A stretch of 64,000 nt of DNA from contig JARYMF010000004.1 of NCBI GenBank assembly GCA_029907255.1, positions 124,001 to 188,000 on the forward strand. The letters are read 5' to 3'. Origin of the DNA: Armatimonadota bacterium. Its GTDB lineage: Bacteria > Armatimonadota > UBA5829 > DTJY01. A program made the translations under genes and the position numbers. The notes beneath the pieces are model-generated. The model did no database searches. It was not told the origin of the DNA and worked only from the letters and a program-made list of their open reading frames with translations. The first letter of the stretch is position 1, and the number at the start of each line of letters is the position of its first letter. Shown in pieces: positions 1 to 64,000 of this stretch.

Positions 1-1
1 C

Positions 2-760
2 GAAGCCGCCGCTGAGATTGCAAGGCAGATAAGACTGCGCGATATCGGCGGCATCATCATCATTGACTTTATCGACATGGCGAGCGCGCGTGACCGAAAT
101 CACGTGGTTCAAAGTTTAGAAAAAGCGCTAAAGAAAGACAGAACACGCACGAAGATTTCTCACATAAGCCCGCTGGGACTAGTTGAAATGACACGAAAGC
201 GCACAGGAGAAACGATCTCTGAACTTGTAAACGAACCATGTCCTTACTGCCAGGGCCGAGGAGAAATTCTATCGCCTGAATCCGTAAGCATTCAAGTTGA
301 ACGCGAGCTCAGAGATCGTGCTGTCCATGAAGATGAGGAGGCTTTCTTAGTAACCGTTCACCCTGAGGTGGCAGCTTATCTCATAGGAGCGCGTGGCGAG
401 ACAATCCAGTCTATTGAACAGCGTATCGGTCGTCCGGTTTATGTCCGAGCAAATGAAAACCTTCACATCGAGAAATATGAGATTGTAGCCAGCGACGTCC
501 ACGAGATAGAAAGCCAAGTGCTCCCCTTCAAGCGCTCGGAAATTTTAGAGTGTGAGGTAGTAAGAAATCCATTTATCAGCCTCCCAAGGTCAGCAGCATG
601 GGCAGACGGGTACATGCTCGATCTCGTAAATGGCGGAAAATACATTGGCCAGAGAGTAAAAGCACGCCTTACATCCATTGGCAGGTCATACGGAGAAGGA
701 GAAGTCGTAGGCACGGTCAAGACCGCGCATAGCAGCGACTTGGAGAAATCCCAATCCTAG
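2..760 (+). CDS. rng: Ribonuclease E/G family protein, C-terminal part (5' end outside window)
   Basis: The reading frame is open from base 2, so the ATG at 77 is internal and the gene starts upstream of the window. Residues encoded at the left edge (RLRDIGGIIIIDFIDM) match the strongly conserved core of RNase E/G endoribonucleases, which process rRNA and mRNA. Next come the TRKR segment and a CPYCQGRG 'zinc link' that in the family bridges subunits through zinc. The last ~60 residues (SEILECEVVRNPF... through VGTVK) look like a TRAM-type RNA-binding beta-barrel, an extension found in some non-proteobacterial members. The gene ends just before a strong terminator. Family assignment is firm; RNase G versus short RNase E cannot be decided without the N-terminus. 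Confidence 0.93.
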   Translation, partial: EAAAEIARQIRLRDIGGIIIIDFIDMASARDRNHVVQSLEKALKKDRTRTKISHISPLGLVEMTRKRTGETISELVNEPCPYCQGRGEILSPESVSIQVERELRDRAVHEDEEAFLVTVHPEVAAYLIGARGETIQSIEQRIGRPVYVRANENLHIEKYEIVASDVHEIESQVLPFKRSEILECEVVRNPFISLPRSAAWADGYMLDLVNGGKYIGQRVKARLTSIGRSYGEGEVVGTVKTAHSSDLEKSQS

Positions 761-794
761 AGTGAAGTCCAATATTGTTTAGCAACTGGCATTC

Positions 795-826
795 AAAAAG
801 CCCAGGGCAAAATCCCTGGGCTTTTT
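795..826 (+). terminator. Rho-independent terminator after RNase E/G gene
   Basis: AAAAAGCCCAGGG pairs with CCCTGGGCTTTTT around a CAAAAT loop, giving a GC-rich stem ending in a T run. It lies 35 bases after the RNase gene stop and separates it from the MarR promoter. Confidence 0.92.
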
Positions 827-921
827 ATAATAATCCCAAAACCACACCTGCTCAAACTACGCTATGCCTCGTAATCCCACTCCACAAATGATTATTTTTC
901 CAAAATTTCGCCACCTTCACG

Positions 922-950
922 TTGACAAACGCCACCGCAAAAAATATACT
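922..950 (+). promoter_or_regulatory. Sigma-70 promoter giving an apparently leaderless marR transcript
   Basis: TTGACA (922-927) and TATACT (945-950) are separated by 17 bases, near the sigma-70 consensus. Transcription should start 6-8 bases after the -10 box, at about 956-958. That is on the ATG of the MarR gene (957), so there is no room for a ribosome binding site. Confidence 0.85.
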
Positions 951-956
951 TAGAAT

Positions 957-1424
957 ATGCAATTATTAGAAAAGCAAACTAACCATTATCATTGCGCAGG
1001 CCTAGTGCTAGACATAATTCCCCAAGTTATGCGCCTGATACGCTCTGAAATTCGCAAGCGCAAGCCTGCGGAATTGTCGGTGCCCCAATTCCGCGTCCTT
1101 GCCTATCTGCGGCATCATGAAGGTGCCTCGCTCTCCGATTTAGCTGAGCACACTGGCCTTACATTGCCAACCATGTCTAGGATGGTGGATGGACTTGTCG
1201 CACGAAAATATGTAACGCGAGAAAACTCATCTGATGACCGTCGGCGCATTGCGTTGAGGCTTACACATAATGGTAAGGCGGCGTTCGACTCTGCCGCACG
1301 CGGAGCGCAAAAGCGAATAGCCGAACTGCTGAGCAAACTCTCGCCTGAGGAGCAGACCACCATTATCCAAGCTATGGAGATGCTGCGACTCGTTGTAGAC
1401 GAAGTAAAGAAAAAAAGCGTCTAA
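957..1424 (+). CDS. MarR family transcriptional regulator
   Basis: The 155-residue product has the MarR winged-helix layout. An N-terminal dimerisation helix is followed by LSVPQFRVLAYLRHHEGASL and a recognition helix region (LTLPTMSRMVDGLV). The wing carries the family signature DDRRRIALRLT, and a long C-terminal dimerisation helix closes the protein. MarR proteins usually repress drug efflux or stress genes and release DNA on ligand binding. The gene lies immediately upstream of the TolC/MacA/MacB-type operon in the same direction, so it probably controls that operon; this is inferred from position. Its promoter places the start site on the ATG, so the message seems leaderless; in-frame GTG 1005 and ATG 1029 also lack a ribosome binding site. 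Confidence 0.9.
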   Translation: MQLLEKQTNHYHCAGLVLDIIPQVMRLIRSEIRKRKPAELSVPQFRVLAYLRHHEGASLSDLAEHTGLTLPTMSRMVDGLVARKYVTRENSSDDRRRIALRLTHNGKAAFDSAARGAQKRIAELLSKLSPEEQTTIIQAMEMLRLVVDEVKKKSV

Positions 1425-1489
1425 TATCAGGCGATATCTCCATCTTCTATAACTTGGGAAGAATGCACTTTGGAAAGGCAACTTTGCAT

Positions 1490-2800
1490 ATGAGGTTCTT
1501 TAGAATTGTTTGTCCAATTATTCTACTATTTACTGCCGGCCAAGCGACCTTGAATGCCGCGAATCATTCCGAAACCATACCGCTAGATAGACCTTTAACG
1601 CTTAAAGAATGTATAAACATAGCCTTGCAGAACCACAGTAGCGTCTTGACGGCCGAAAAGGACGTAGAAGCAAGCAAAGCGGGGTTAAAGCAGGCTAAAG
1701 CAGGATATCTACCCGACATTACCTTAGGCACTGATTACTCAAAATCGGGATATGAGGGCGGCCAAGTAGGCACGGGATTGAGGCGCGTAGGCACATTTAC
1801 AAACAACCAAACAACGCTCAGTATCACCCAAACGTTCTTCGACGGCGGACGCACCCGAACCGCAGTACGGCAAGCGCTCGCTCAAGAACAAATTGCCAAG
1901 GCCGAGATGGAAATGGCGAAACAAGAACGGGTGCTTGCAGTTACACAAGCATACTTCACCGCCCTGCTAACCAAACGACTTGCAGACATTGCCAACCAAT
2001 CGGTCAAGGAAGCAGAACAACAGCGAGAGATGATTCAAGCTAGGATTGAAGCCGGAGATGCCGCACGAGTAGATTTGTATCCAGTGGAGGTACAGGTCGC
2101 AAACGCAAAGCTGAGCAAGCTCCAAGCGGATAATAACGCACGAATTGCCGCTAACATCCTCAGAAATGTTATGGGTTTAGGAAAAGGCCCCGAGCTTCAA
2201 TTGGCAGAAGTTGAGGCGCCCGATTTCAACATCCCACCACTGGAAGAATGTCTGGCACGTGCACTCAAAGACCGCCCAGAGGTAGCACGCTCGAACGCAC
2301 AAATAGATTCAGCTAAGGCGGCGCTCTCGCTTGCAAAACAGCAGCTTTTGCCTGTTCCAAGCGCAAACTTAAACTATGACCGCGGACTGGCTGGCAGCGG
2401 ATATGACAGTCAATGGTCTATCGGGGCCCGATTAAGTTTGAACGTATTCGATGGCGGCGCAGCAAGGGCCGCAGTGGAAACCTACAAGGCAAGAGTCGAA
2501 TCTCTAAAGCTTGCCTATGAACAGTTAAATAAAGATATTACAACCGAGGTTGAGGAGGCACACCTCAACCTAACCAACGCTCTCGAGCGGCTGGCAGCAA
2601 GCAAAGCCAACGTCGAACTCGCACGTACAAATCTTGAAGTAGCACGTGAAAAATACAACCAAGGCCTTGCCATTCCGCTTGAAATAGTAAGCGCTCAGAT
2701 TTCCTATGCGGATGCCTTAGCCAGCAATGCTCAGGCTCTTTATGACTGCTACATTGCGCATGCGCAACTCGAAAAAGCTATGGGGAAAAGGAGTTATTAG
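1490..2800 (+). CDS. TolC family outer membrane efflux protein
   Basis: This is the outer-membrane channel of a tripartite exporter. I place the start at ATG 1490 because GGAAAGG lies 11 bases upstream and the protein then opens with a clean signal peptide (MRFFRIVCPIILLF...). A TTG at 1454 would add 12 residues and spoil it. The mature protein shows the duplicated OEP pattern: LTLKECINIALQNHSSV, long Ala/Gln/Glu-rich helices, a central TTLSITQTFFDGG strand segment, then the second repeat with LSLNVFDGG and a closing helical stretch. At 436 residues it is of normal family length. It ends one base before the adaptor start codon, so the two are co-transcribed. Confidence 0.93.
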   Translation: MRFFRIVCPIILLFTAGQATLNAANHSETIPLDRPLTLKECINIALQNHSSVLTAEKDVEASKAGLKQAKAGYLPDITLGTDYSKSGYEGGQVGTGLRRVGTFTNNQTTLSITQTFFDGGRTRTAVRQALAQEQIAKAEMEMAKQERVLAVTQAYFTALLTKRLADIANQSVKEAEQQREMIQARIEAGDAARVDLYPVEVQVANAKLSKLQADNNARIAANILRNVMGLGKGPELQLAEVEAPDFNIPPLEECLARALKDRPEVARSNAQIDSAKAALSLAKQQLLPVPSANLNYDRGLAGSGYDSQWSIGARLSLNVFDGGAARAAVETYKARVESLKLAYEQLNKDITTEVEEAHLNLTNALERLAASKANVELARTNLEVAREKYNQGLAIPLEIVSAQISYADALASNAQALYDCYIAHAQLEKAMGKRSY

Positions 2801-2801
2801 A

Positions 2802-4490
2802 GTGAAGCGTCGTTCAAAAATAACCATTGTAGGATTGGCAATGTTGTTGATTGTCACCTGGGTTGTGGTTGGAAAGATTCGAGCCGCCCAGGCGAACAAA
2901 CCAATAATCGAAACTGCGCGAGTGGAAAGGGGCACGGTCGTTAGCTCGGTTTCCGCCAGTGGCGTTTTGCAGCCGCTAACGACAGTTGATGTAAAATCAA
3001 ATGCAGCCGGCCGCGTAGACGTTCTAGCTGTTGATGTCGGCAGCTTCGTGCGCAAAGGTCAACTGATAGCTAAGATTGACCCAACCGACAGCCTTACTGC
3101 CCTAGACCAAGCCGAAGCCGACCTCGCCGCCGCAAAAGCCCGCCTTTCACAGTCAAGAGAATCCTTGCTCCTACAAATAGAACAAAACTCATCGCAAATC
3201 AAACAGGCTGAGGAGGCATACCTAGCAGCGAAGGCGCGGCTAGCACAGGCGGAAGCACAGGCAAAAGCTCAACCTGCCATTACCAAATCTGCCATTCAGC
3301 AAGCCGAAGCAAACTACAAGTCCGCAGTGGAGTCGCTGCGGCAATTGAAAGCGGCTGGTATCCCCCAAGGCACTGCCCAAGCCAAAGCATCTTACGACCA
3401 AGCTAAAGCGTCGCTAGACAAAGCTAAGCGCAATCTGGACCGCCAGGAAAAACTATATTCAAAAGGGTTCATTTCTCAAAATCAGCTCGAATCCGCAAGG
3501 CTCGAATATGAAACCGCAAAAGCACAGTTCGATTCAGCAAGCGAGCGAATGAATACCCTCAAGGAAGAATATGATGCCGAATTGAAAGCCGCTGAGGCAC
3601 GAGTGGAGCAAGCCCATGCGGCCCTGGAGAATGCAAAGGCAAGTGCAATTCAAGATGAAATCAGACGAAAGGAAGTTATAGCAGCACGCTCTGCACTTAA
3701 ACAAGCGGAAGCAGCTCTTGCCGCGGCAAAGGCAAACCAGCGCCAAGTTCCCATAAGGGCGGGTGATATCCGTGCCGCCGAAGCCCAAGTCATTCGAAGC
3801 AAGGCACAGGTTAAGAATGCCCAGACCCAACTCGACTATACGGTAATAAGAGCACCAAGGGATGGCATCATCTTGAAAAAATACGTCGAGGTGGGCACGA
3901 TTATAACCTCTGGACGTTCTTCGTTCGCAGGAACAGGTCAGGGCACGAGCATAGTTCAGCTTGGCGATTGCAGCCGAATGTTTGTGCTAGCCTCGGTTGA
4001 TGAAACCGATATCGCCCAAGTAGAGGTAGGACAAACAGTAGACATAACTCTTGATGCCTACCCTGATGAACTGTTTGAGGGAAAGGTGACAAAGATAGAC
4101 CCTCAGACTGTAGTAGAGCAAAATGTAACCACCATACCGGTGACCGTTGAGATAGAAAACCCCGACGCACGCCTAAAGCCCGGCATGAATGCTACTTGTG
4201 AGTTCATAGTCGAGCGAAAAGAGAACGTACTAGTTGTTCCAACAGAAGCTGTGAAAGACCAAGATGGTAAGTACACTGTCACCGTCATTAAAAATGGAAA
4301 ACAAATCGAGCGCAAGGTTGAAATAGGCATAGCCGGCGATGAATTAACCGAAATTGTCTCCGGGTTAAAGGAAGGCGAAGAAGTCGTGACCTCCATAATC
4401 GAACGACAGGCAACTGCTCAGCAGACAGGAGTAGGAAGCAGAAGCAGGTTTGGAGGGCCAATGGGTTTCGGTGGAGGACGACTGCGCTAA
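2802..4490 (+). CDS. HlyD/MacA-type periplasmic adaptor protein
   Basis: The membrane-fusion adaptor joins the inner-membrane pump to the TolC channel. The start is GTG 2802, with AAAAGGAG 8 bases upstream overlapping the tolC 3' end. The protein opens with [22 protein letters not shown], a single membrane anchor. A lipoyl half-motif follows ([20 protein letters not shown]), then an unusually long Ala/Lys/Gln-rich coiled-coil hairpin (about residues 95-340) and the second lipoyl half ([15 protein letters not shown]). A beta-barrel ([17 protein letters not shown]) and a membrane-proximal domain complete it. At 562 residues it is longer than E. coli MacA (about 370), and the excess is in the coiled coil. 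The C-terminus is Gly/Arg-rich. Confidence 0.93.
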
Positions 4491-4504
4491 ACAAGGTTAC
4501 CGAT

Positions 4505-5230
4505 ATGATAGAAGTAAGCAATCTCAGCAAAGACTATCGGTTGGGCAACACTTGTGTACATGCCCTCCGTGGAATCTCACTCAAGGTCGAGACCGGCGAG
4601 TTCGTGGCAATAATGGGGCCGTCGGGCTCAGGCAAATCTACATTTATGAATATAATAGGCTGCCTGGACACTCCGGATAGCGGTTCGTATTATTTGGACG
4701 GAGCCGACGTCAGCCGCCTGACAAGCGACGAACTTGCCAATATTCGAAATACACGGATTGGCTTCGTATTTCAATCGTTTAACTTGCTTCCCAGAATGCC
4801 TGCGGTTAACCAAGTTGAGCTACCTCTGCTTTATAACGGCACCCGTGACAGGCGTGAACGCGCACTTCGGGCGCTTGAACGCGTTGGCTTAAGAGACCGT
4901 GCCAACCATAAACCAAACGAACTTTCCGGTGGGCAGCAGCAAAGAGTGGCAATCGCACGTGCATTGGTCAACAACCCAGCGATTATTCTTGGCGATGAAC
5001 CCACAGGGAACCTCGACACTCGCACAGGAGAAGAGATATTAGCGATTTTGCAAGAACTCAACCGAGAGGGCAAAACCGTTTTAATTGTTACGCACGAGCT
5101 AGATGTCGCTATGCATACAAAAAGAATAATTAAGTTCAGAGATGGCAGGATAGTGAGCGACGAAAAAGTTGACAAGCAGCGTGACGCTCGAGAGATACTT
5201 GCCTCAATGCCTCCGGAGGTAGAGGAATGA
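4505..5230 (+). CDS. MacB-type ABC transporter ATP-binding protein
   Basis: This 241-residue nucleotide-binding subunit of the LolD/MacB/FtsE type has all catalytic motifs: Walker [10 protein letters not shown], a Q-loop ([11 protein letters not shown]), the ABC signature LSGGQQQR, Walker [13 protein letters not shown] and the switch histidine in VTHE. In MacB of proteobacteria this domain is fused to the permease; here they are separate genes overlapping by four bases (ATGA), which is common outside proteobacteria. It should power the mechanotransmission pump formed with the next gene, the adaptor and the TolC protein. Substrate is unknown. Confidence 0.95.
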
Positions 5231-6441
5231 ACCTTTCAGAAAGCATAAAGGTTGCGCTCGATGGACTGTCAGCAAATAAAGTGCGCTCAGGATTGACAAT
5301 GCTCGGGGTGATTATCGGCGTAGCCGCTGTCATCGCAATGATTGCAATCGGCCAAGGTGCGCGCCAGAGAACCATGAGCATGATTCAATCCATGGGTACC
5401 AACGTCCTAACGGTGATATCCGGGCAAGCTAGGTTCGGTATGGTTAGAGCCGGCATGGGCTCCGTGCAAACGCTTACCTATGATGACGCTCTTGCAATTG
5501 AAAAAAGCTGCCCAGCCGTTGACAAGGTAGCACCCGAACTTCGAATGCAAGCCCAGGTAAAATACAAGAACATGAATACCATGACCTCCATTATCGGCAC
5601 AACCCCAGATTACCCATCTATCCGTAACTACAGATTAGAAAAAGGGCGATTTTTCACCGAAAAGGATTTACGCTCAATGCGAAGGGTCGGCGTCATTGGC
5701 CCCACAGCTGCTTACAACCTGTTCGGGCAAAACTCGGCTTTGAATAAGATAGTGCGAATAAACGGTATAAACTTCAAGATAATCGGCATTACCGCAGCAA
5801 AAGGCACGGGAGGCTGGATGGACCAGGATGATGTTATATTCATTCCCTTGACGACCGCAATGAAGCGCGTTTTCGGAGTTGATTATATCAGGTCAATCAG
5901 TGTCCAGGCGAAAAGTTTAGATAGGATGACAGAGGCTTCTACCCAAATAGAAGAACTCCTAAGAAAAAGACATAAGATTGGGCCCGCTAGCGAATCGGAC
6001 TTTATGATTCGCAACCAAGCCGAATTTTTGGAAACCGCCGAACAAACAAGCCGCACGTTTACTATGCTTCTTGCAGGTATAGCTGCAGTATCCCTTCTGG
6101 TGGGCGGCATCGGCATAATGAACATAATGCTTGTTTCAGTTACAGAACGTACTCGCGAGATCGGAATTCGTAAAGCTGTGGGGGCAAAGGGACGTGATAT
6201 TCTCCTCCAATTCCTCATAGAATCCATGGTTCTTTCAGTTTTCGGAGGGTTCATAGGCATTCTAGCTGGAATAGGAGGAGCAAAGTTACTTGGGAAAATG
6301 GCAGGCTGGGATACACTGATTTCTATGCCTTCAATTATACTAGCATTTGGATTCTCAGCCGCAGTAGGGATATTTTTTGGCATCTACCCTGCACAAAAAG
6401 CATCTTCGCTTAAGCCGATAGATGCATTGAGATATGAATAG
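5227..6441 (+). CDS. MacB/FtsX-type ABC transporter permease
   Basis: The 404-residue product has the MacB topology. TM1 is near residues 20-42 ([18 protein letters not shown]), followed by a large periplasmic MacB-PCD domain (about 45-270). Three C-terminal membrane segments (around 280-395) contain the FtsX signature [20 protein letters not shown] and [10 protein letters not shown]. MacB-type permeases do not move substrate through the membrane; they use cytoplasmic ATP hydrolysis to drive periplasmic substrate into the TolC channel. The start codon overlaps the ATPase stop as ATGA, so production is coupled. Confidence 0.95.
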
Positions 6442-6512
6442 CTAAGTAAGTTGTTAGACAACTTAAACGCCAACGCAAATCAGACATCCAACCTAAGAAA
6501 GGAGAGGAAAAA

Positions 6513-7088
6513 ATGAGGAGATTTATAGTACCTATTGGAATTTGCTTGCTCGTGGTATTCACTGCAGCCGTGGTTTGTGCCCAGCAACAGCCCTCTGGCG
6601 CAAACCAATTCCAGGCATTCCGAGAAAAACACAAATATACGTTCCAGCTAATGCAGATGGTTAGGCACATTGGAGAGATAAACAAAGACAAGAAATACAC
6701 CTTGACGCCTGAACAGGCGAAAAAGGTCCTTGCCGTTTTGAAACCACTTCGTTCCAAGCCAAAGCTTACGCAAGATGAAGCAAAAAAGGCTTTGAAAGAT
6801 CTCAAACCAATCTTCACAGCGGCTCAACTAAACGCCATGGCGCGTATCAAGCCGAAGTTCGAACAGCACCGTGGCCCCGGTGGACCCCCAGGCGGACCAG
6901 GCGAACAACAACGCAGACCGCCACAAAACGTTGAAAGACGAAGGCCCAATCTGAATGCAATGAAAGACTTCAATCCATTCTATTCCAAGGTGCCAAAGGG
7001 CGATGAGCGTGCCGCCGAACGTGTAAAACGCATGAATGAATTCTTCGCAGCTTTAGAGAAGAAGGCAAACAGCAAGAAGACAAAATAA
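6513..7088 (+). CDS. Secreted helical protein of the efflux operon, function unknown
   Basis: The product is 191 residues with a strong ribosome site (AAGAAAGGAGAGG) and a signal peptide (RRFIVPIGICLLVVFTAAVVCAQ). The mature part has two related helical segments, around LTPEQAKKVLAVLKPL and LTQDEAKKALKDLKPIFTAAQ. A Gly/Pro/Gln-rich linker and a basic C-terminal tail follow. The LTPEQA-type repeat recalls small periplasmic proteins found beside MacAB-type pumps and distantly the CpxP/Spy LTxxQ fold, but I do not recognise a named family. It lies 71 bases after the permease in the same direction and is probably a periplasmic accessory or stress partner of the pump; this is inference. Confidence 0.7.
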   Translation: MRRFIVPIGICLLVVFTAAVVCAQQQPSGANQFQAFREKHKYTFQLMQMVRHIGEINKDKKYTLTPEQAKKVLAVLKPLRSKPKLTQDEAKKALKDLKPIFTAAQLNAMARIKPKFEQHRGPGGPPGGPGEQQRRPPQNVERRRPNLNAMKDFNPFYSKVPKGDERAAERVKRMNEFFAALEKKANSKKTK

Positions 7089-7161
7089 AACAGCAAGCAC
7101 CAATATAGCATTAATGAATTTCAGCGCTTGCTTCTAAAGAAAAATAAACGTTTACTTAATA

Positions 7162-7190
7162 TTGACAAGTCAGCCTCGGCGTGGTATTAT
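7162..7190 (+). promoter_or_regulatory. Sigma-70 promoter of rplU-rpmA
   Basis: TTGACA (7162-7167) and TATTAT (7185-7190) are separated by 17 bases. The predicted start near 7197 leaves a leader of about 55 bases before rplU, enough for a small autoregulatory structure; GCCA/TGGC segments in it could pair, but I see no definite fold. A weak AGCAAGC...GCTTGCT hairpin (7092-7132) lies upstream and may end the efflux operon. Confidence 0.85.
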
Positions 7191-7251
7191 ATCCAGGCTT
7201 GCCAGAACTTTAAACGGCGTTGGCATCCTTTACTAAGAGGGGACTTTACAG

Positions 7252-7635
7252 ATGTACGCAGTTTTGAAAACGGGCGGAAAGCAATACACCGTTCACGAAA
7301 ACGAAACTATCAAAGTAGAGAAGCTGGATGTACCGGTTGGCGAGGAAGTAGTATTTGACGATATTCTTTTCGTCAACACAGATAAGGCTCAAATCATCGG
7401 AACACCGACTGTATCCGGTGCGAAGGTGATTGGGAGAGTCCTACGCCACGGACTTGGAAAGAAAATAATTGGGTTTACGTATAAACCCAAGAAGCGCGAA
7501 CGCCGAAGATTTGGTCACAGGCAGCCATTTACAGAAGTTTCAATCGAGAAAATCGAATACAAAACTAGAACAACACGTAAGGCCGAGGCACCCAAAGCCC
7601 CAAAGGCTGAGGAAGCAGGCGAGGCAGCCGAATAG
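7252..7635 (+). CDS. rplU: 50S ribosomal protein L21
   Basis: The first ~103 residues match L21 throughout: [14 protein letters not shown] at the start, [12 protein letters not shown] in the middle, and [21 protein letters not shown], the basic segment that contacts 23S rRNA. A Lys/Ala/Glu-rich tail of about 24 residues extends it to 127, longer than the E. coli protein. The gene heads the rplU-rpmA pair behind its own promoter. Identification is certain. Confidence 0.98.
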
Positions 7636-7668
7636 ACTTGCCCACGGCCCGTTTGGAGGTGAAAAGAA

Positions 7669-7923
7669 TTGGCGCATAAAAAAGGAGTAGGTAGCTCACG
7701 GAACGGACGAGACAGCAAGTCGAAGAGGCTGGGCGTCAAAGAGTTTGCTGGAGAATATGTAAAAGCTGGAAGCATTCTTATTCGGCAGCGTGGCACAAAG
7801 ATCCATCCCGGCTTGAACGTCGGTCGCGGTGGGGATGACACCCTATTCGCCCTGGTGGATGGCTACGTGAAGTTCGAAGGCAAGAAGACGCGCAAAGTAA
7901 GCATATATCCTTCCGTAGCGTAG
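7669..7923 (+). CDS. rpmA: 50S ribosomal protein L27
   Basis: The 84-residue protein starts at TTG 7669 behind GGAGGT and reads [31 protein letters not shown], the classical L27 N-terminus that reaches the peptidyl-transferase centre. Firmicutes L27 carries an extra leader removed by the Prp protease encoded between rplU and rpmA. Here there is neither a leader nor a prp gene, so L27 needs no such processing. Confidence 0.98.
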
Positions 7924-7935
7924 AAAAGCAGGAGC

Positions 7936-7975
7936 AATATTATTTCTCCCATAATCTGACGGGAGGGATAATATT
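7936..7975 (+). terminator. Long hairpin after rpmA (first of a tandem pair)
   Basis: A 15-base arm (7936-7950) pairs fully with 7961-7975, allowing two G-U pairs, around a 10-base loop. Only CTTCTAT follows, so termination from this hairpin alone would be weak. It may stabilise the rplU-rpmA message or act with the next hairpin. Confidence 0.6.
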
Positions 7976-7994
7976 CTTCTATACAAAGTTCTTG

Positions 7995-8034
7995 CGACTC
8001 GATTATCGTTCCGATGATCGAGTCGTTTTATTAT
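7995..8034 (+). terminator. Rho-independent terminator/attenuator just before obg
   Basis: CGACTCGATTATC (7995-8007) pairs with GATGATCGAGTCG (8013-8025), one G-U, around GTTCC, and TTTTATTAT follows. The structure ends 25 bases before the obg ATG. That leaves no room for a separate promoter after it, so obg must be read through from rplU-rpmA or start inside the hairpin region. Confidence 0.8.
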
Positions 8035-8058
8035 GGCGCCTTCTCAAGGAGGGCAGCA

Positions 8059-9360
8059 ATGTTTGTTGACGAAGCAACAATCAGCGTAAAAGCAGGCGAC
8101 GGTGGCGACGGCATGGTAGCCTTTCGCCGTGAAAAGTTTGTGCCTCGAGGCGGTCCAGCAGGCGGCGACGGCGGCAGAGGTGGCAATGTTATCCTAGTCG
8201 CAGATGGCCGGCTCACAACCCTAATTGACTTCCATTACAAGCGAAGTTACAAGGCACCCAGAGGCGGCGACGGCGGCCCTAATAACATGACTGGGAAAGA
8301 CGGCGAGGACCTTTATATTCACTTGCCAGTTGGAACCCAGGTCTACGATGCCGACTCTGGCGAACTCCTTGTTGACCTGGACACAGAAGGCCAAATGTTT
8401 ATTGTTGCACGAGGAGGACGAGGCGGCCGTGGAAATGCAAGATTTGCCACCCCAACACAGCGTACGCCAAGATTTGCCGAGCCCGGAGAACCAGGAGAAG
8501 AACGAAATCTTCGGCTTGAACTTAAGCTACTTGCAGATGTCGGACTAATTGGTTTCCCGAATGTTGGCAAATCCACGCTAATAGCAAAAGTCTCGGCAGC
8601 CAAGCCCAAAATTGCAAATTATCCCTTCACTACCCTTACGCCAAACCTTGGCGTCGTGCGCGTTGATGAAGAAAACTCCTTCGTCATGGCGGACATACCC
8701 GGCCTGATTGAAGGTGCTCATGCGGGAGCAGGACTCGGAGACAGGTTCCTTCGCCACATAGAGCGAACCCGACTTCTAGTGCATATCCTCGACATATCCG
8801 GCTTGACGGGGAGAAACCCTTTGAATGACTTCGACGTCATAAACCGCGAGCTTCGTCTTTATAACCCTGAATTGGCCAAGCTTCCCCAGGTCGTCGCATT
8901 GAACAAAGTTGACATAACCGGAGCCATGGAAACAGCTAGAGAGCTTGCACCCATATTCGAATCAAGAGGATTCAAAACATTCGCAATCTCAGCGGCCACC
9001 GGCTTTGGAGTCCAAGAATTAATTTACTTCCTTGCAGAAGAGCTTCGCAAACTAGACAAAATAGTGCCAACCCCCGCTGAAACACACGAAATAGTCCGCA
9101 TCGCACCAGAAAAGAGAGATCTCAAGCGCTGGGAAGCCAAGAAAGTCGGCGACCACGAGTTTGTCGTCGAAGGAAAACGCCTGGAAAGCGAGGTAGCGAT
9201 GACTAACATAAATAATGAAGTGGCAATTCGCCGATTACACCGCAAGCTTGATCGCTTAGGTGTGCTGAAAGCTCTCAAGGAGCTTGGGATAGAAAACGGC
9301 GACACTGTCAGAATCGGGGCAATCGAGTTTGACTACATAGCAGAAGAAGAAGTAGAATAA
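8059..9360 (+). CDS. obg: GTPase Obg (CgtA)
   Basis: The start is ATG 8059 with AAGGAGGG upstream; an earlier in-frame ATG at 8014 lies inside the terminator and lacks a ribosome site. Domains are in the usual order. The glycine-rich Obg fold covers residues 1-156 (repeated GGDGG and GGRGG). The G domain covers about 157-330, with G1 [10 protein letters not shown]3 [10 protein letters not shown]4 NKVD and G5 SAATG. An OCT-type C-terminal domain covers about 345-425. Obg binds the large ribosomal subunit and couples assembly to GTP/ppGpp levels. It heads a convoy with proB, nadD, the LCP gene and rsfS. Identification is certain. Confidence 0.97.
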
Positions 9361-9376
9361 GGCAGTAGGTACTAAA

Positions 9377-10483
9377 GTGGACAAGAAGGCTAAAAGGGTT
9401 ATTATTAAAGTCGGCACAAGCACCCTAACAAATAACTCAGGCAAAATAGACCGCCCGTATTTGACTTCGCTAGCCAGTCAAATCGCGAACCTTAGGTCGC
9501 AATCAATCGACGTCGTGCTAGTCACGTCTGGAGCAATTCGAGCCGGGATGGAGCGAATGGGGTTGCCTGAGCGCCCGATGACAATGCCTGAAAAGCAAGC
9601 TGCCGCCGCCGTCGGGCAGGGTCTACTTATGCAAATGTATTCCGAGATATTTGAATGGCACGGCCTCACTACTGGTCAAATACTCCTCACCCGCGAAGAC
9701 TTTGGCGATCGGCGGCGCTATCTCAACGCTCGTAACACCATGCTATCGCTCCTTCACCATGGCGTAATACCAATAGTCAATGAAAATGACACTGTTGCGG
9801 TAGATGAAATACGGGTGGGCGATAATGACAATCTAGCCGCCCTCGTTGCTTCAAGCCTTGGAGCAGATTTGCTTATTCTGCTTTCTGATGTACCTGGACT
9901 ATGCAAGACAGATCCAGCAAAATCTGCGCCGTCCGAAGTTATCCCGCTAGTTACAAAAATTGACGACAATATCTGGGCAATCGCTGGCAAAGCTCGAAGT
10001 GGCACTGGCGGCATGCGCACAAAAATTGAAGCCGCAAAGATTGCAACAAAATCAGGCGTTACAATGATTATTGCCGACGGGAGGCTGCCAAACGTTATCG
10101 TTGATATCGTTTCTGGCAAGCAAATCGGTACGAAATTCGTTCCACAGAGATCAAGCCTAAGTGGTCGGAAGCGGTGGATTGCATTCGGAGCCCATGTTCG
10201 CGGCGAGATAATTATAAACGAAGGCGCAAAACGCATGATTCTAGAAGGAGGTAAGAGCCTGCTTGCCGCCGGAATAACAGGAGTGCAGGGAAGCTTCTCC
10301 ACAGGCGACCTAGTAAGAATCGTAGACGAAGAAGGAAACCAAATTGCTCGAGGATTCGTCAATTATAGTGCAAGCGAAATTGAAAAAATCAAGGGACGGC
10401 AAAGCTCAGAAATCGAAGATATACTTGGATACAAGGACTTCGACGAAGTAATCCATCGTGACAATATGGCATTGGGAGTATAG
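9377..10483 (+). CDS. proB: Glutamate 5-kinase
   Basis: ProB phosphorylates glutamate with ATP, the first step of proline synthesis. The start is GTG 9377, 16 bases after obg. The amino-acid-kinase domain fills about residues 1-255: KRVIIKVGTSTLTN at the start, VTSGAIRAGM, the NENDTVA substrate loop and GTGGMRTKIEAAKIA. A PUA domain follows (about 275-355: GRKRWIAFGAHVRGEIIINEGA and a later GDLVRIVD). Total length (368) is normal for the PUA form. The usual partner proA is not adjacent, although obg-proB neighbourhood is common. Confidence 0.97.
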   Translation: MDKKAKRVIIKVGTSTLTNNSGKIDRPYLTSLASQIANLRSQSIDVVLVTSGAIRAGMERMGLPERPMTMPEKQAAAAVGQGLLMQMYSEIFEWHGLTTGQILLTREDFGDRRRYLNARNTMLSLLHHGVIPIVNENDTVAVDEIRVGDNDNLAALVASSLGADLLILLSDVPGLCKTDPAKSAPSEVIPLVTKIDDNIWAIAGKARSGTGGMRTKIEAAKIATKSGVTMIIADGRLPNVIVDIVSGKQIGTKFVPQRSSLSGRKRWIAFGAHVRGEIIINEGAKRMILEGGKSLLAAGITGVQGSFSTGDLVRIVDEEGNQIARGFVNYSASEIEKIKGRQSSEIEDILGYKDFDEVIHRDNMALGV

Positions 10484-10545
10484 CGCTCTTTTCCCACTAA
10501 CCCCAAGCTAATGCAGGCAAAAACCTGTAAAAGCAGGATAAAGAT

Positions 10546-11145
10546 ATGTCTCGAATTGGCATAATGGGCGGCACATTTGACCCTCTGCATTGGGCGCACT
10601 TGATTATAGCAGAGGAATCGCGGGAAAAATTCAACCTGGGGAAAGTGATTTTCATCCCGGCCGGCCAACCCCCACATAAGCTTACATATCCGGTTTCCGA
10701 TGCCGAGCACAGATACGCTATGACGCTACTTGGAACGGCGTCCAACCCATATTTTGAGGTCTCTAGGCTTGAAATCGAACGTTCCGGCCCTTCATATTCA
10801 GTCGATACTATCCGCGAAATAAAAGGAATTTATGGGCGGAAAACGGAAATATATTTTATAGTAGGCGCAGACGAAATACTTGAAATTGAGAGCTGGCATG
10901 AAGCAGACCAGCTTCCCAAACTGACGCGATTCATCGTAGCACCTAGACCTGGTTTTGACCTAACGGCGCTTGAGCAGCATCTGCCGCTCAAGTTCTTAAA
11001 AAGCATTGAGATACTTCCCATAGCACCTGTGGACATCTCGGCAACTAATCTAAGAACAAGAATCGCAACGGGTAAAACTATTCGATATCTTGTACCTGAA
11101 GAAGTCGAGCAGTATATCCACAAGCATGGCTTGTATCTGGAGTGA
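10546..11145 (+). CDS. nadD: Nicotinate-nucleotide adenylyltransferase
   Basis: NadD adenylates nicotinate mononucleotide in NAD synthesis. The 199-residue protein has the nucleotidyltransferase motif GGTFDPLHWAHL near the start. It also has SYSVDTIREI, the FIVGADEILEIESWHEADQL segment and the C-terminal ISATNLR signature that binds ATP phosphates. Length is typical. The gene lies between proB and an LCP gene, with rsfS two genes on, a gene order seen in many bacteria. Confidence 0.97.
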   Translation: MSRIGIMGGTFDPLHWAHLIIAEESREKFNLGKVIFIPAGQPPHKLTYPVSDAEHRYAMTLLGTASNPYFEVSRLEIERSGPSYSVDTIREIKGIYGRKTEIYFIVGADEILEIESWHEADQLPKLTRFIVAPRPGFDLTALEQHLPLKFLKSIEILPIAPVDISATNLRTRIATGKTIRYLVPEEVEQYIHKHGLYLE

Positions 11146-11152
11146 GGGTACG

Positions 11153-12391
11153 ATGGCACGCAGGCTCCCTCATTTAACAAATAATAATCGTGGTGTAGCA
11201 CCAATACTGCTTGTTCTGCTTATCATCCTCTGCTTTGCAGCAGCAGTTGGCTTAGGAACACTCCTTGGCTACTACACCACTCACAGTGGATTCTCGCGTA
11301 GGGTAAAAGAAATTATCGAGCCGCCTTTCGATGGCAAGAAAACCGTCCGCATACTCGTCATTGGCGAAGATGACACAGGAAAAAGAAACGAAACAAAACG
11401 CGGCCTCTCTGACTCAATCATAATCGCCTCCGTTGATTTTGATAAACAGCAAGTGGCAGCTCTCTCCATTCCTCGAGACACAAGGGTAGACCTCAATGGA
11501 TATGGAGGCATGCAAAAAATAAACGCAGCGCATGTGTTTGGCGGACCCATGCTCACCCGCTTAGCCGTTGCTCAACTTACTGGCATCGAGGCAGACTATT
11601 ACATAAAAACAAACACCAAAGGGTTCAAGAAATGCGTGGATATTCTTGGCGGCGTGGAAATTGACGTCGAAAAAAACATGCATTACAGAGACAGATGGGG
11701 TGGCCTATATATAAACCTGAAGAAAGGCCGGCAGGTTCTTGACGGCGAACACGCAATGCAGTATGTTCGCTTCCGCCACGATGCCCTAGGTGACATCAGC
11801 CGCATCCAGCGGCAACAGAAATTCCTTCGTGCCCTAGTAAAAAAAGCAGTCTCACCAATCAACCTGCCAAAGCTACCCCGATTGATTTCTACCATGCTCG
11901 AAAATGTTGAAACAGATATGACTCCGCGTGATTTGATTGCGCTGGCAAACCTAGCATCCAAACTGGACCTAAGTCAAGTAGAGATGGAAACACTTCCCGG
12001 CGCACCGCAGAATATCAATGGAATCAGTTATTGGATTGCAGACTCGCAAAAAACCGCAGAGGTCGTTGCTAAGCTTTTCTTCAAACCAGACCCAACGCCA
12101 ATCCCAGCAAAAATTGAAGTGCTAAACGGAAGCGGAGTACAGGGTGTGGCAAAAAAAGTTGCCGAGAGTTTAAAGCAAAGCGGCTATGAGATAACATCAG
12201 TCGGCAATGCTCCCAACTTCAACTACACCACCAGTGAGATAGTGTGTCGGATGAGAACCGACAAGGCAGCACGCCATGTTGCCGAAGTCACAGGAATCAG
12301 CGTCATTAAACGCGCAACAGATGAATCCGTTGGAGCCGACCTTACGATAATCATCGGGAAGGACCGAGCATTAGCATTTCAAGGGACTTAG
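11153..12391 (+). CDS. LytR-CpsA-Psr (LCP) family cell-wall ligase-like protein with LytR_C domain
   Basis: The start is ATG 11153 behind GGAG/GAGGG, just after nadD. The 412-residue protein has a short basic cytoplasmic N-terminus and one membrane anchor (GVAPILLVLLIILCFAAAVGLG). An extracytoplasmic LCP domain follows with SIPRDTRV, MQKINAAHVFGG, the GGVEIDV segment and YVRFRHDALGDISRIQRQQ, where the arginines hold polyprenyl pyrophosphate. A C-terminal LytR_C domain starts at IEVLNGSGVQGVA. LCP proteins attach glycopolymers to peptidoglycan in Gram-positives; the role in diderms is less clear. Confidence 0.93.
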   Translation: MARRLPHLTNNNRGVAPILLVLLIILCFAAAVGLGTLLGYYTTHSGFSRRVKEIIEPPFDGKKTVRILVIGEDDTGKRNETKRGLSDSIIIASVDFDKQQVAALSIPRDTRVDLNGYGGMQKINAAHVFGGPMLTRLAVAQLTGIEADYYIKTNTKGFKKCVDILGGVEIDVEKNMHYRDRWGGLYINLKKGRQVLDGEHAMQYVRFRHDALGDISRIQRQQKFLRALVKKAVSPINLPKLPRLISTMLENVETDMTPRDLIALANLASKLDLSQVEMETLPGAPQNINGISYWIADSQKTAEVVAKLFFKPDPTPIPAKIEVLNGSGVQGVAKKVAESLKQSGYEITSVGNAPNFNYTTSEIVCRMRTDKAARHVAEVTGISVIKRATDESVGADLTIIIGKDRALAFQGT

Positions 12392-12399
12392 AGGAAGCA

Positions 12400-12813
12400 T
12401 TGTCACCTAAAGCTACTCTTACTTCGGAGAAAAAAGCAAAGCTTGCACTATTAGCGGCTGAGGACAAAAAGGCTGTCGATCCAGTTGTGCTCGATGTCCG
12501 CGACAGAACAATCATGACCGACTTCTTTCTCATTGTTACCGGCACATCCGATGTCCACGTTAAAGCAATTGCTGACAATATCATAGAAAAGTTTGCAGAC
12601 AAAGGCATAAAAAACAAGCGAGTTGAAGGTTATGAAGAAGCAGTTTGGGTGCTCCTGGATTATGGTGACATAATCATTCATATCTTTGCACCACGCGAAC
12701 GGCAATATTACAATCTCGAGTCATTTTGGACGGGCGCTGAAAGTAGTAGCCCTCCACCTCTGAGCCCAGAAGAGAGGCATGGTGAAACTTATGTCGCAGG
12801 AACTGAGCTATGA
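12400..12813 (+). CDS. rsfS: Ribosomal silencing factor RsfS
   Basis: RsfS binds L14 and blocks subunit joining in starvation. The start is TTG 12400 behind GAGGAAG. The core is clear: VLDVRDRTIMTDFFLIVTGT, then KNKRVEGYEEAVWVLLDYGD and the closing VIHIF-type segment (IIIHIFAPRERQYYNLESFW). A Pro/Ser/Glu-rich tail of about 22 residues extends beyond the family core and overlaps the next gene by some 20 bases. Confidence 0.95.
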   Translation: MSPKATLTSEKKAKLALLAAEDKKAVDPVVLDVRDRTIMTDFFLIVTGTSDVHVKAIADNIIEKFADKGIKNKRVEGYEEAVWVLLDYGDIIIHIFAPRERQYYNLESFWTGAESSSPPPLSPEERHGETYVAGTEL

Positions 12814-13438
12814 ACAAGAACGTGAGATTGAAAGGTTAATTGCGCTTGCAACCCTCCAACGTATGCGAGGGCAGTTGACAGATGCCGAAACTTCCGCCCG
12901 GAAGGCTCTCGATATCAGCCCAAAGGACGTAACAATCCGTGAACTCCTAGCCGACATCCTCCACGAAAGCGGCAAACTCGAAACAGCACTGAGCGAATAC
13001 CGGTTGGCTCTCGACCTTGCACCGGGAAAGAAGTCACTTGAGATAAAATTTGCCAAAGTAACCCTCGAAATCGCTCAGCGGGAGCGCGAACGGGCATTAG
13101 CAAAAGACATGCTCGAAAATCCTCACAAATACGCACAGCCCGAAAGAAGCCCTCTTTTTGCCTTGATTCTTGCGCTCGTGCCGGGTTGCGGACAGTTCTA
13201 CAACCGCGACTATTTCAAAGGCTCGATTATTCTAGGAATTTTTATGGCGTTTCTTTTTACTTTCGCCTTTCTATCTCACTCCTACAGCGGAGTACGTGAC
13301 ATCCCGACGCTTATTCAGAACACGCACCCAGCCGCAATTTTTATGGGCGTTGCGACACTTGCCTCATATATATACGGCCTCTTCGATGCTGCATTCTCTG
13401 CAAGCAAGACAAGCCGTAGTGAGAACATCGAAACTTAA
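12791..13438 (+). CDS. TPR protein with C-terminal membrane domain
   Basis: The product has about 215 residues. The first ~110 form tetratricopeptide helices (around ARKALDISPKDVTIRELLADIL and ALSEYRLALDLAPGKKSLE). Two or three membrane segments follow (FALILALVPGCGQFYNRDYFKGSIILGIFMAF... and AAIFMGVATLASYIYGLFDAAF), resembling the TM2/DUF5683-like GxGQFYNxxxxKG motif. The start is uncertain: ATG 12779, GTG 12782 and ATG 12791 all lie behind AGAGG (12773-12777). It overlaps the end of rsfS and is probably translationally coupled. No specific function can be given. Confidence 0.75.
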   Translation: MSQELSYEQEREIERLIALATLQRMRGQLTDAETSARKALDISPKDVTIRELLADILHESGKLETALSEYRLALDLAPGKKSLEIKFAKVTLEIAQRERERALAKDMLENPHKYAQPERSPLFALILALVPGCGQFYNRDYFKGSIILGIFMAFLFTFAFLSHSYSGVRDIPTLIQNTHPAAIFMGVATLASYIYGLFDAAFSASKTSRSENIET

Positions 13439-13483
13439 GCCAGCATATCAATAGCTGCTTCAACTTTTAGGAGGAATCACTCT

Positions 13484-15760
13484 TTGTCTAGCTCTCATAC
13501 ACCTCTAAAACGACCTCACGGAGCATCTTTCGTCCTTCCGGGAACTTTGGTAGACTTCCAACCTATACAAAAATTCGAACTGCCCAAATCAGGCTTATCG
13601 CTGACGCGCGCCTGCAAGCATGGGCAGTTCTATGCAGTAATAGGACATAGGTGCGCCCTTCTCGGCAAGGAAGCTGGACCTTTTGAGGTGTGGGGACACC
13701 CATTCAAGTATGCCTTCAATTGCAAGCTGACATTCGAAAAAGGCGGAAAAACGTTCCAAACAAGCGACTTGTGCAGTAAAATCGATGTTACCCCCGAAGC
13801 AACGTTTTTTAATTATGAAGGCAAGGGCATCAAGATTAGAGAAATCATCATTACTCCGATTAAGCAACCTGGAGTAGCTATTCTTTTAGATATTCAGGAA
13901 GGTACGCCGCTTAAGATAATATTCTCATTCCAGTCCGACCTCAAGCTTATGTGGCCAGCGGATTGGCAGGCGCGCCAGCCCGATTATGCGCTTGACGAAG
14001 CAACGGGGGCGTGGGCAATAATCTCCGGCGCAGAAGAACACACCGTCTTGATTGGCGCACCAGGAGCAAGAGCATGCAGCCTTGGCATTCATGACGAAAA
14101 CCGCTATATTGCAATCGATGTTTCTGCCGAAGAAGCAGCTACTTCGTTTGTGCCACTCGTCATATCAGGCGACGTAGGCGGAGTTAATCAAGCCAGAGAG
14201 ACCTTCATCGAAATTGGACAAAACATACCAAAAATCGCCGCTGAAAACGCTTCATACTACCGCAACCTCATCGAGACCACTTTGACCATTGAGACGCCAG
14301 ATGCCGAAATCAACGAAGCATTTACGTGGGCAAAGGTTGGCCTCGATAAATGTTTCATGGAAACACCTTCAATCGGTGCAGGTTATGTCGCAGGATGGAA
14401 TACATCAAATGACAGTGGTAGACCGGGCTTTGGATGGTACTTTGGGCGTGACTCAGTATGGGAATCGCTTGCTGCATGCCTTTACGGCCAGTATGAGAAA
14501 GTTAGGCGCAACCTCGACCTCCTAGCAAAGCATCAAATTCTCTTTGGCGAAAACCGAGGCAAGGTGTACCACGAGCTAAGTGCCGCCCATGACTTCTGCT
14601 TCGACAAGAACTATGCTTACGTTGCCGGCGACTCAACTCCACTTTTCGTCATATGCATGGCTGCTTTTCTCCGCTGGACCGGCGACCTCGACTACATTAA
14701 GATGAACTGGGGCCGAATTCGATATGCCATGGATTGGTGCTATCGTATGGATATAGACCGCGACCTACTTATAGACAACCCCCCCGCTGGCCATCAATGG
14801 TACGACTATGGCGAGAAAAACATGGTAGATCTTGTCGCAATTTGGGCACATGCTCTTGACCAAGCCGCCTGGATGGGCCGACTGCTGAATGATTCCGACG
14901 CCGAACGATGGGCGGCAGATGCCTCAAAAGTGCGCTTAATACTTAACTCAGATTTCTGGAACACTAAAAGGGGATATATCTATGATCGCAAGCTCCCAGA
15001 TGAGACCTTCTGCCAGCTTACTACCGCCAATCCAGCAGTCCCACTCCTTTGGGGGCTTGTTCAACCTGAAAAAGCACAACGGACAATCAATGTGCTTTTC
15101 AGCCCTGCCATGTATACTCCTTGGGGTACAAGAACAAACTCAAACCAGGACGACATCTACAATCCGTGGGGGTATCACGAGGGAACTGTATGGCCGCTGG
15201 TAACCGGCTGGGCGTCCCTGGCGGCTTACGAGAATCATCGGCCTGAAGAAGGTCTCCGCGCGCTAAAGGCAAACGCGGAGCTTACAAAGGACTTCTCCTT
15301 AGGTTATATTCCAGAGATACTCTGCGGCGACGAACGAGTCGCAGGTGGGTGCCCACACCAAGGCTGGTCGGAAGCAATGATAATAATGCCACTTGCCAAA
15401 GGGATGCTAGGACTCGATGCAAATATCCTCGAGGGAACAATTCGCTTCGGCCCACACTTGCCTCAGGAATGGGATAAAGTTCGGGTCCGCAACTTCCGCG
15501 CAGGGAATAATACTTTTGATATCAGCTTTGAAAAAACTGAGGATTTAATCTCCACCGTTGTTCGCCGTACCTCCGGTTTCAGACATTTGAGCCTTCACTT
15601 TAATCCAGCAATTCAAAAAGATGCCAACGTCAAACTCGTTACAGTTAACGGAACAGTATTACCGGAAGCTGAATGGAATACACGGACAACAGCAACCGAC
15701 AAGCACATAGAGCTAGTACTGCCAATTGGGGACATGTTGGAAATAGCAATAACCTTCTAA
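13484..15760 (+). CDS. Amylo-alpha-1,6-glucosidase-like (alpha/alpha)6-barrel glycoside hydrolase
   Basis: The 758-residue protein starts at TTG 13484 with AGGAGG 9 bases upstream and has no signal peptide, so it is probably cytoplasmic. The N-terminal ~270 residues are a beta-rich domain. From about residue 275 a helical barrel runs to 680, with GYVAGWNTSNDSGRPGFGW, FGRDSVWESLAACLYGQYE, GDSTPLFVICMAAFLRWTGD and a GTVWPLVTGW segment. This pattern fits GH15/GH63/GH133-type inverting glucosidases and glycogen-debranching enzymes. ENHRPEEGLRAL and GWSEAMIIMPLAKGMLG resemble their C-terminal helices. Exact substrate is not evident. Confidence 0.8.
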   Translation: MSSSHTPLKRPHGASFVLPGTLVDFQPIQKFELPKSGLSLTRACKHGQFYAVIGHRCALLGKEAGPFEVWGHPFKYAFNCKLTFEKGGKTFQTSDLCSKIDVTPEATFFNYEGKGIKIREIIITPIKQPGVAILLDIQEGTPLKIIFSFQSDLKLMWPADWQARQPDYALDEATGAWAIISGAEEHTVLIGAPGARACSLGIHDENRYIAIDVSAEEAATSFVPLVISGDVGGVNQARETFIEIGQNIPKIAAENASYYRNLIETTLTIETPDAEINEAFTWAKVGLDKCFMETPSIGAGYVAGWNTSNDSGRPGFGWYFGRDSVWESLAACLYGQYEKVRRNLDLLAKHQILFGENRGKVYHELSAAHDFCFDKNYAYVAGDSTPLFVICMAAFLRWTGDLDYIKMNWGRIRYAMDWCYRMDIDRDLLIDNPPAGHQWYDYGEKNMVDLVAIWAHALDQAAWMGRLLNDSDAERWAADASKVRLILNSDFWNTKRGYIYDRKLPDETFCQLTTANPAVPLLWGLVQPEKAQRTINVLFSPAMYTPWGTRTNSNQDDIYNPWGYHEGTVWPLVTGWASLAAYENHRPEEGLRALKANAELTKDFSLGYIPEILCGDERVAGGCPHQGWSEAMIIMPLAKGMLGLDANILEGTIRFGPHLPQEWDKVRVRNFRAGNNTFDISFEKTEDLISTVVRRTSGFRHLSLHFNPAIQKDANVKLVTVNGTVLPEAEWNTRTTATDKHIELVLPIGDMLEIAITF

Positions 15761-15792
15761 CATACCAAGATATCCAGCAGGAGGTTGTCACC

Positions 15793-15852
15793 TTGAAGAA
15801 GGAACTACTCCGTCGTAGCCCCTCGCTTGATATTTTAGAGCGTTTTGGTTAA
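15793..15852 (+). CDS. Possible 19-residue micro-ORF with a perfect ribosome binding site
   Basis: A TTG at 15793 has AGGAGG 8 bases upstream (15779-15784). It opens a short frame of 19 codons, with a basic/leucine-rich product beginning MKKELLRRSPSLDILERFG, then TAA. Nearby genes also use TTG starts behind AGGAGG, so translation is plausible. GGTTAA overlapping the stop can pair with TTAACC at 15872-15877, around an inner TGCTT/AAGCA stem. It may be a micropeptide, a leader for the next gene, or the remnant of a truncated gene. Confidence 0.35.
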   Translation: MKKELLRRSPSLDILERFG

Positions 15853-15891
15853 ACTTGCTTAAAAGCATTCCTTAACCCAGGAGGTAGGAGC

Positions 15892-16566
15892 ATGAAACGG
15901 CTGATTTCTTTCTTAACTTTCATATTATTCGCAACTATAAACGCAACGTGGGCTCAGGATGCGGCAAACCCCGCAGACACATCAGCCGCCGGCACACCTA
16001 AACCTGCAATGATTGGCGATAATAACTCAAAAGACGCCAGCAATCCAGCCGAGTCGCAATATGAAATCGAAAAGGTAAGAAGGCGGACTGTTCCGTTTGC
16101 TGTTACAATTGGCGTATATTACCCAACCAGTAAAAAAGTTAGAGACATTTTCGGCAGCAAATGGACAAGGTACGGTCTAAGGCCCCTCCCGATGGCAGAA
16201 CCGCGAATCTGGCGACCAACATTTGATATTTGTTATTACAGGATGTCGCGAACCATTAATTCAGCCGAAAACTCCGTTACTCTTATCCCGGTAACAGTAG
16301 GGTTAATTCGTGGATTTGGAACACCCGAAAATGTGCGCGGCTATGCCGCTGTCAATGCCGGAGTATATTTTTGCAACCTGGATGCCCCTACCGCGGGTGT
16401 GAGTAAAGATGGCATTGGGCTAACCACAAATGTTTCCTTGGGCTTGCTTCTAGGAAAAAGATTCTCTGCAGAAGGCAGATATGAGTTCATGGACAAGTTT
16501 GCTGGGTTTGACTTCGGTGCGTTCACACTATCCGCGGCATTTACAGTCTTTACAGCCAAATTCTAG
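15892..16566 (+). CDS. Exported beta-barrel-like protein, function unknown
   Basis: The 224-residue product follows AGGAGGTAGGAG and has a signal peptide (KRLISFLTFILFATINATWAQ). A low-complexity Ala/Asn/Pro/Ser linker (to about residue 65) precedes a C-terminal part of alternating hydrophobic and polar strands: TVPFAVTIGVYYPTSKKV, VTLIPVTVGLIRGFG, VNAGVYFCNLD, SLGLLLGKRFSAEGRYEF. It ends in an amphipathic strand finishing with AFTVFTAKF, whose terminal Phe is typical of outer-membrane barrels. This suggests a small barrel of the OmpA/porin-like type. Specific function is unknown. Confidence 0.65.
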   Translation: MKRLISFLTFILFATINATWAQDAANPADTSAAGTPKPAMIGDNNSKDASNPAESQYEIEKVRRRTVPFAVTIGVYYPTSKKVRDIFGSKWTRYGLRPLPMAEPRIWRPTFDICYYRMSRTINSAENSVTLIPVTVGLIRGFGTPENVRGYAAVNAGVYFCNLDAPTAGVSKDGIGLTTNVSLGLLLGKRFSAEGRYEFMDKFAGFDFGAFTLSAAFTVFTAKF

Positions 16567-16760
16567 AGGGATTCAGATCGCTTAGAGAGACCTCTCAAAA
16601 TATTATCCACGTCGCGGCTGAGCTATTTTTGCTAAGCTTAAATACCAATTTATATATTCGAAACAACCTCGCCTTATGCTTTAAAAAGGACAACTTTTAT
16701 ATTTTATAGAATCATCTATTACCGCATTTTTGCTCGTTTCTATTCAAAGGACGGGTGACT

Positions 16761-17567
16761 ATGGCAACACTACTTATAGGTTACGATGTTGAGTGTGAAA
16801 GTAAACCAGAGATTACAAGGCATTTCTTACATACGGTGGCGGAAGTCCATGCTAAGCATCCATGCACTTTGTTCCTACTAGGCCTAGTCATCGAAAAGAA
16901 TGCTGATTATTTAAAGAAAGTTGCAAACAATCCAATGTTTGACTTTCAACAGCACACTTATTCACATAAACTTTTGAAAACCATCTGTATTGATAGAAGA
17001 AACGGAACAATCGAAGTCCACAAAGGAGTCTCGCTTCAAGAGATTGAAGAAGAAGTTGCAAAAACCTCAGAACTCATCCGACAAGAATTCGGCAAAGAAT
17101 GCATTGGCTTAACCGGCCCATGGGGATATTATCGAGGGCTAGCAGACCGCCCGGATATCCTCGAAGTACTTCATCGGCTTGGAATACGCTTCACGCGGAC
17201 ATATGGCCGTGACCAATTTGATTTTCAACCAGTAGCTTTCGAGATTCAACCCTTCTGGTATGATGCCCAGGGCTTCCCTGATATATTGGAAATCCCAATC
17301 CACGACTGGCAAGACGTTTACTGGCGCGGAATGCACGGCTGGGACGATATCAAAGGCTATTCTGACCACCTTCTATGGTGTCTTGATTACGTTGCACAAA
17401 GAAACCTCGTTTGGAGCTACGCCTCCCACGACTGGTCCAGCATTTTAAAGGATTCCGACATGACCATTATACGCACGCTCCTCGAAGCCGCGGATAAGCG
17501 AGGGGTTAAGGTTCAGTCATACCTAGATTATTACATGGAGCAAAAGGAGAAAAGAAATGCACAATAA
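16761..17567 (+). CDS. Polysaccharide deacetylase (NodB-fold) family protein
   Basis: The start is ATG 16761 with AAAGG 10 bases upstream. The 268-residue protein has the NodB fold motifs: LIGYDVE supplies the first Asp, QQHTYSHKLL the metal-binding His pair, GPWGYYRG the third motif, and EIPIHDWQDV a later one. Such enzymes remove N-acetyl groups from sugars or act on other amide-bearing glycans. There is no signal peptide, so it probably acts in the cytoplasm. Its end overlaps the aminotransferase start by 11 bases, tying it to amino-sugar metabolism. Confidence 0.85.
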   Translation: MATLLIGYDVECESKPEITRHFLHTVAEVHAKHPCTLFLLGLVIEKNADYLKKVANNPMFDFQQHTYSHKLLKTICIDRRNGTIEVHKGVSLQEIEEEVAKTSELIRQEFGKECIGLTGPWGYYRGLADRPDILEVLHRLGIRFTRTYGRDQFDFQPVAFEIQPFWYDAQGFPDILEIPIHDWQDVYWRGMHGWDDIKGYSDHLLWCLDYVAQRNLVWSYASHDWSSILKDSDMTIIRTLLEAADKRGVKVQSYLDYYMEQKEKRNAQ

Positions 17568-18819
17568 ATTGGCAATTGAAGGTGGCACGCCTGCGAAAAC
17601 CACTCCAGAACCGCCAATGCTTCCAGGCGCATGGGAAATAGGAGAGGCAGAAAAGAAAGCCGTTCTCGAGGTGCTCGACGAAAAAATTCTCTTCCGCTAC
17701 TACGGACTGCCGAACCGAAAGTCTAGAGTGCAAGAGTTTGAAGAACGATTTGCAGCTCATATTGGCACAAAATATGCGCTAGCAGTGAACTCAGGAACAA
17801 GCTCTCTCATTGCAGGCCTCGTAGGAGCGGGAATTGGGCCAGGCGATGAGGTCATTGTGCCAGCATATACATTCGTTGCGTCGCCTGCTGCAATAATTGC
17901 AGCGAAAGCTATCCCAGTCATCGCTGAAGTTGATAATTCACTTACGCTCGACCCGAATGATTTCGAACGCAAGATTACAAAATACACGAAGGCTGTAATG
18001 CCAGTCCATATGCGCGGAACTCCCTGCGACATGGACCGAATAACAAACATTGCAAAAAAGCATGGCATAAAAATAATCGAAGATGTAGCCCAATCGTGTG
18101 GTGCAAGCTACAAAGGCAAGCCGCTCGGTACTTTTGGCGATGTCGGCTGTTTTAGCTTGCAAATGTACAAGGTTATTACCTCAGGTGAAGGCGGAGTCGT
18201 TGTTACTGATAATTCGGACATATACGACAAAGCACGCATGTATCACGACGCTGCCGTTCGCTTCTGGGGCGAAGACACAGGCATGGCCATCTTCCCAGGT
18301 GTAAACTTTCGCATGAGCGAGCTTGCTGGTGCACTAGCCCTCGTTCAGCTTTCAAAGCTGGAGGATTTACTTGCACGGATGCGAGAAAACAAGCGTCGGA
18401 TTAAGAGTCAAATTGAACCCAAGAAAGGTTTGGAATTTCGCAAGATTTACGATGAAGAAGGCGAGGCAGGTCTTAGCTTGGTTATGTTTATGCCGAATCC
18501 TGAGATAGCAAAACAAGTTGCGGCCGCACTCCAAAAAGAAGGTATTGGCGCCGGGACAATCTACAATCAGGGGATTCCAGACCGCCATATTTACACTAGT
18601 TGGGTTGAAATTTTGTCAAAGACCCCTGATGTGCAAAAAGGATGTCCCTTCACCTGCGCTTTTTATAAGGGAAATGTCGAATATTCACCAGATATGTGTC
18701 CACAGACACTAGATTATCTTGGCAGGGCAATACACTTAAACGTTAGCCCACTTCTTAGCCCAGAGGATTGTGATGCGATTGCCTTTGGTATAAACAAAGT
18801 AATGACAGCAATGCTGTAA
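17557..18819 (+). CDS. DegT/DnrJ/EryC1/StrS family PLP-dependent sugar aminotransferase
   Basis: The 420-residue product has the fold-type I aminotransferase pattern of the family: ALAVNSGTSSLIAGLVGAGI for phosphate binding, GDEVIVPAYTFVASPAAI, IIEDVAQSCGASYKG with the PLP-contacting Asp, and GCFSLQMYKVITSGEGG, where the Lys is the likely Schiff-base residue. NFRMSELAGALALVQL is the C-terminal signature. Members make amino-sugars on nucleotide carriers. Coupling to the NodB-fold gene is consistent with modified amino-sugar synthesis or turnover; the exact substrate is unknown. Confidence 0.9.
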   Translation: MHNKLAIEGGTPAKTTPEPPMLPGAWEIGEAEKKAVLEVLDEKILFRYYGLPNRKSRVQEFEERFAAHIGTKYALAVNSGTSSLIAGLVGAGIGPGDEVIVPAYTFVASPAAIIAAKAIPVIAEVDNSLTLDPNDFERKITKYTKAVMPVHMRGTPCDMDRITNIAKKHGIKIIEDVAQSCGASYKGKPLGTFGDVGCFSLQMYKVITSGEGGVVVTDNSDIYDKARMYHDAAVRFWGEDTGMAIFPGVNFRMSELAGALALVQLSKLEDLLARMRENKRRIKSQIEPKKGLEFRKIYDEEGEAGLSLVMFMPNPEIAKQVAAALQKEGIGAGTIYNQGIPDRHIYTSWVEILSKTPDVQKGCPFTCAFYKGNVEYSPDMCPQTLDYLGRAIHLNVSPLLSPEDCDAIAFGINKVMTAML

Positions 18820-18839
18820 AAAGAAAGGAAGGATTAATT

Positions 18840-19691
18840 ATGGGACGAAAAACCATGAAAATTCTCATTATTTTTGGGATAGCGGCAATATGTGCATGGG
18901 TTCTTACAGGCTGCGGTGGGTCATCAAGCAGAAACGGGCATATTCAAATATCCTTGACGGATGCCCCATTCGATGCCGACCAGATTAACATTAGTATAAA
19001 GAGCATAGATGTACATAAGGCAGGCGGCAGCTGGACCAATGTTAAAACGTACGACATACCACTAAAAGTGAACCTTCTAGACTATGCTTTCGGTAATCCT
19101 CCGCTCCTGCTTGTGGATGCACCACTTTCAAGTGGCCATTATACTCAAATCCGTCTGATGCTCGATTCGGCTGAGATAGTCAAAGGAGCCGACAGGTATG
19201 ATGTTGATCTTCGAAATGTTGAGCAAACCGGCGTCAAGTGTGTTGGCGAGTTCACAGTTGAGCCCGGCCAGCTGTGTGCCATAATCCTCGACTTCAATGC
19301 CGGCAGGTCCTTTGTAAATAACCCACCTGGGAGCTCTAACTTCATGCTCATACCCAAGCTAACAATGTCGCCTTTGAACATTGCAACCAAAGTATTCGGC
19401 AAAGTTGAGGTGAAAGACCAAGGTGGCACACCCCAACCGATACCTGACGACGCCGTCATCAATGTCTACGCCGCTGGCCATATTGGTGAGGCAGAGTTCC
19501 TAATCTCCACTGCTGACATTGAACCCTCGGATGCCAATCCACTGATAGGATTATTCACAATCTCAGTCCTTCCGCAAGGAAACTATGATTTCCAAATCGT
19601 CTTCAATGGCACGGTTGTAAAAGAAATTACGGGCCAAGCAATCACACCACCCGAAATCGACCTCGGTACAATTCTTATAACGCTTCAGTAG
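18840..19691 (+). CDS. DUF4382 domain lipoprotein
   Basis: The 283-residue product has an N-terminal lipoprotein signal (FGIAAICAWVLTGCGG, cleavage before Cys). The mature N-terminal half matches DUF4382: HIQISLTDAPFDADQINISIKSIDVHK, then VNLLDYAFGNPPLLLVDAPLSSGHYTQIRL. A second beta-rich part (about 180-283) resembles a carboxypeptidase-regulatory or Ig-like fold. Function of the family is unknown; it is probably anchored in the envelope. The ribosome site GGAAGGA precedes ATG 18840; an ATG at 18855 is also possible. Confidence 0.85.
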   Translation: MGRKTMKILIIFGIAAICAWVLTGCGGSSSRNGHIQISLTDAPFDADQINISIKSIDVHKAGGSWTNVKTYDIPLKVNLLDYAFGNPPLLLVDAPLSSGHYTQIRLMLDSAEIVKGADRYDVDLRNVEQTGVKCVGEFTVEPGQLCAIILDFNAGRSFVNNPPGSSNFMLIPKLTMSPLNIATKVFGKVEVKDQGGTPQPIPDDAVINVYAAGHIGEAEFLISTADIEPSDANPLIGLFTISVLPQGNYDFQIVFNGTVVKEITGQAITPPEIDLGTILITLQ

Positions 19692-19702
19692 TTCCAACCG
19701 CA

Positions 19703-19729
19703 GGAGCGTTCGGCTAGGCTGAACGCTCC
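19703..19729 (+). terminator. Hairpin after the DUF4382 gene
   Basis: GGAGCGTTCGGC pairs with GCTGAACGCTCC around TAG, 12 bases after the stop codon. The stem is strong but only ACAACCCC follows, so termination without a T run is uncertain; it may instead protect the 3' end. Confidence 0.55.
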
Positions 19730-19865
19730 ACAACCCCTATATATTTAAGAAACCAGTATTTTTGCGAGTACTAACCGTCTCCAAACCCTCAGTTGGTTTT
19801 CCGATAATCCCAAATGAGTGCAAAGTAACGGCTGTGTCCGTTACCGTCTATCGAGGGAGGTTCTG

Positions 19866-20054
19866 ATGTCCGAGTGCCATTTCTGGTGGAGAGCCGGTGA
19901 GGTCCAATGGTGTGATATGACTGGCGAGTCCTGCAAATGTGGCGGCTGGGAAGAGAACTGCGATATGCGAAAGAAAAAGCGCTCAAAAGAAAAAGCCCGG
20001 CTAGTCGCAAAAGCCCATGCTTTGGCAGATGAAGATTTTTACGAAGATTATTAG
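19866..20054 (+). CDS. Small five-cysteine protein, function unknown
   Basis: The start is ATG 19866 with GGGAGG 5 bases upstream. The 62-residue product has cysteines at positions 4, 16, 23, 25 and 32, so all lie in its first half (CHFWWRAGEVQWC, CKCGGWEENC). A basic helix (MRKKKRSKEKARLVAKAHAL) and an acidic end (DEDFYEDY) follow. The cysteine spacing suggests a metal site or Fe-S cluster. There is no signal peptide. A GTAACGG/CCGTTAC hairpin (19825-19844) lies just upstream of the ribosome site and could be regulatory. Confidence 0.7.
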   Translation: MSECHFWWRAGEVQWCDMTGESCKCGGWEENCDMRKKKRSKEKARLVAKAHALADEDFYEDY

Positions 20055-20117
20055 GCAAAGTTTCTGAATTAACTTAAAGGTGACTCGCTTGCAATGTTGA
20101 CAATGTAAATCCCTTAT

Positions 20118-20158
20118 GCAAACGCCCACAGCTTCATGACAGAAGTGTGGGCGTTTGC
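20118..20158. terminator. Convergent (bidirectional) terminator
   Basis: GCAAACGCCCACA (20118-20130) pairs perfectly with TGTGGGCGTTTGC (20146-20158), with CTTC/GAAG continuing the stem inside. AATATTTT follows on the + strand. It lies between a + gene ending at 20054 and a - gene ending at 20183, so it can serve both. Confidence 0.8.
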
Positions 20159-20182
20159 CAATATTTTACTTATAGATTCCAA

Positions 20183-20830
20183 TCAAAGCAATTCTTCTAA
20201 TGAACCTAGACGTACATTCAAAGGAACTTCCTCTTTTCGACCCTTGAGATACCAAAGCCAATCCTCAATAATGCGAGCTATCTTTGGGCCATCGCACTTG
20301 CTTCCATCCAAAATATGGAGCATAAGGTCGAGCCTTACCTCGTCATGCGGCGGTATTGGCTTTTGAAAGAACTCATAGCCAATTATTATTCGTGCGCCAA
20401 GCCTTTCGTAAAATCGCAGGCGTTTAACTGGGTCCCCATAGATTGGATGTGGCGGCGTCGAAATCGGGTCAACCTCGAAGATCATGCTCGTGGCACCCTC
20501 TTGTGCAAGTAGTTCCAGAGTTCTCTGATAGAGACGAGAGCCCAAACCCAACCTTCTTGCTGAAGGTGCAACACACAAATACCAAAGGTAGCCGAGTCGA
20601 GCCTCTGGCGCAAATTGAAAAATACTTAAGCCAACGACTTCATCGTTGTCCAAAGCTACAATCATACGAGTGCGCCTTGGAACTTCTTCTTTCTCAAGCA
20701 AAGTGCGTAATTTGTCAAACGGGTGGCGTTCTGGTGGTGGAAACGATTCCTCGTAGAGCCATTCCACCTTCTCCATCAACTTGTCGAACCCTTCGGCTGA
20801 AGGAAAAACCTCTTTCAAAACTATCTTCAT
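20183..20830 (-). CDS. GNAT family N-acetyltransferase
   Basis: The 215-residue product has a GNAT core: MIVALDNDEVVGLSIFQFAP, then the beta4 strand LGYLWYLCVAPSARRLGLGSRLYQRTLELL, which contains the acetyl-CoA pyrophosphate loop (RRLGLGS). RLRFYERLGARIIIGYEF is the closing segment. It transfers an acyl group from CoA to an unknown amine. ATG 20830 is preferred over GTG 20836 because neither has a good ribosome site and ATG is the commoner start. It stands alone on the minus strand. Confidence 0.85.
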   Translation of the reverse strand: MKIVLKEVFPSAEGFDKLMEKVEWLYEESFPPPERHPFDKLRTLLEKEEVPRRTRMIVALDNDEVVGLSIFQFAPEARLGYLWYLCVAPSARRLGLGSRLYQRTLELLAQEGATSMIFEVDPISTPPHPIYGDPVKRLRFYERLGARIIIGYEFFQKPIPPHDEVRLDLMLHILDGSKCDGPKIARIIEDWLWYLKGRKEEVPLNVRLGSLEELL

Positions 20831-20836
20831 TTTCAC

Positions 20837-21319
20837 TACACCAAAAATCTATTATACGAACAAGTAGTTTCTTTCCTCCCAGAAGGTGACAGAACGCCTC
20901 CTGTGAAACCTTTGGAATTTCCCGGTCTGGTTAGAAGCTCAAGGATAACCGCTGAACCCAAAGCAAAAACCTCTTAACAAGACATTTTGGTGAAACTTAT
21001 CATTACTCTGGGTATTTACAATAAAAGGTCTCTTAGTAAAGTTGGCATAAAAACAATCATTGACATGGGAATGACTTTGCCAGATTTTTCGCAAGTATAA
21101 TTTTTACAGGTCAACCGCCTAATATTTTACTAAAGGAACTCCTTTCTAATCGGAGAAAATCTCAAAAACATGCATGGTATAAGAAATGCGGAAAATTTAG
21201 GTATTTTTACCTGTTGCCTGAAGCGTTTAGAAGTGCTAAATTGAATAAGAAGAATATTACTAATTTCAAACTTATCACCAACGAACAAAGCTCAAGTTCA
21301 GTGGAAGCTAAGCAAAGTA
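20837..21319. other. Long intergenic region, no gene seen
   Basis: About 480 bases separate the divergent GNAT gene and the promoter at 21320. The stretch is AT-rich in its second half, with a TTGACA (21060) and TATAAT (21096) that are 30 bases apart and so do not form a normal promoter. No tRNA, riboswitch or convincing short ORF was recognised. Confidence 0.5.
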
Positions 21320-21348
21320 TTGACAAAGCATAAGGGCAGTCGTATAAT
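21320..21348 (+). promoter_or_regulatory. Perfect-consensus sigma-70 promoter
   Basis: TTGACA (21320-21325) and TATAAT (21343-21348) lie 17 bases apart, an exact consensus match and the strongest promoter in the window. The leader to ATG 21372 is short and carries GGGAGG. Confidence 0.92.
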
Positions 21349-21371
21349 CTGCCAATGGGAGGCTGAGGCCA

Positions 21372-22028
21372 ATGAAAAAGTTTTTGATTTTAGCGCTAGC
21401 AATAATGACACTCGCGGTCCCTGCTACTGCTGGCATCACAACGTTCACCTCGCCAATAGAGGGGAGCCCAGATGCGATTTGGCCAGGATGGAACCTAATT
21501 GCCTTACCAGGAATCCCACTTAATCCAGACCCACCCTCAATCTTTGGAAGTATTCCCATCACTCCATCCAAACTCTATCGCTTTAATGCGGCTACGAAGT
21601 CTTTCATCCCCTACGACGAGTGGGCGCCATACGAATTCGGCGGCATGCTCTTAACCGACGGATACTGGCTGAATTCGGATACATCCTGCAGATTCTCTTA
21701 TGAAGGGCTAAATGACAATGAATCAATGGATATATGGGTTAGCCTGCCGAAGACAGGATGGACTTTGATGGGAAATCCTTTCAACCGTGAATTCACGTGG
21801 GCAGACGCAAAAGTCACAGACGGCAATATAACTGTAAGCCTTGAAACTGCAGGCCGCACACACGGATGGCTTTCAACTGTAGCGTGGTGGTGGGATGCAC
21901 AATCCCAGAGCCTAAGGACGCTCGGGCTTCCAGACGATTTCCCTGCGGCAGAAAGCATGGCTGCCTGGCATGGATATTGGGTCGAAAGCTTTGTAGACAA
22001 GATTGCTCTAATATTTGAGACCCCATAA
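21372..22028 (+). CDS. Secreted protein with repeated W-rich beta segments, function unknown
   Basis: The 218-residue product has a clear signal peptide (KKFLILALAIMTLAVPATAG). The mature part contains two related halves. One has WPGWNLIALPGIPLNP followed later by GGMLLTDGYWL; the other has KTGWTLMGNPFNREFTW followed by AAWHGYWVES. Each is a 'W-x-L/M...P' strand paired with a 'GYW' strand about 60-70 residues on. This suggests a duplicated beta-sandwich surface module, but I do not recognise a named family. A perfect-consensus promoter implies high expression, compatible with an abundant surface or extracellular protein. Confidence 0.7.
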   Translation: MKKFLILALAIMTLAVPATAGITTFTSPIEGSPDAIWPGWNLIALPGIPLNPDPPSIFGSIPITPSKLYRFNAATKSFIPYDEWAPYEFGGMLLTDGYWLNSDTSCRFSYEGLNDNESMDIWVSLPKTGWTLMGNPFNREFTWADAKVTDGNITVSLETAGRTHGWLSTVAWWWDAQSQSLRTLGLPDDFPAAESMAAWHGYWVESFVDKIALIFETP

Positions 22029-22096
22029 GCAGCAAACACCTAAGCCAATCCAAACTCTAACATTTCAGAGCAATCAGATTGAATTGGAAATTCACC

Positions 22097-22138
22097 GGCC
22101 GCCGATATGTTCGAGTCTTAATTGCATATCCGGCGGCC
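22097..22138. terminator. Convergent terminator hairpin
   Basis: GGCCGCCGATATG (22097-22109) pairs with CATATCCGGCGGCC (22125-22138) with a one-base bulge. CTTGCTTTTATTT lies just beyond on the + strand. It sits between the converging genes ending at 22028 (+) and 22148 (-). Confidence 0.7.
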
Positions 22139-22147
22139 AGCTTGCTT

Positions 22148-23059
22148 TTATTTCTCCGAGCCACTACCTGCCGTTGTGAGATGGGCAACACGAGCATTCA
22201 GCGCATCTGCCGCGCCTGGATTGTTTAGGATTCCCACCAACATGTCAAACAATTGCATGCGGACTTCCAGCTTTGGCCTGAGGTACGAGCATACATTGTT
22301 AATTGCTATCTGCCTAAGCTTAGAATCTGCAAACCGTATTTTAGTCAACAGCTGGCTAATTTCGGTCTCCATCTGCTTGACATCGGTTTCCTTCTGCTTC
22401 TCAAGCTCTTTGCGCGCGTTTTCACGCTCCTCGCTAGTCAAACCTTCTAGCTTTTCCTTCTCCGCTTTGTCCCATTCAACCTTTTTATCCACCTTGCCGA
22501 TTTCAACTAACTCAGCGGTCAACTCCGATAGCTTCTGAGGCCACTTATCCTCAGGAGTAGATCGAACTTCCGCAACGATTTCAGCCGCCCTCTTTTGAGC
22601 CTCCGGGCTTCTTGTAAGAATGCGTATTTGCTTCTCGGTCATCAATTGGTTCACAGCACCAGCTGCGGACATAAGCTCCTTTTGATAACTCATCCTAAGC
22701 TCTTGAAGTTCCTTTAGCTTTGCTTCGGCAACACTCGAGACCGACGAAGGCACAGGTTGGCCTGCTGCAAGCTTGTCTCTCATTTGGCGAAGAGGTTCTT
22801 TGATTGAGGCGAGAATTTCATCCTCGCGCTTCTGAAGCTCCTCTCGCTTCTGCTTAAGCGCCGTAGCTTTCGAGGCAAGCACCTTGATTTGATTCTCATC
22901 CAACTGCAAATCTACAACCATCTGAAGCACATCCACCTGCTGTCCAAGCTGACGAGGACTCAGCTCTGGCGATGCCTCCTCGGCGCAGAATGATATTACT
23001 GACAATGAAGCCAAAATTAATGCCGTCAGAACGATTAAGCTGACTCGAACAAAGCGCAT
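22148..23059 (-). CDS. Secreted coiled-coil protein, function unknown
   Basis: The 303-residue product has a signal peptide (VRVSLIVLTALILASLSVISFCAE). It then has long charged helices with heptad character: LKQKREELQKREDEILASI, EAKLKELQELRMSYQKELM, and an Arg/Glu/Lys-rich centre (ERENARKELEKQKETDVKQMETEI). It resembles periplasmic LTxxQ/Spy-like or generic coiled-coil proteins. QLGQQVDVLQMVVDLQLDENQIKVL near the mature N-terminus is suggestive of the LTxxQ type. No catalytic motif is visible. It is 34 bases downstream of the NSS small-subunit gene and could be co-transcribed. Confidence 0.6.
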   Translation of the reverse strand: MRFVRVSLIVLTALILASLSVISFCAEEASPELSPRQLGQQVDVLQMVVDLQLDENQIKVLASKATALKQKREELQKREDEILASIKEPLRQMRDKLAAGQPVPSSVSSVAEAKLKELQELRMSYQKELMSAAGAVNQLMTEKQIRILTRSPEAQKRAAEIVAEVRSTPEDKWPQKLSELTAELVEIGKVDKKVEWDKAEKEKLEGLTSEERENARKELEKQKETDVKQMETEISQLLTKIRFADSKLRQIAINNVCSYLRPKLEVRMQLFDMLVGILNNPGAADALNARVAHLTTAGSGSEK

Positions 23060-23093
23060 TATTATTCGCCACCTTCCAAGCTATATAAGAGGG

Positions 23094-23222
23094 CTACTCC
23101 AAAGGTGTTACATCTTCGCCTGCCGGTTTTTTTGAAGTCAGGATTTTAAAGATGCAATAGGCGCACAATACTGTAATAACTACCCATGATGTAATCATAA
23201 ACACCCAGCCAGCAGTAGTCAT
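23094..23222 (-). CDS. Small NSS transporter subunit (MetS-like), 42 residues
   Basis: A 42-residue frame starts at ATG 23222, one base after the transporter stop codon, with AGGA about 10 bases upstream. It consists of a single membrane segment (AGWVFMITSWVVITVLCAYC) and a short charged tail (KILTSKKPAGEDVTPLE). Tiny one-helix proteins of this kind are encoded directly after many bacterial neurotransmitter:sodium symporters (MetS of the MetPS methionine/alanine importer is the studied case). Position, spacing and sequence style fit that role. Confidence 0.8.
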   Translation of the reverse strand: MTTAGWVFMITSWVVITVLCAYCIFKILTSKKPAGEDVTPLE

Positions 23223-23223
23223 G

Positions 23224-24765
23224 TTAATCATTTCCTGATTCACCATTTACCACCTCTTCCCTTAAACGCTTGGAAAACCTGACAAGTATTATCATTGCAA
23301 CAATCAGTCCAAATACAAGCGCCCGTGCACCCCACTTCCAAGGGATTTGTTCCGGCGGGGTGCCGTTAAGGGTTATCACGTCAAATCCCTGCTGAATTAT
23401 GAACCCTACGAGCACTCCAATCAAGTACAAAGGGGTCACATACTTGAGGACATAGTAAAATATCCTCGGAACTCTTATGTCGGCTCCAGAGGTTATCTCC
23501 TCCCAACCCCTTTCCATTCCAAATATCCATGCGAATATGATTACTTCAATTGCAGCAAAAAGCACAATTCCAGCTGTCCCGGAAAGGAAATCAAGCTCGT
23601 CCAAGAATCCCTTTCCAAATATTACGAATTGACAAGCTATAAAAACTAGCACAAATAGACTGATACTCGACTTTTTTCTCGACCAGCCAAGCTCATCCTC
23701 AAGGAATGTCACCGCAGGTTGAGCCAAAGACACGGAGGACGTAATACCCGCGAAGAAAAGCAAGCCAAACCAAAGTGCCCCCAGCAACCCCCCTAATGGC
23801 AAATGTCCAAACACAATGGGCATTGACATAAAACCTAAGTCAAAGGCACCTGCCTTTGCTATCTCACTCATCGCAACGGGGCCGAAAAATGCAAATGCAA
23901 GGGGTATCGCAAGCGAGCCGCCGAGAACCACCTCTGCAAACTCATTTGTGGCAGTAGTCGCCAGACCACTTAATGCAATGTCGTCATTCTTCCTAACATA
24001 AGAAGCGTATGTTTGGATTACACCATATCCAAGGCTCAGCGTGAAGAATACTTGTCCAGCAGCCGCAAGCCATATCCTTAAGTCGCCAAGCTTTTCAAAT
24101 CTAGGATTCCACAAGAATGCCAAGCCGTTGATAACATTCCAATCCGGATGTTCAGGCGTTATTCCACGAAGAGTAAAAACTCTTATGACGAGAATGACTG
24201 CAAAGAGGAAAAGGATTGGCATGGCAATCTTCGCTAGCGCCTCGATACCTCGGGTGATTCCACGATAGATGACGACAAAATTAAGCAAAATTGTGATTAT
24301 AAAGAAAATATATGCGGTCGTATATCCGCCACCGCCAAGAAAATTGCCTAGAAATTGCGCCATTTTTTCACGCGTCTCAATTCCTGCATATGCGCCGGTA
24401 AGCGAAAAATAACTGTATGCTAATGTCCATGACTCAACGTAGGTATACCAAATAAGAACTGTAAGCGGAAAAGCAATTCCAAGAACACCTAAATATTTGG
24501 ATATGCGCCCGGGCCACAATAGCTTAAAAATGCCCGGAGTTGTCCCATGACCGCGAACTCCTCCAAACCGCCCCATTGCCCACTCTGCCCACATGAGAGG
24601 CACCGCTAATAGAATTAATGCGGCAAAATAAGGAATCATGAAGGCCCCACCGCCATTCCCAGCGGCTTGAACAGGGAACCTTAGAAAGTTGCCGAGCCCA
24701 ACAGCGCTCCCAGCCATTGCAAGCACTAATCCAATCCTGCTTGCCCAATGCTCTCTTTGGTTCAT
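23224..24765 (-). CDS. Neurotransmitter:sodium symporter (NSS/SNF) family transporter
   Basis: Start ATG 24765 is chosen because GAGGGAG lies 7 bases upstream; the frame is open further but without a ribosome site. The 513-residue protein has about 12 membrane segments. It has the SNF signature in TM1 (GLVLAMAGSAVGLGNFLRFP), which forms the sodium and substrate site, and GGGAFMIPYF just after. Late segments include SLAQPAVTFLEDELGWSRKKS. Bacterial members import amino acids with sodium. The following 42-residue frame is its probable small subunit. Substrate is unknown. Confidence 0.95.
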   Translation of the reverse strand: MNQREHWASRIGLVLAMAGSAVGLGNFLRFPVQAAGNGGGAFMIPYFAALILLAVPLMWAEWAMGRFGGVRGHGTTPGIFKLLWPGRISKYLGVLGIAFPLTVLIWYTYVESWTLAYSYFSLTGAYAGIETREKMAQFLGNFLGGGGYTTAYIFFIITILLNFVVIYRGITRGIEALAKIAMPILFLFAVILVIRVFTLRGITPEHPDWNVINGLAFLWNPRFEKLGDLRIWLAAAGQVFFTLSLGYGVIQTYASYVRKNDDIALSGLATTATNEFAEVVLGGSLAIPLAFAFFGPVAMSEIAKAGAFDLGFMSMPIVFGHLPLGGLLGALWFGLLFFAGITSSVSLAQPAVTFLEDELGWSRKKSSISLFVLVFIACQFVIFGKGFLDELDFLSGTAGIVLFAAIEVIIFAWIFGMERGWEEITSGADIRVPRIFYYVLKYVTPLYLIGVLVGFIIQQGFDVITLNGTPPEQIPWKWGARALVFGLIVAMIILVRFSKRLREEVVNGESGND

Positions 24766-24965
24766 CGCAAACTCCCTCAAAAGACCGGAATTTTTATGAA
24801 AAAACAATGCTCAATTCGCGGAAATTATAGCATATTCGTTCTCTTTACTGCCACAGCCCGATAGATTAATTGCCGTCATACAGGTTTAGTAGTATAACTT
24901 ATTGAAATTGTTATTTAATCAACTCGTCGCTTTTTTGGATTGCAAATTAAAAAGGAGGCTTCTGA

Positions 24966-26249
24966 ATGAGAAACGTGAAGATAGTCCTGATTGGCGTCGG
25001 TAGCGCTTCCTTTGGACTCGGCGCTCTAAGCGATCTTGTAAATATACCATGTCTTAAAGGTAGCACCGTTTGTCTTGTTGACATAGACAGTGCCGCACTT
25101 GAGGCAATGGGTACCATCGCCCGAAAGATGAACGACCAGGCTGGTGCTGGCTTGAATATTGAGCAAACAACAGACCGCACAAGAGCACTGCCAGACGCAG
25201 ACTTTGTCGTCATCTCAATCGCGGTTCGACGGAATGAACTTTGGAAACTTGACTTCGAAATCCCGCTAAAATATGGGGTCAAGCAAGTGCTTGGAGAAAA
25301 TGGCGGCCCAGGTGGACTTTTCCATGCGATGCGAAATATACCAATAATTCTTGATATCTGCCATGATATTGAAAGGTTATGCCCGAACGCTCTTGTGTTT
25401 AACTTTACCAACCCCGTGCCCCGCATCTCAATGGCGGTAAACCGATATACCAACGTTTCATTCGTTGGCTTATGTCATGGAATTGCCGGCGAACTTTGGC
25501 GACTTTCCAAGGTTATGGAGGTTGACCAAGAAAACCTTGACGCAAAGGCGGCCGGATTGAACCATTTTACATGGATTCTGGACCTCCGCTTTAAGGACAC
25601 CGGGGAAGATGCATACCCACTTCTTCGCGAAAAGCTAAAGGACTACGATCCAAGCTTCCAACCGCTATCGAGGAAGATGTTCGACACTTTTGGCTATTAT
25701 CCATCACCTGGCGACGACCACATCGGCGAATACTTGCCATTCGCTTGGGAGTATTGTGGTCTAAAGGGTTTCGACTTCGCCAGCTCGGAAAAATACAAGG
25801 CAGACGTTAGTGAACGGATTTCGAGAATTTTGCGGGATGATGAACCCGTTACGCCTTTAATTGAACACCGCTCCGGCGAACGTGCGTTCAGCATTATCGA
25901 GGGGATTCTTACTAATAGCAACCACGTTGAACTTGCTGTGAATATCCCAAACGACGGCCTTATTTCAAACCTGCCGATGGATGCCATCGTTGAAGTACCA
26001 GCAGTCATAAGTGGCGCCGGCATCTCTGGAATCTCAGTTGGCGCTCTGCCGGCGGGGATAGCCGCCTTATGCAACACACAAATCGGGGTTCAGGAGCTGG
26101 TCGTAGACGCAGCAGTTACAGGCTCACGACAGATTGCTCTCCAAGCACTGCTTGCCGATCCGGTCGTAAATTCGGTTGACTCAGCGGAAAAAATCCTAGA
26201 CGAACTCCTTGCGCTAGAGGCGCCATATCTGCCGCAATTCCAAAAATAA
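24966..26249 (+). CDS. Glycoside hydrolase family 4 enzyme (NAD- and metal-dependent)
   Basis: The 427-residue product follows AAAGGAGG. GH4 enzymes use NAD+ and a divalent metal to cleave glycosides by oxidation at C3. A Rossmann start is visible (VKIVLIGVGSASFG; LVDIDSAAL). VLGENGGPGGLFHAMRNIP is a family block, FNFTNPVPRISMAVNR contributes to the substrate site, and VGLCHGIAGE holds the metal-binding Cys and His. HFTWILDLR matches the next block. It looks closest to alpha-galactosidase or alpha-glucuronidase-type members rather than 6-phospho-glycosidases, but this is not firm. It diverges from the NSS gene across a 200-base regulatory gap. Confidence 0.9.
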   Translation: MRNVKIVLIGVGSASFGLGALSDLVNIPCLKGSTVCLVDIDSAALEAMGTIARKMNDQAGAGLNIEQTTDRTRALPDADFVVISIAVRRNELWKLDFEIPLKYGVKQVLGENGGPGGLFHAMRNIPIILDICHDIERLCPNALVFNFTNPVPRISMAVNRYTNVSFVGLCHGIAGELWRLSKVMEVDQENLDAKAAGLNHFTWILDLRFKDTGEDAYPLLREKLKDYDPSFQPLSRKMFDTFGYYPSPGDDHIGEYLPFAWEYCGLKGFDFASSEKYKADVSERISRILRDDEPVTPLIEHRSGERAFSIIEGILTNSNHVELAVNIPNDGLISNLPMDAIVEVPAVISGAGISGISVGALPAGIAALCNTQIGVQELVVDAAVTGSRQIALQALLADPVVNSVDSAEKILDELLALEAPYLPQFQK

Positions 26250-26259
26250 GAAGGAATCA

Positions 26260-27675
26260 CTACTGGGCGGCTGCATCAGCCTTGTGCAAAATCTTTTCTC
26301 GGTAGGCTTTGAAGTCAAAATTCGGGCTGTTCTTTGCATCATGACACTGCGTACATGATGACTGAAGCACTGCCCCAAAACCTTTTGCCGGCCTGCGAGT
26401 GTGGATAACGCCTGCGCCATGGCAAGCCTCACATTGAACACCCTGAAGCTGTGGAGTGGCATATTCACTCGTGAAACCGCCCTTCGACTTGTAGCCAGTG
26501 GTGTGGCAGCTTACACACTCGGGGTCTGTAGTGCGATTATCCTTCCTCAAACTTTGAAACGCTTTAGCATGTGCCGTTTTCAACCAGGAATCATATTCCG
26601 AGCGATGGCACTCACGGCATTTCAGCGCTCCCACAAACGGCCTCGGCTGTGACTGACCAACCTCTCCTGTTGAGGCCGATGCAGGAGATGAATATTGCGC
26701 CCGGAGACTAGCTATATAGGCTTCCCACTGCCTGTCGTGTTCTTCGATGACCTTAACCATCCTTGGGTCATCGGCCAGGTCAGAGGTTAAAGGAACATAC
26801 TCGCCCGCTGCATTTGCAATTTTCTTTTCCTGGTTAATATCAAGAACAAGCTTGCCAATGTGAGTTCCGGTGCTCTTGGCTTGCATTAAAACTGTAGAGC
26901 CGATGTTTTCAACCGAGGCGGCAGGCGATGAAGCTGTTTGGTGGCCAACCAGAATAACATCAATTCCAGGAATCTCAGTTGCAATGCGCTTGGCAAGGTC
27001 ATAACCGGTGTGGCTTAAAAGAACTACGAGGTCAACCTTCTTGCGCAGTTCGTCAACCTGTTTGCGCACAGCCTCCAAAGCATCGGTTATTTTCAGCTTT
27101 TCATTGCCAGGCAAAGCTCGGAATATGAGATTGTCGCCAACTACCGCCGTGATGCCTACTTTTAGACCTTCTTGAGTCTTTTTGACAATATAAGCCCTAT
27201 CAGCAAGCGGCTTGTTGCTACCTGCATCGAACGCGTTTACTGCTAATAAAGGAACATTCTTCCCATAAAGTTGCTTATTACCACATTCGGCAACGTACCT
27301 AGCCTCTGTCTCACCCATTGCAACGGCGTCGTAGCCCATATATGCCAGCGCCTCAGCATATGCGGCAGTCTTAATTTCAGCTTGCTTGCCTACTCCGACT
27401 ATTGCATCACCAGTATCCACTAAGATGAAAGAGCTGCCGGACTTCCGAAAATTTTCTAACCACGTTGCTCGTTTTGGAACCCCACCGAGGCTCTCTTTGT
27501 TGTGTCACCCACATGGGGCTTTAATATTCCCCTGGTCGTCGCCCGTGAATAGAATTGTGAGCTGATGTGGGCTAAATTTCTTTTCCGCAAAGGTAACAGA
27601 AGAAAATAACGCCAATCCAATAAACAAAACAGCAAGAAGCAACAAGATTCTCGGTTTTGCGATTTCTCGTTTCAT
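26260..27675 (-). CDS. Tetraheme cytochrome/5'-nucleotidase-like protein, probable selenoprotein (Sec at in-frame TGA 27507-27505)
   Basis: One frame runs from ATG 27675 to the stop at 26260 with a single in-frame TGA at codon 57. Read through, it gives a 471-residue exported protein. It has a signal peptide (residues 1-30), FTGDDQGNIKAPCG then U, HNKESLGG, and VDTGDAIVG. Degenerate 5'-nucleotidase/metallophosphatase motifs follow (AMGETEARY, LLSHTGYD, DVILVGHQT). The C-terminal cytochrome domain has CRECH (353), CVSCH (387), CEACH (415) and CTQCH (441). From memory, relatives carry a CGC motif where this has CG-TGA. An RNA hairpin suited to a bacterial SECIS lies exactly 11 nt after the TGA. 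The alternative is a nonsense mutation. The frame is otherwise intact, which favours selenocysteine. Confidence 0.72.
27477..27493 (-). promoter_or_regulatory. Candidate bacterial SECIS element
   Basis: On the minus strand, 11 bases after the in-frame TGA, GAGCCTC-GGT-GGGGTTC forms a seven-pair stem (two G-U) with a three-base GGU loop, 17 nt in all. The minimal functional E. coli fdhF SECIS is also a 17-nt upper stem-loop 11 nt after UGA, with GGU in its loop. SelB binds this part. Confidence 0.68.
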
Positions 27676-27720
27676 GACCGCCAACCCACCTTGCAAAAAG
27701 AAAGCATAAGAACCATATCT

Positions 27721-27726
27721 AGTATA
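27721..27726 (-). promoter_or_regulatory. Possible -10 box of the selenoprotein gene
   Basis: TATACT reads on the minus strand at 27726-27721, about 45 bases upstream of ATG 27675. The region 17 bases further up is T-rich with no clear TTGACA, so only a partial promoter can be claimed. Confidence 0.4.
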
Positions 27727-27852
27727 GCATTATTCCAGCTAAAAAACTACCTTTCAAATTGTTTTGAGGCTGAGGGGAATAGGTGAAAGTAATTACTTGC
27801 CAGCGAAAGCGCAAACACCCAAAACCGGTACTTGAAGGCAAAATAAAATCTT

Positions 27853-27886
27853 GGCCGGAGAGGGGCCCAGCATACCCTCTCCGGCC
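27853..27886 (-). terminator. Terminator downstream of pstS
   Basis: GGCCGGAGAGGG pairs perfectly over 12 bases with CCCTCTCCGGCC around GCCCAGCATA. On the minus strand the stem is followed by AAGATTTTATTTT. It separates pstS (ending 28054) from the downstream selenoprotein gene. The rest of 27730-28053 holds no gene I can see. Confidence 0.82.
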
Positions 27887-28053
27887 GTTGGCAAGACTGA
27901 TTTCTCAGCCCTGCCAAAAAATACCCGCAATCCACTCCTTGCTTAGGTAGTCAGAAAACTTTCTGTTACTGGTTCAGCTACAAACTATTTTCGCAGATTT
28001 TTCTAATTTTTGCAATACCTTTCCAAAAATATTCCTTCTTTTGGCAAGAATAT

Positions 28054-28932
28054 TTACTTGCTAGCTTCTTTTGCCACCGTTCTAATCGGGACAAATTCCA
28101 GCTTGGCAACTATTCTCTGCCCAGCGTCACTAAGTACAAAATCTATGAAATCCTTGACGTTTCCAGTGGGCTTGTTCGGCGTATAAAAGTAAAGCTGCCT
28201 GGCAACCGGATATGAACCGTTCAAGACATTTTCAACAGTAGGCTCGACATAAGGGTATCCTGCTGCCTTGGCAACAGCAATCGTCTTGTGCTTAGACCTG
28301 TCCACATAACCCATCCCGACATAGCCTATCGCATTCTCATTCTGAGCCACTTCTTCGGCAATTGCCTGAGACGAAACCTGCATCAGAACGGACCTTCCAT
28401 ACTCTTCGGTACCTTTTGGGTTGCCCTTTCGAACTACGTGCTCAAGGAAGAACACATGGGTCCCACTGCTTTTGTCACGGGAAAGCACAACAATGGGAGC
28501 ATTCTTGCCGCCAACTTGCTTCCAGTTTGTGATTTTACCAGTATAAATATCCGAAAGCTGTGCTATGGTCAGTTTGCTCACAGGGTTTTTTGGATTTACG
28601 ATGACCGAGAGGCCATCCTGCGCGACTACAAATCGTTGGGGGTTCAACCCCTTCTTCTTTGCTAGATTCATTTCCTCCTGGGTCATTTCTCGAGACGCCT
28701 GAGCTATATCGGTGTCCCCATTTATTAACGCTGCGATGCCAACGCCTGAGCCACCCCCAGTTACCGCAATACTCGTACCTGGATGTTCTTTCATGTAGGC
28801 TTCTGCCCATGCTTGGCCCAGATTGACCATCGTATCTGAACCTTTGATTTGCATTGCCACCCTGCGACTGCATCCTTGAATCATTGCCAACACCAAAGTA
28901 ACTAGCATTAAAATTGGCAAAAACTTTTTCAT
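28054..28932 (-). CDS. pstS: PstS-type phosphate-binding lipoprotein
   Basis: The 292-residue product follows AAAAAGGAG and has a lipoprotein signal (VTLVLAMIQGCS). The mature protein starts MQIKGSDTMVNLGQAWAEAY, then has VTGGGSGVGIAALINGDTDIAQASREM, the anion-binding loop of PstS. LSRDKSSGTHVFF is the second phosphate-contact segment and NAIGYVGMGYVD a third. PstS delivers phosphate to the PstCAB transporter. No pstC, pstA or pstB lies nearby, so it is an orphan copy. It sits beside the nucleotidase-like cytochrome, which may or may not be linked. Confidence 0.92.
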   Translation of the reverse strand: MKKFLPILMLVTLVLAMIQGCSRRVAMQIKGSDTMVNLGQAWAEAYMKEHPGTSIAVTGGGSGVGIAALINGDTDIAQASREMTQEEMNLAKKKGLNPQRFVVAQDGLSVIVNPKNPVSKLTIAQLSDIYTGKITNWKQVGGKNAPIVVLSRDKSSGTHVFFLEHVVRKGNPKGTEEYGRSVLMQVSSQAIAEEVAQNENAIGYVGMGYVDRSKHKTIAVAKAAGYPYVEPTVENVLNGSYPVARQLYFYTPNKPTGNVKDFIDFVLSDAGQRIVAKLEFVPIRTVAKEASK

Positions 28933-29361
28933 AACTTGCTCCTTTTTGTTGAAGTTTGCTAAACATTCTACTACTTAACCCGTAGCTACTAGGATATAAG
29001 CAATTCTCACCTCCCTCCCAAACCTCAAAAAATAATTTGCATAATCAGCAAGCATCTCCAACGGCACAAGAATATACGGAAGCCTTACAATCGCTACTTC
29101 CAATCAAGTGCCACCCAGGCTAATTATAAAAAATTCAGGAGACCTTCTCTAGCTCTGATAAGATAAAATATACCTCAAAATTTATTCTGAGCGGAGATTC
29201 CCCGTTGGCAACCTTGATTATTATATTCCGGCTTCTCCTCCCCTAATTTTCCCGCATAATTCGCCTCCAATAAAATATCAACGGACCCTCTCCAGCAGTT
29301 TAGCACTGCGCGGCGTTTGGGTAGACAAAAACAAAATTACAAAATTCGGGGGGTGAAGAAA
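28933..29361. other. Intergenic region without recognisable gene
   Basis: About 430 bases between divergent genes. The only notable match is a short GCCAC...CAGGAGACC pair near 29110-29144 that resembles cobalamin riboswitch boxes; the rest of that fold is missing. No tRNA or convincing short ORF was seen. Confidence 0.4.
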
Positions 29362-29610
29362 ATGCGCGAAAAAATTGGAATTATACCGCAGGAAGTTGAC
29401 AAGCTACTCGAGCTTCCAGACCTCGACGAACTTCCACTCCCTGTGGTTTCGGACTGGGATTCCCTAGTATCTAAGGCAAATGATATGGCAAAAGTGATTG
29501 ATCGTCATCTCGATTACGAGTCAATATACCAAGGACACGATTTGAATCCAGCTAGCCTGTGCCCTCAACAAAGGGTTAATCTTGTGTCCGACCTTGCAGC
29601 GGTTGTGTAA
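29362..29610 (+). CDS. Hypothetical 82-residue protein
   Basis: ATG 29362 is preceded by a G-rich ribosome site (CGGGGGGTGAAGAA); an open frame upstream from 29317 lacks one. The product is acidic, with LELPDLDELPLPVVSDW and a helical middle (LVSKANDMAKVIDRHLDYESIY). It has no signal peptide, membrane segment or cysteine cluster. It is not a family I recognise. It is followed within 25 bases by another small gene, and both share a strong terminator, so they form a two-gene operon. Confidence 0.55.
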   Translation: MREKIGIIPQEVDKLLELPDLDELPLPVVSDWDSLVSKANDMAKVIDRHLDYESIYQGHDLNPASLCPQQRVNLVSDLAAVV

Positions 29611-29634
29611 AATATACCTTAGTGGAGATTTGGA

Positions 29635-29916
29635 ATGCGGAAAATTTTCCAGTTTGCACCTGATGTTCCTCAGTCGGTTGCCAACAAAGCAATCGAAATA
29701 ATCGAACGCCAATTCGCCGCTTACGGAGTGAAGCGTGCCGAGGACCTTCCAGAGGAAAGCAAGGTGCGGCTGTTGAGAGAACTCCAAGCATTTTTTGCCG
29801 ACGAGTTTCCGCCTGACATTCGAGATAAGAAAGCTACTCGTCACTCACAGGGCATCTTTAGACAGCTGTTGAACTGGTTGCGTAGCCTATTTTCCAATGG
29901 CGATTCGAGAACCTAA
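29635..29916 (+). CDS. Hypothetical 93-residue protein
   Basis: A GGAG ribosome site precedes ATG 29635. The product is predicted mostly helical: VPQSVANKAIEIIERQFAAYG, LPEESKVRLLRELQAFFADEF, then a basic segment and an amphipathic end (GIFRQLLNWLRSLFSNG) that could touch a membrane. There is no recognised family. It ends before a clear terminator and is paired with the preceding small gene. Confidence 0.55.
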   Translation: MRKIFQFAPDVPQSVANKAIEIIERQFAAYGVKRAEDLPEESKVRLLRELQAFFADEFPPDIRDKKATRHSQGIFRQLLNWLRSLFSNGDSRT

Positions 29917-29953
29917 GCATATCTTTAAAAGTTTTAGCAAGGAGGAAAATAAT

Positions 29954-29992
29954 AGGCCGGTCTAAGCTTCCAAGGCCGGCCTTTGGTTTTTT
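29954..29992 (+). terminator. Rho-independent terminator of the two small genes
   Basis: AGGCCGG (29954-29960) pairs with CCGGCCT (29976-29982) and is followed by TTGGTTTTTTT. It closes the operon ending at 29916. Confidence 0.85.
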
Positions 29993-30022
29993 TACTGCAT
30001 TTTGCCACTCAAAACCTATCCT

Positions 30023-31141
30023 TTAGACTCCAAGCTGAAGCTTTTTGCGTAATAAATCAACAATACTATCCTGTGTCACCATTCCTTTCAGCTTTCCATC
30101 GCTCATTACTAAGAGCCGCCGGACGTGCCCCTCCGCCATATGCATTAGTGCATCGAAAGCATCATCATTTTCGTTGATCTTCTTTTCATCATCCGGCTGC
30201 TTCGCCACAGCTCTTACCGGCGTAACGTGCCACTGCTCACGCGGCACATGTCTGACCTCACCAACACCTACAACGCCAATGAGGTTATCATCTTCTGTAA
30301 CAGGATAAGCCTGATAGTCGTATCTCAAAAGATAGTCATGCACAAACTCATCAAGTGGCATGTTGGGATTGATATGTGGGAAATCCTGCGTCATTACTCG
30401 ATGCACATCCACCCCCGAAAGGGCCCTGCGAATCACGAGTTGCTGGTAGCTCTGCTGTGCGGCATTGCTCAAAAACCAGCCGATAAAGACGAGCCAGAGC
30501 CCACTCAACAGGCCTCCGAAAAGCATTATCCAAAAGCCGCCAATTATAAATAAGTAGCCGAGCCCTTGCCCAACAGAAGAAGCGTATCTCGTCGCCTTGT
30601 CTAGACTATCTAAACCTGCCCAAAGGATTGCCCGTAGCACTCGCCCGCCATCAAGCGGAAACCCTGGCAACATGTTAAAAATGCCAAGAAAAAGATTAAT
30701 TACCGCCAAATACTCTACTATCCTTACTCCAATATCGCCCAAAAGAGGCTGACCACCCAGCAATGCCAGTAGCCAAAATGCGCCTGCCAAAAAGAAGCTC
30801 GTCGCCGGCCCTGCAAGTGCCATTGCAAGCTCTGATGCTGGGGTCTGGGGTTCATCTTTCAGCTTCGATACCCCGCCGAATATGAAAAGGGTAATCCCCC
30901 CAATCTCAATGCCATTCTTTTTAGCTACATAACTATGCATGAGTTCGTGAAGCAACACGCTTGCAAAAAGTAGCAGAGCCGCAATTAACCCTGCCAACCA
31001 GTTCATTGCCTTTGTAAATTCGGGACTTGCCCTTGGAAAATAATATTCCGCAAGGGTATATACAATTAGCGCAAAGATTACAAACCAACTTATGTCTATG
31101 CTAATCGGAACGCCGAGAAGCCTTCCAAGCTTTATATTCAT
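30023..31141 (-). CDS. Site-2 protease (M50) family membrane metalloprotease with two CBS domains
   Basis: ATG 31141 has AAGGTGG 8 bases upstream; the GTG at 31153 overlaps that site. The 372-residue protein starts IKLGRLLGVPISIDISWFVIF, typical of M50B proteins. It has the zinc motif HELMH (in LLHELMHSYVAKKNG) within a membrane segment and the second metal motif FPLDGGRVLRA (NxxPxxPLDGG type). Further membrane helices lie to about residue 220. A C-terminal tandem CBS pair follows (HRVMTQDFPHINPNMPLDEF; LLVMSDGKLKGMVTQDSIVDLL). These enzymes cut membrane-bound substrates, often anti-sigma factors; CBS domains suggest regulation by adenosyl nucleotides. Its target is unknown. Confidence 0.92.
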   Translation of the reverse strand: MNIKLGRLLGVPISIDISWFVIFALIVYTLAEYYFPRASPEFTKAMNWLAGLIAALLLFASVLLHELMHSYVAKKNGIEIGGITLFIFGGVSKLKDEPQTPASELAMALAGPATSFFLAGAFWLLALLGGQPLLGDIGVRIVEYLAVINLFLGIFNMLPGFPLDGGRVLRAILWAGLDSLDKATRYASSVGQGLGYLFIIGGFWIMLFGGLLSGLWLVFIGWFLSNAAQQSYQQLVIRRALSGVDVHRVMTQDFPHINPNMPLDEFVHDYLLRYDYQAYPVTEDDNLIGVVGVGEVRHVPREQWHVTPVRAVAKQPDDEKKINENDDAFDALMHMAEGHVRRLLVMSDGKLKGMVTQDSIVDLLRKKLQLGV

Positions 31142-31306
31142 GTGACTCGCCACCTTTTCAGCTAATGAGCTTTCTCGTTTGCTTGTTACCCACCATAGGT
31201 ACTTGTCAAACCTACTTGCAAAAGCAACAACCGCTTGCTACCTTGAGGCTCACTCGTATACTCTACTAAAGTGTTTCCCCATGCTCACTTTCCATAACTC
31301 GCAGAC

Positions 31307-33715
31307 CTACTTTTGCTCATCTTTCACCAGTACGAATCGGTCAATATAGACTGCCTTCAAAGAATTTAAATCACCAAGCGGCGAAACCCAAAGGTACATC
31401 CCGGGTCGGAGTGCATGGGTTCCAAGATAATAGGTCTTGTAGTGAGACTCATCCGCCTTTGCAGCAAATGGTCGAAACAGAGCCACATGTCCACGGTTAG
31501 CATCGTATATGCCACATTGGAATAACCCGCCCTTATCTCCTGTTTCACAGCGAATCACGACATAGCAGCGCCATTTCCCTTGAAGCTTTTTTGCCAAAGT
31601 GTCAGTAATGTGGAGCTGGGTTGCCCATTGAGTATGACTGCCTGGCATCCTCGCCGCTGAGCCATTCGACGCAGATGGGTCGCTCACTGCTTGAACCCAA
31701 CCTTCATTTACGCCAATAAGCTGCACTTCACTCTCTTGGAACTCAATTTTGTCATCCGATGGGAGGTTAGTCAGCTCTTCTGGTGTAGGCGGAGTGATGA
31801 ACCTTGCCTCAAGCGCAGGAACATATGATTCAAATGATTGACCCTCAGTGGCATTTCGATTTCCATATTTTCGTGCCAATTGAATGAACTCTTTGCATAG
31901 CTTCATGGGGTCATCTGGACCCTCAAACGGAATGCCGTTTGCCACAGCTTCCTGCTTGAGTTCGTGATATCTTATAAGCCATACATGGTCAAGCACAAGT
32001 CGCTCCCGCCTGACTCGCGCTGATAGCACAGGGTCATTCTTTACAGCTTCCTGTGCTTTGTTGAACAAACGCATTGCCTCATTCATTACCGAAAGTGGAA
32101 GAAATCTAAGGTCCGTGTTATAGCAACTTAGGTGCATCCCTGTATTCTCGGCCGAATCATGTACTAAATCAAGATACCGCTGAAGATATGGCCCAGCTGC
32201 ACCATAATAACCATTCAAAAATTCCCTAACTAGAGCTTTATCATCAACATCTGGGTTCCAAAGTGCATGCGCAATAACCCACACGCGGAGCTTATCAAAG
32301 TCGCCGATTGTACAACCTGGATTGCCCTGTTCGAAAACGCCAATGGCATTGTTCGCGGCGAAAAAGCGAATATCGGGCACAAGAGACCGCATATTTGGGT
32401 GTGGCTGTATGTAAGCGGCGAAGTCAGTAACGTAATTCCAAATATAGAGATTCGGTGCAATCGCCGCCCACTTTCGCACGTCATCTCTAAAGGAAGCATT
32501 GTAGTCGCTGTCTAACGGATGGAGGAAATTGCACTCAATTGAGCAGAGACGGACGACCACATTTTTTCTCGGCTTCACGTGTAGAGGCGGCTTCCGAGTA
32601 TATTGGTATGCAAGCGTCTCAACCAGCACATTGGGAAACTCTTTCTCAATATCTTCTGCCACCTTGTTTATGAATCGAATAAGCGAACCCGATGGCGAGC
32701 CCTCTTCCTGGTCCACCGCCTTGCATTTTGCACACTGGCAATATCCATGCCAGTCATTTTGGCTGATAGAGATGATTCCAGCGTCAGGATTCTTGCGTAT
32801 CCAATCGAGCGCCTTCCGTGTAAGCTCTTCGCGCATTTCTTCATTGGAAAGGCAAAGCTGCGCCCAGTCTGCAGTTCTTTTGCCGTTTATTTCGCTATAC
32901 CATTCCGGATGTTTTGGGAAATAGATTTGGGGAGGCAGCAATGAATAAAAGGTATGACACCAACCTAGTATTGAATAATGCCCGCCATACTCCTTTGGAA
33001 TTGGCGTAAAATGCCCATTCAGCCTAAGCTTTACGGCAAACAACGGATTAGAGTTTGTATCTTCATAAAATGCCTCGCGATAGAGAATTTTGGGCTTATA
33101 AACTATATCAAGCTTGGGTATGATGAGGGTTTTCTTTACTGGGATGTAACTTTCTGTGCTAGTCCACCAGCGAACTCCTACGATATCCTCGAGGAAAGTG
33201 TATACAGCGTACAAAGTTCCCCTCGGCTTCCCACCGGCGAGGAGGAGGGAATCGCCCACGGTCCGAATGATAATACCGTCATGCCCCAGCGCATCCCAAT
33301 CCACACCCACCAAAAGGCGCCTTACAGTTCGGCTCTGGCCTATAAGAATTTTGCCGCCATTTGCCTTTGCAGCCTGCTCACTAACTATGGAAAAGTATGC
33401 TCCAGTCACCTGCCCAAGGTACTTTTGCAGTTCTCGGGCAGCCGTCATCTCTGGAGCCGATGCAGATAAACCCCTCGGAACGACAATTGAGTAGTCCGTC
33501 TGACTATTCCGCGCAAGTATCAGCTCTCCCGTTAAATCCCCACGCTGCTTTGGAACAGCATGCAAATCGAATCGCGCGGGATTAAGCGTTCCAACACCCA
33601 CGCTTCCTGCCAATGAAAGCTGGCTAGGGTAAGGATTCACCCGCTTGAGTCCCATAATCAACGCGAGCACCATAATCGAAAAACATAACAGCCGTTTGTT
33701 CGAGTAATTTGACAT
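31307..33715 (-). CDS. DUF4838 protein (GH67/GH20-like alpha-glucuronidase-type fold), exported
   Basis: ATG 33715 is chosen because GAGG lies 9 bases upstream; earlier in-frame starts lack one. The 802-residue protein has an N-terminal hydrophobic segment (LLCFSIMVLALIMGL). The region around 75-190 matches the N-terminal domain of GH67-like enzymes (LQKYLGQVTGAYFSIVSE, GGKPRGTLYAVYTFLEDIVGVRWW). The central DUF4838 domain has CQCAKCKAVDQEEGSPSGSL and FPNVLVETLAYQYTRKPP. The C-terminus is a beta-sandwich. DUF4838 proteins are abundant in polysaccharide-degrading bacteria but not characterised well. It is divergent from the phosphoesterase/PQQ gene across a 342-base region. Confidence 0.85.
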   Translation of the reverse strand: MSNYSNKRLLCFSIMVLALIMGLKRVNPYPSQLSLAGSVGVGTLNPARFDLHAVPKQRGDLTGELILARNSQTDYSIVVPRGLSASAPEMTAARELQKYLGQVTGAYFSIVSEQAAKANGGKILIGQSRTVRRLLVGVDWDALGHDGIIIRTVGDSLLLAGGKPRGTLYAVYTFLEDIVGVRWWTSTESYIPVKKTLIIPKLDIVYKPKILYREAFYEDTNSNPLFAVKLRLNGHFTPIPKEYGGHYSILGWCHTFYSLLPPQIYFPKHPEWYSEINGKRTADWAQLCLSNEEMREELTRKALDWIRKNPDAGIISISQNDWHGYCQCAKCKAVDQEEGSPSGSLIRFINKVAEDIEKEFPNVLVETLAYQYTRKPPLHVKPRKNVVVRLCSIECNFLHPLDSDYNASFRDDVRKWAAIAPNLYIWNYVTDFAAYIQPHPNMRSLVPDIRFFAANNAIGVFEQGNPGCTIGDFDKLRVWVIAHALWNPDVDDKALVREFLNGYYGAAGPYLQRYLDLVHDSAENTGMHLSCYNTDLRFLPLSVMNEAMRLFNKAQEAVKNDPVLSARVRRERLVLDHVWLIRYHELKQEAVANGIPFEGPDDPMKLCKEFIQLARKYGNRNATEGQSFESYVPALEARFITPPTPEELTNLPSDDKIEFQESEVQLIGVNEGWVQAVSDPSASNGSAARMPGSHTQWATQLHITDTLAKKLQGKWRCYVVIRCETGDKGGLFQCGIYDANRGHVALFRPFAAKADESHYKTYYLGTHALRPGMYLWVSPLGDLNSLKAVYIDRFVLVKDEQK

Positions 33716-33758
33716 CTTTTGCATCCTCACGTTTTAGAATTATTTTGATTAAAACTAG

Positions 33759-33798
33759 ATGACTAGCCACCAATTCCAAGCAAAGGACAGCTAGTCAT
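33759..33798. repeat. Inverted repeat in the divergent promoter region
   Basis: ATGACTAGC (33759-33767) is matched by GCTAGTCAT (33790-33798) across 22 bases. It lies 44 bases upstream of the DUF4838 start and could be an operator or a hairpin in its leader. Confidence 0.45.
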
Positions 33799-33978
33799 GA
33801 GGTAGCCGAAATTACAGCCTAATCAGCCGAACTCCCTAGATTTCTAACCATGCCCAAAAACAAAAATAAATTTCTTTTCCGAAATTCAGACCAACGCAAG
33901 TTCTACAGTCGGCTCAGATAATGGATGGTCTGCGAAATAAACACAAATCCTTGGATGCAGATTCTATAAAATGTTATC

Positions 33979-34014
33979 GAATTCCTTGTAACTTAGTTTT
34001 CGAACAAGGAATTC
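33979..34014. repeat. Perfect 11-base inverted repeat before the phosphoesterase/PQQ gene
   Basis: GAATTCCTTGT (33979-33989) and ACAAGGAATTC (34004-34014) are exact complements across 14 bases, 43 bases before ATG 34058. No T run follows, so an operator or leader hairpin is more likely than a terminator. The remaining divergent region (33799-33978) holds a TATAAA near 33965 but no clear -35 box and no gene. Confidence 0.55.
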
Positions 34015-34057
34015 CCTCTGCGTACGACACAATATCAAAATAGAGGAGGTTAAGGAA

Positions 34058-36451
34058 ATGCGTCTGAATAGAATCAATTTTTGTTATATAGGGATCCTCC
34101 TTTTATTGGTTGCAATCCCTGCTTTTGGATTAACAATCACCGGCAAAGTATTCGTGGATGTAGACGGCGATGGATTGGCCGGAGCGCAAGACATCCCCCT
34201 TGACAAGGTGGCCGTTTCCGATGGGCGGGAGGTAGTGCTAACCGATGGTTCGGGCAATTACACTCTGGAAACCGAAGGCGGCAGAATTGTGTTTGTGTCT
34301 CTTCCGAAAGGCTATCGACCTGCAAAGAGCTTTTTTAGCGAGGTTGGGAAAGTAAAGCGTATTGATTTCCCTATGGTTCCCTGGCCAGAATCCCTCTCAA
34401 AGACTCTGCGTTTCGTCCAAATTACCGATATTCATGTGAACAATGAAGAAACCGCCAAAACGTTTACCGAAGACATAGATGAAATCAACGCACTTACCCC
34501 AAAACCTGCTTTTGTAATCCTTACTGGGGATTTAGTTAATGTGGGTTCAAATATTGAGGAATACGAAAACTACGTACGCGCTCTCTCCCGATTTAAAATT
34601 CCCTTTTTTAATGTAATAGGAAATCACGATGCATGCAGGGGAGAGGACCGCCTGGCGAATTATCACAAATTCCTTGGCCCAGATTACTATTCGTTTAACG
34701 TTGGGGACTACCATATATTAGTCATAAATTGCCTAGACTTCGATGCAAATAATGTGCAGAAAGAGTGGATTGCAAAAGACTTGGCGGCTTCCCCCAAAGG
34801 AACGCGGCTAATCCTCGCCCAACATTTCTGGCCCAGCCGTGAGCAACTAAAATATTTCGCAAGCCTCGGAGGACTCCTCATTGTCTCAGGACACTGGCAC
34901 GGAAATCGAGTAAGCAACGGAAATGGGATACTCGACCTTAACACACCACCGCTCAGGTTTGGAGGGATTGACCGCAATGCCCGCGGTTTCAGAATAATAG
35001 AGATTTCTGGCGAAGAGGCATCAAGCGAACTAAGACTCGCAGGTTTTAGCGAGAATGTTACCGTGGTAAGTCCGGCTGGATATTCCTTTGCCCCAAAAGG
35101 CAACCTAAAGCTGTTAGTAAATGCATATGACACGCGTTCAAAAATTGCAAAAGTCGAATGCGAAGTAGGCAAACGAAAAACTTCGCTAAAACCAGCCGGC
35201 AGTTGGAGCTGGGTGGGCGAGATCAAAGTAGACTCTCAGTCCAGCGATGCTCAAAAGCTTATTGCCACTGTAACTGACATAAGCGGCCGGACGTGGAAAA
35301 CTGAATCCACATTTCAAGCAGTGGATAATATGCCCTCCATCATAACAGGAGCAGATTGGCCTCAATTCCATGGCGACCACCACCATCTTGGTAGCTCTCC
35401 CGACCGCGTTTGTCCACCTTTGAGATTAGCATGGGCGACGCATGCGGGAGGATTCATCGGAATATCATCTCCAGTGGTTGGGGAGGGCTTAGTTTTTGTG
35501 GGCACCAACGATCTTGGCAATTTAAAAGACTGCGGCGTTTATGCATTCGATGCTAAAAGTGGAAAACTTAGATGGCGCTTTAAAACCGATAGCGCAGTCA
35601 AGAATTCGGTTGCATTCTCCAAAGGCCGAGTATTTGCCATAAGCGTAACGGGTTACCTATACTCTCTTGATGCACAAAATGGGAGGCTTTTGTGGAAGCA
35701 GGGATTGAGAGCTGAAAACGAACGATGGGAAATCGCCGCTCCTGTAGTGTTCGCTAATGTGGTCTATGCGGGTGGAACAACTTACTTGGCAGCATTCAAA
35801 GCTGACAGTGGGGAGCGGCTTTGGGAGGTGGACCTAGGCGGCCATGATTGGTGGCCAAGTTGTCCACTTACGCCAATGATTTCGGGTAGCCAATTAATTA
35901 TTACGTCGCGCACTGGAGCATTTGGAATAGACCGAAAGACGGGCAAAAAAATCTGGGAACTGGACGGCAATTTTCGGGGTTGCTCAGCAGTCGGGGAATT
36001 CATCTACGCTATACGAAACGGATTTCCTGTTGCAATCAACCCCATAGATGGAAAAACCGTTTGGGAAAGCACTGAAAAACTCGGCGACAGTGCATCAACA
36101 CCTGCAATCTCGGGAGAAACAATGGTCGTCGGTGATGCAGATGGACGCATATGTGCTTTCTCTACAAAGGATGGAAAGCTTCTTTGGACCTTCCAAACAG
36201 GCCCAAGTGTTTCTTCCCTCCAGCCATACAAGCGAGGCGGCAGCGATGTCAACTCCTCACCTGCCATTTCTGGCAACACAGTGTACATTGGCGCAAGTGA
36301 CGGCAAACTGTATGCCTTGTCGCTTACAAGTGGTGAGGAACTTTGGAGCCACAACCTTGGTGTTCCAATTGCATCCTCGCCGGCTATTTCGGGAAATGCG
36401 GTCTATGTCGGCGCCTATGATGGAAATGTTTACGCATTCATAGGGCAATAA
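34058..36451 (+). CDS. Exported calcineurin-like phosphoesterase fused to a PQQ-type beta-propeller
   Basis: The 797-residue product follows GAGGAGG and has a signal peptide (LLLLVAIPAFG). The first domain (TITGKVFVDVDGDGLAGAQ...) is the Ig-like N-terminal calcineurin module. The phosphoesterase domain (about 105-330) holds the dimetal motifs ITDIHVN (DxH), LTGDLVN (GD), VIGNHDA (GNHD), a late AQHFWP and SGHWHGN (GHxH). A beta-sandwich follows. From about residue 430 there are six to seven propeller blades with repeated YAFDAKSGKLRW, YSLDAQNGRLLWK and YALSLTSGEELW. Propeller plus phosphoesterase fusions are rare; I infer surface or periplasmic glycan or nucleotide chemistry, with no proven substrate. 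Confidence 0.88.
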   Translation: MRLNRINFCYIGILLLLVAIPAFGLTITGKVFVDVDGDGLAGAQDIPLDKVAVSDGREVVLTDGSGNYTLETEGGRIVFVSLPKGYRPAKSFFSEVGKVKRIDFPMVPWPESLSKTLRFVQITDIHVNNEETAKTFTEDIDEINALTPKPAFVILTGDLVNVGSNIEEYENYVRALSRFKIPFFNVIGNHDACRGEDRLANYHKFLGPDYYSFNVGDYHILVINCLDFDANNVQKEWIAKDLAASPKGTRLILAQHFWPSREQLKYFASLGGLLIVSGHWHGNRVSNGNGILDLNTPPLRFGGIDRNARGFRIIEISGEEASSELRLAGFSENVTVVSPAGYSFAPKGNLKLLVNAYDTRSKIAKVECEVGKRKTSLKPAGSWSWVGEIKVDSQSSDAQKLIATVTDISGRTWKTESTFQAVDNMPSIITGADWPQFHGDHHHLGSSPDRVCPPLRLAWATHAGGFIGISSPVVGEGLVFVGTNDLGNLKDCGVYAFDAKSGKLRWRFKTDSAVKNSVAFSKGRVFAISVTGYLYSLDAQNGRLLWKQGLRAENERWEIAAPVVFANVVYAGGTTYLAAFKADSGERLWEVDLGGHDWWPSCPLTPMISGSQLIITSRTGAFGIDRKTGKKIWELDGNFRGCSAVGEFIYAIRNGFPVAINPIDGKTVWESTEKLGDSASTPAISGETMVVGDADGRICAFSTKDGKLLWTFQTGPSVSSLQPYKRGGSDVNSSPAISGNTVYIGASDGKLYALSLTSGEELWSHNLGVPIASSPAISGNAVYVGAYDGNVYAFIGQ

Positions 36452-36477
36452 ATCATTTCTAAGCGACTCTTACCATT

Positions 36478-36514
36478 GAAAAGGTGCGGATTACAACCTC
36501 TTCCGCACCTTTTC
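36478..36514. terminator. Convergent terminator overlapping the end of the aminotransferase gene
   Basis: GAAAAGGTGCGGA (36478-36490) and TCCGCACCTTTTC (36502-36514) are exact complements. The right arm lies inside the last codons of the minus-strand gene ending at 36491, so the coding sequence itself forms half of the hairpin. It also lies 27 bases after the + gene ending at 36451. Confidence 0.78.
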
Positions 36515-37750
36515 CGCTGTATTCCGAATCCCTGCTATCATATCCTCAATCTCACGATCGGTCAGTCGAGGATGCATTGGTATGTTAAACTCCCGCCGAT
36601 AGAAAAAATCCTCATGCACAGGACAAAGGTGGTCGCCATATCCGAGTTTCTTCAAGCCATCAAAATGATATGTCGGCTGGTAGTGAAGAATACCCTGAAT
36701 CCCTTCCTCACGGTAGAGAACACGCATAAAGTCATCCCGGCTGGCACCCAGCTCTTCTTCCTCAATACAAACAGTATAGAGGTGATAAACATGCGTGCAG
36801 TTCGGGTCTTCATAAACCGGAGTTACTCCCTTTATCCCTTTGATTCCCTCGGTAATCCTTCGTCCAATCTCCCTGCGCTTCTCATTTAGCATTGGAAGCT
36901 TCTTGAGCTGAACTCGCCCCACCGCCGCCTGAACTTCATTCATGCGATAATTGCAACCCCACTTGCCGTTTACATCCACGACATTGAAATGAGACGGAAT
37001 CCAATAATCGGTTTGATTCTCCCAAGGCTGAAGATTCATGCAACGAAGTTTTTCGATGGCATCCACCATATCATCGCGATTGGTGGTTATCATGCCACCC
37101 TCCCCGCATGTAGTCATGTTTTTTAGAGAGTGAAAACTGAAACATCCAAAGTCGCCAATGCTACCTGCCTTGCACCCCTTATATTCAGCACCAGGAGCGT
37201 GCGCACAATCCTCGAGCACTGCAAGATTATATTTCCGCGCAATCTCCATAATTGGATCCATGTCGCACATCTGTCCCCCGTAATGAACAACATAAATAGC
37301 CCTAGTTCGACTTGTAATCTTGTCCTCAATCTGATTTGGGTCAATATTGAAAGTCCTTGGATCAATGTCTGCGAAAACTGGCCGCGCGCCTTCTTTCAAT
37401 AAAACAAGCGAAGTAGCAATAAAGGTGTTCGGTGTGACAATAACCTCATCGCCAGGCCCAATCCCCAATGCCTGGGTGCAAACATGCATAGCTGTCGTAC
37501 AGTTTGAAGTAGCAAAGGCATATTTCACTCCGCACATTTCCGCAAACTCTTTTTGGAATGCCGCTACCTGGGGTCCCATCGTCAATGTGTCTTGCTGCAT
37601 TGCCGCCCATGCTGCATTTCGCTCTTCTTCATCATATATCGAGCCAAAAAACGAATATGGAACTTTCAAAACGACTCCGTCATCAACGCTGTAACTGCTG
37701 GTGATGCCGCCTTCGGTATCGGCCCCCGTGTATTTCTTCTTTTCTTCCAT
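36491..37750 (-). CDS. DegT/DnrJ/EryC1/StrS family aminotransferase
   Basis: The 419-residue product has YAFATSNCTTAMHVCTQALGI, GDEVIVTPNTFIATSLVLL and VLEDCAHAPGAEYKG with the PLP Asp. GCFSFHSLKNMTTCGEGGM contains the probable Schiff-base Lys. CNYRMNEVQAAVGRVQL is the family C-terminal signature. It is the second such enzyme in the window and is only distantly similar to the one at 17557. It is last in the minus-strand glycan locus (GH, fucosidase, beta-helix, sulfatase). A nucleotide-sugar aminotransferase is unusual at the end of a degradation locus and may serve re-synthesis of an amino- or deoxy-sugar. Confidence 0.9.
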   Translation of the reverse strand: MEEKKKYTGADTEGGITSSYSVDDGVVLKVPYSFFGSIYDEEERNAAWAAMQQDTLTMGPQVAAFQKEFAEMCGVKYAFATSNCTTAMHVCTQALGIGPGDEVIVTPNTFIATSLVLLKEGARPVFADIDPRTFNIDPNQIEDKITSRTRAIYVVHYGGQMCDMDPIMEIARKYNLAVLEDCAHAPGAEYKGCKAGSIGDFGCFSFHSLKNMTTCGEGGMITTNRDDMVDAIEKLRCMNLQPWENQTDYWIPSHFNVVDVNGKWGCNYRMNEVQAAVGRVQLKKLPMLNEKRREIGRRITEGIKGIKGVTPVYEDPNCTHVYHLYTVCIEEEELGASRDDFMRVLYREEGIQGILHYQPTYHFDGLKKLGYGDHLCPVHEDFFYRREFNIPMHPRLTDREIEDMIAGIRNTAEKVRKRL

Positions 37751-37814
37751 CTCATACCTCCCAAGTTCTTTTCAATTTGATTGTATACTGCAAAAACCTA
37801 AGCGTTTGGCTTTC

Positions 37815-39479
37815 TCATGTGCAATAATTGGAGCTTTGCGCTTCCCAGTAGCCTCTAGGATGCCGCTTTAATACATAACGCCGTCTCGGAAGAGGCAAAG
37901 AATCCTGTACGCGAAGCCGCCATTTCAACATCTCCCCAATCAATTCCCTTTCCACTCGACACAGCATTGCAATCGAACTTATTCCATTATGGCAAAGCCT
38001 TCTTGCAAACTCTTTCCCTCGCATGCCAGCACAACGAACGAGGACCTCCTCCAAATCGTTCTTCAGTGCACTTACGTTATTAGATACGCCTTGAGCGAGG
38101 ACAGTGGAAAAATCATACAGCTCCAAGGGATCATCAATAATGTTGTAGAGTTGCTCACGCCCATCCATATCAAAAATAAGCTTCCAATCTTCTTTACGCA
38201 CCATTGCCATCGTGCCACTTTGCGTCCACGAGTTCAGGCAGTCAAAAGCTCCCCAATTAGCCTTATCTAAAGTACAAGAACCGTCAAAAGTACTTACCGT
38301 CAGTCCATCAGCAGTCGGATCAAGATCTTCGTCCCCCGTATAATGAAGCCCACCAAAACCATGCTCCACATAGGCGCTGTTGAATTCCCCCTCTGGATAA
38401 CCTTCGCCTGTTAACAATGGCCACAGACTCCTTCCTTGAACTCCATCGGGAAGTTGGATGCCAACCGCCTCGCAAAGCGTAGGCATGATGTCAACAATTG
38501 AGACATGGGCTGGGTGTGGATTCTCAATACGCCGAATCCCAGGTCCAAAAAACTGCAGTGGTATTCTCACGAGCACCTCCGCCAGCCCCGGGCCTTTGCG
38601 AAGAAGCCCATACTCGCCAACAAAATCACCATGGTCGGAAAGAAAAACTATAATTGTATTCTCAAGCAATCTTTGGGCATCTAGGAACTCAACAAAGCGG
38701 CTAATTTGATCATCGAGCAAGCGAAGCATCCCTAAATAGCTAGCCCTTGCTCGTGGTATTTGTTCTTTAAAGCCTGGGAAAGCTAGCTCGAAACACGCGC
38801 GGCACCAGCAGTACTTAAATCCTTTTACCTCCAAAGTACTCTCATCCGCCCGAGGCAATGGCAGAATCTCAGGCGGGAACATTGACCAGTACGGCTCAGG
38901 AACTTGATAAGGATTGTGCGGCTCAGGAAAGCTAAGCCATAGGAGGAACGGCCGCCTCCCAATTGACTTGACCCATTCCTCAGCCTTTGAAACTAAGCGA
39001 TAAGGAATCTGGCACTCAAGTGGAAATGGTGTCGGTTCAAGGGACATGTGGAAATGGGTTTCCTCCATCCACTTGTTGAAGGCTCTCTCCTGCTGAGAGA
39101 GACCATCTCCGTGAATTCCCAGGTGGCCGCACTCAAACCAAAAGTCGCATTTTTCAGGCGAAAGGTGCGAATGGTTTTTGCCAATAAGGGCAGTAGAGTA
39201 TCCATGCCTTCTAAAGACATCGAAAAGGTCCTCGGTATAGTATGCATCCTCTATGTTGTGGTTTGTCCTGACCCGATGGGCACTTGGCCACCTTCCAGTA
39301 AGCATGCTCACCCTTGCCGGCGCACAAACGGGCATAGAAGTGTACGCCTTGTTGAACCAAACCCCACGCCTTGCAAGCAAATCAAGGAATGGCGTAGTGT
39401 CAAGGGGAAAACCCTCCCTTTTACACAAGTCTGCTCGCTGTTGGTCTGTCATGATAATGACAACATTGGGTTTGTCCAC
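37815..39479 (-). CDS. Sulfatase (formylglycine-dependent), no signal peptide
   Basis: The 554-residue product starts MDKPNVVIIMTDQQRADL, typical of arylsulfatases, with the first metal aspartates. The formylglycine motif is CAPARVSMLTGRWPS (C-x-P-x-R, Cys to be oxidised). TALIGKNHSHLSPEK and LSDHGDFVGEYGLL supply further metal and sulfate contacts. There is no signal peptide, so it would act in the cytoplasm on imported sulfated sugars unless a start is missed. It follows the beta-helix gene by three bases and is thus co-transcribed. Confidence 0.93.
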   Translation of the reverse strand: MDKPNVVIIMTDQQRADLCKREGFPLDTTPFLDLLARRGVWFNKAYTSMPVCAPARVSMLTGRWPSAHRVRTNHNIEDAYYTEDLFDVFRRHGYSTALIGKNHSHLSPEKCDFWFECGHLGIHGDGLSQQERAFNKWMEETHFHMSLEPTPFPLECQIPYRLVSKAEEWVKSIGRRPFLLWLSFPEPHNPYQVPEPYWSMFPPEILPLPRADESTLEVKGFKYCWCRACFELAFPGFKEQIPRARASYLGMLRLLDDQISRFVEFLDAQRLLENTIIVFLSDHGDFVGEYGLLRKGPGLAEVLVRIPLQFFGPGIRRIENPHPAHVSIVDIMPTLCEAVGIQLPDGVQGRSLWPLLTGEGYPEGEFNSAYVEHGFGGLHYTGDEDLDPTADGLTVSTFDGSCTLDKANWGAFDCLNSWTQSGTMAMVRKEDWKLIFDMDGREQLYNIIDDPLELYDFSTVLAQGVSNNVSALKNDLEEVLVRCAGMRGKEFARRLCHNGISSIAMLCRVERELIGEMLKWRLRVQDSLPLPRRRYVLKRHPRGYWEAQSSNYCT

Positions 39480-39482
39480 AAA

Positions 39483-40745
39483 TTACCTCCAGTTTGACTG
39501 CAGACCAATTATCCACTCGGCCCTGACTTCAACTGATTTCCTCTCAGAACCTTGATCAAGAATGATTTCCCCAAAGACACTTTTAGGGGGAACTTTAACA
39601 TAATTGTCTTCATATATAACGGGCGCTCGATTCTTTAAGTTTCTAATGAGACATTTATGGAACTCTATCCCGCCAATTGGCTCTTTTGAGCTTTTTTCGA
39701 CCTTTAAAAGTATTGGCGGCCCACCCTCTGGGTCGAGAATCGAGCAATCCATAAATCGAACTTTGCACCCACTCTCCGGCTTGTTCACAATGAACAGTCC
39801 GCCGTTTCGTCCGCCGCGGAAATTACAATTCACAAACTCGACTGTTCCCTTGACAGCATCTTCCTTCGAGTTACCTGTAGCAAGAAATACTGAGTGATTA
39901 TTGCCGATTGACGTGCAGTTCTCAATTCGAATCGACACTGGCTCTGACATCGCTTTTAATGGTGAAAGATAGAACTCGTAACCATCTCCTTGATTATCAC
40001 GCGCAACGCAATCGCGCATCACAATATTTACAAGCCGTTCGCTCGGTAGGTTTGGCTCAAAATCAATCCCTGCCTGGGGCGGAGTTCCCGCAGTGCCGCA
40101 CATTATAGTTTTCTCGATTAGGAGATTTTCTGCGTTTATGACACTAATGCCCTGCCGATAATTCCTAATGCATTTCACGTCCCTAATGATTATATTCTTA
40201 TTCACTTCGCCATTTCGCCCTGAACCAAGGTAGATTCCATCGCCGCCGCTCTCCGCAAGCGTCAAGCCATACACCTTAACATTAGTGCAACCACAAATAG
40301 AAAGCACATGACGCCATTCCGCTTTCTCATAACCAGGTCCATCATAATCGGCACGACGCATGCGCAAGACTGCACCGTAGCCAATGAGTGTAATATTCTC
40401 CTTGCCGTTCGCGCGAAAAAGGCAATCGCCTTTCCCCTTAAATTCCCCTCGTTTTGCAATGACTTCGACTCCCGGCTCAAATACAATAGTTTGGTTGCTA
40501 ACCAGCATAATCGATTTAACAATCCACGGCGACCCAACATTATCAATAACCAGCTTTCTGACGCCGGAATTTATCGCATCCTGGATTGCACTAGTTGAAT
40601 CTGCCGCATCGAATCCCCACCACGATGCCCGAGCAACCTTTACTTTCCCAGTCTTTACAAGGTCAATCATAGATTGGTTTCTTTGGGCTCCAGCCCCAGA
40701 AACAAAAAGCAAGCTAATTAGGCACATAATGATAACTCTGTACAT
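39483..40745 (-). CDS. Secreted right-handed parallel beta-helix protein
   Basis: The 420-residue product has a signal peptide (YRVIIMCLISLLFVSGAGAQ). After a short pectate-lyase-superfamily entry (ASWWGFDAADSTSAIQDAINSG) it forms repeated beta-helix coils: NTIGNV-like turns such as ITLIGYGAVLRMR, VKVYGLTLAESGGDGIYLG, IIIRDVKCIRNYRQGISVINA, LVNIVMRDCVARDNQGDGYEF. The fold is that of GH28/PL polysaccharide-cleaving enzymes; I cannot identify the catalytic Asp triad, so activity is uncertain. It is encoded with a fucosidase, a sulfatase and a GH5-like hydrolase, which suggests action on a sulfated, fucose-containing polysaccharide. Confidence 0.85.
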   Translation of the reverse strand: MYRVIIMCLISLLFVSGAGAQRNQSMIDLVKTGKVKVARASWWGFDAADSTSAIQDAINSGVRKLVIDNVGSPWIVKSIMLVSNQTIVFEPGVEVIAKRGEFKGKGDCLFRANGKENITLIGYGAVLRMRRADYDGPGYEKAEWRHVLSICGCTNVKVYGLTLAESGGDGIYLGSGRNGEVNKNIIIRDVKCIRNYRQGISVINAENLLIEKTIMCGTAGTPPQAGIDFEPNLPSERLVNIVMRDCVARDNQGDGYEFYLSPLKAMSEPVSIRIENCTSIGNNHSVFLATGNSKEDAVKGTVEFVNCNFRGGRNGGLFIVNKPESGCKVRFMDCSILDPEGGPPILLKVEKSSKEPIGGIEFHKCLIRNLKNRAPVIYEDNYVKVPPKSVFGEIILDQGSERKSVEVRAEWIIGLQSNWR

Positions 40746-40838
40746 ACCTCATCCCTCAACAAGCCATTGAAAAGCATCTGAAGAATTGCCAAGTCTTTTG
40801 TAGTCAGCCGTTGTTTCTCCAATAACAATGCACAGGCA

Positions 40839-42149
40839 TCACTCAATTGGTAAGATATCACCTTTGACCTCAAGCGCCACTACAGTTGCCACCGGGTCGG
40901 GCGCAGTAATTGGGACAACGATGCCAATGCCATTTTCAGTCTTTATTGTTATCAACGGCTTTTCAGGCTGAGCAAGTAGGTATGCCTTCTTTACTTCTCC
41001 CTTCATCGGCACGCGTAGCATTTTATCCTTGGGCCAGTCGAAGACATGTAGATAAAGAGTTTTGCCTTTTCTTGTACAACGCCCCCAAGGCAGATTCTTG
41101 AACGGACTTGCCGTCGTTCCGTAAATCGCCTCGCCATTTACCTTCATCCACTTACCTATTTCACGTAAGCGGTCTACGCTTGGCTGTGGGATTACCCCCT
41201 CTGCTGTTGGCCCAACATTGAGCAGATAGTTTCCACCCTTGCTTGCTATATCAATTAGGTTGCGAATAAGCGTCTCCGTTGACTTCCAGTTATTGTCATA
41301 GGATTTATAGCCCCATGTGTCGTTCATCGTCATGCAGGTCTCCCAGTCGCGGTTGGCATAACCACTTTCTGGAATGTGTTGTTCAGGGGTTTCCGTGTCG
41401 CCCGGGTAAATTCCAAGGCGATTATTGGTTATGATTCCCGGTTGAAGTTTGGTAAGAGGCAGAAGCATATCAGCCATTTCTTTTGTCATGCCGCACGGCG
41501 TATCCCACCAAAGTATTGAGACGCGCCCATAATTAGATAGAAGCTCACGGACTTGGGGCACAGCAATGTTTCGAATATAATCCATCATATCGCCTTCCTG
41601 CGCCTCGTCCCAATGCCCTCGGCATGCGCTCCCACCTCGATGATGCCAATCCTGCGCCTGAGAATAGTAGAAGCCTAGTCTTATGCCGTGCCTTCGGCAG
41701 GCGTCTGCCAATTCCAAGAGGGGATCACGCTTAAAAGGCGTGGCGTCGTAGATATTGAATGGGCTTGCTTTTGACCGGAACATAGCAAAACCGTCATGGT
41801 GTTTTGCGGTGATAACGATATATTTCATCCCTGCCTCCTTCGCCAAGCGAACCCACTCATCGGCGTTGAACTTTACAGGGTTGAACTGCTTTGCCAGCTC
41901 AGCGTATTCGGCTACAGGGATTTTTGCAGTGCACATTATCCATTCGCCAATACCAGGGATTTGCTGGCCCTTCCACGTACCCGCAGGGACTGAATAGATT
42001 CCCCAATGGATAAACATGCCGAACTTTGCCTCGCGCCACCATTTCATTCGAGCATTTCTTTGCTCCGGAGATTCCTCGGCTACTGCGGTCCCAATTAGTA
42101 CAATACTTGCAAGAAAACAAGCAAAGAGGACCCTTAAAGTACAATTCAT
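40839..42149 (-). CDS. Alpha-L-fucosidase, GH29
   Basis: The 436-residue product has a signal peptide (VLFACFLASIVLIGTAVAEE). GH29 features include WWREAKFGMFIHWGIYSVPAG at the start of the barrel, then YIVITAKHHDGFAMF with the conserved His pair. LGFYYSQAQDWHH follows, as does the nucleophile region ILWWDTP with the catalytic Asp. GNYLLNVGPTAEGVI is a further family block, and a C-terminal beta-sandwich closes it. It removes terminal alpha-L-fucose by a retaining mechanism. It is exported and co-oriented with neighbouring glycan enzymes; a sulfated fucan or fucosylated glycan substrate is a reasonable guess. Confidence 0.95.
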   Translation of the reverse strand: MNCTLRVLFACFLASIVLIGTAVAEESPEQRNARMKWWREAKFGMFIHWGIYSVPAGTWKGQQIPGIGEWIMCTAKIPVAEYAELAKQFNPVKFNADEWVRLAKEAGMKYIVITAKHHDGFAMFRSKASPFNIYDATPFKRDPLLELADACRRHGIRLGFYYSQAQDWHHRGGSACRGHWDEAQEGDMMDYIRNIAVPQVRELLSNYGRVSILWWDTPCGMTKEMADMLLPLTKLQPGIITNNRLGIYPGDTETPEQHIPESGYANRDWETCMTMNDTWGYKSYDNNWKSTETLIRNLIDIASKGGNYLLNVGPTAEGVIPQPSVDRLREIGKWMKVNGEAIYGTTASPFKNLPWGRCTRKGKTLYLHVFDWPKDKMLRVPMKGEVKKAYLLAQPEKPLITIKTENGIGIVVPITAPDPVATVVALEVKGDILPIE

Positions 42150-42315
42150 AACCGCTTTCCCCCTCTAAAAAATAAAAATTGCCTCCTATTCCCTTTCGGT
42201 GTGCGAATCTGGTTTCCCTCTTCAGAGAAGATACTTAATCGAATATCAAAGGCTGAACTTCTTAGAATAAGCCAGAAGAGGAAGCTTAATAGTGAGAGCT
42301 TTTGTGGATAACTTT

Positions 42316-44589
42316 CTAAAAATTTTCCAATATAACTGCTACCGAAACATGCTCGCCTGGCAGGCGGATGTCAAACTTACCATCAACCAATGTTGCAGCT
42401 CCGTTGACCCACTCACCGGTTTTCGTATCGTAGCACCTATACCTTGCGCTTTTTGGGCCGTTTGGCCAAGATAAGCAAATATTCATCCGCTCTGCTTTCG
42501 GTGCAGCAACCCACACAAGTGCACATTCCTTCGTGCTGATTGAACATGATACCCAGCCTTCCGGGACCGGCACTTCAACCGTGACTCGATTGCCGACCAA
42601 CTTTCTCCACGGAACTTCCTTAGCAAAATGACTCATAAGCGCGAGCGTCCGATACATGCCGTCGGATAGATGGTGGGGATTCCGATAGGGCCACCTAAGG
42701 CCGCTTCCTGCACCACCAGATGCTAGATGTGCCCATGACATATTATGAAAGACTTCGTTATCCAAGTTCACATCAGCAATCCAGCGGTTAATCGGACCAT
42801 TCTCGCCGTCAATATATGGGCGATTGTCTTTGATTTGAGAAATTGCATACTCTACACCCTGCTTTTCAGTAAACGCAGGACCTATTGGCTCATCCGGGGC
42901 ATTCGAGACGCCAATATAAAGGTGAGTTGTAGCGAAATCCATCCCTGGTAAATGATATGCAAGATCATCCCAGCCTTCTTTTGGCATTGGCCGGCCTGTT
43001 GAGATGCAAATGAGATGGTTTCTACCCCACTTACTTTTCTCATAATTGCGGACAAAATCGCCAATTTCCTTTGCCCACGCAATGACTTGCTCCGGAGACG
43101 CCCCCCACCAATAGTCAGCTTCATTAAGCAGCTCCCAGGCGAAGATTGCGCCAGTATTGCCCCAGCGGTCAATGATGTACTTCCAACGTCGTTTTTGTGC
43201 CTCAATCACTTCACGCTTAGTGATGAAATCCACTTTCTTTTCTACCGGTCCGCCATTCTTCACGTTGTAAGGGTTCTCATCCCACCTGTGGTTCATCCAA
43301 AAAGTATCCCACGGCGTTATCATCAGCTTGATATCATGCTTTCGCGCCAGCTTTACTATTTCATCAATCCACAAGACGTGTTCTGGCACAAAGACGCCAA
43401 TGGGTTTCTCTATAAGAGAACTGAGCGGAAGGTCAATCATCATCCTTAGCAGATTTACTCCAGAATCCTTAAGACGCTTGAAAAACTCCTCCGCAACTGC
43501 CAAATCATACCCTGGCCTACCAGGTGCACACCTATTGAGCGGCGTCCATTCAGGATTATGATTATAGCCTATTGGGGTAAAGAATCGGCCATCGGAATGT
43601 ACAAAGTACCGGCCACCAGGGGCAACCCGAATATAATCTTCTTTCGTAGGGTCAACATCAAGAAGAGCCCGTGGAGCCTGCATATAGCAATGAAAATTGT
43701 CCCACGCTGCATTGAACCGCCTCTCAAGATCAAAAGCCGCCTCGCCGAGCATGGCTGAGAGCACATCGGCATTTGGAGGAGGCACTGAGAGCCGCTTTCT
43801 CCACGTGGTCAAGGACGTTTGAAGAGGGATGGCATTATCCTTTATCTCGGAAAGCCAGGGCGTCCAAAAAGTGGACTTCGCCTCCCACTTAATGTATTGG
43901 TTGAGTACGTCCACATCCAAGCTACCCTGCTTGCCAACTGCCGTACGGAGAAGCACAAGGGCCAGACTTTCTTTTTTAGCCGGCTTTGAGTTAATGTCTA
44001 AAACTTCCCTTAGATGGGCAATCGGCAAACCATTAGTGCCTACGATTCGAGCAATCAGTCCCCAACCCCCAAAATGCTGGTCAACCTTGAAAAGAATGTG
44101 ATTGACACCCTCATTAAGCCGAACTTCCAACCGCTCCTCATCACGCTTGACGCCTCGTGTTTGATGGCTTACGTGCAGTAGTTCTCCATTGACCCATACT
44201 TTCACGCCATCATCGCTTCCCACCAGGAGATGCGCAGTTATATTTGATTTACTGACAATCCCCGCATAAAGATAGCCAACTGCGGCCTTTGAATTCGGGA
44301 AAACTGAAAGCAAATCTATGCCATTCTCTTTCGTGCCCACAGCAAGCCGCCAGGAGAGGGAAAACAACTCCTTGCGACCTTCGATAGGTCGGGCTTTAAC
44401 CTCTTTGCGAAGGTAATCGGTTTCGAATCCTCTGCAAGCTTTAAAATCCTTGTTATGCGGATTCGGAAATGGACCAGCAACTAGCCACGCGAGTATCTCA
44501 CCTTCTGGCCCAAGGCGAAGATTGACTACCTCGGCTTGAGCACATCCGACCAATAATAAGGCTAACAACATGAATGCAAATCTCTTCAT
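42316..44589 (-). CDS. Exported GH5-like (clan A) glycoside hydrolase with N-terminal carbohydrate-binding region
   Basis: The 757-residue product has a signal peptide (RFAFMLLALLLVGCAQAE; LLVGC could also be a lipobox). The first ~290 residues contain a beta-sandwich with VKVWVNGELLHVSH and VNHILFKVDQHFGGWGL, like PA14/CBM-type modules. A TIM barrel follows at about 330-660, with FTPIGYNHNP, NLLRMMIDLP and IKLMITPWDTFWMNH. GAIFAWELLNEADYWW contains the acid/base Glu after Asn, and later RPYIDGENGPI holds a likely nucleophile Glu. A C-terminal sandwich ends it. It heads the five-gene minus-strand glycan locus. Substrate is unknown. Confidence 0.85.
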   Translation of the reverse strand: MKRFAFMLLALLLVGCAQAEVVNLRLGPEGEILAWLVAGPFPNPHNKDFKACRGFETDYLRKEVKARPIEGRKELFSLSWRLAVGTKENGIDLLSVFPNSKAAVGYLYAGIVSKSNITAHLLVGSDDGVKVWVNGELLHVSHQTRGVKRDEERLEVRLNEGVNHILFKVDQHFGGWGLIARIVGTNGLPIAHLREVLDINSKPAKKESLALVLLRTAVGKQGSLDVDVLNQYIKWEAKSTFWTPWLSEIKDNAIPLQTSLTTWRKRLSVPPPNADVLSAMLGEAAFDLERRFNAAWDNFHCYMQAPRALLDVDPTKEDYIRVAPGGRYFVHSDGRFFTPIGYNHNPEWTPLNRCAPGRPGYDLAVAEEFFKRLKDSGVNLLRMMIDLPLSSLIEKPIGVFVPEHVLWIDEIVKLARKHDIKLMITPWDTFWMNHRWDENPYNVKNGGPVEKKVDFITKREVIEAQKRRWKYIIDRWGNTGAIFAWELLNEADYWWGASPEQVIAWAKEIGDFVRNYEKSKWGRNHLICISTGRPMPKEGWDDLAYHLPGMDFATTHLYIGVSNAPDEPIGPAFTEKQGVEYAISQIKDNRPYIDGENGPINRWIADVNLDNEVFHNMSWAHLASGGAGSGLRWPYRNPHHLSDGMYRTLALMSHFAKEVPWRKLVGNRVTVEVPVPEGWVSCSISTKECALVWVAAPKAERMNICLSWPNGPKSARYRCYDTKTGEWVNGAATLVDGKFDIRLPGEHVSVAVILENF

Positions 44590-44629
44590 TCGAGCATCCT
44601 TTCAGATTGCTTAAAGGCTCACCTTTGTG

Positions 44630-44654
44630 CGCATATTTTGGCAACCAATATGCG
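44630..44654. repeat. Interrupted palindrome upstream of the glycan locus
   Basis: CGCATATT (44630-44637) and AATATGCG (44647-44654) are exact complements with a short spacer; the inner TTGG and CCAA can also pair. It lies 40 bases upstream of the GH5-like gene start and is a plausible operator. Confidence 0.45.
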
Positions 44655-44795
44655 GTTCTGTCAAGAGAGCAAACTGCTTCGGGAAGGAAGTCTTCAGGAA
44701 ATTTCAGGATTCAGAAAAGCTGGATGTTTTAAACCTCTTCTTCTTTCGGTACTTCCACATTATACAAGCAACTAACATGAGAGGAGGGACCACAA

Positions 44796-45215
44796 ATGGT
44801 GGTTCATGAAAAGTCCATTGTAATAAATGCACCTGTTCACCAGGTATTCCAAATGTGGCAGAATTTCGAAAATTTCCCCACTTTTATGTCGCACATCAAA
44901 GATGTTGTGATGCTTGATGGTAGAAGATCGCATTGGAAAGCTAAGGTTGCAGGCCTCGACGAAGAATGGGAAGCAGAAACAACCAAGGTCGAAGAAGACA
45001 AAGTAATCGGCTGGAGGTCGGTATCCGGACTACAAAACAGCGGCGAAGTAAGGTTCGAGCCGGTGGATGGAAAAACCCAGCTCACCGTCCATATCGAGTA
45101 TGAGCCGCCAGCAGGCTTTCTAGGAGATGTGGCTGAGGCACTATACGTAGGCAGCCGCTTCGATTCCGAACTTGAGGAAGATCTCCGACGATTCAAGGCG
45201 AAAGTCGAGGGTTGA
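44796..45215 (+). CDS. SRPBCC (polyketide cyclase/COQ10-like) family protein
   Basis: The 139-residue product follows GAGGAGGG. It has the START/COQ10 helix-grip pattern: SIVINAPVHQVFQMWQNFENFPTFM at the start, DVVMLDGRRSHWKAKVAGLDEEW in the sheet, and KVIGWRSVSGLQNSG with GEVRFEPVDGKTQLTVHIEY. A C-terminal helix (EALYVGSRFDSELEEDLRRF) closes the cavity. Such proteins bind small hydrophobic ligands; members of this type often lie beside stress or redox genes. The ligand is unknown. It is not clearly linked to the downstream riboswitch. Confidence 0.88.
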   Translation: MVVHEKSIVINAPVHQVFQMWQNFENFPTFMSHIKDVVMLDGRRSHWKAKVAGLDEEWEAETTKVEEDKVIGWRSVSGLQNSGEVRFEPVDGKTQLTVHIEYEPPAGFLGDVAEALYVGSRFDSELEEDLRRFKAKVEG

Positions 45216-45311
45216 TAACTTTATCCTTATCGGTAGCCTTAGACCAAAACCAGTAAATCTACGGGCACTCGAGCAGCAATTATATGGCATAAATAAAATG
45301 GAAGACAATTT

Positions 45312-45465
45312 GGTCAAGGCTTACCGAAAAAGGCAAATCCGACCGAAAGGCGGAGACGCAAAGCTATGGGTCTAAACCGAATGTGGCGCCGGAAACTGCC
45401 GGAGGATGAGTGAAGAATTGAGCTGGCTGCTGCGTTCGGATGACTGCCAGGCTGCCGAAGCAAGC
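45312..45465 (+). ncRNA. Cyclic-di-GMP-I (GEMM) riboswitch aptamer
   Basis: GGCAAAT (from 45332) is followed by a TCCG..CGGA helix capped by GAAA (45344-45347), then the diagnostic GACGCAAAGC (45354-45363) and GGGTCTAAACC. The 3' half has TTCGGATGACTGCCAGGCTGCCGAAG (ending 45460). CCGAA/TTCGG closes P3, and GCTT (45319-45322) pairs with AAGC (45458-45461) at the base. P3 carries an inserted ~50-base extension. The A in GACGCA (the intercalating A47 in the Vc2 aptamer) and a G in the first GGC (G20) are present, pointing to c-di-GMP rather than cGAMP. Confidence 0.9.
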
Positions 45466-45510
45466 GAAGATTAAAGAGCGCTAGGAATTTCGGCAGCCTG
45501 GTTTGCGTTT
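45447..45510 (+). terminator. Riboswitch-linked terminator (mutually exclusive with aptamer 3' end)
   Basis: CCAGGCTGCCGAA (45447-45459), which is the 3' strand of the aptamer, is an exact complement of TTCGGCAGCCTGG (45489-45501). AGCG/CGCT inside the loop adds a second stem, and TTTGCGTTT follows. Pairing here destroys the aptamer. So ligand binding should prevent the terminator and switch downstream genes on. Confidence 0.75.
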
Positions 45511-45547
45511 GGGGATTTTCGGATAAACGGCATGGGGGCTCAAAGGC

Positions 45548-45577
45548 CATTAGCCAAGGAGGATAAAATGGCTAATG
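45548..45577 (+). promoter_or_regulatory. Hairpin presenting the ribosome binding site of the Cys-rich gene
   Basis: CATTAGCC (45548-45555) pairs exactly with GGCTAATG (45570-45577). The 14-base loop holds AAGGAGG and the first two bases of the start codon. This could expose or hinder the ribosome site and adds a second layer of control. Confidence 0.5.
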
Positions 45578-45768
45578 TATGTAGCAACTACGATGTGAGA
45601 GGGTGCCCCGCGAGCTTTTATCTAAACTGCCCCGCGTACTTAACCGACCGCAACTGCTGGGACGTCGAAAAAAGACCCTGCTGTCATAAAAGAGATTCTT
45701 CCGAATGTCAAACTTGTTGGGTATACCAAACCGCGTTGAAATACTTAAACCAAGAAACAAAAACATAA
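45568..45768 (+). CDS. Small eight-cysteine protein under c-di-GMP riboswitch control
   Basis: ATG 45568 follows AAGGAGG. The 66-residue product has eight cysteines at about 5, 13, 21, 30, 38, 39, 47 and 50, with RNCWDVEKRPCCHKR and ECQTCWVYQTALKYL. The C-W...C-C...C-x-x-C-W-V-Y spacing recalls small CW-type iron-sulfur or zinc proteins found in anaerobic bacteria, but I cannot name the family. There is no signal peptide. It is the first gene after the riboswitch and is separated by 118 bases from the c-di-GMP enzyme gene, so it may be a c-di-GMP output. Confidence 0.75.
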   Translation: MANVCSNYDVRGCPASFYLNCPAYLTDRNCWDVEKRPCCHKRDSSECQTCWVYQTALKYLNQETKT

Positions 45769-45852
45769 CTACGCAAAGCATTATCTAGCAAGTTAAGCCT
45801 AAAGAAAAAAGGCTACTAAACCGACGCTAAGAATGGGAGAAATATACTACTA

Positions 45853-45870
45853 GGCTTGAATGACCAAGCC
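45853..45870 (+). promoter_or_regulatory. Short hairpin ahead of the HD-GYP/GGDEF gene
   Basis: GGCTTG (45853-45858) and CAAGCC (45865-45870) are exact complements just upstream of ATG 45887, which has no clear ribosome binding site. It could modulate translation; there is no T run for termination. Confidence 0.4.
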
Positions 45871-45886
45871 AACTTAATTACAAAAG

Positions 45887-48262
45887 ATGAAGAACGAACG
45901 ACTAGCTACTATCACGTTTGCATTACTTTGGGTTACTATACTGACAGTTTTTTCCTTCGGGTCCCACTATGCCAATGCGCTTGTAGTCCACGCTCTGCTG
46001 GCAATTCTTACAAGCATTAAAGGATGTTACCTGTTTCGGCAAGATGGAGGCCGTTCATCAGCCGGCACACTTACTTATGCCGCGGCAATTAATTTTGGAA
46101 TTGCTGGTGGACTATTAATTGGAGCCATAACCGCCACGTGCCATGCCGGACCTGATGGTAAAACTGTTATTGCTCCAAGAAATAAGTTCGTAGCAAGGTT
46201 CATGGGTGGCGCAGTTGCTGGAGCCTTGTCAGCCATCATCTATGCAAAACTTAATGCTCTCATTTGTCCCGCTAATTTCCTTTCGGAAGCAGTCGTGCTG
46301 CTTTCGCCTGCAATTGTATGCTTTGCCATAATCACGTTTGCAGAAGCGATGACAACAAAATTGTTGGCAGGGAATTCGCTCCGCGAACGACTAGAGCTTA
46401 ACGCACCCCCCATGGTCGAATTGGCTTCGGGAATCGCTCTCGCGTTGGGTGTCCGCGTGCTCTATGAACTTTACTCATGGGATCCAATGCTCCTTGTCCT
46501 ACCAATCGTCTATTTAGCAAAGCAGACATACATGGAGCTTTTACCACCCCAAAAATCCATCCCTAGCAGTGCACTTCCAAATAAACTTGCGGACGTATAC
46601 CTGTCAACTCTCCAGTCAATAGTCACCGCCATCGATGCAAAGGACCGCTTTGCAAGGTCTCATACGGCAAACGTCGAGTCAATCTCCGTGGCAATCGCAC
46701 AAGAAATGGGCTTGTCCCCAACCGAAGTCGAAGGAGTTCGGACTGCGGCGCTCCTCCACGACGTTGGAAAGCTCGGTGTCCCCGAGCATGTTTTGCTGAA
46801 GCCAGGAAAATTTGACTCCCATGACATGACAACCATCCAGACACATTCAGCTCTTGGCCAAAAGATACTCGACAGCGTAAGTTTCCCATGGCCTGTCGGT
46901 GCAATGATACGTAGCCACCATGAGCGGTGGGATGGCACAGGGTATCCTGATGGCCTCAAGGGTGAAGAGATTCCTTTAGGTGCAAGGATCTTGGCTGTTG
47001 CTGATGTCTACGACGCAATGACTTCCAAGCGTTCTTATCGTCCAAGCTATAGCCCCCAGCAAGCCTTGGACTACATTAGAAAAGCAAGTGGCACGCAGTT
47101 CGATCCAGCAGTTTTCCGCGCCTTCGAACGAGCGATTGCAAAGGGAAATATCCCCGGCCTAAATAACGAGGAAATCGCCGAGATTTCTGCAAGCCTCGAT
47201 ACAAAAAAACCTGGGAAAGCTGACAAACCCAAGACACCACAAACTAGTGTTGCAGAAGAGCTTTCCAGGGCAAGCCATGAGTTCCTAGCAATGTTTGAGA
47301 TAGCGCAGACAGCAAGTACAAGTCTCAATCTCGACGAGGTACTAAACCTAATAGCTAACAAGATAAGCAATATGATTGCGTGCTCAACGTGTGTCATATT
47401 CCTCAAAGATGAAGAGTCAAACAAGCTTCTAGCACGGATTGCCGTTGGAGTAAACGCTGATTACTTTGAGGGAGGACGCACAATTATAGGCCAAGGTCTT
47501 ACCGGCGTAGTCGCTGAGACTGGTGAGGGCCTTATAGCCGTATATGACAGAAACGATGTAATGCTCAGACAGCTCTTTGGACGCTGGATTGAACTAAAAA
47601 GCGTAATGATAGTACCAATCACACATGGAGACAAAGTAATCGGCACCATAAACCTTTACGATACTAAAGACCAAGCCTTCAGCGAAGAAGACTTCCACAT
47701 CCTTTGCACGGTTGCCCCGCAGGTAGGTAAGGCAATCCAAAATGCTCTACTCTTTGAGCGCACGAAAGAGTCCGCCCTTACCGATGCCTTGACTGGCTTA
47801 CACAACGCAAGATATCTTTTTATGCACCTTGAGCAAGAACTAAGCCGGGCAAAGCGCACATTTAAGCCAGTATCTGTTCTTGGCCTTGACCTTGACAACT
47901 TCAAGCCCATAAATGACACCTTTGGGCATCAGCAAGGAGATATCGTGCTTTCGGAGATTGGTAAAGTCTTCCTTTCTCAAGTGCGGGATTATGATTTAGT
48001 ATGCCGGTGCGCTGGGGACGAATTCATTATCGTTCTCCCAGAAACCGAAAAACATGAAGCAATTGAAACTGCCGAAAGAATAAAAGCCGCAGTTGAAGAG
48101 TATGTCCCTCACCTTCCTCATGATAAGCCGTTCCGCCTTGGAGTTAGTATAGGCGTTGCAACTTATCCTGAAGATGGTTCGGATGTGCGCACACTCATTG
48201 CAAAAGCTGACGAGGCAATGTACGCAGACAAAAGACGCCGAAAAAATATGTGTGCAGCTTAA
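45887..48262 (+). CDS. Membrane HD-GYP + GAF + GGDEF cyclic-di-GMP turnover protein
   Basis: The 791-residue product has six or seven membrane segments in its first ~215 residues. An HD-GYP phosphodiesterase domain follows, with HDVGK (His291, Asp292), SHHERWDGTGYPDGL and ADVYDAMTSKRSYRP. A GAF domain occupies about 465-610. A diguanylate cyclase domain is about 630-785, with LDLDNFKPINDTFGHQ and active-site AGDEF (709) in place of GGDEF. The inhibitory RxxD (RDYD) lies five residues before it. The enzyme may both make and break c-di-GMP. It follows the riboswitch and Cys-rich gene on the same strand. The start codon has no clear ribosome site. Confidence 0.93.
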   Translation: MKNERLATITFALLWVTILTVFSFGSHYANALVVHALLAILTSIKGCYLFRQDGGRSSAGTLTYAAAINFGIAGGLLIGAITATCHAGPDGKTVIAPRNKFVARFMGGAVAGALSAIIYAKLNALICPANFLSEAVVLLSPAIVCFAIITFAEAMTTKLLAGNSLRERLELNAPPMVELASGIALALGVRVLYELYSWDPMLLVLPIVYLAKQTYMELLPPQKSIPSSALPNKLADVYLSTLQSIVTAIDAKDRFARSHTANVESISVAIAQEMGLSPTEVEGVRTAALLHDVGKLGVPEHVLLKPGKFDSHDMTTIQTHSALGQKILDSVSFPWPVGAMIRSHHERWDGTGYPDGLKGEEIPLGARILAVADVYDAMTSKRSYRPSYSPQQALDYIRKASGTQFDPAVFRAFERAIAKGNIPGLNNEEIAEISASLDTKKPGKADKPKTPQTSVAEELSRASHEFLAMFEIAQTASTSLNLDEVLNLIANKISNMIACSTCVIFLKDEESNKLLARIAVGVNADYFEGGRTIIGQGLTGVVAETGEGLIAVYDRNDVMLRQLFGRWIELKSVMIVPITHGDKVIGTINLYDTKDQAFSEEDFHILCTVAPQVGKAIQNALLFERTKESALTDALTGLHNARYLFMHLEQELSRAKRTFKPVSVLGLDLDNFKPINDTFGHQQGDIVLSEIGKVFLSQVRDYDLVCRCAGDEFIIVLPETEKHEAIETAERIKAAVEEYVPHLPHDKPFRLGVSIGVATYPEDGSDVRTLIAKADEAMYADKRRRKNMCAA

Positions 48263-48272
48263 ACAATCTATC

Positions 48273-48722
48273 ATGAAATCTCTGACCGATAAAAAATACG
48301 TGAAAATTGATGCACAATCTATGGAAGAGTTTAAGCGCCTCCAGCCTGCGAAGGAAAGCTATATCCTGCTAGCCATCTGCCTAATAGATCTTATGCTGAC
48401 AATCTGGCTTGTTTCCACACGGAGAGCTACGGAAGGAAATCCTCTAATGGCATTCTACCTTAAAAAGGGCTGGGATTCTCTTATAATTGCTAAAACTCTC
48501 TTAGTAGTACTCCCACTCTTTATTGCTGAATGGGGAAGAATACACCGACCAATATTTGTAAAACATGTCCTTAGGTTCGCAATTATCGCATACCTAGTTA
48601 CTCTTTCTATTGCTTTTATAAACAAAGACATGCTTGCTTTAGAAAGAAAACATACCCAACACCTAACAGCTCCGACTAGGTCGTTCTCCGCCGAATTGCC
48701 CTCCCCGAGCCATCACCAGTAA
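48273..48722 (+). CDS. Small membrane protein, DUF5658-like
   Basis: ATG 48273 lies 11 bases after the HD-GYP/GGDEF gene; no strong ribosome site is seen. The 149-residue product has three or four membrane segments. SYILLAICLIDLMLTIWLVSTRRATEGNPLMAFYLKKGW resembles DUF5658, whose typical features are an Asp-x-x-x-T in helix 1 and E-x-NP after it. KTLLVVLPLFIAEWG and AIIAYLVTLSIAFIN follow. Function is unknown. It is probably co-transcribed with the upstream c-di-GMP gene. Confidence 0.65.
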   Translation: MKSLTDKKYVKIDAQSMEEFKRLQPAKESYILLAICLIDLMLTIWLVSTRRATEGNPLMAFYLKKGWDSLIIAKTLLVVLPLFIAEWGRIHRPIFVKHVLRFAIIAYLVTLSIAFINKDMLALERKHTQHLTAPTRSFSAELPSPSHHQ

Positions 48723-48839
48723 CAATTCAACAGCCCACAAAACAAAGGTAATAATCAATCCGGTCAGCCGCTCAGGAAAAAATAGCCGCATAATTATACA
48801 ACTAGCTTTGGTCTAGCAAGCAAAACTTTCGGTGCTTTC

Positions 48840-49586
48840 CTAACAACTTTGGCGGCTTTGGGAGTTCGCCAGTGTAAGGTTGTTATACCCAACCGCAAGT
48901 AGTAATTGACTGAGTGCATAAGAGAAGAAAATGCCTACACAACAGGCAAAAACGCCAACTGAACCTATGACAAACACAAACAATTGGAACAACATTGCTT
49001 GCCAAAAATTCATAGTGATGAGGCTGAAACCTTTAGATAGAGCCTGCCTATAGCGAACGTCTTCCTCGCATAAACCAAGCGCTGTGAAGTTAATCCACAA
49101 AGCTAACAGAAGCTCAATTGGAAACAACAATAAACTGTAAAAGCAGGGCAACCAACCAAATATTCCACTTATGGCACTGGGCCACAGGCCGAGCATAAAG
49201 CAGTCGCCCCATTTACGAAATCCTTTACCCAGCGGTTCCCAGCCAAACAATCCCGTACGCACATAGTTGAGCATCACCGCAAATGCTCCAACAACCAAAG
49301 GCGTTAAGAAAACAGCATACAACAACAGATAAATAAGTCTAAATTCTAGCCTTTGAACAACTAACTTTGAATGAGAAAGAAAAAAAACGTACCTTGGTAA
49401 AAAAACCAAACATCCTGCAAAAAACTGAATAAGCACGACGGCTGCCAACATAAAAGGTTTTGCCTTGAAAAGCCTCCAAGCCTGGCCAAACCAAAGGACT
49501 ATGTCATACTGCGGCCGCCCCGAATGCACGATTTGGTTATGCTGAGGCAATGTTGACCTGTGATTGCCATTTTCGATATCTTGCAT
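48840..49586 (-). CDS. Polytopic membrane protein, function unknown
   Basis: AAGGAG precedes ATG 49586. The 248-residue protein has an N-terminal cytoplasmic stretch (~30 residues) and about six membrane segments. AWRLFKAKPFMLAAVVLIQFF is an entry motif also seen in DUF975 and glycerophosphodiester-phosphodiesterase membrane domains. VGAFAVMLNYVRTGLFGWEPLGKGF and EEDVRYRQALSKGFSLI further fit that group. No catalytic motifs are visible. It stands alone, convergent with the preceding gene. Confidence 0.6.
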   Translation of the reverse strand: MQDIENGNHRSTLPQHNQIVHSGRPQYDIVLWFGQAWRLFKAKPFMLAAVVLIQFFAGCLVFLPRYVFFLSHSKLVVQRLEFRLIYLLLYAVFLTPLVVGAFAVMLNYVRTGLFGWEPLGKGFRKWGDCFMLGLWPSAISGIFGWLPCFYSLLLFPIELLLALWINFTALGLCEEDVRYRQALSKGFSLITMNFWQAMLFQLFVFVIGSVGVFACCVGIFFSYALSQLLLAVGYNNLTLANSQSRQSC

Positions 49587-49709
49587 GAAAGTTCTCCTTT
49601 ACAAGGAGTTATTTAAAGTGCAATTCTAGATAAATCTTAAAATTCCTTTTCGTTGCATATTTATCTTCACCAAGACCCTAGTTTAGCCAGAGTGACAAAT
49701 TTGCGCTGG

Positions 49710-49738
49710 TTGTATAGTTACAAAAGCCGTGCTATACT
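49710..49738 (+). promoter_or_regulatory. Promoter of the RAM-trpDCF cluster
   Basis: TTGTAT (49710-49715) and TATACT (49733-49738) are separated by 17 bases. The predicted start near 49745 leaves a leader of about 44 bases. No trp attenuator peptide is visible in it. Confidence 0.65.
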
Positions 49739-49788
49739 AGCTCTACAGCTACCTACTACCACTACTATTATTGAAGGGAGATGTGGAG

Positions 49789-50037
49789 TTGGTCAGAGCG
49801 CTAGTTTTAATGAATGTCCAGAGAGGACAAGTTCCTAAGACCGCCAAACAGCTTGCAGACATGGATGAAGTTGTGGATGTATACTCCGTCGCCGGCGAAT
49901 ACGACCTTGTGGCAATCATCCAGACTGAGGAATATGAACGGCTAGCTGAGGTAGTCACGGAGAAGCTCCAATCGCTAGATACGATTCTCCGCACGACCAC
50001 ACTAATGGCTTTCAGAAGCTACAAGTTTTCGAGTTAA
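49789..50037 (+). CDS. Stand-alone Lrp/AsnC ligand-binding (RAM) domain protein
   Basis: Translation most likely starts at TTG 49789, with AAGGGAG 8 bases upstream; other in-frame starts lie further out (49771, 49783). The 82-residue product consists only of the effector domain: VRALVLMNVQRGQV, VVDVYSVAGEYDLVAIIQTE and LDTILRTTTLMAF. The helix-turn-helix domain of true Lrp is missing. Such proteins bind amino acids and may modulate partner regulators or enzymes. It lies 13 bases before trpD, so control of tryptophan synthesis is a reasonable hypothesis. Confidence 0.88.
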   Translation: MVRALVLMNVQRGQVPKTAKQLADMDEVVDVYSVAGEYDLVAIIQTEEYERLAEVVTEKLQSLDTILRTTTLMAFRSYKFSS

Positions 50038-50050
50038 TGGGGGGCTAGAC

Positions 50051-51079
50051 ATGATCCAAACGGCTTTGAGAAAGTTAACCGTTGGTGAACATCTTTCTGA
50101 AGAAGAGATATTTGAAATAATCGGAGGCATAAGAAGCGGCGACATCACAGATGTGCAAATCGCTGGGTTCCTTGTTGCACTGCTGATGAAAGGCCCAACA
50201 ATCAGGGAAGTAGCTTCAATTGCACGGGCTATGCGGGCAAATTGCGAGCAGATTTCACCAAAAGTAGACGGTGACTTAATTGACACATGCGGCACGGGTG
50301 GCGGGCGAACAACGTTCAACTGCTCAACCGCTGTTGCCATCGTAGCTGCGTCATCTGGTTTGTACGTCGCCAAACACGGAAGCCGCTCCCTTTCATCGCT
50401 TTCTGGAAGTGCGGATGTACTCGAAAAGCTGGGTGTGGCGATTGACCTTACACCAAAACAAGCGGAAAAGCTGATAGAAAAAGCAGGGATTTCCTTCCTC
50501 TACGCTCCTAATTTTCACCCAGTTATGCATAAGGTGCTTCCCCCTGAGGCCGCTCTTGGAATTAAGACAATCTTTTACACCATAATCGGACCACTTATCA
50601 ATCCTGCAGATGCAAAGCGCCACATCTTAGGCGTGTATCGGTTAGACCTTGTCGAAATGGTGGCAGACATCCTCGTCGAGCTTAAGTTCAAGCATGCTCT
50701 CGTTGTGCATGGCCTCGACAATCTCGACGAGATTTCAGTAATTGGCAAGACGTCAGTAGCTGAGGTAAAGGACGGCTGGGCAAGAAAGTATGAAATCAAG
50801 CCAGAAGACCTCGGTCTTCCCAGATACACTTACGAAGAGCTAGCAGGCGGCACTCCTGAAGAAAACGCAGCAATCCTTAAGGCTATTCTCCGCGGGGAGG
50901 AGAAAGGTGCAAGGCGTGACATGGTAGTTGCCAATGCCGCGGCCGCTTTAATGGTTGGTGGCAAAGTTGACAACCTTCGCGACGGCGTCAAGCTTGCCCA
51001 ACAATTGATTGATAGTGGGGAAGCTTGGAAAAAGTTCGAACAGTTTGCAGCCGAATCAAACCGAATAGCTTCATCATGA
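50051..51079 (+). CDS. trpD: Anthranilate phosphoribosyltransferase
   Basis: TrpD joins anthranilate to PRPP in tryptophan synthesis. The 342-residue protein has the helical N-terminal domain, the PRPP-binding loop DTCGTGGGRTTFNCSTAVAIV and VAKHGSRSLSSLSGSADVLE. FHPVMHKVLPPEAALGIKTIF and GPLINPADAKRHILGVYR are later family blocks, and EVKDGWARKYEIKPEDLGLP follows. It ends overlapping trpC by four bases. No trpE, trpG, trpB or trpA genes are present in the window. Confidence 0.98.
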   Translation: MIQTALRKLTVGEHLSEEEIFEIIGGIRSGDITDVQIAGFLVALLMKGPTIREVASIARAMRANCEQISPKVDGDLIDTCGTGGGRTTFNCSTAVAIVAASSGLYVAKHGSRSLSSLSGSADVLEKLGVAIDLTPKQAEKLIEKAGISFLYAPNFHPVMHKVLPPEAALGIKTIFYTIIGPLINPADAKRHILGVYRLDLVEMVADILVELKFKHALVVHGLDNLDEISVIGKTSVAEVKDGWARKYEIKPEDLGLPRYTYEELAGGTPEENAAILKAILRGEEKGARRDMVVANAAAALMVGGKVDNLRDGVKLAQQLIDSGEAWKKFEQFAAESNRIASS

Positions 51080-51771
51080 AGTTCACGGAAGCGCTTGCGG
51101 CGGCTCGAGAAGCCGGCCGCGCACCAGTGGTTGCCGAAATTAAAAGCAGAAGCCCAAAAGAAGGCGATCTCCTTAGAGGCAGAGATCCCTCAACCCTTGC
51201 TCGTGCCTATGAAGCAGCAGGTGCAGCATGCATCTCGGTGGTAACCGAGCCCACCCATTGGGGCGGGAGCATGGACCTATTGAGGACAGTCGCAAGCGCT
51301 GTCACAATTCCAGTGCTCCGAAAAGACTTCATTAACTCTCCTGCGGACGTCCATGCAACAAAGGAGGCAGGCGCATCATGCTTGCTTCTCACAATATCAA
51401 AGCTCGACTGGCATCTCCTCGTCGAATTGCATAAAGAAGCCCACAGGGTCGGACTTGAAACGCTTGTCGAGGCGCACGACGAGGCACAGGTTCGCATGGC
51501 TCTGACTTTGGACCTTGACCTACTCGGTATCAACAATCGCGATATAAATATCTTAGAGAAGGATGACGGCACATTCAGCAGAACGCTCGACCTGATACGC
51601 TACGTCCCGCACAACGTTCGCGTGCTCAGCGAAAGCTCTATTTCATCTCGCAGTGAGGTTCGCGCAGTAATTGAAGCGGGCGCCCTTGGCGTCCTCGTTG
51701 GAACCTCTATCCTCAAAGCGGCAGATCCAGCGGCCGCTGTGAAAAATCTTGTCTCTGCCCTGGAAACTTAA
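51076..51771 (+). CDS. trpC: Indole-3-glycerol-phosphate synthase
   Basis: TrpC closes the indole ring from CdRP. The start is ATG 51076, overlapping the trpD stop as ATGA; an earlier ATG at 51025 lies inside trpD. The 231-residue barrel has VVAEIKSRSPKEGDL, SVVTEPTHWGGSMDLL, VLRKDFINSPADV (catalytic Lys) and TLVEAHDEAQV. LLGINNRDINI and VLSESSISSRSEV are conserved C-terminal blocks. At 231 residues it is somewhat shorter than the typical ~255 because the N-terminal extension is short. Confidence 0.96.
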   Translation: MKFTEALAAAREAGRAPVVAEIKSRSPKEGDLLRGRDPSTLARAYEAAGAACISVVTEPTHWGGSMDLLRTVASAVTIPVLRKDFINSPADVHATKEAGASCLLLTISKLDWHLLVELHKEAHRVGLETLVEAHDEAQVRMALTLDLDLLGINNRDINILEKDDGTFSRTLDLIRYVPHNVRVLSESSISSRSEVRAVIEAGALGVLVGTSILKAADPAAAVKNLVSALET

Positions 51772-51774
51772 CAC

Positions 51775-52455
51775 ATGGTTCGCGTGAAAATTTGCGGCAA
51801 CACCGATGCCGAACAAATAAAAATTTGCGTAGAAGCCGGCGCAGATTGCGTGGGCTTCGTGGTGGAATATCCTATCTCGGTGCCATGGAATCTAACGCGA
51901 GATGAGGCGGCTGACCTTCTCTCGCTTGTTCCCCCATTTGTGACCAGAGCTGTCGTTACAGGCGGCTCTGCTGAGTTCGTCCTGGGCATTGCTGACCACC
52001 TTCGTCCTGAAATAATCCAACTGCATACCGACAACCCCATCCATGAGACAGCAGAAATTGCAAAAAAGCTAACCAAGCGTGGCATCCGCCTAATACGTGC
52101 CCTTCGGATTGACGTGGCGACTGGTAAAGCAGGCGGAGAGATTGAAGACCCCATTTCGGCAGCTCGTGCCCTCGAAAATACAGGCATTTCTGCATTATTG
52201 TTGGACGCACATACGGCAGATATGCCCGCCGGCACCGGCATCACTGTAAGCTGGGATATCGCAAAACTAATCCGCGAATCAGTAACTGTCCCCATCATCC
52301 TGGCGGGGGGACTAAACCCAAGTAACGTCAGAGACGCTATTAAAGCAGTCAGGCCTTATGCGGTAGACGTCATCACCGGCGTTGAAGCATCACGCCGAGT
52401 AAAGGACCCCGTGCTCGTTCGTGAATTCGTTCGCCGTGCGAAGACTATAGAATGA
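51775..52455 (+). CDS. trpF: Phosphoribosylanthranilate isomerase
   Basis: TrpF converts PRA to CdRP, the step between TrpD and TrpC. The 226-residue barrel has VRVKICGNTDAEQI with the catalytic Cys, ADCVGFVVEYPISVPWNLT, IQLHTDNP, LLLDAHTADMPAGTGITVSWD with the general-acid Asp, and ILAGGLNPSNVRDAI. It starts 3 bases after trpC. The order trpD-trpC-trpF is ordinary. Confidence 0.96.
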   Translation: MVRVKICGNTDAEQIKICVEAGADCVGFVVEYPISVPWNLTRDEAADLLSLVPPFVTRAVVTGGSAEFVLGIADHLRPEIIQLHTDNPIHETAEIAKKLTKRGIRLIRALRIDVATGKAGGEIEDPISAARALENTGISALLLDAHTADMPAGTGITVSWDIAKLIRESVTVPIILAGGLNPSNVRDAIKAVRPYAVDVITGVEASRRVKDPVLVREFVRRAKTIE

Positions 52456-52465
52456 GGAGCAAGCT

Positions 52466-53521
52466 ATGCCAAGGGAAACAATGAGTCCGCGAGAACGATG
52501 GCTCGCAGTTCTAACTCGACAAACTCCCGATCGCGTTCCGATGGACTACTGGGCGACTCCTGAGGCGACTGATAGATTGCTTAAATACCTTAACTGCGAT
52601 TACGAAGAAATGCTCCGTCGCCTCCACATTGACAAACCCGTCCACGTTGGCGGGAGATATGTCGGTCCACCGCCAAAGGAGGGTGAAGATATTTGGGGAC
52701 TTCGAACCAAGCCTGTGGATTACGGCTCGGGGGTTTACCATGAGACAATAAACGCCCCATTAGCTCATTTTACCTCTGTCGAAGAAATCGAGGCTTGCTA
52801 CAACTGGCCAAAACCAGATTACTGGGATTTCTCAGATTTGCCAGAGCAGATTAAAGGAAAGGAACATTTGCCTATACAAGGCGGCGGTTCAGAGCCATTC
52901 CTGCTCTACAAAAAGCTTCGGGGCGAGGAACAGGCGTTCATTGACCTAATCGAGAACCCAGATATCGTACACTACTGCCTCGATAAGCTATTTGACCTGG
53001 CTTATGAGAATACTCGCAGAATATACGAATCAATCCCAGGGAAAGTGCTTATTACTTACATTGCCGAAGACCTAGGCAGCCAGACAGGACTAATGTATTC
53101 ACCAGACCAAATCCGAGAATTTCTCCTTCCGAGGATGAAGCGAATGATGGAACTAGCAAGGCAGAACGGGGCTTTTGTCTTCCATCATTCCGATGGGGCA
53201 ATCCGCCCCATTCTTCCGGATTTGATTGAGGCAGGAATCCAAGTACTTAACCCTGTGCAGTGGCGCTGCCCAGGGATGGATCGCGAAGGTCTCAAACGCG
53301 ACTTCGGCGATAAACTGATATTCCATGGTGCGATGGACAACCAATTTACCCTGCCATTCGGCACTGTGGAGGAAGTTCGACAGGAGGTCCTCGACAACTA
53401 CCGCATTCTAGGTGACGGCGGAGGCTACATCTTGGCTCCTTGCCATAACATCCAGTCAATCACACCGCCAGAAAATATTGTCGAGATGTATGAAACAGGC
53501 TACGAATATGGCTGGCGCTAA
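52466..53521 (+). CDS. Uroporphyrinogen-decarboxylase-like (URO-D/MtaA superfamily) protein
   Basis: The 351-residue product begins 10 bases after trpF. It has an (alpha/beta)8 barrel of the URO-D superfamily: TMSPRERWLAVLTRQTPDRVPMDYW, the FVFHHSDGAIRPILPDLIEAGI segment, NPVQWRCPGMDREGLKRDFG and LAPCHNIQSITPPENIVEM. The HSDG and NP-Q motifs are typical of methyltransferase-like members in which the porphyrin-binding Arg/Asp are absent. In environmental lineages this family includes methyltransferases for methylated compounds. Location in a trp cluster gives no further hint. Confidence 0.85.
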   Translation: MPRETMSPRERWLAVLTRQTPDRVPMDYWATPEATDRLLKYLNCDYEEMLRRLHIDKPVHVGGRYVGPPPKEGEDIWGLRTKPVDYGSGVYHETINAPLAHFTSVEEIEACYNWPKPDYWDFSDLPEQIKGKEHLPIQGGGSEPFLLYKKLRGEEQAFIDLIENPDIVHYCLDKLFDLAYENTRRIYESIPGKVLITYIAEDLGSQTGLMYSPDQIREFLLPRMKRMMELARQNGAFVFHHSDGAIRPILPDLIEAGIQVLNPVQWRCPGMDREGLKRDFGDKLIFHGAMDNQFTLPFGTVEEVRQEVLDNYRILGDGGGYILAPCHNIQSITPPENIVEMYETGYEYGWR

Positions 53522-53600
53522 GGTTTAACTCGAACGCCAACTTCGACCAAAGTCGCATACAGCTAAACTAATCGGTTAGTCTCTCAACGGCACCCTCTTC

Positions 53601-54614
53601 CTAATTTCCAATTGTCATCTTGATAGTTTTATTCGTCGAATCCCATGCGACAGAGCCACCTAGATACCTCACCACTTCAACAATTGGAACAATCAACCTG
53701 CTTTCATAGACATACGGCGCGCAAGAAAGTTTTACATTCTTATCGTCATCAAGCAATGCATCCTTTGAGCCAATCTTCATGCGAAGTTTGTGGTTGCCCG
53801 CGGCAATCGTGCATTCCTTGGTTTTGGGCTTCCACAACAACGCCGCCGGTATTTGAAGCGCCGCAGACATGAAAACCCCTGTGCGCTGAAAATTAGCTGC
53901 GTCCGAAAGGAAAACGGGCGCATTATTAAGAGTTGCCTTCACCTTTGGCTCCAGCCTGATTGATATGTTCTCGTGCGGCTCAAAATTCTTGAACTCCCAT
54001 ATCACCTTCCCTTCTCGGCAGGCATACCCTGCTGGCGATGGAATAATTTTGTAGAACTGAGCGGACGTCGAAACATCAACTGTAATTTTTGCGTTGCCAA
54101 TCTTGCCCTTCCAATTCTTACCACTAGTTAGGATATAAGTAAAAAATTTGCCGCCCATCGAATCCACACCCAAAGGTGCCTCGTATTCGTTTACTACTAC
54201 CCTTTTCTGCCCAGCTGAAAATGACAAGTCCTTCACATGCCAAGCCCTGTAAATAAGATCGCCGTTCTGCTCGCTCATTGAAGGAAAAAACTTTGTTTTT
54301 ATTGGTTTACCATCAACCCAAGCTTTAAAACTTTTAAACGCAGGATGTTTTATTGGGCCAACATCACCGCTTGCTTCCTCTGGAAAGCCCATCTTGACAG
54401 AGGTAGGTCCACCATCATTTTTGAATACGAAATGGCAGCGGACAGCCGCCGCATCCCAACCAATCTTTGCGCTCACCTCTTCAGAAACCATGCAAACCGA
54501 CGGATGTTGGTCTACCGGAGCAATCATTCCACTTATGCCGCGCACAGCGGCATCATTTGCCCATGCATAATGTGCAAGGATAAATCCGAAAATTGTGAAA
54601 ACCAGTCGCTTCAT
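53601..54614 (-). CDS. Exported protein with copper-amine-oxidase N-terminal-like domain
   Basis: ATG 54614 follows GAAGGAG, and the protein begins with a signal peptide (KRLVFTIFGFILAHYAWAN). Upstream in-frame codons overlap the next gene and are not used. The 337-residue mature product has a beta-rich N-terminal part (VRCHFVFKNDGGPTSVKMGFPEEA, SFSAGQKRVVVNEYEAPLG). A C-terminal domain like the Cu_amine_oxidN1/stalk module follows (APYVYESRLIVPIVEVVRYLGGSVAWDSTNKTIKMTIGN). This module is often a surface-binding domain in Gram-positive and environmental bacteria. Catalytic function is not evident. Confidence 0.7.
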   Translation of the reverse strand: MKRLVFTIFGFILAHYAWANDAAVRGISGMIAPVDQHPSVCMVSEEVSAKIGWDAAAVRCHFVFKNDGGPTSVKMGFPEEASGDVGPIKHPAFKSFKAWVDGKPIKTKFFPSMSEQNGDLIYRAWHVKDLSFSAGQKRVVVNEYEAPLGVDSMGGKFFTYILTSGKNWKGKIGNAKITVDVSTSAQFYKIIPSPAGYACREGKVIWEFKNFEPHENISIRLEPKVKATLNNAPVFLSDAANFQRTGVFMSAALQIPAALLWKPKTKECTIAAGNHKLRMKIGSKDALLDDDKNVKLSCAPYVYESRLIVPIVEVVRYLGGSVAWDSTNKTIKMTIGN

Positions 54615-54658
54615 TGAAATCTCCTTCACTTCATTACTACCAAAGCCACATACTAGGG

Positions 54659-55339
54659 TCACTTTGCCGACGGATACTCATGGCAAAGTAGTGCGATTGG
54701 CAGCTCGTCTTCCTCGATTGGCGGAAAGCGCTCGAAATCTTCAAGGAAATAGTTATCTGTTTTGTCATCACAGACGCTCGAGACCTCCCCACTAATTGAG
54801 GGTCCAGTGTTTTCCTCGCCCCAAAACTGGTGGAACGTGCCCGGCGGAAGGCATATACTCTCCCCTGGTCTCAGCCGCACCATCTCGCCAGGTTCAAGCT
54901 CACGGAGAATTCCATTTATTGAAAGGGTGAACTTATCATTTGAGGGCCTATTATCCTCACCGGCCTTCCAAACGACGATAACTATGTTTCCGCCACCACG
55001 GTTAATGATGTCCTCCATCTTCGAACGGTGGAAGTGAAGAGGCGCTCGCTGCCCCTCGGGATTGAAAATCACCTTCTCACCGTAAACCTTTGGATATCTT
55101 GGGTCGCCATGCTTTCCATTGCGAAGGGTAAAAAGCGTTCGCCCTATATGTGCGAAGTTGCCACTTCCGAAGTCAGTTACATCCCAGCCAAGCATGCATT
55201 CGCGTATTTCATCGGCTTCATGGCCAATGTTCTTCCATGTGCTGGGCGTCCAAAAGGCATAAGGTGGCAGTCGAAAACCCATTTTGTCAAAAAATTCTGC
55301 AGCCCGCCGGATAGCAAGGTTGATTTCAGAACGCTTCAT
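54659..55339 (-). CDS. D-lyxose ketol-isomerase-like cupin enzyme
   Basis: The 226-residue product matches the D-lyxose isomerase family of cupins. It has KRSEINLAIRRAAEFFDKMGFRLPP, then the metal motif LHFHRSKMEDI (H-x-H-x-x-K-x-E) and a late H in PPGTFHQFWGEENTGP. The family interconverts D-lyxose and D-xylulose (also D-mannose and D-fructose). It ends 45 bases before the amine-oxidase-like gene start, on the same strand. The preceding URO-D-like gene ends at 55361. Confidence 0.88.
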   Translation of the reverse strand: MKRSEINLAIRRAAEFFDKMGFRLPPYAFWTPSTWKNIGHEADEIRECMLGWDVTDFGSGNFAHIGRTLFTLRNGKHGDPRYPKVYGEKVIFNPEGQRAPLHFHRSKMEDIINRGGGNIVIVVWKAGEDNRPSNDKFTLSINGILRELEPGEMVRLRPGESICLPPGTFHQFWGEENTGPSISGEVSSVCDDKTDNYFLEDFERFPPIEEDELPIALLCHEYPSAK

Positions 55340-55360
55340 ATCGTTTACCTCTTCCTAAAA

Positions 55361-56386
55361 CTAACTATACCATCCATATTTCTTGACTGCTCTTATCATA
55401 GCCACGAAATTATCAGGCTTGACCGAGCTATGAATGCTATTTGAGCTCGAGAGAATGAACCCTCCTCCACCTCCTGCATCTTCGATTGCCTGCTTTACAG
55501 CCCTTTCTACCTCTTCAGGCGTACCATGGGGAAGCAAGTGACCGCAGTCGATGTTCCCAACAAGACATACCCTATCGCCCACTAGCTGTTTCACTGTCCT
55601 CAAATCCATGCCTGCCGCGGGCTCGATGGGATTGATTCCATCACAACCAGTTGAGACTATGTCCTCAAGGATGGCGTATATATTGCCATCTGAGTGTTTG
55701 ATGCAAAAGGCACCTTCACTTTTGATAAGGTCCACCATCTTAGCAAGTCGTGGCAGGATGAATTCTCGGAATAGTTTGGGGCTCATCATTAAGCCCTGAT
55801 TGTGCGCATAGTCATCGCCCAGAACAATAATCTCCGCACCTGCTCTGATGGCATTGCGCACTATTTGCATGTTCACCTCGAGCACTTTGTCCATAACAAG
55901 GTTGGCAAACTTGGGCTCTTCGAGAAATGCGGCGAGTAGATTATCAAGCCCCATTAGATACGCCGACCACATAAACGCCGCTCGGTGGTGGAAACAAATC
56001 GCACGTTTGCCCTTATAGCGCTCGACAATTTCGGGAAGTTTCCCGAGACGGTGTGGAGCATTAGGATCAGGAGGAGTATATGCCCTCGCATCCTCAATCG
56101 TCTTTATAGGTCCACAAAGCGGATGGGCAACCGCCTCCGTACCACCCAACTTATATGTTACTCCCCACTCATCAACATAAGTACCGTCTGGATTAACTGC
56201 AACCGTGCGGAAAAATGCCCCACAACCAACCGCATCCATATCCATCCGGTCCATAAAGTCTTGGGCATCCAGAATATCGGGGATAATTGCTCGGGCAACC
56301 TTCTCATCGATTATGAACTCAACCACGGGAACCCTATCTGGCTGTTCAAGCCTCAACGCAGCATGCACCCGCTCAACTGAGTTCAT
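55361..56386 (-). CDS. Uroporphyrinogen-decarboxylase-like protein (second copy)
   Basis: ATG 56386 is preferred because the product then begins MNSVERVHAALRLEQPDRVP, the normal family start; an upstream codon at 56413 adds only a basic stretch. The 341-residue protein has FCIKHSDGNIYAILEDIVSTG, CDGINPIEPAAGMDLRTVK, GNIDCGHLLPHGTPEEVERAV and ILSSSNSIHSSVKPDNFVAMI. It belongs to the same superfamily as the gene at 52466 but is only distantly alike. In sugar-degrading lineages these often sit in glycan clusters with unknown role; it precedes the lyxose isomerase here. Confidence 0.85.
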   Translation of the reverse strand: MNSVERVHAALRLEQPDRVPVVEFIIDEKVARAIIPDILDAQDFMDRMDMDAVGCGAFFRTVAVNPDGTYVDEWGVTYKLGGTEAVAHPLCGPIKTIEDARAYTPPDPNAPHRLGKLPEIVERYKGKRAICFHHRAAFMWSAYLMGLDNLLAAFLEEPKFANLVMDKVLEVNMQIVRNAIRAGAEIIVLGDDYAHNQGLMMSPKLFREFILPRLAKMVDLIKSEGAFCIKHSDGNIYAILEDIVSTGCDGINPIEPAAGMDLRTVKQLVGDRVCLVGNIDCGHLLPHGTPEEVERAVKQAIEDAGGGGGFILSSSNSIHSSVKPDNFVAMIRAVKKYGWYS

Positions 56387-56507
56387 AGCCCTTCGTGCCC
56401 TCCATTTCAGCAAAGATACGCGTCATCATAAAATCTAGACTTTCAGTCTTTCGAACGTTAGAAAAGAACCCCAAAACACTGACCAAGTAATACAACACAT
56501 CCCACCA

Positions 56508-58472
56508 TCAACACGGGAAACAACGGTACATGTGAATCCCAAGAATAGACCCTGCGAGTGCCCAGAGGCTTGACGTTATGTAGTCACCGAGCACAAGGCC
56601 CAAGAAAAATGGAAGTGCAATCCGATAGCCCTTGATCCCGCCGTACCGTATGATAAGCACTTTACACAACCAAGCTAACAGAAAAGGACACCAGAGCCAA
56701 TACATTGTCCCCGTATTCGCAAGAACATACCCCGCTGGGTGAAATGGCCACCAAAAGAATTTCGTGCGTAAATAGCTCAAAAGAAAGGTGAATCCTGCCC
56801 CGAACGCCATAGCCATAATCCCAGAGACATCGGCTTTAGTGGGGTTGTTGATGTAAGCTGTAACTCGGTCAAACGGCACACGGCCCATATGCGTCCGCCA
56901 AGGCTCGACTTTAGCCGTCCCAGCACCGAACTTATACCACACAGCCAAACATGCCCAGAAGCCAACCGCAATTCCTGCGACAATTGCGATTAGAACTACA
57001 ATTGTCATTATCCTCTGCCGCTGTCTGACTGACTGCGCCATTTTCATTGATTCAAGCTGCACAGGCATCGGACAGCACCTCATCTCAATGCTGAACCAAT
57101 GAAAATATGCCAGCGATACTAGATTCCGCTGGCTAAACAAGCCTGTTCCTAGGGGCTGAACAAGTGTGTCCATTGCATCTAGACCCGGGCCCATCGTCCA
57201 TGCTGGTCCTGCCTCGGCACGCAAGCGGGTTATGGTTGTTGCAAACATTAGGTAAATAGCAAGGTATGCCACCGCCACAAGTGGCGACATGCCGACATAC
57301 ATGCAAAACGCAACCATAACTGCAAATCCAGCAAGCAGCCCTCCTACTGCCATCTTGTAACTCATCGGCTCTTGAGAGCTATCAAGGTCTGAATCGGACC
57401 GAAATGCCTTCGTGAAGACCTCTCGCAGATGTTTTCTGGCAAGGTAAACCACCATTACAACTATTCCAAAAAATGCCCCAGCCGATTGTTGAGCTAGATA
57501 TGGCGGCGCGCTTAGAACATTGCCAGGTCCAGCTTTCCACCCAATTGCCGCCGCAAATACAAACTCCAGCTTTGTCAGTATATAAAAGAACCAACAGGAG
57601 AAGCTCACATCCGCCGCAAGCACAAATCCAAGACCTATTGCCAAAGGATAGAATGTCGTCGGAAAGTAGCCGATTGCATTCCAAGGATGCGTGGTGAAAT
57701 ACGGTTGTAGGTCCCTTGCCTTAAGTTGAATATACGGTACACTTGGAAAGAGGAAATTCAAGCTGTTCATTGTCTCCAAAGACATTGCAATTAGGAAACC
57801 CATCCACATTAGTTTGTTCTTAAAAAAGCCAGTCTTCGGCTCCGTCATCTCCAGCGGCAGTTGAACTATCGGGAAAGTCAACCTTTCGCGCTCAACCCAC
57901 TGCCTCCGCAGAATCGTATTGATGCACAACATGCAGAAGAGCATCGAAAATAGGAAGCCACTCCAAAGCAAAATTGGCGAAGTCCATGCCGACCAAGGAA
58001 TTGGCGAATTGCCTTTATAAAAGCCATCAATCGCCGAGAGTTTTGGCAAAATTGTGGGCGGCACCATGTTAAGGTAATTCTCCCAGCCAAGACTCTTGTA
58101 ATGGGGTACAGCACCTAGCGTTGTGCAAAGAAATTGAAGCATCCCCATGCCTGAAAGAATTACAGAAATCGTTAGCATTGCGTAAATGGTGATAAGCTCC
58201 GTCCGGCTGAGCACCCAAAGAGGCTTTATCTTTCTCAAAAGGCTATTTATTAGCAGAAGTGTTATTAGGATGAGAACCGGCGGCATCATGAGTGACATGG
58301 ATGTCAAGTCGGTTTGCGATACGACATCGCCATACACACCCCAAAAAACCCCAGGAATAATAGCAATTAAACCAATGACAACGGCACGCACGGTTATGCC
58401 ATTGTCCGGCATGGTATCTTGCCCAACATCCTTTCCCCTAATGCGCAAATTCTCGAGTTGTTCTAAAGACAT
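56508..58472 (-). CDS. Large polytopic membrane protein, DUF6785/DUF6784 type
   Basis: The 654-residue protein has roughly a dozen or more membrane segments. It begins with a short cytoplasmic stretch (SLEQLENLRIRGKDVGQDT) and TVRAVVIGLIAIIPGVFWGVYGD. SRTELITIYAMLTISVILSGMGMLQFL, PIVQLPLEMTEP and LTKLEFVFAAAIGWKAGPGN are typical of the family. It ends with GGIKGYRIALPFFLGLVLGDY. The pattern is distantly similar to OPT-type oligopeptide transporters. I match it to DUF6785/6784 from memory. A transport role for sugars or metabolites is plausible in this neighbourhood but unproven. The start has no good ribosome site. Confidence 0.75.
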   Translation of the reverse strand: MSLEQLENLRIRGKDVGQDTMPDNGITVRAVVIGLIAIIPGVFWGVYGDVVSQTDLTSMSLMMPPVLILITLLLINSLLRKIKPLWVLSRTELITIYAMLTISVILSGMGMLQFLCTTLGAVPHYKSLGWENYLNMVPPTILPKLSAIDGFYKGNSPIPWSAWTSPILLWSGFLFSMLFCMLCINTILRRQWVERERLTFPIVQLPLEMTEPKTGFFKNKLMWMGFLIAMSLETMNSLNFLFPSVPYIQLKARDLQPYFTTHPWNAIGYFPTTFYPLAIGLGFVLAADVSFSCWFFYILTKLEFVFAAAIGWKAGPGNVLSAPPYLAQQSAGAFFGIVVMVVYLARKHLREVFTKAFRSDSDLDSSQEPMSYKMAVGGLLAGFAVMVAFCMYVGMSPLVAVAYLAIYLMFATTITRLRAEAGPAWTMGPGLDAMDTLVQPLGTGLFSQRNLVSLAYFHWFSIEMRCCPMPVQLESMKMAQSVRQRQRIMTIVVLIAIVAGIAVGFWACLAVWYKFGAGTAKVEPWRTHMGRVPFDRVTAYINNPTKADVSGIMAMAFGAGFTFLLSYLRTKFFWWPFHPAGYVLANTGTMYWLWCPFLLAWLCKVLIIRYGGIKGYRIALPFFLGLVLGDYITSSLWALAGSILGIHMYRCFPC

Positions 58473-58769
58473 TTTGAACCGATTCAAAATTAAATTGTGA
58501 TTTTAATTTGTGGCATCCCAAGCCAAACAAAACCTTCTTTTTACTTTTTCATCTTCCGCCCATGCGTATCCTTTATGGTCGGTGCATAATACTCTGTACC
58601 TTCAATGATATCAAGGCAAATACCTTGATGAGAATCTGTCTGCAAGGGAAACCGCAACTGTATCTCAACTGTATCTAATGATGGTATTGTGCCAAAGAGG
58701 AAACTTTTACCTACCTTGAGAAATGTTCTAACTAAGGACCGCGATGCAAATGCCAAGAGGAGAATTAAA

Positions 58770-60209
58770 ATGACGAAAGAACGAAAAGAAATTTCTCGAC
58801 GTGAGTTTATAACCCGAGGTGCTAGTGTCGCTGGGGCAGCACTCCTAGGGACATTCCCCAGCATTGCTTCGTGTGCAAAAACCGACAGTCGAAAACCGAA
58901 TGTTATCTTCCTATTTGCAGACCAAATGAGAAATGCATCTTTGGGATGCATGGGCAATACCGAGGTACACACTCCAAATATGGACAAACTTGCTAGCCAG
59001 GGCCTGCTATTCAAAAATGCCATTAGCGGCTACCCCCTTTGCTCGCCTTACCGTGCTATGCTACTTACCGGACGCTATGGCACTTCAACGGGAGTTGTTG
59101 GCAATTCAGTTGAGCTTCCTAATACTGAGATTACAATCGCAAAGGTTCTCAAAGAGCACGGATATAAGACCGGTTTTATTGGAAAATGGCACCTCGAAAA
59201 AAATCATAATCCGTTTGTACCAAAAGAACGCCGCCTCGGTTTTGACTACTGGGCTTCACGCAATCTTGGCGGCTCAGTATTTGATGACTTCTACTGCACG
59301 GATACACCCGAGGAAATCCACTACAAAGGATTCGAGACAGATATTCAAACCGACCTTGCCATAAATTTCATCAAGAACAACGCAAAGTCAGCATTCTGCC
59401 TTTTTGTAGCCTGGAGACCACCTCACCCACCCAGGGAAGTTCCCCAAAAGTACCTCGACATGTTTGACCCAAAGAAACTGACCCAGCGCCCGAACGTTCC
59501 AAAAGGCACCGACGACCGCGAGAATTTGCGAATCTATTATGCACAGATTGCAGCTTTGGATTACAACTTAGGCAGGATCACAAAAACGCTAGATGATCTC
59601 GGCATCGCGGACGATACCATTGTTTGCTTCTCAAGCGACCACGGCGATATGCTTGCCAGCCACGGCCTGCAGGGGAAAAATGTGCCATATGAAGAAAGCA
59701 TAAATATCCCCTTTATTATGCGATATCCCCGAAAGATAAAAGCAGGACAGAAAACCGATATCCTCTTAAACTCCGTTGACGTAATGCCAACACTTTTAGG
59801 CCTGTGCGAAGTACCTATTCCAAAGAGCGTGCAAGGATTGGACCTTTCGCAAACAATTCTCGGCAAGAGCAGTAAAAAGCCAGAATCGGTACTCCTACAG
59901 CGAATAGTCTCAGTTGGTGGAAGGAAAACAACCGGCGAATGGCGCGGTGTAAGAACCCCCTGCTACACCTATGCTAGATTTCGAGACAAGGGTTACGTTC
60001 TTTTTGATAACATGAAAGACCCCTATCAGATGAATAATCTAATTGACAAATCCGAGGCAAAGGGTCTTCGCGAACAAATGGAAGCTGAGCTTCAAAAGTG
60101 GCTAAAGCGGGTTGGCGACGATTTCGCACCAACGGCGACCTATGTTAAACGATTTAAAGCACAAATGAACAAGCGCCTGCTCCGCGGCCTCACTGATGCA
60201 GATGAATAA
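58770..60209 (+). CDS. Sulfatase with a Tat signal peptide
   Basis: ATG 58770 follows AGAGGAG; the open frame extends upstream without a ribosome site. The 479-residue protein starts with a Tat leader (SRREFITRGASVAGAALLG), so the folded enzyme is exported. The catalytic domain has PNVIFLFADQMRNASLGCMG, the formylglycine motif PLCSPYRAMLLTGRYG (C-x-P-x-R), TGFIGKWHLEKN and FSSDHGDMLASHGLQGK with the metal Asp-His pair. A C-terminal subdomain follows. It is clearly different from the sulfatase at 37815, which lacks a signal. The next gene is 18 bases on, so they form an operon. Confidence 0.94.
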   Translation: MTKERKEISRREFITRGASVAGAALLGTFPSIASCAKTDSRKPNVIFLFADQMRNASLGCMGNTEVHTPNMDKLASQGLLFKNAISGYPLCSPYRAMLLTGRYGTSTGVVGNSVELPNTEITIAKVLKEHGYKTGFIGKWHLEKNHNPFVPKERRLGFDYWASRNLGGSVFDDFYCTDTPEEIHYKGFETDIQTDLAINFIKNNAKSAFCLFVAWRPPHPPREVPQKYLDMFDPKKLTQRPNVPKGTDDRENLRIYYAQIAALDYNLGRITKTLDDLGIADDTIVCFSSDHGDMLASHGLQGKNVPYEESINIPFIMRYPRKIKAGQKTDILLNSVDVMPTLLGLCEVPIPKSVQGLDLSQTILGKSSKKPESVLLQRIVSVGGRKTTGEWRGVRTPCYTYARFRDKGYVLFDNMKDPYQMNNLIDKSEAKGLREQMEAELQKWLKRVGDDFAPTATYVKRFKAQMNKRLLRGLTDADE

Positions 60210-60227
60210 GCGGCAAAGGAGGACTCA

Positions 60228-63200
60228 ATGGCTAAAGCACTCCTTCTTATTCTGCTAGCCACAATGGCGCTGGCAAGCAGGGCGGACACCTCCAAGATGG
60301 CCGTCCTCGTCCTAGCCGAGCAGTTTCCCCACACCGACACGGCTTTCATCAAGGCTTTAACATCTTCGCTCAAAGCACAAGGATTTGCAACTAAACCTGT
60401 TAGCGCCGATACACTCGCATCTGAACTATCTAATAATGACGAACGCCGGCTGTTGATACTCCCAAATTCAGCATACTTCCCTGTTGACGCTAAACAAGCT
60501 CTTGTAAACTATGTAACCCACAATGGAAATCTGCTCACCATTGGTGGACCGCCTCTCTCAAAGCAGGTTGTGCGCCTCGAAGGCAAATGGCTCACCCAGC
60601 AAATGCTGCTCGACAAACTTGCAACCATGCAGATGGGTGAGAAAGTGCTCGACTTCAATAAAGTCAAGTGGTCCAATGAGTTTCGAGATACTGGCACACC
60701 CGATACAAAGGTCGAAGCGCGCACTGTTCCCACCAACATCTCAGAAGCGCCTTTTGCTCTTGAACTTAAGGCACCCAGCGTGAGATTTTGGGAATTCCAA
60801 GATATTCCCATCCAAAAAAGCATCCCACCGAACGAAACTGTAACTACATTCTGGGCTAAAGGCAACAAAAACGCTCGTAAATGCATCGTGGCATGGCTTG
60901 ATTCGGACGGAGCTCGGTGGTACACGAATATTGAACTCACCACCTCGTGGAAGCGTTATGCCCTGACCGCCGATTTATTCGTGCATTGGAAAGGACCGGG
61001 TGGCCCTGACGACCGATTCCAGCCTCAAAAGGCGGTCAAGTTCAAGATTGGCTTTGAAAATCACAACCTCCACGACCGCGAAAAACCAGCAATGCTATGG
61101 ATTAGCGATGTCCACACAATGCCCAACCCAGCTGGAAATCCAGACTTCACCCAGCCGCTTCTGGAAACGCTTAGCCCATCTTACAAGACCTACCGAACTA
61201 CTGGGGAAGCGCTCATTCGCACGTTTGGGTCATACTATGACTTACCTTCAGAACCCGCCCTTAAAGGTCCTGTTAGCGTTGTTTGCTCGCTACCAAGATA
61301 CCGAGGGCTAGGTTTCAACAAAACCGCCCCTCATCGTTGGATACCACAGTTGGCAGTGAGAATGGCAGATGGACATATTGGCGGAGCCGCAGCAGCCCTC
61401 TACGTTCAAGATGATGAACAATATTGTGGAAGCATTTGGGCAACATTAGGAATCGACGACCCCGATTTTCTAGCATCACATCGCCAAGAAATTGTCAACG
61501 AAGTAGTCAAACTAGTCCAACGAATTGACCAAGGAATATTCTTGCTTGCAGGGGGCACAGACCATGCATCCTACTTTGAGGAAGTGCCCACCGTGGGCGC
61601 TGTGGTGCTCAACCTTGGCTCACTGCAACGCCAAGTCAGCGTTGAATGCAAAATCGCAGATGACCCTGAGTATTCCAAAGCCAAGCCTGCCAAACCGCCG
61701 CTTTATGCCAAGAAGTCGCTATTTTTAAGCGAAAAACGCAATATAATAGAAGTTGGCTCATTTCCTAACCTTGCACCCGGCTTCTATGTCGTAACAACTT
61801 CGTTGTATGTCGATGGAAAGCTCATCGACCAGATACGCCAACCATTTTCGATTGTCGAATCCAAACCTGTCGACAAGAATGAAATCGTTACTATTAAGGG
61901 CGACCAGTTTATTTACAAGGGCAAACCGTGGTACTCTCTCGGCATTAACTATCGGCCAATTTACGTTGCCGCAATGGAAAGCGGCCCATTCTGGGAGCAT
62001 TGGTGCCATCCTAACCAATACGATGCAGAAATCGTCGAAATTGAGCTTGATTTGATGAACAAAATTGGACTGAATACCGTCTCGTTGATTTATGAGAATC
62101 CAGTTGAGATTCCCTATGCCTTTGTAGACTTCATGGAGCGAGCACATAAGCATGGAATCAAATGCCACGTCTATATTGCTGGCCTTGAGCCGCTGTGGCC
62201 AAAGCCTGAAAAAGCACTAGAGCTGATAAAGAAAGCCAGACTTTGGGAACGTCCGGCAATGTTCGCCTACGACACGGGTTGGGAAGTTCGCATCGGCCGC
62301 GAAGAGAGGCGGCGGCTTTTTGACGCCGAATGGAAGCGTTGGATTGAAGACCAATATGGTAGTGTGGAGAACGCAGAGAAAGATTGGCAGTTTACCCTCC
62401 GCAAGAAGCCTGATGGCGGAGTACATGGGCCGACAGACGAACAAGTCTCCAGCGACGGTCCTTGGAGGCGAATGGTAGCCGCATATCGGCGATTCTGGGA
62501 CGATCGCCTCAGCCGACAATACATGAAAACCGCACAAGTCATACGCAGCATTGATCCCTACCATCCAATCAGCGTTCGGAGCGGCTTTGGTGGCACTGGA
62601 ACAATGGCTGCGTATGCACTTCCCCAAATGCCGGTTGACCTCTGTTCAGGCGCAAAACACCTTGACTTCATATCACCGGAGGGCTACAACTTCGCCGGCG
62701 ACATGCAAAGCTTTCGAGAAGGCGGGTTTACCACCCTCTACGGCAAGTTCGTAAGCGGCGGGAAGCCGATTTACTGGGCTGAGCTTGGATATTCTGCATC
62801 CCCAAACCCTACTCCTGAGACCCTCGAAGCACAACGAGAATACTATGAGAAAATCTACAAAGTGTTTTATGAAACCCGTTCGGCTGGCTCGGCAGCCTGG
62901 TGGTGGCCTGGATACCTAATCTGGGAAAAAAGCGACTACGCGGTTATAAATCCTGATTTTACTCTCCGCCCAGCCGCGTTCGAATTCACCAAGATGGCAA
63001 AAATGGCTGCAAAACCATACCCTCTAAAGAAGCCTGACTACTGGATAGAAATTGACCGCGACCTCCATACCATCGGGTACGCAGGCATTCTTGCCGCCAA
63101 GCGTGCAGAATATGGCATGGCAGTGAGCAAAGGAAAGACTGTCGGCTTGAGAACCAAAGGCACGGGCACTGATTCCTCTAACTTCCCGAGGATTGCTGTG

Positions 63201-63602
63201 GGCGGAACACCGCTTAACGGCAATAATCCACCAAAGTTCTTAAATGCAGAGTTTAATTCGCTTGAAATCCAAGATGCATCGGGCAAATGGATTAAAGTTG
63301 AGGATGGTGACAAAATTTCCATAAAATCGAACACGCCAATATTCGCCCGCGCATCTCTTGGAAATACAAATGAGGTGAAATGGCTAGCGAAAGGGGAGTC
63401 GGCAGTATACCTCCGCGCAATTATCGGTGAATCGAAGGTCCTAGCGCCCATCTCACAGGATACTCCCTTCCTATGCGACGCTGAAGTTCGGGCTTTCAAG
63501 TTATCAGATGGAATCACGACTGAGACCTTGGTGAGCTTTCAGATGGTAACTGGCGATATTGCTTTTGGGGAGAAAAGGTATGTGAGTCTACTGCCAAATT
63601 GA
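60228..63602 (+). CDS. Very large exported multidomain glycoside-hydrolase-like protein (clan A barrel)
   Basis: The 1124-residue product follows AAAGGAGG and has a signal peptide (KALLLILLATMALASRAD). A ThuA/GATase-like domain covers about 20-110 (MAVLVLAEQFPHTDTAFIKAL; RRLLILPNSAYF). A jelly-roll, carbohydrate-binding-like region lies around 180-310 (VRFWEFQDIPIQKSI). A second GATase-like stretch (SVVCSLPRYRGLGF) follows, then beta-sandwich material. A TIM barrel spans about 565-905 with YSLGINYRPIYVAAMESG, KCHVYIAGLEPLW, WELGY-type YWAELGYSASP with a likely catalytic Glu, and YETRSAGSAAWWWPGYL. The C-terminal ~200 residues are beta-rich. It resembles GH42/GH5-type barrels. Exact activity is unknown. 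Confidence 0.82.
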   Translation: MAKALLLILLATMALASRADTSKMAVLVLAEQFPHTDTAFIKALTSSLKAQGFATKPVSADTLASELSNNDERRLLILPNSAYFPVDAKQALVNYVTHNGNLLTIGGPPLSKQVVRLEGKWLTQQMLLDKLATMQMGEKVLDFNKVKWSNEFRDTGTPDTKVEARTVPTNISEAPFALELKAPSVRFWEFQDIPIQKSIPPNETVTTFWAKGNKNARKCIVAWLDSDGARWYTNIELTTSWKRYALTADLFVHWKGPGGPDDRFQPQKAVKFKIGFENHNLHDREKPAMLWISDVHTMPNPAGNPDFTQPLLETLSPSYKTYRTTGEALIRTFGSYYDLPSEPALKGPVSVVCSLPRYRGLGFNKTAPHRWIPQLAVRMADGHIGGAAAALYVQDDEQYCGSIWATLGIDDPDFLASHRQEIVNEVVKLVQRIDQGIFLLAGGTDHASYFEEVPTVGAVVLNLGSLQRQVSVECKIADDPEYSKAKPAKPPLYAKKSLFLSEKRNIIEVGSFPNLAPGFYVVTTSLYVDGKLIDQIRQPFSIVESKPVDKNEIVTIKGDQFIYKGKPWYSLGINYRPIYVAAMESGPFWEHWCHPNQYDAEIVEIELDLMNKIGLNTVSLIYENPVEIPYAFVDFMERAHKHGIKCHVYIAGLEPLWPKPEKALELIKKARLWERPAMFAYDTGWEVRIGREERRRLFDAEWKRWIEDQYGSVENAEKDWQFTLRKKPDGGVHGPTDEQVSSDGPWRRMVAAYRRFWDDRLSRQYMKTAQVIRSIDPYHPISVRSGFGGTGTMAAYALPQMPVDLCSGAKHLDFISPEGYNFAGDMQSFREGGFTTLYGKFVSGGKPIYWAELGYSASPNPTPETLEAQREYYEKIYKVFYETRSAGSAAWWWPGYLIWEKSDYAVINPDFTLRPAAFEFTKMAKMAAKPYPLKKPDYWIEIDRDLHTIGYAGILAAKRAEYGMAVSKGKTVGLRTKGTGTDSSNFPRIAVGGTPLNGNNPPKFLNAEFNSLEIQDASGKWIKVEDGDKISIKSNTPIFARASLGNTNEVKWLAKGESAVYLRAIIGESKVLAPISQDTPFLCDAEVRAFKLSDGITTETLVSFQMVTGDIAFGEKRYVSLLPN

Positions 63603-63691
63603 CATTCCCTTGGATGCGCAGCCTCGCAAATTACGCGCCCTGTAAGGAAATAGTGCGCCCCCAGAAAGCAGACTAAAGAAAAATTCTGCGG

Positions 63692-64000
63692 CTATCCACG
63701 CTGGCTAGCCTTTGCGGGATCATAATCTGGGTTTGGAGCTGGCATTGCCGCACCTACGGACTTCCGCCAATCTGCAAGCATTGTTCTTAACTCCGCGGCT
63801 TTCTCCGGCATTTTGGCAGCAAGATCAGTAGTCTCGCCTACGTCATCCTTTAAATTATAAAGTTCGATGCGTCCGTCTTCGAAATACTCGATTAGCTTCC
63901 AATCGCCACATCGAATTGCGCCTGCTGGGCTGGTTCCGCCTGGATGATAGTGCGGATAGTGCCAGTATACAGCCTTTCGATTTATGCCACCTGTTTGCTT
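63692..64000 (-). CDS. Sulfatase, C-terminal end (gene continues beyond right edge)
   Basis: The minus-strand frame is open from the window edge to TAG at 63694-63692, giving the last 102 residues. It contains KAVYWHYPHYHPGGTSPAGAI, IRCGDWKLIEYFEDGRIELYNL and DDVGETTDLAAKMPEKAAELR. This is the typical C-terminal tail of family S1 sulfatases (WKLI...ELYNLxxDxxExxNLA). It converges on the large hydrolase gene. It would be the third sulfatase in the window. Confidence 0.9.
   Translation of the reverse strand, partial: KQTGGINRKAVYWHYPHYHPGGTSPAGAIRCGDWKLIEYFEDGRIELYNLKDDVGETTDLAAKMPEKAAELRTMLADWRKSVGAAMPAPNPDYDPAKASQRG

Follow-up and report, generated by a model that had tools for sequence, protein, structure and literature searches.

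A UGA codon in a tetraheme UshA-like protein gene of an Armatimonadota bacterium: a very well supported selenocysteine in a known family

Does the in-frame TGA that interrupts a gene at positions 26260-27675 of an Armatimonadota contig encode selenocysteine, or does it end a protein? The window analysed here is the whole 64,000-nucleotide stretch of that contig, and a sequence-only reading of it had described an otherwise intact gene with one internal TGA. The interrupted gene is real, with 471 codons and a single TGA in the context described; the strand, which that reading did not give, is the minus strand. There the frame runs from an ATG at 27675 to a terminal stop at 26260, with exactly one in-frame TGA, which would be the one Sec among its 471 codons. 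The plus strand of the same interval translates to many stops and no gene. The TGA is codon 57 (27507-27505), in the context FTGDDQGNIKAPCG-U-HNKESLGGVPKRA, and the motif around it reads APCG-U-HNKESLGG. Upstream of this motif, residues 1 to about 31 (27583-27675, ending in SSVTFA) resemble a Sec-pathway signal peptide, with a predicted helix at residues 8-25, consistent with the earlier suggestion that this UshA-like tetraheme protein is exported.

A standard ORF finder, for which TGA is a stop, returns only the downstream piece, 386 amino acids at 26260-27420, which has neither the signal peptide nor the motif. Ordinary annotation would drop the first ~85 residues of the protein, the signal peptide and active motif among them. 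One could take the 386-residue frame at face value and envision two genes, a short exported peptide that ends at the UGA and a cytochrome that starts from an internal GTG (27420). Such a cytochrome would begin without a signal peptide, yet its c-type heme domain must be exported, and both the family models and the Cys-containing relatives are continuous across codon 57. We consider the two-gene arrangement very improbable.

Our analysis indicates that the UGA-containing gene almost certainly encodes a real selenoprotein, a member of the UshA-like PCGU family already known as NF041198. The whole protein matches this model (UshA_like_PCGU, 'UshA-like (seleno)protein') at 276.8 bits, barely above the cut-off of 275, and it carries the PCG[U/C] motif of the family as APCGU, with codon 57 as TGA. 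PF00149 matches residues 40-246, PF13435 matches residues 352-420, and four CXXCH heme-binding motifs are present at residues 353-357, 387-391, 415-419 and 441-445 (26338-26619). The NF041198 and PF00149 matches and the four heme motifs bear out the description of a tetraheme, 5'-nucleotidase-like protein, whose C-terminal domain is of the cytochrome c554 type. The C-terminal region of the NF041198 model (about 350-519) scores 131.9 bits and covers the cytochrome tail; because the model spans the cytochrome region, the fusion of nucleotidase and cytochrome belongs to the known family. In common with that family, the protein has the PCGU/PCGC motif, an N-terminal domain of nucleotidase fold and a cytochrome region at the C-terminus, and nothing essential differs, the middle of the model (about 276-349) being unaligned in the whole-genome search.

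The proposal that this is a new, unlisted selenoprotein does not hold. The family is already known, since it has a curated model whose cut-off the protein passes and is listed in PMC2398784, PMC9312934 and PMC13188914. In the portion of PMC2398784 consulted, an UshA-like family of COG0737 with a CxU motif is tabulated as early as the 2008 GOS selenoproteome; the protein described here is likewise of COG0737 type with a CxU motif, whereas that portion mentions no cytochrome domain. The other two sources also tabulate the UshA-like CxU family. NF049981, UshA-like selenoprotein family 2, has the same fold, but the match is partial and its score of 68.6 bits falls short of the cut-off of 140; its motif is given as CxxU (PMC13188914), unlike the CGU here. 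What the present gene contributes is a well-documented lineage added to a listed selenoprotein family.

The sequence-only reading had named as checks an alignment of homologues, recurrence of the TGA in related genomes, and a search for selA, selB, selC and selD. In the alignment of relatives, the codon-57 column is Cys or TGA throughout: TGA in 12 of 35 rows and Cys (TGC or TGT) in the other 23. Rows of one alignment (A4) were chosen with the Cx[C/U] pattern, and the invariance of that motif within it is partly selected; without the filter, relatives outside the CGC pattern carry CNC, CRC or CEC, and the column is still Cys. The 12 TGA rows come from nine genomes, one of which, from the same genus, holds an orthologue that is 97% identical and retains the TGA. 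Between the two orthologues, we count 55 synonymous and 11 non-synonymous codon differences downstream of the TGA (four and two, respectively, upstream); with this synonymous excess, the downstream part is evidently under purifying selection. These comparisons exclude chance as the source of the interrupted frame, because motifs on both sides of the TGA fall in one family model, the 97%-identical orthologue has the TGA, synonymous changes are in excess downstream, and the column is confined to Cys and TGA.

The same evidence bears on whether the TGA could come from a sequencing error, or from a nonsense mutation that arose recently in a pseudogene with an ancestral Cys codon. TGA is one base from TGC and TGT, and many relatives do have Cys. 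That TGA occupies this column in 12 rows, drawn from nine genomes, refutes this explanation in practice; the same-genus orthologue shares the TGA, coding constraint persists downstream of it, and three genomes without Sec machinery (G004, G012 and G085) all have Cys at this position. We regard error or decay as a highly improbable account of the locus. Selenocysteine is the reading to which the relatives point.

Bacterial selenocysteine insertion also calls attention to the mRNA just downstream of the UGA. There we identify a putative SECIS hairpin, GAGCCUC-GGU-GGGGUUC (27477-27493), which starts 11 nt after the UGA and places its apical GGU 18 nt after it; the gene thus shows, in an apical GGU on a covarying stem, the SECIS feature of an apical GU shortly after the UGA. 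The single-sequence folding energy of the hairpin is no better than that of shuffled sequences, and the case for a SECIS element therefore rests on comparison with TGA-containing relatives. In the gene's own branch, three sequences preserve all seven pairs, two of them through compensatory changes, and 53 of 500 shuffles do equally well, a weak test given that three sequences are few. A second branch has a 7-bp stem around GGUCUU with three compensatory cells, a value that only 4 of 500 shuffles reach. Sliding-partner controls destroy the pairing in both branches.

The source genome (3.23 Mb, 99.7% complete) encodes the full machinery for selenocysteine, all four sel genes being present. The tRNA-Sec has the anticodon TCA and scores 69.4 bits; a second match above the same cut-off is a normal tRNA-Ser. 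SelB scores 403.8 bits, SelD 386.9 bits and SelA 598.6 bits, and on contig C11 SelA is encoded near the tRNA-Sec. The SelD gene is itself interrupted by an in-frame TGA, in LLTHGGGUACK (L018:1531-1533; G000:C4 about 193351), ~5.4 kb past the end of the window; this is the position at which SelD selenoproteins usually have Sec. Across the nine genomes with the TGA version of the gene, tRNA-Sec is present in every one, always at 69 bits or more, and SelB is above its cut-off in eight; the ninth, G056, is a fragmented assembly. Among the genomes without the machinery, G004 and G012 are close relatives. Sec machinery is also found in about half of the genomes that have only Cys versions, and thus Cys at this position does not require loss of the machinery.

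Taken together, selenocysteine at codon 57 is very well supported by comparison, because the machinery is present, the TGA is conserved, the column alternates between Cys and TGA, the hairpin covaries, and tRNA-Sec occurs in all nine TGA genomes. The earlier assignment of Sec in a CGU motif, with Cys as its alternative, is upheld by the relatives and the sel genes. The UGA would be decoded as Sec by the genome's own SelA, SelB, SelC and SelD, directed by the SECIS hairpin within the gene.

What might the selenocysteine do? The predicted structure (mean pLDDT 84.6) has an N-terminal domain, about residues 40-246 (26938-27558), of the calcineurin-like phosphoesterase type that matches 5'-nucleotidases, including UshA, CD73 and 3ivd; the loop with codon 57 is of low confidence in the model. 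A metallophosphatase-like fold, as first suggested, is indeed present, but over the family as a whole it has lost most of its metal ligands. The di-metal ligand set of UshA and CD73 (D-x-H, GD, GNH, H, GHxH) is not retained here: D-x-H is D-D-Q, GNHE is GETE and GHxH is GHQT. Of 34 relatives, three retain the His of D-x-H; the GNH motif has disappeared, whereas the four CXXCH motifs and His369 and His425 are invariant or nearly so. Relative to SoxB, UshA and CD73, with which it shares the N-terminal domain by fold or sequence, this family has largely lost the metal ligands and added Cx[C/U] and four hemes. ExtKL (NF040886) and MccSep are, like this protein, c-type multiheme selenoproteins; their match is weak and confined to heme-region residues, leaving the nucleotidase part unmatched.

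Because the phosphoesterase ligands are degenerate while the Cx[C/U] motif and the four CXXCH hemes are invariant, we favor redox chemistry at Cys55 and Sec57. The motif looks redox-active, and we hold a redox mechanism about evenly probable. The exported protein may be an extracytoplasmic oxidoreductase in which two-electron redox chemistry on a substrate would take place at the Cys55/Sec57 pair, in a loop of the decayed 5'-nucleotidase fold, with the fused tetraheme domain passing electrons to or from the pair. Alternatively, the protein could be a selenoprotein that still works as a metallophosphoesterase, with Cys55 and Sec57 binding metal or regulating the enzyme rather than serving in redox catalysis. 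The nucleotidase fold, the retention of Asp46, Asp90, His222 and His245 from the classic sites, and a PstS-like binding protein encoded upstream on the same strand would all fit such an enzyme. Against it, this protein has Gln in place of the His of D-x-H and GETE in place of GNHE, and only 10 of 34 relatives retain His222, the same number retaining His245, whereas the hemes are invariant; we judge this role unlikely. A 5'-nucleotidase fold that lost its metal site and took on selenol/thiol redox catalysis, coupled to a tetraheme domain, is a proposal we would weigh equally for and against. If correct, the family has put a phosphoesterase fold to new use in extracytoplasmic electron transfer, with repeated exchange between Sec and Cys. 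We found no paper giving a biochemical function for the UshA-like (seleno)protein family.

The tree requires nine changes in the Sec/Cys column, at least seven of which are imposed by well-supported branches. One exchange is recent: a paralogue in the source genome (L048:2179-3561; G000:C8:126193-127548) has TGA where its same-genus counterpart (L050:2546-3928) reads TGC and retains an intact hairpin. This near-identical pair from two species of one genus offers a natural experiment well suited to the study of Sec/Cys exchange. Tandem copies of the family occur in two genomes (L065 and L059), each copy with its own in-frame TGA. The CNC subgroup (L081, L083, L085, L087, L088, L089, L092, L093 and L097) is otherwise tetraheme and UshA-like, and no Sec was seen in it.

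Gene neighbours indicate no function: besides the upstream PstS-like gene, a GH4-family enzyme is encoded downstream on the opposite strand, and no conserved neighbour points to a substrate. Neighbours differ among relatives; by eye, the paralogue and the G004 gene both seem to have an M48-type peptidase-like protein encoded next after them. A scan of the genome's contigs returned only distant nucleotidases, and no other in-frame TGA in the window is comparable by frame, base composition and hairpin. Elsewhere in the window, the plus strand at 34058-36451 encodes a metallophosphoesterase fused to a PQQ-type beta-propeller.

Follow-up and report, generated by a model that had tools for sequence, protein, structure and literature searches.

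A candidate SECIS hairpin at an in-frame UGA in an UshA-like (seleno)protein gene of an Armatimonadota bacterium

Results

The window analysed here is a 64,000-nt stretch of contig JARYMF010000004.1 from an Armatimonadota genome. Its minus strand carries a gene for an UshA-like (seleno)protein at 26260..27675, an open frame in which a TGA is read as selenocysteine (Sec) and which matches NF041198, PF13435 and PF00149. The gene starts with an ATG at 27675 downstream of a ribosome-binding-like site (AAGGTGGG, 27692-27685, minus strand), and the start of the protein is signal-peptide-like. The in-frame UGA (27505..27507, minus strand) specifies residue 57, which is the second residue of a CxC/CxU motif that reads PCGU. 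A calcineurin-like metallophosphatase domain (PF00149, 26938..27558, residues 47-253 of P0001) is followed on the same strand by a cytochrome c554 domain (PF13435, 26416..26622, residues 359-427 of P0001), and the C-terminal part contains four CXXCH motifs by our count. Homology continues past the UGA and runs through all four. Both Cys columns of the PCGU motif, the second being Sec in the window protein, are invariant in 36 aligned homologues, with Cys or UGA in the second column in 36 of 36, and several of the heme Cys columns are invariant too.

The UshA-like family has been catalogued as CxU selenoproteins (PMC13188914, PMC2398784). The window protein shares with this NF041198/COG0737 family the CxU motif at the PCG(C/U) position, the metallophosphatase domain and the multiheme C-terminus, and positions 400-519 of the NF041198 model cover the heme region. 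Its score of 276.7 bits is barely above the curated cut-off of 275. Other UGA-bearing UshA-like copies score below this cut-off despite having the same UGA and hairpin, namely the genome's own paralogue (L047, 237 bits) and L064 with its relatives from the clade comprising the rest of the phylum (194 bits).

An AlphaFold2 model of the protein has a mean pLDDT of 84, and its metallophosphatase part matches the fold of 5'-nucleotidases. In the alignment with 3ivd, the catalytic Asn-His pair of this fold (GNHE), along with some of the metal ligands, appears to be missing. Because GNHE reads GETE and the His of the first motif reads Gln, nucleotidase activity of the window protein appears doubtful. 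When the named genomes were scanned with the window protein, two distant metallophosphatases were the only matches.

The UGA is followed by an 11-nt spacer (CACAACAAAGA, 27494..27504, minus strand) and then by a hairpin at nt 15-31, where nt 1 is the U of UGA. The hairpin sequence, read from 27493 to 27477, is GAGCCUCGGUGGGGUUC (GAGCCUC-GGU-GGGGUUC). It consists of 7 bp, including G-U pairs at nt 17-29 and nt 20-26, and a GGU apical loop (nt 22-24, 27484..27486) that is also the first Gly codon of an LGG motif. RNAfold predicted exactly this 7-bp, 3-nt-loop hairpin, at –7.0 kcal/mol alone and –8.0 kcal/mol with the UGA and flanks (43 nt). The sequence-only reading had described just such a 17-nt minus-strand hairpin and had placed it within the coding sequence; sequence and folding agree with the former, and the frame 27675-26260 bears out the latter by running on past the UGA. 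Rfam gave no credible match for the hairpin stretch.

Counting both strands, the window holds 2013 TGA triplets, and only this one is followed at the same spacing by a 7-bp stem with a GGU loop; 0.01 would be expected in first-order Markov sequence. When codons were redrawn synonymously with the protein fixed, 7 bp formed at the exact place in 0.5% of redraws, and 7 bp together with the GGU loop in 0.1%. By contrast, some hairpin of equal stability that fits the bacterial SECIS model arose in 5% of recodings, which makes stability a weak argument when taken alone. Nor does folding energy by itself set the 43-nt stretch apart (z –0.4), and the free-energy z-scores of longer stretches are uninformative. 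The case is carried by geometry and homologues, not by thermodynamic stability.

These recodings bear on an alternative in which the UGA does encode Sec and the SECIS at work is some other or larger fold, with the hairpin a by-product of the LGGV codons. The stem does overlap those conserved codons, and the 5% figure is what this alternative would allow. The 0.1% obtained for the exact geometry speaks against it.

The minimal element of Escherichia coli fdhF occupies nt 15-31, begins 11 nt from the UGA and holds G23 and U24 in its loop; these two loop bases matter, and E. coli SelB also needs a bulged U at nt 17 (PMC8659212). The window hairpin likewise lies in the coding sequence, starts 11 nt after the UGA, is 17 nt long and has G23 and U24 in its apical loop. 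Unlike the E. coli element, it has seven uninterrupted pairs and a 3-nt loop, and in place of the bulged U17 there is a paired G. Nucleotide 17 varies among UGA homologues. The likeness to fdhF proposed from the sequence therefore holds for spacing, length, loop and location (PMC8659212) and breaks down at U17.

We also compared the hairpin with the bSECIS consensus model (PMC13188914, Fig. 2A), which sets limits of 3-9 nt for the loop, 4-16 bp for the stem and 16-37 nt from UGA to loop, with a G in the first two loop positions and a minimum free energy of at most –7.5 kcal/mol. A 3-nt GGU loop, a stem of 7 bp, a UGA-to-loop distance of 18 nt and the placement of the G all lie within this geometry. 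Against the energy limit, the hairpin falls just short when folded alone (–7.0 kcal/mol) and passes with its flanks (–8.0 kcal/mol). Pairing and loop are kept in UGA homologues, with the qualifications that a tree-based test of this was not significant and that the stem of one copy is partly broken, as described below.

Within the closest clade, the congeneric genome G224 keeps the UGA (97% protein identity), and all UGA stems are fully paired. The stem is GAGCCUC/GGGGUUC in the window and in G224, GGACCUC/GGGGUCC in G223 and AGACCUC/GGGGUCU, with a GGC loop, in the own paralogue L047. Across these three stems, two pairs are altered on both sides and one pair on one side. The covariance check over homologues that had been suggested with the sequence-only reading thus finds compensatory stem changes in this clade, which argue against the hairpin as a by-product.

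Across the wider phylum set, the element usually takes the form of a UGA followed by 11 nt, 7 pairs and a GGUCUN loop. GGU is present at nt 22-24 in 21 of 22 UGA homologues, as its proposed conservation would require, versus 10 of 51 Cys homologues (Fisher p = 7e-10, with relatedness ignored). Part of this conservation is at the protein level, because GGU encodes a conserved Gly. In the set lacking the extra codon described below, 89% of the cells of the 7-pair stem are formed in 17 UGA copies, compared with 52% at the same positions in 49 Cys copies. Shuffling of the 3' letters reached the pairing of the UGA copies in 0 of 2000 trials and that of the Cys copies in 1649 of 2000, again with relatedness ignored. 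The median best hairpin is –10.6 kcal/mol in UGA versus –2.7 kcal/mol in Cys homologues. Loss of the stem with retention of TGA, which would count against a SECIS, is seen in part in one of the 22 UGA homologues: L074 has lost 3 of 7 pairs and kept both GGU and UGA, which suggests a looser constraint on the lower stem than on the loop. A motif filter was used to collect the homologues, and at least three UGA copies were missed by it; by eye, L076 and L080 have GGU at nt 22-24 and L031 has GGA.

These Sec/Cys contrasts are confounded by phylogeny. The tree requires 8-11 Sec/Cys changes, and a tree-aware test on eight independent pairs, which lacks power and needs at least six informative pairs, was not significant either for the hairpin (3.7 pairs in the same direction versus 0.3 in the opposite one, median p = 0.25) or for GGU (median p = 0.6).

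The position of the loop relative to the protein differs between lineages. In most UGA copies, five residues separate Sec from the GG pair, and the GGU loop coincides with the second of the two Gly codons. With six residues, as in the window clade and in two copies of G007, it is the first of them that supplies GGU at nt 22-24. Despite the one extra codon in these two lineages, the loop has thus stayed 18 nt from the UGA. A fixed loop distance with a shifted protein register is not what conservation of Gly in the protein alone would predict, and its occurrence in a distant clade is a further point against a by-product of the LGGV codons. G007 has at least six UGA copies of the family (L145, L158-L161, L081), with both the five- and the six-residue spacing.

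Some Cys copies retain the hairpin. L048 (G224:C1:43800-45800), the sister-species orthologue of L047 with 45 differences in 1200 nt, has TGC in place of TGA and retains an 8-bp hairpin with GGU. The pair represents a very recent Sec/Cys difference, with TGA and a GGC loop in L047 (G000:C8:125900-127900) and TGC and GGU in L048. G232 has two Cys copies of the family (L084 and G232:C3:85386-85952), one of which, the TGT-bearing second copy L084, retains a SECIS-like hairpin. Full SelA and SelB were not found in G232; SelA-like fragments remain, one with a stop. A similar case is L021 (G213), where the codon is TGT and the hairpin is kept. These three hairpin-keeping Cys copies look like recent Sec-to-Cys switches.

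The genome encodes tRNA-Sec(UCA), with the SelA gene adjoining it, as well as SelB (404 bits, cut-off 242) and SelD. The SelD gene (L121, G000:C4:193321-194247), about 5 kb past the window end, has an in-frame TGA in THGGGUACK, and SelD is itself likely a selenoprotein; a different hairpin was predicted when it was folded for comparison. Among the family's five genomes, the three with UGA copies all have SelA and SelB; of the remaining two, which lack SelA or full SelB, G225 carries a Cys copy and G222 carries none. In the fragmented assembly of G228 (460 contigs), a UGA copy and SelA are present, and a full SelB match was not found.

Discussion

Computation shows the hairpin, a homologous frame that runs on past the UGA, the Sec machinery in the genome, and a loop and pairing conserved in homologues. 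With these in hand, we consider it very probable that the hairpin is a bacterial SECIS element and that the UGA is read as Sec into a full selenoprotein, and they support the SECIS reading first made from the sequence. When a ribosome reaches the UGA, SelB with selenocysteyl-tRNA-Sec would bind the hairpin through its GGU loop just ahead of the ribosome. SelB would then deliver selenocysteine, and translation would run on past the UGA. The predicted product, an UshA-like selenoprotein of 471 residues that bears a CGU motif and four c-type hemes, would be exported to the periplasm.

The alternative that the functional SECIS is another or larger fold draws further on the finding that a longer stretch, including sequence upstream of the UGA, folds differently. 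With the UGA in the A site, however, sequence upstream of it would sit inside the ribosome. Together with the recoding, covariation and register results above, this leaves the by-product explanation improbable in our judgement. A genuine termination codon or a sequencing error, with a broken gene or a short N-terminal peptide as the outcome, fits a TGA one base from TGC in a draft assembly of 33 contigs. We find it scarcely credible: the congeneric genome (97% identity), G223, the own paralogue and over 15 additional homologues all carry this TGA, each time where the invariant Cys stands, and the genome has the full Sec machinery.

With a SECIS element and a full selenoprotein as our preferred reading, the Cys-x-Sec pair may be redox-active and the heme domain may relay electrons. 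We tentatively raise the joint possibility, to which we give somewhat less than even weight, that the protein is an unrecognised periplasmic oxidoreductase and not a nucleotidase, with the Cys-x-Sec pair near the remaining site and electrons carried by the four hemes, and that its hairpin is a lineage variant of the SECIS that does without the U17 bulge.

The family is already catalogued, and the window gene is an ordinary, well-supported example of it. What the analysis confirms is a selenoprotein gene that standard gene calling would break in two at the UGA. UGA-bearing relatives below the NF041198 cut-off, both the own paralogue and those of the wider clade, could be listed as broken genes in annotations. 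The loop distance that stays fixed across a codon insertion, together with the hairpins left over in Cys copies, amounts to a clean experiment of nature on the requirements of a bacterial SECIS.

Follow-up and report, generated by a model that had tools for sequence, protein, structure and literature searches.

Results and Discussion

Does c-di-GMP permit or prevent expression of the genes that lie behind its riboswitch at this locus? Within the 64,000-nucleotide stretch of Armatimonadota DNA analyzed here (the window), the original prediction had placed a c-di-GMP-I riboswitch at positions 45312-45510 and had proposed that the terminator of this element is built with the 3′ strand of the aptamer itself. 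We consider it very probable that this element is a class I c-di-GMP riboswitch which works at the level of transcription termination, and that it is an ON switch. The features on which this reading draws are collected in Table 1.

Table 1. Features of the riboswitch locus, in window coordinates
Feature	Positions	Strand	Evidence
Putative extended -10 element TGGCATAA, which would place the transcription start near 45300	45285..45292	+	Recurrence of the motif ahead of class aptamers
Class I c-di-GMP aptamer, GAAA loop in P2, P3 longer by ~50 nt	45323..45460	+	RF01051 and RF03167 matches (68.7 and 59.5 bits), the latter with its alignment
Strand with two roles: in the aptamer, junction C, P1 (3′ side) and the P3 base; in the terminator hairpin, the 5′ half	45446..45460	+	15-bp complementarity; covariation in the class
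3′ half of the terminator hairpin	45488..45502	+	Complementarity, covariation, folding
U tract TTTGCGTTT, interrupted, where termination is predicted	45502..45510	+	Sequence; U-rich tails at the same place in relatives
66-aa Cys-rich protein, first gene past the switch, AAGGAGG before the ORF	45568..45768	+	Homologues in class genomes
CTAAAG-N16-CCGACGCTAA, which may serve the enzyme gene as an internal promoter of sigma-28-like type	45799..45830	+	Conservation; likeness to flgM promoters
Membrane protein of 791 aa (HD-GYP, GAF and GGDEF domains)	45887..48262	+	Pfam; ortholog in genome G004

Identity and Architecture of the Aptamer

Searching the window's genome directly with RF01051 identified a class I c-di-GMP (GEMM-I) aptamer at 45323-45460, which scores 68.7 bits and thus lies 33.7 bits above the curated cut-off of 35 bits. 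This match, the Infernal comparison that had been suggested as a check, bears out the aptamer call, and the sequence quoted as diagnostic of the aptamer, GACGCAAAGC, indeed occupies 45355-45364. When the whole window was scanned with cmscan, the single match returned was to RF03167 (c-di-GMP-I-GGC) at the same positions, where its 59.5 bits narrowly pass the cut-off of 59; the cmscan output omits the lower-ranked overlapping clan member at this site. RF03167 is therefore Rfam's preferred label here, with a margin over its cut-off of only 0.5 bit.

The aptamer resembles RF01051 in sequence, in its three helices, in its GAAA loop and in its pocket bases, but differs in length (138 nt against the 87 positions of the model) because of the extension of P3. 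The ~50-nt extension had been described as larger than usual; it is real, yet its size is not exceptional, since 29 of 90 c-di-GMP-I loci from the same bacterial class are at least 120 nt long. Within the class a long P3 is a common trait and nothing special. P1, in which the Rfam alignment pairs C45325 with G45457 and G45326 with C45456, is weak, and CUU at 45320-45322 could add to it by pairing with AAG at 45458-45460. The window's genome contains four c-di-GMP-I elements in all, and at least one such element is present in 24 of 28 class genomes.

Ligand Pocket

We take the pocket bases to be G45332, A45360 and C45455, corresponding to G20, A47 and C92 in the numbering of the Vc2 riboswitch, which we transferred by motif. 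This mapping started from the RF03167 alignment, and the numbering was partly adopted from PMC6274999, where A47 appears as A41, the residue that provides base stacking between both ligand bases. Position 47 in the window is the canonical A, as can be seen by comparing GACGCAAAGC with GACGCGAAGC in the RF03167 consensus, and A also stands at this position in every class aptamer that is readable by pattern. Position 20 is G, and cGAMP-type switches carry A there; base pairing with the other ligand base falls to C45455. The aptamer thus combines an RF01051 score with the G20/A47/C92 set of that family. It matches RF03167 in overall sequence and structure, its score just exceeding the cut-off, but lacks the G47 of that consensus, and it lacks the A20 of the cGAMP-selective GEMM-Ib group. 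Overall resemblance is what supports the GGC label; we reject it as a variant assignment on the diagnostic base at position 47, and we reject cGAMP sensing by this copy on the G at position 20.

A canonical c-di-GMP pocket is the best reading of this aptamer. We consider it very unlikely that the aptamer senses another dinucleotide, be it 3′,3′-cGAMP as in the GEMM-Ib type or the preferred ligand of RF03167, with switching unchanged. RF03167 does top the Rfam labels at this site, and some class relatives carry A20 like cGAMP switches, but this copy presents G20 together with A47, and the half-bit margin for RF03167 compares poorly with that for RF01051.

A Strand Shared by Aptamer and Predicted Terminator

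The segment CCAGGCTGCCGAA (45447-45459) is the exact complement of TTCGGCAGCCTGG (45489-45501), and when G-U pairs are included the helix reaches 15 bp (45446-45460 with 45488-45502) and is followed by TTTGCGTTT. The complementarity that had been claimed for the last 13 bases of the aptamer is therefore exact, and the helix extends beyond them. It scores 36, whereas 40 dinucleotide shuffles of the downstream sequence averaged 17.6 and did not exceed 25, and the isolated 72-nt hairpin has a folding energy of -31.7 kcal/mol (z -3.6). Transcript folding, which models thermodynamics at equilibrium, gave a best fold to 45510 of -77.7 kcal/mol with the terminator, compared to -56.2 kcal/mol with the terminator strand held unpaired. 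In growing transcripts the probability of the helix stays at 0.00 until 45488 and then rises through 0.57 at 45496 to 0.97 at 45504. These energies and probabilities suggest that in the absence of ligand the terminator should win once it has been transcribed, and that only a ligand-stabilized aptamer could resist. Since forming the helix takes up P1 and the P3 base along with the C that contacts the ligand, the bound aptamer and the terminator would exclude each other, which predicts an ON switch.

Class I c-di-GMP OFF switches are known, for example Cd1 and Vc2 (PMC9262584), and the ligand could in principle drive termination or block translation here too. We judge this highly improbable, because the sole strong downstream hairpin uses up the aptamer's own strand, a pattern scan of 45200-45900 returned no other terminator-like site, and the ribosome-binding site follows ~50 nt past the hairpin. 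The same simple scan did not report the site at 45446-45510 either, because the hairpin loop of ~27 nt exceeds the limit of the scan and the U tract is interrupted. Given this loop and the short, interrupted TTTGCGTTT, termination at the predicted ON switch could be weak.

Conservation and Covariation

The comparative set comprised the 90 c-di-GMP-I loci of the class. A complement of the aptamer 3′ strand that beats all 40 shuffles occurs within the downstream 160 nt at 27 of 89 loci, and in 22 of these 27 T makes up half or more of the 10 bases that follow. Overall, about 30 of the 90 loci show the same arrangement, with paired changes on both strands. To read these changes we used 32 helices aligned on the conserved C of the aptamer. 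The pairs found were A-T (23), G-C (6) and C-G (1) at position -6, G-C (25) and A-T (5) at position -5, T-A (25) and C-G (3) at position -2, and A-T (9) and T-A (7) at position -10, counts which come from related sequences, from an alignment that was made on the helix itself and so favors it by construction, and from a set in which some few may be chance helices. A third copy in the window's genome (G000:C5) forms a similar, imperfect hairpin, likewise with the aptamer 3′ strand. In the sister species (G003) the 199 nt of the element carry 0 substitutions and differ only by 4 nt inserted into the terminator loop, compared to 16 substitutions in the 201 nt of the gene for the 66-aa protein that comes next. 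The aptamer, the sharing of its strand, the conservation and the covariation can all be read from the sequence, and the proposal that aptamer and predicted terminator share one strand is confirmed, the sharing being conserved and covarying in relatives.

These comparisons also bear on whether the hairpin terminates at all. The interrupted U tract, the long loop and the missing call by the pattern scan would fit a genuine aptamer with a non-terminating hairpin, which could represent a decayed or weak platform or act via RNA stability or translation. We find this unlikely, as the hairpin strand is free of substitutions in the sister species and relatives with the same hairpin carry better U tracts, for example TTTTCTTTTT and TTTTTGTGTTTTT.

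Proposed Mechanism and Known Systems

We infer ligand binding, termination and its direction as follows. The RNA would begin near 45300, and the aptamer (45323-45460) would fold first. Without ligand, 45488-45502 would, once transcribed, capture 45446-45460 in the 15-bp hairpin ahead of the U-rich tract, and transcription would halt near 45510. Bound c-di-GMP would instead hold P1 and the three-way junction and block the terminator hairpin, so that the polymerase could continue into the 66-aa Cys-rich gene and probably into the HD-GYP/GAF/GGDEF gene too.

The GEMM-I riboswitch of Geobacter metallireducens pilM is an experimentally established transcriptional ON switch, in which aptamer and terminator are mutually exclusive and the ligand permits read-through (PMC9262584). 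The element in the window resembles pilM in that its terminator takes the 3′ strand of the aptamer and the two folds are exclusive, with the ligand effect being a prediction here. It differs in its pocket, which is canonical for c-di-GMP whereas pilM senses cGAMP, and in a P3 that is ~50 nt longer; and pilM controls pilus genes, while the switch in the window precedes a small Cys-rich protein and an HD-GYP/GGDEF enzyme. The presence of a c-di-GMP enzyme downstream and the demonstration of the same mechanism for pilM (PMC9262584) support the ON reading. The mechanism as such is already known, and the window copy is a well-supported member of the type published for pilM. The paired changes on aptamer and terminator strands provide comparative support for a pilM-type mechanism in this bacterial class, in which we know of no experiment on it. 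The Bc1 riboswitch from Bacillus thuringiensis also belongs to class I, and its terminators unfold on addition of c-di-GMP (PMC11218506); unlike the switch in the window with its one terminator, Bc1 has two and an added effect on translation.

As for the start of this transcript, the motif GGCA[TC]A[AG] occurs in 36 of 89 stretches upstream of class aptamers, compared to 2 in shuffled stretches. Ahead of many aptamers that do not precede flgM, AAACC[GA]GTA followed some 30-40 nt on by GGCATAA recurs (about 45246-45292 in the window); the first motif may be an activator site and the second an extended -10 element.

Downstream Genes

Homologues of the 66-aa Cys-rich protein are encoded in 13 of 28 class genomes, and in 12 of these 13 the gene lies 0.1-4.4 kb downstream of a c-di-GMP-I element on the same strand. 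A Pfam search with this protein returned no match; its C-W and C-x2-C spacing is reminiscent of small Cys-rich sensor domains. The HD-GYP/GGDEF ortholog of G004 directly follows a riboswitch of its own, and the association of c-di-GMP-I elements with these downstream genes is kept across the class. Through such a clean ON switch c-di-GMP would control both the unnamed Cys-rich protein and an enzyme that turns c-di-GMP over, which would suggest riboswitch feedback on this turnover.

The enzyme gene may not depend on the switch alone, because the intergenic stretch 45769-45842 is conserved, a single substitution separating it from G003 over 74 nt, and may be an internal promoter. The candidate motif in this stretch resembles CTAAAG-N16-CCGATAA, which precedes flgM copies, and a search of 45769-45842 for a further Rfam element gave none at E values up to 5. 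Of the two, a sigma-28-like internal promoter seems the more likely guess for this stretch.

Other c-di-GMP-I Leaders in the Class

In class flgM leaders the aptamer is followed after a short distance by a segment GUUUGCCUUUUU that is complementary to the aptamer's 5′ core AAAAGGCAAAC (L103, that is G000:C9, L006, L009, L022, L036, L044, L050, L051 and other flgM leaders), and when 18 leaders with such a segment were folded, the minimum-energy structure of 15 contained this pairing. The arrangement looks like a second strand-stealing platform, which would control the flagellar anti-sigma factor. Sigma-28-like promoters of the form CTAAAG-N16-CCGATAA lie ~25-30 nt ahead of flgM aptamers, for example in L006, L009, L022, L036 and L051, so that flgM would be under sigma-28 as well as c-di-GMP. 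Literature judged by title or abstract yielded no report of a c-di-GMP riboswitch controlling flgM.

In aptamers that precede the gene for a 64-aa MxIPEAKQY protein, position 20 is the cGAMP-type A in five genomes (G027:C56, G023:C288, G025:C22, G026:C127 and G011:C139) and the c-di-GMP-type G in seven, including G024:C2:164263, G000:C11, G003:C14 and G002:C40. This base differs even within one genus (g17), and a natural change of ligand is possible. We tentatively suggest, as a view that may well prove wrong, that the class uses two strand-stealing ON platforms, one in which the terminator invades the 3′ strand of the aptamer and one in which GUUUGCCUUUUU invades the 5′ core in flgM leaders, that these connect c-di-GMP with an enzyme that turns it over as well as with the flagellar anti-sigma factor, and that some relatives are retuned to cGAMP by one base.

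Class I switches are widespread both in tandem and as single copies (PMC9481103), and several class genomes carry tandem c-di-GMP-I aptamers ~20 nt apart (L086, L075, L073, L049 and L104).
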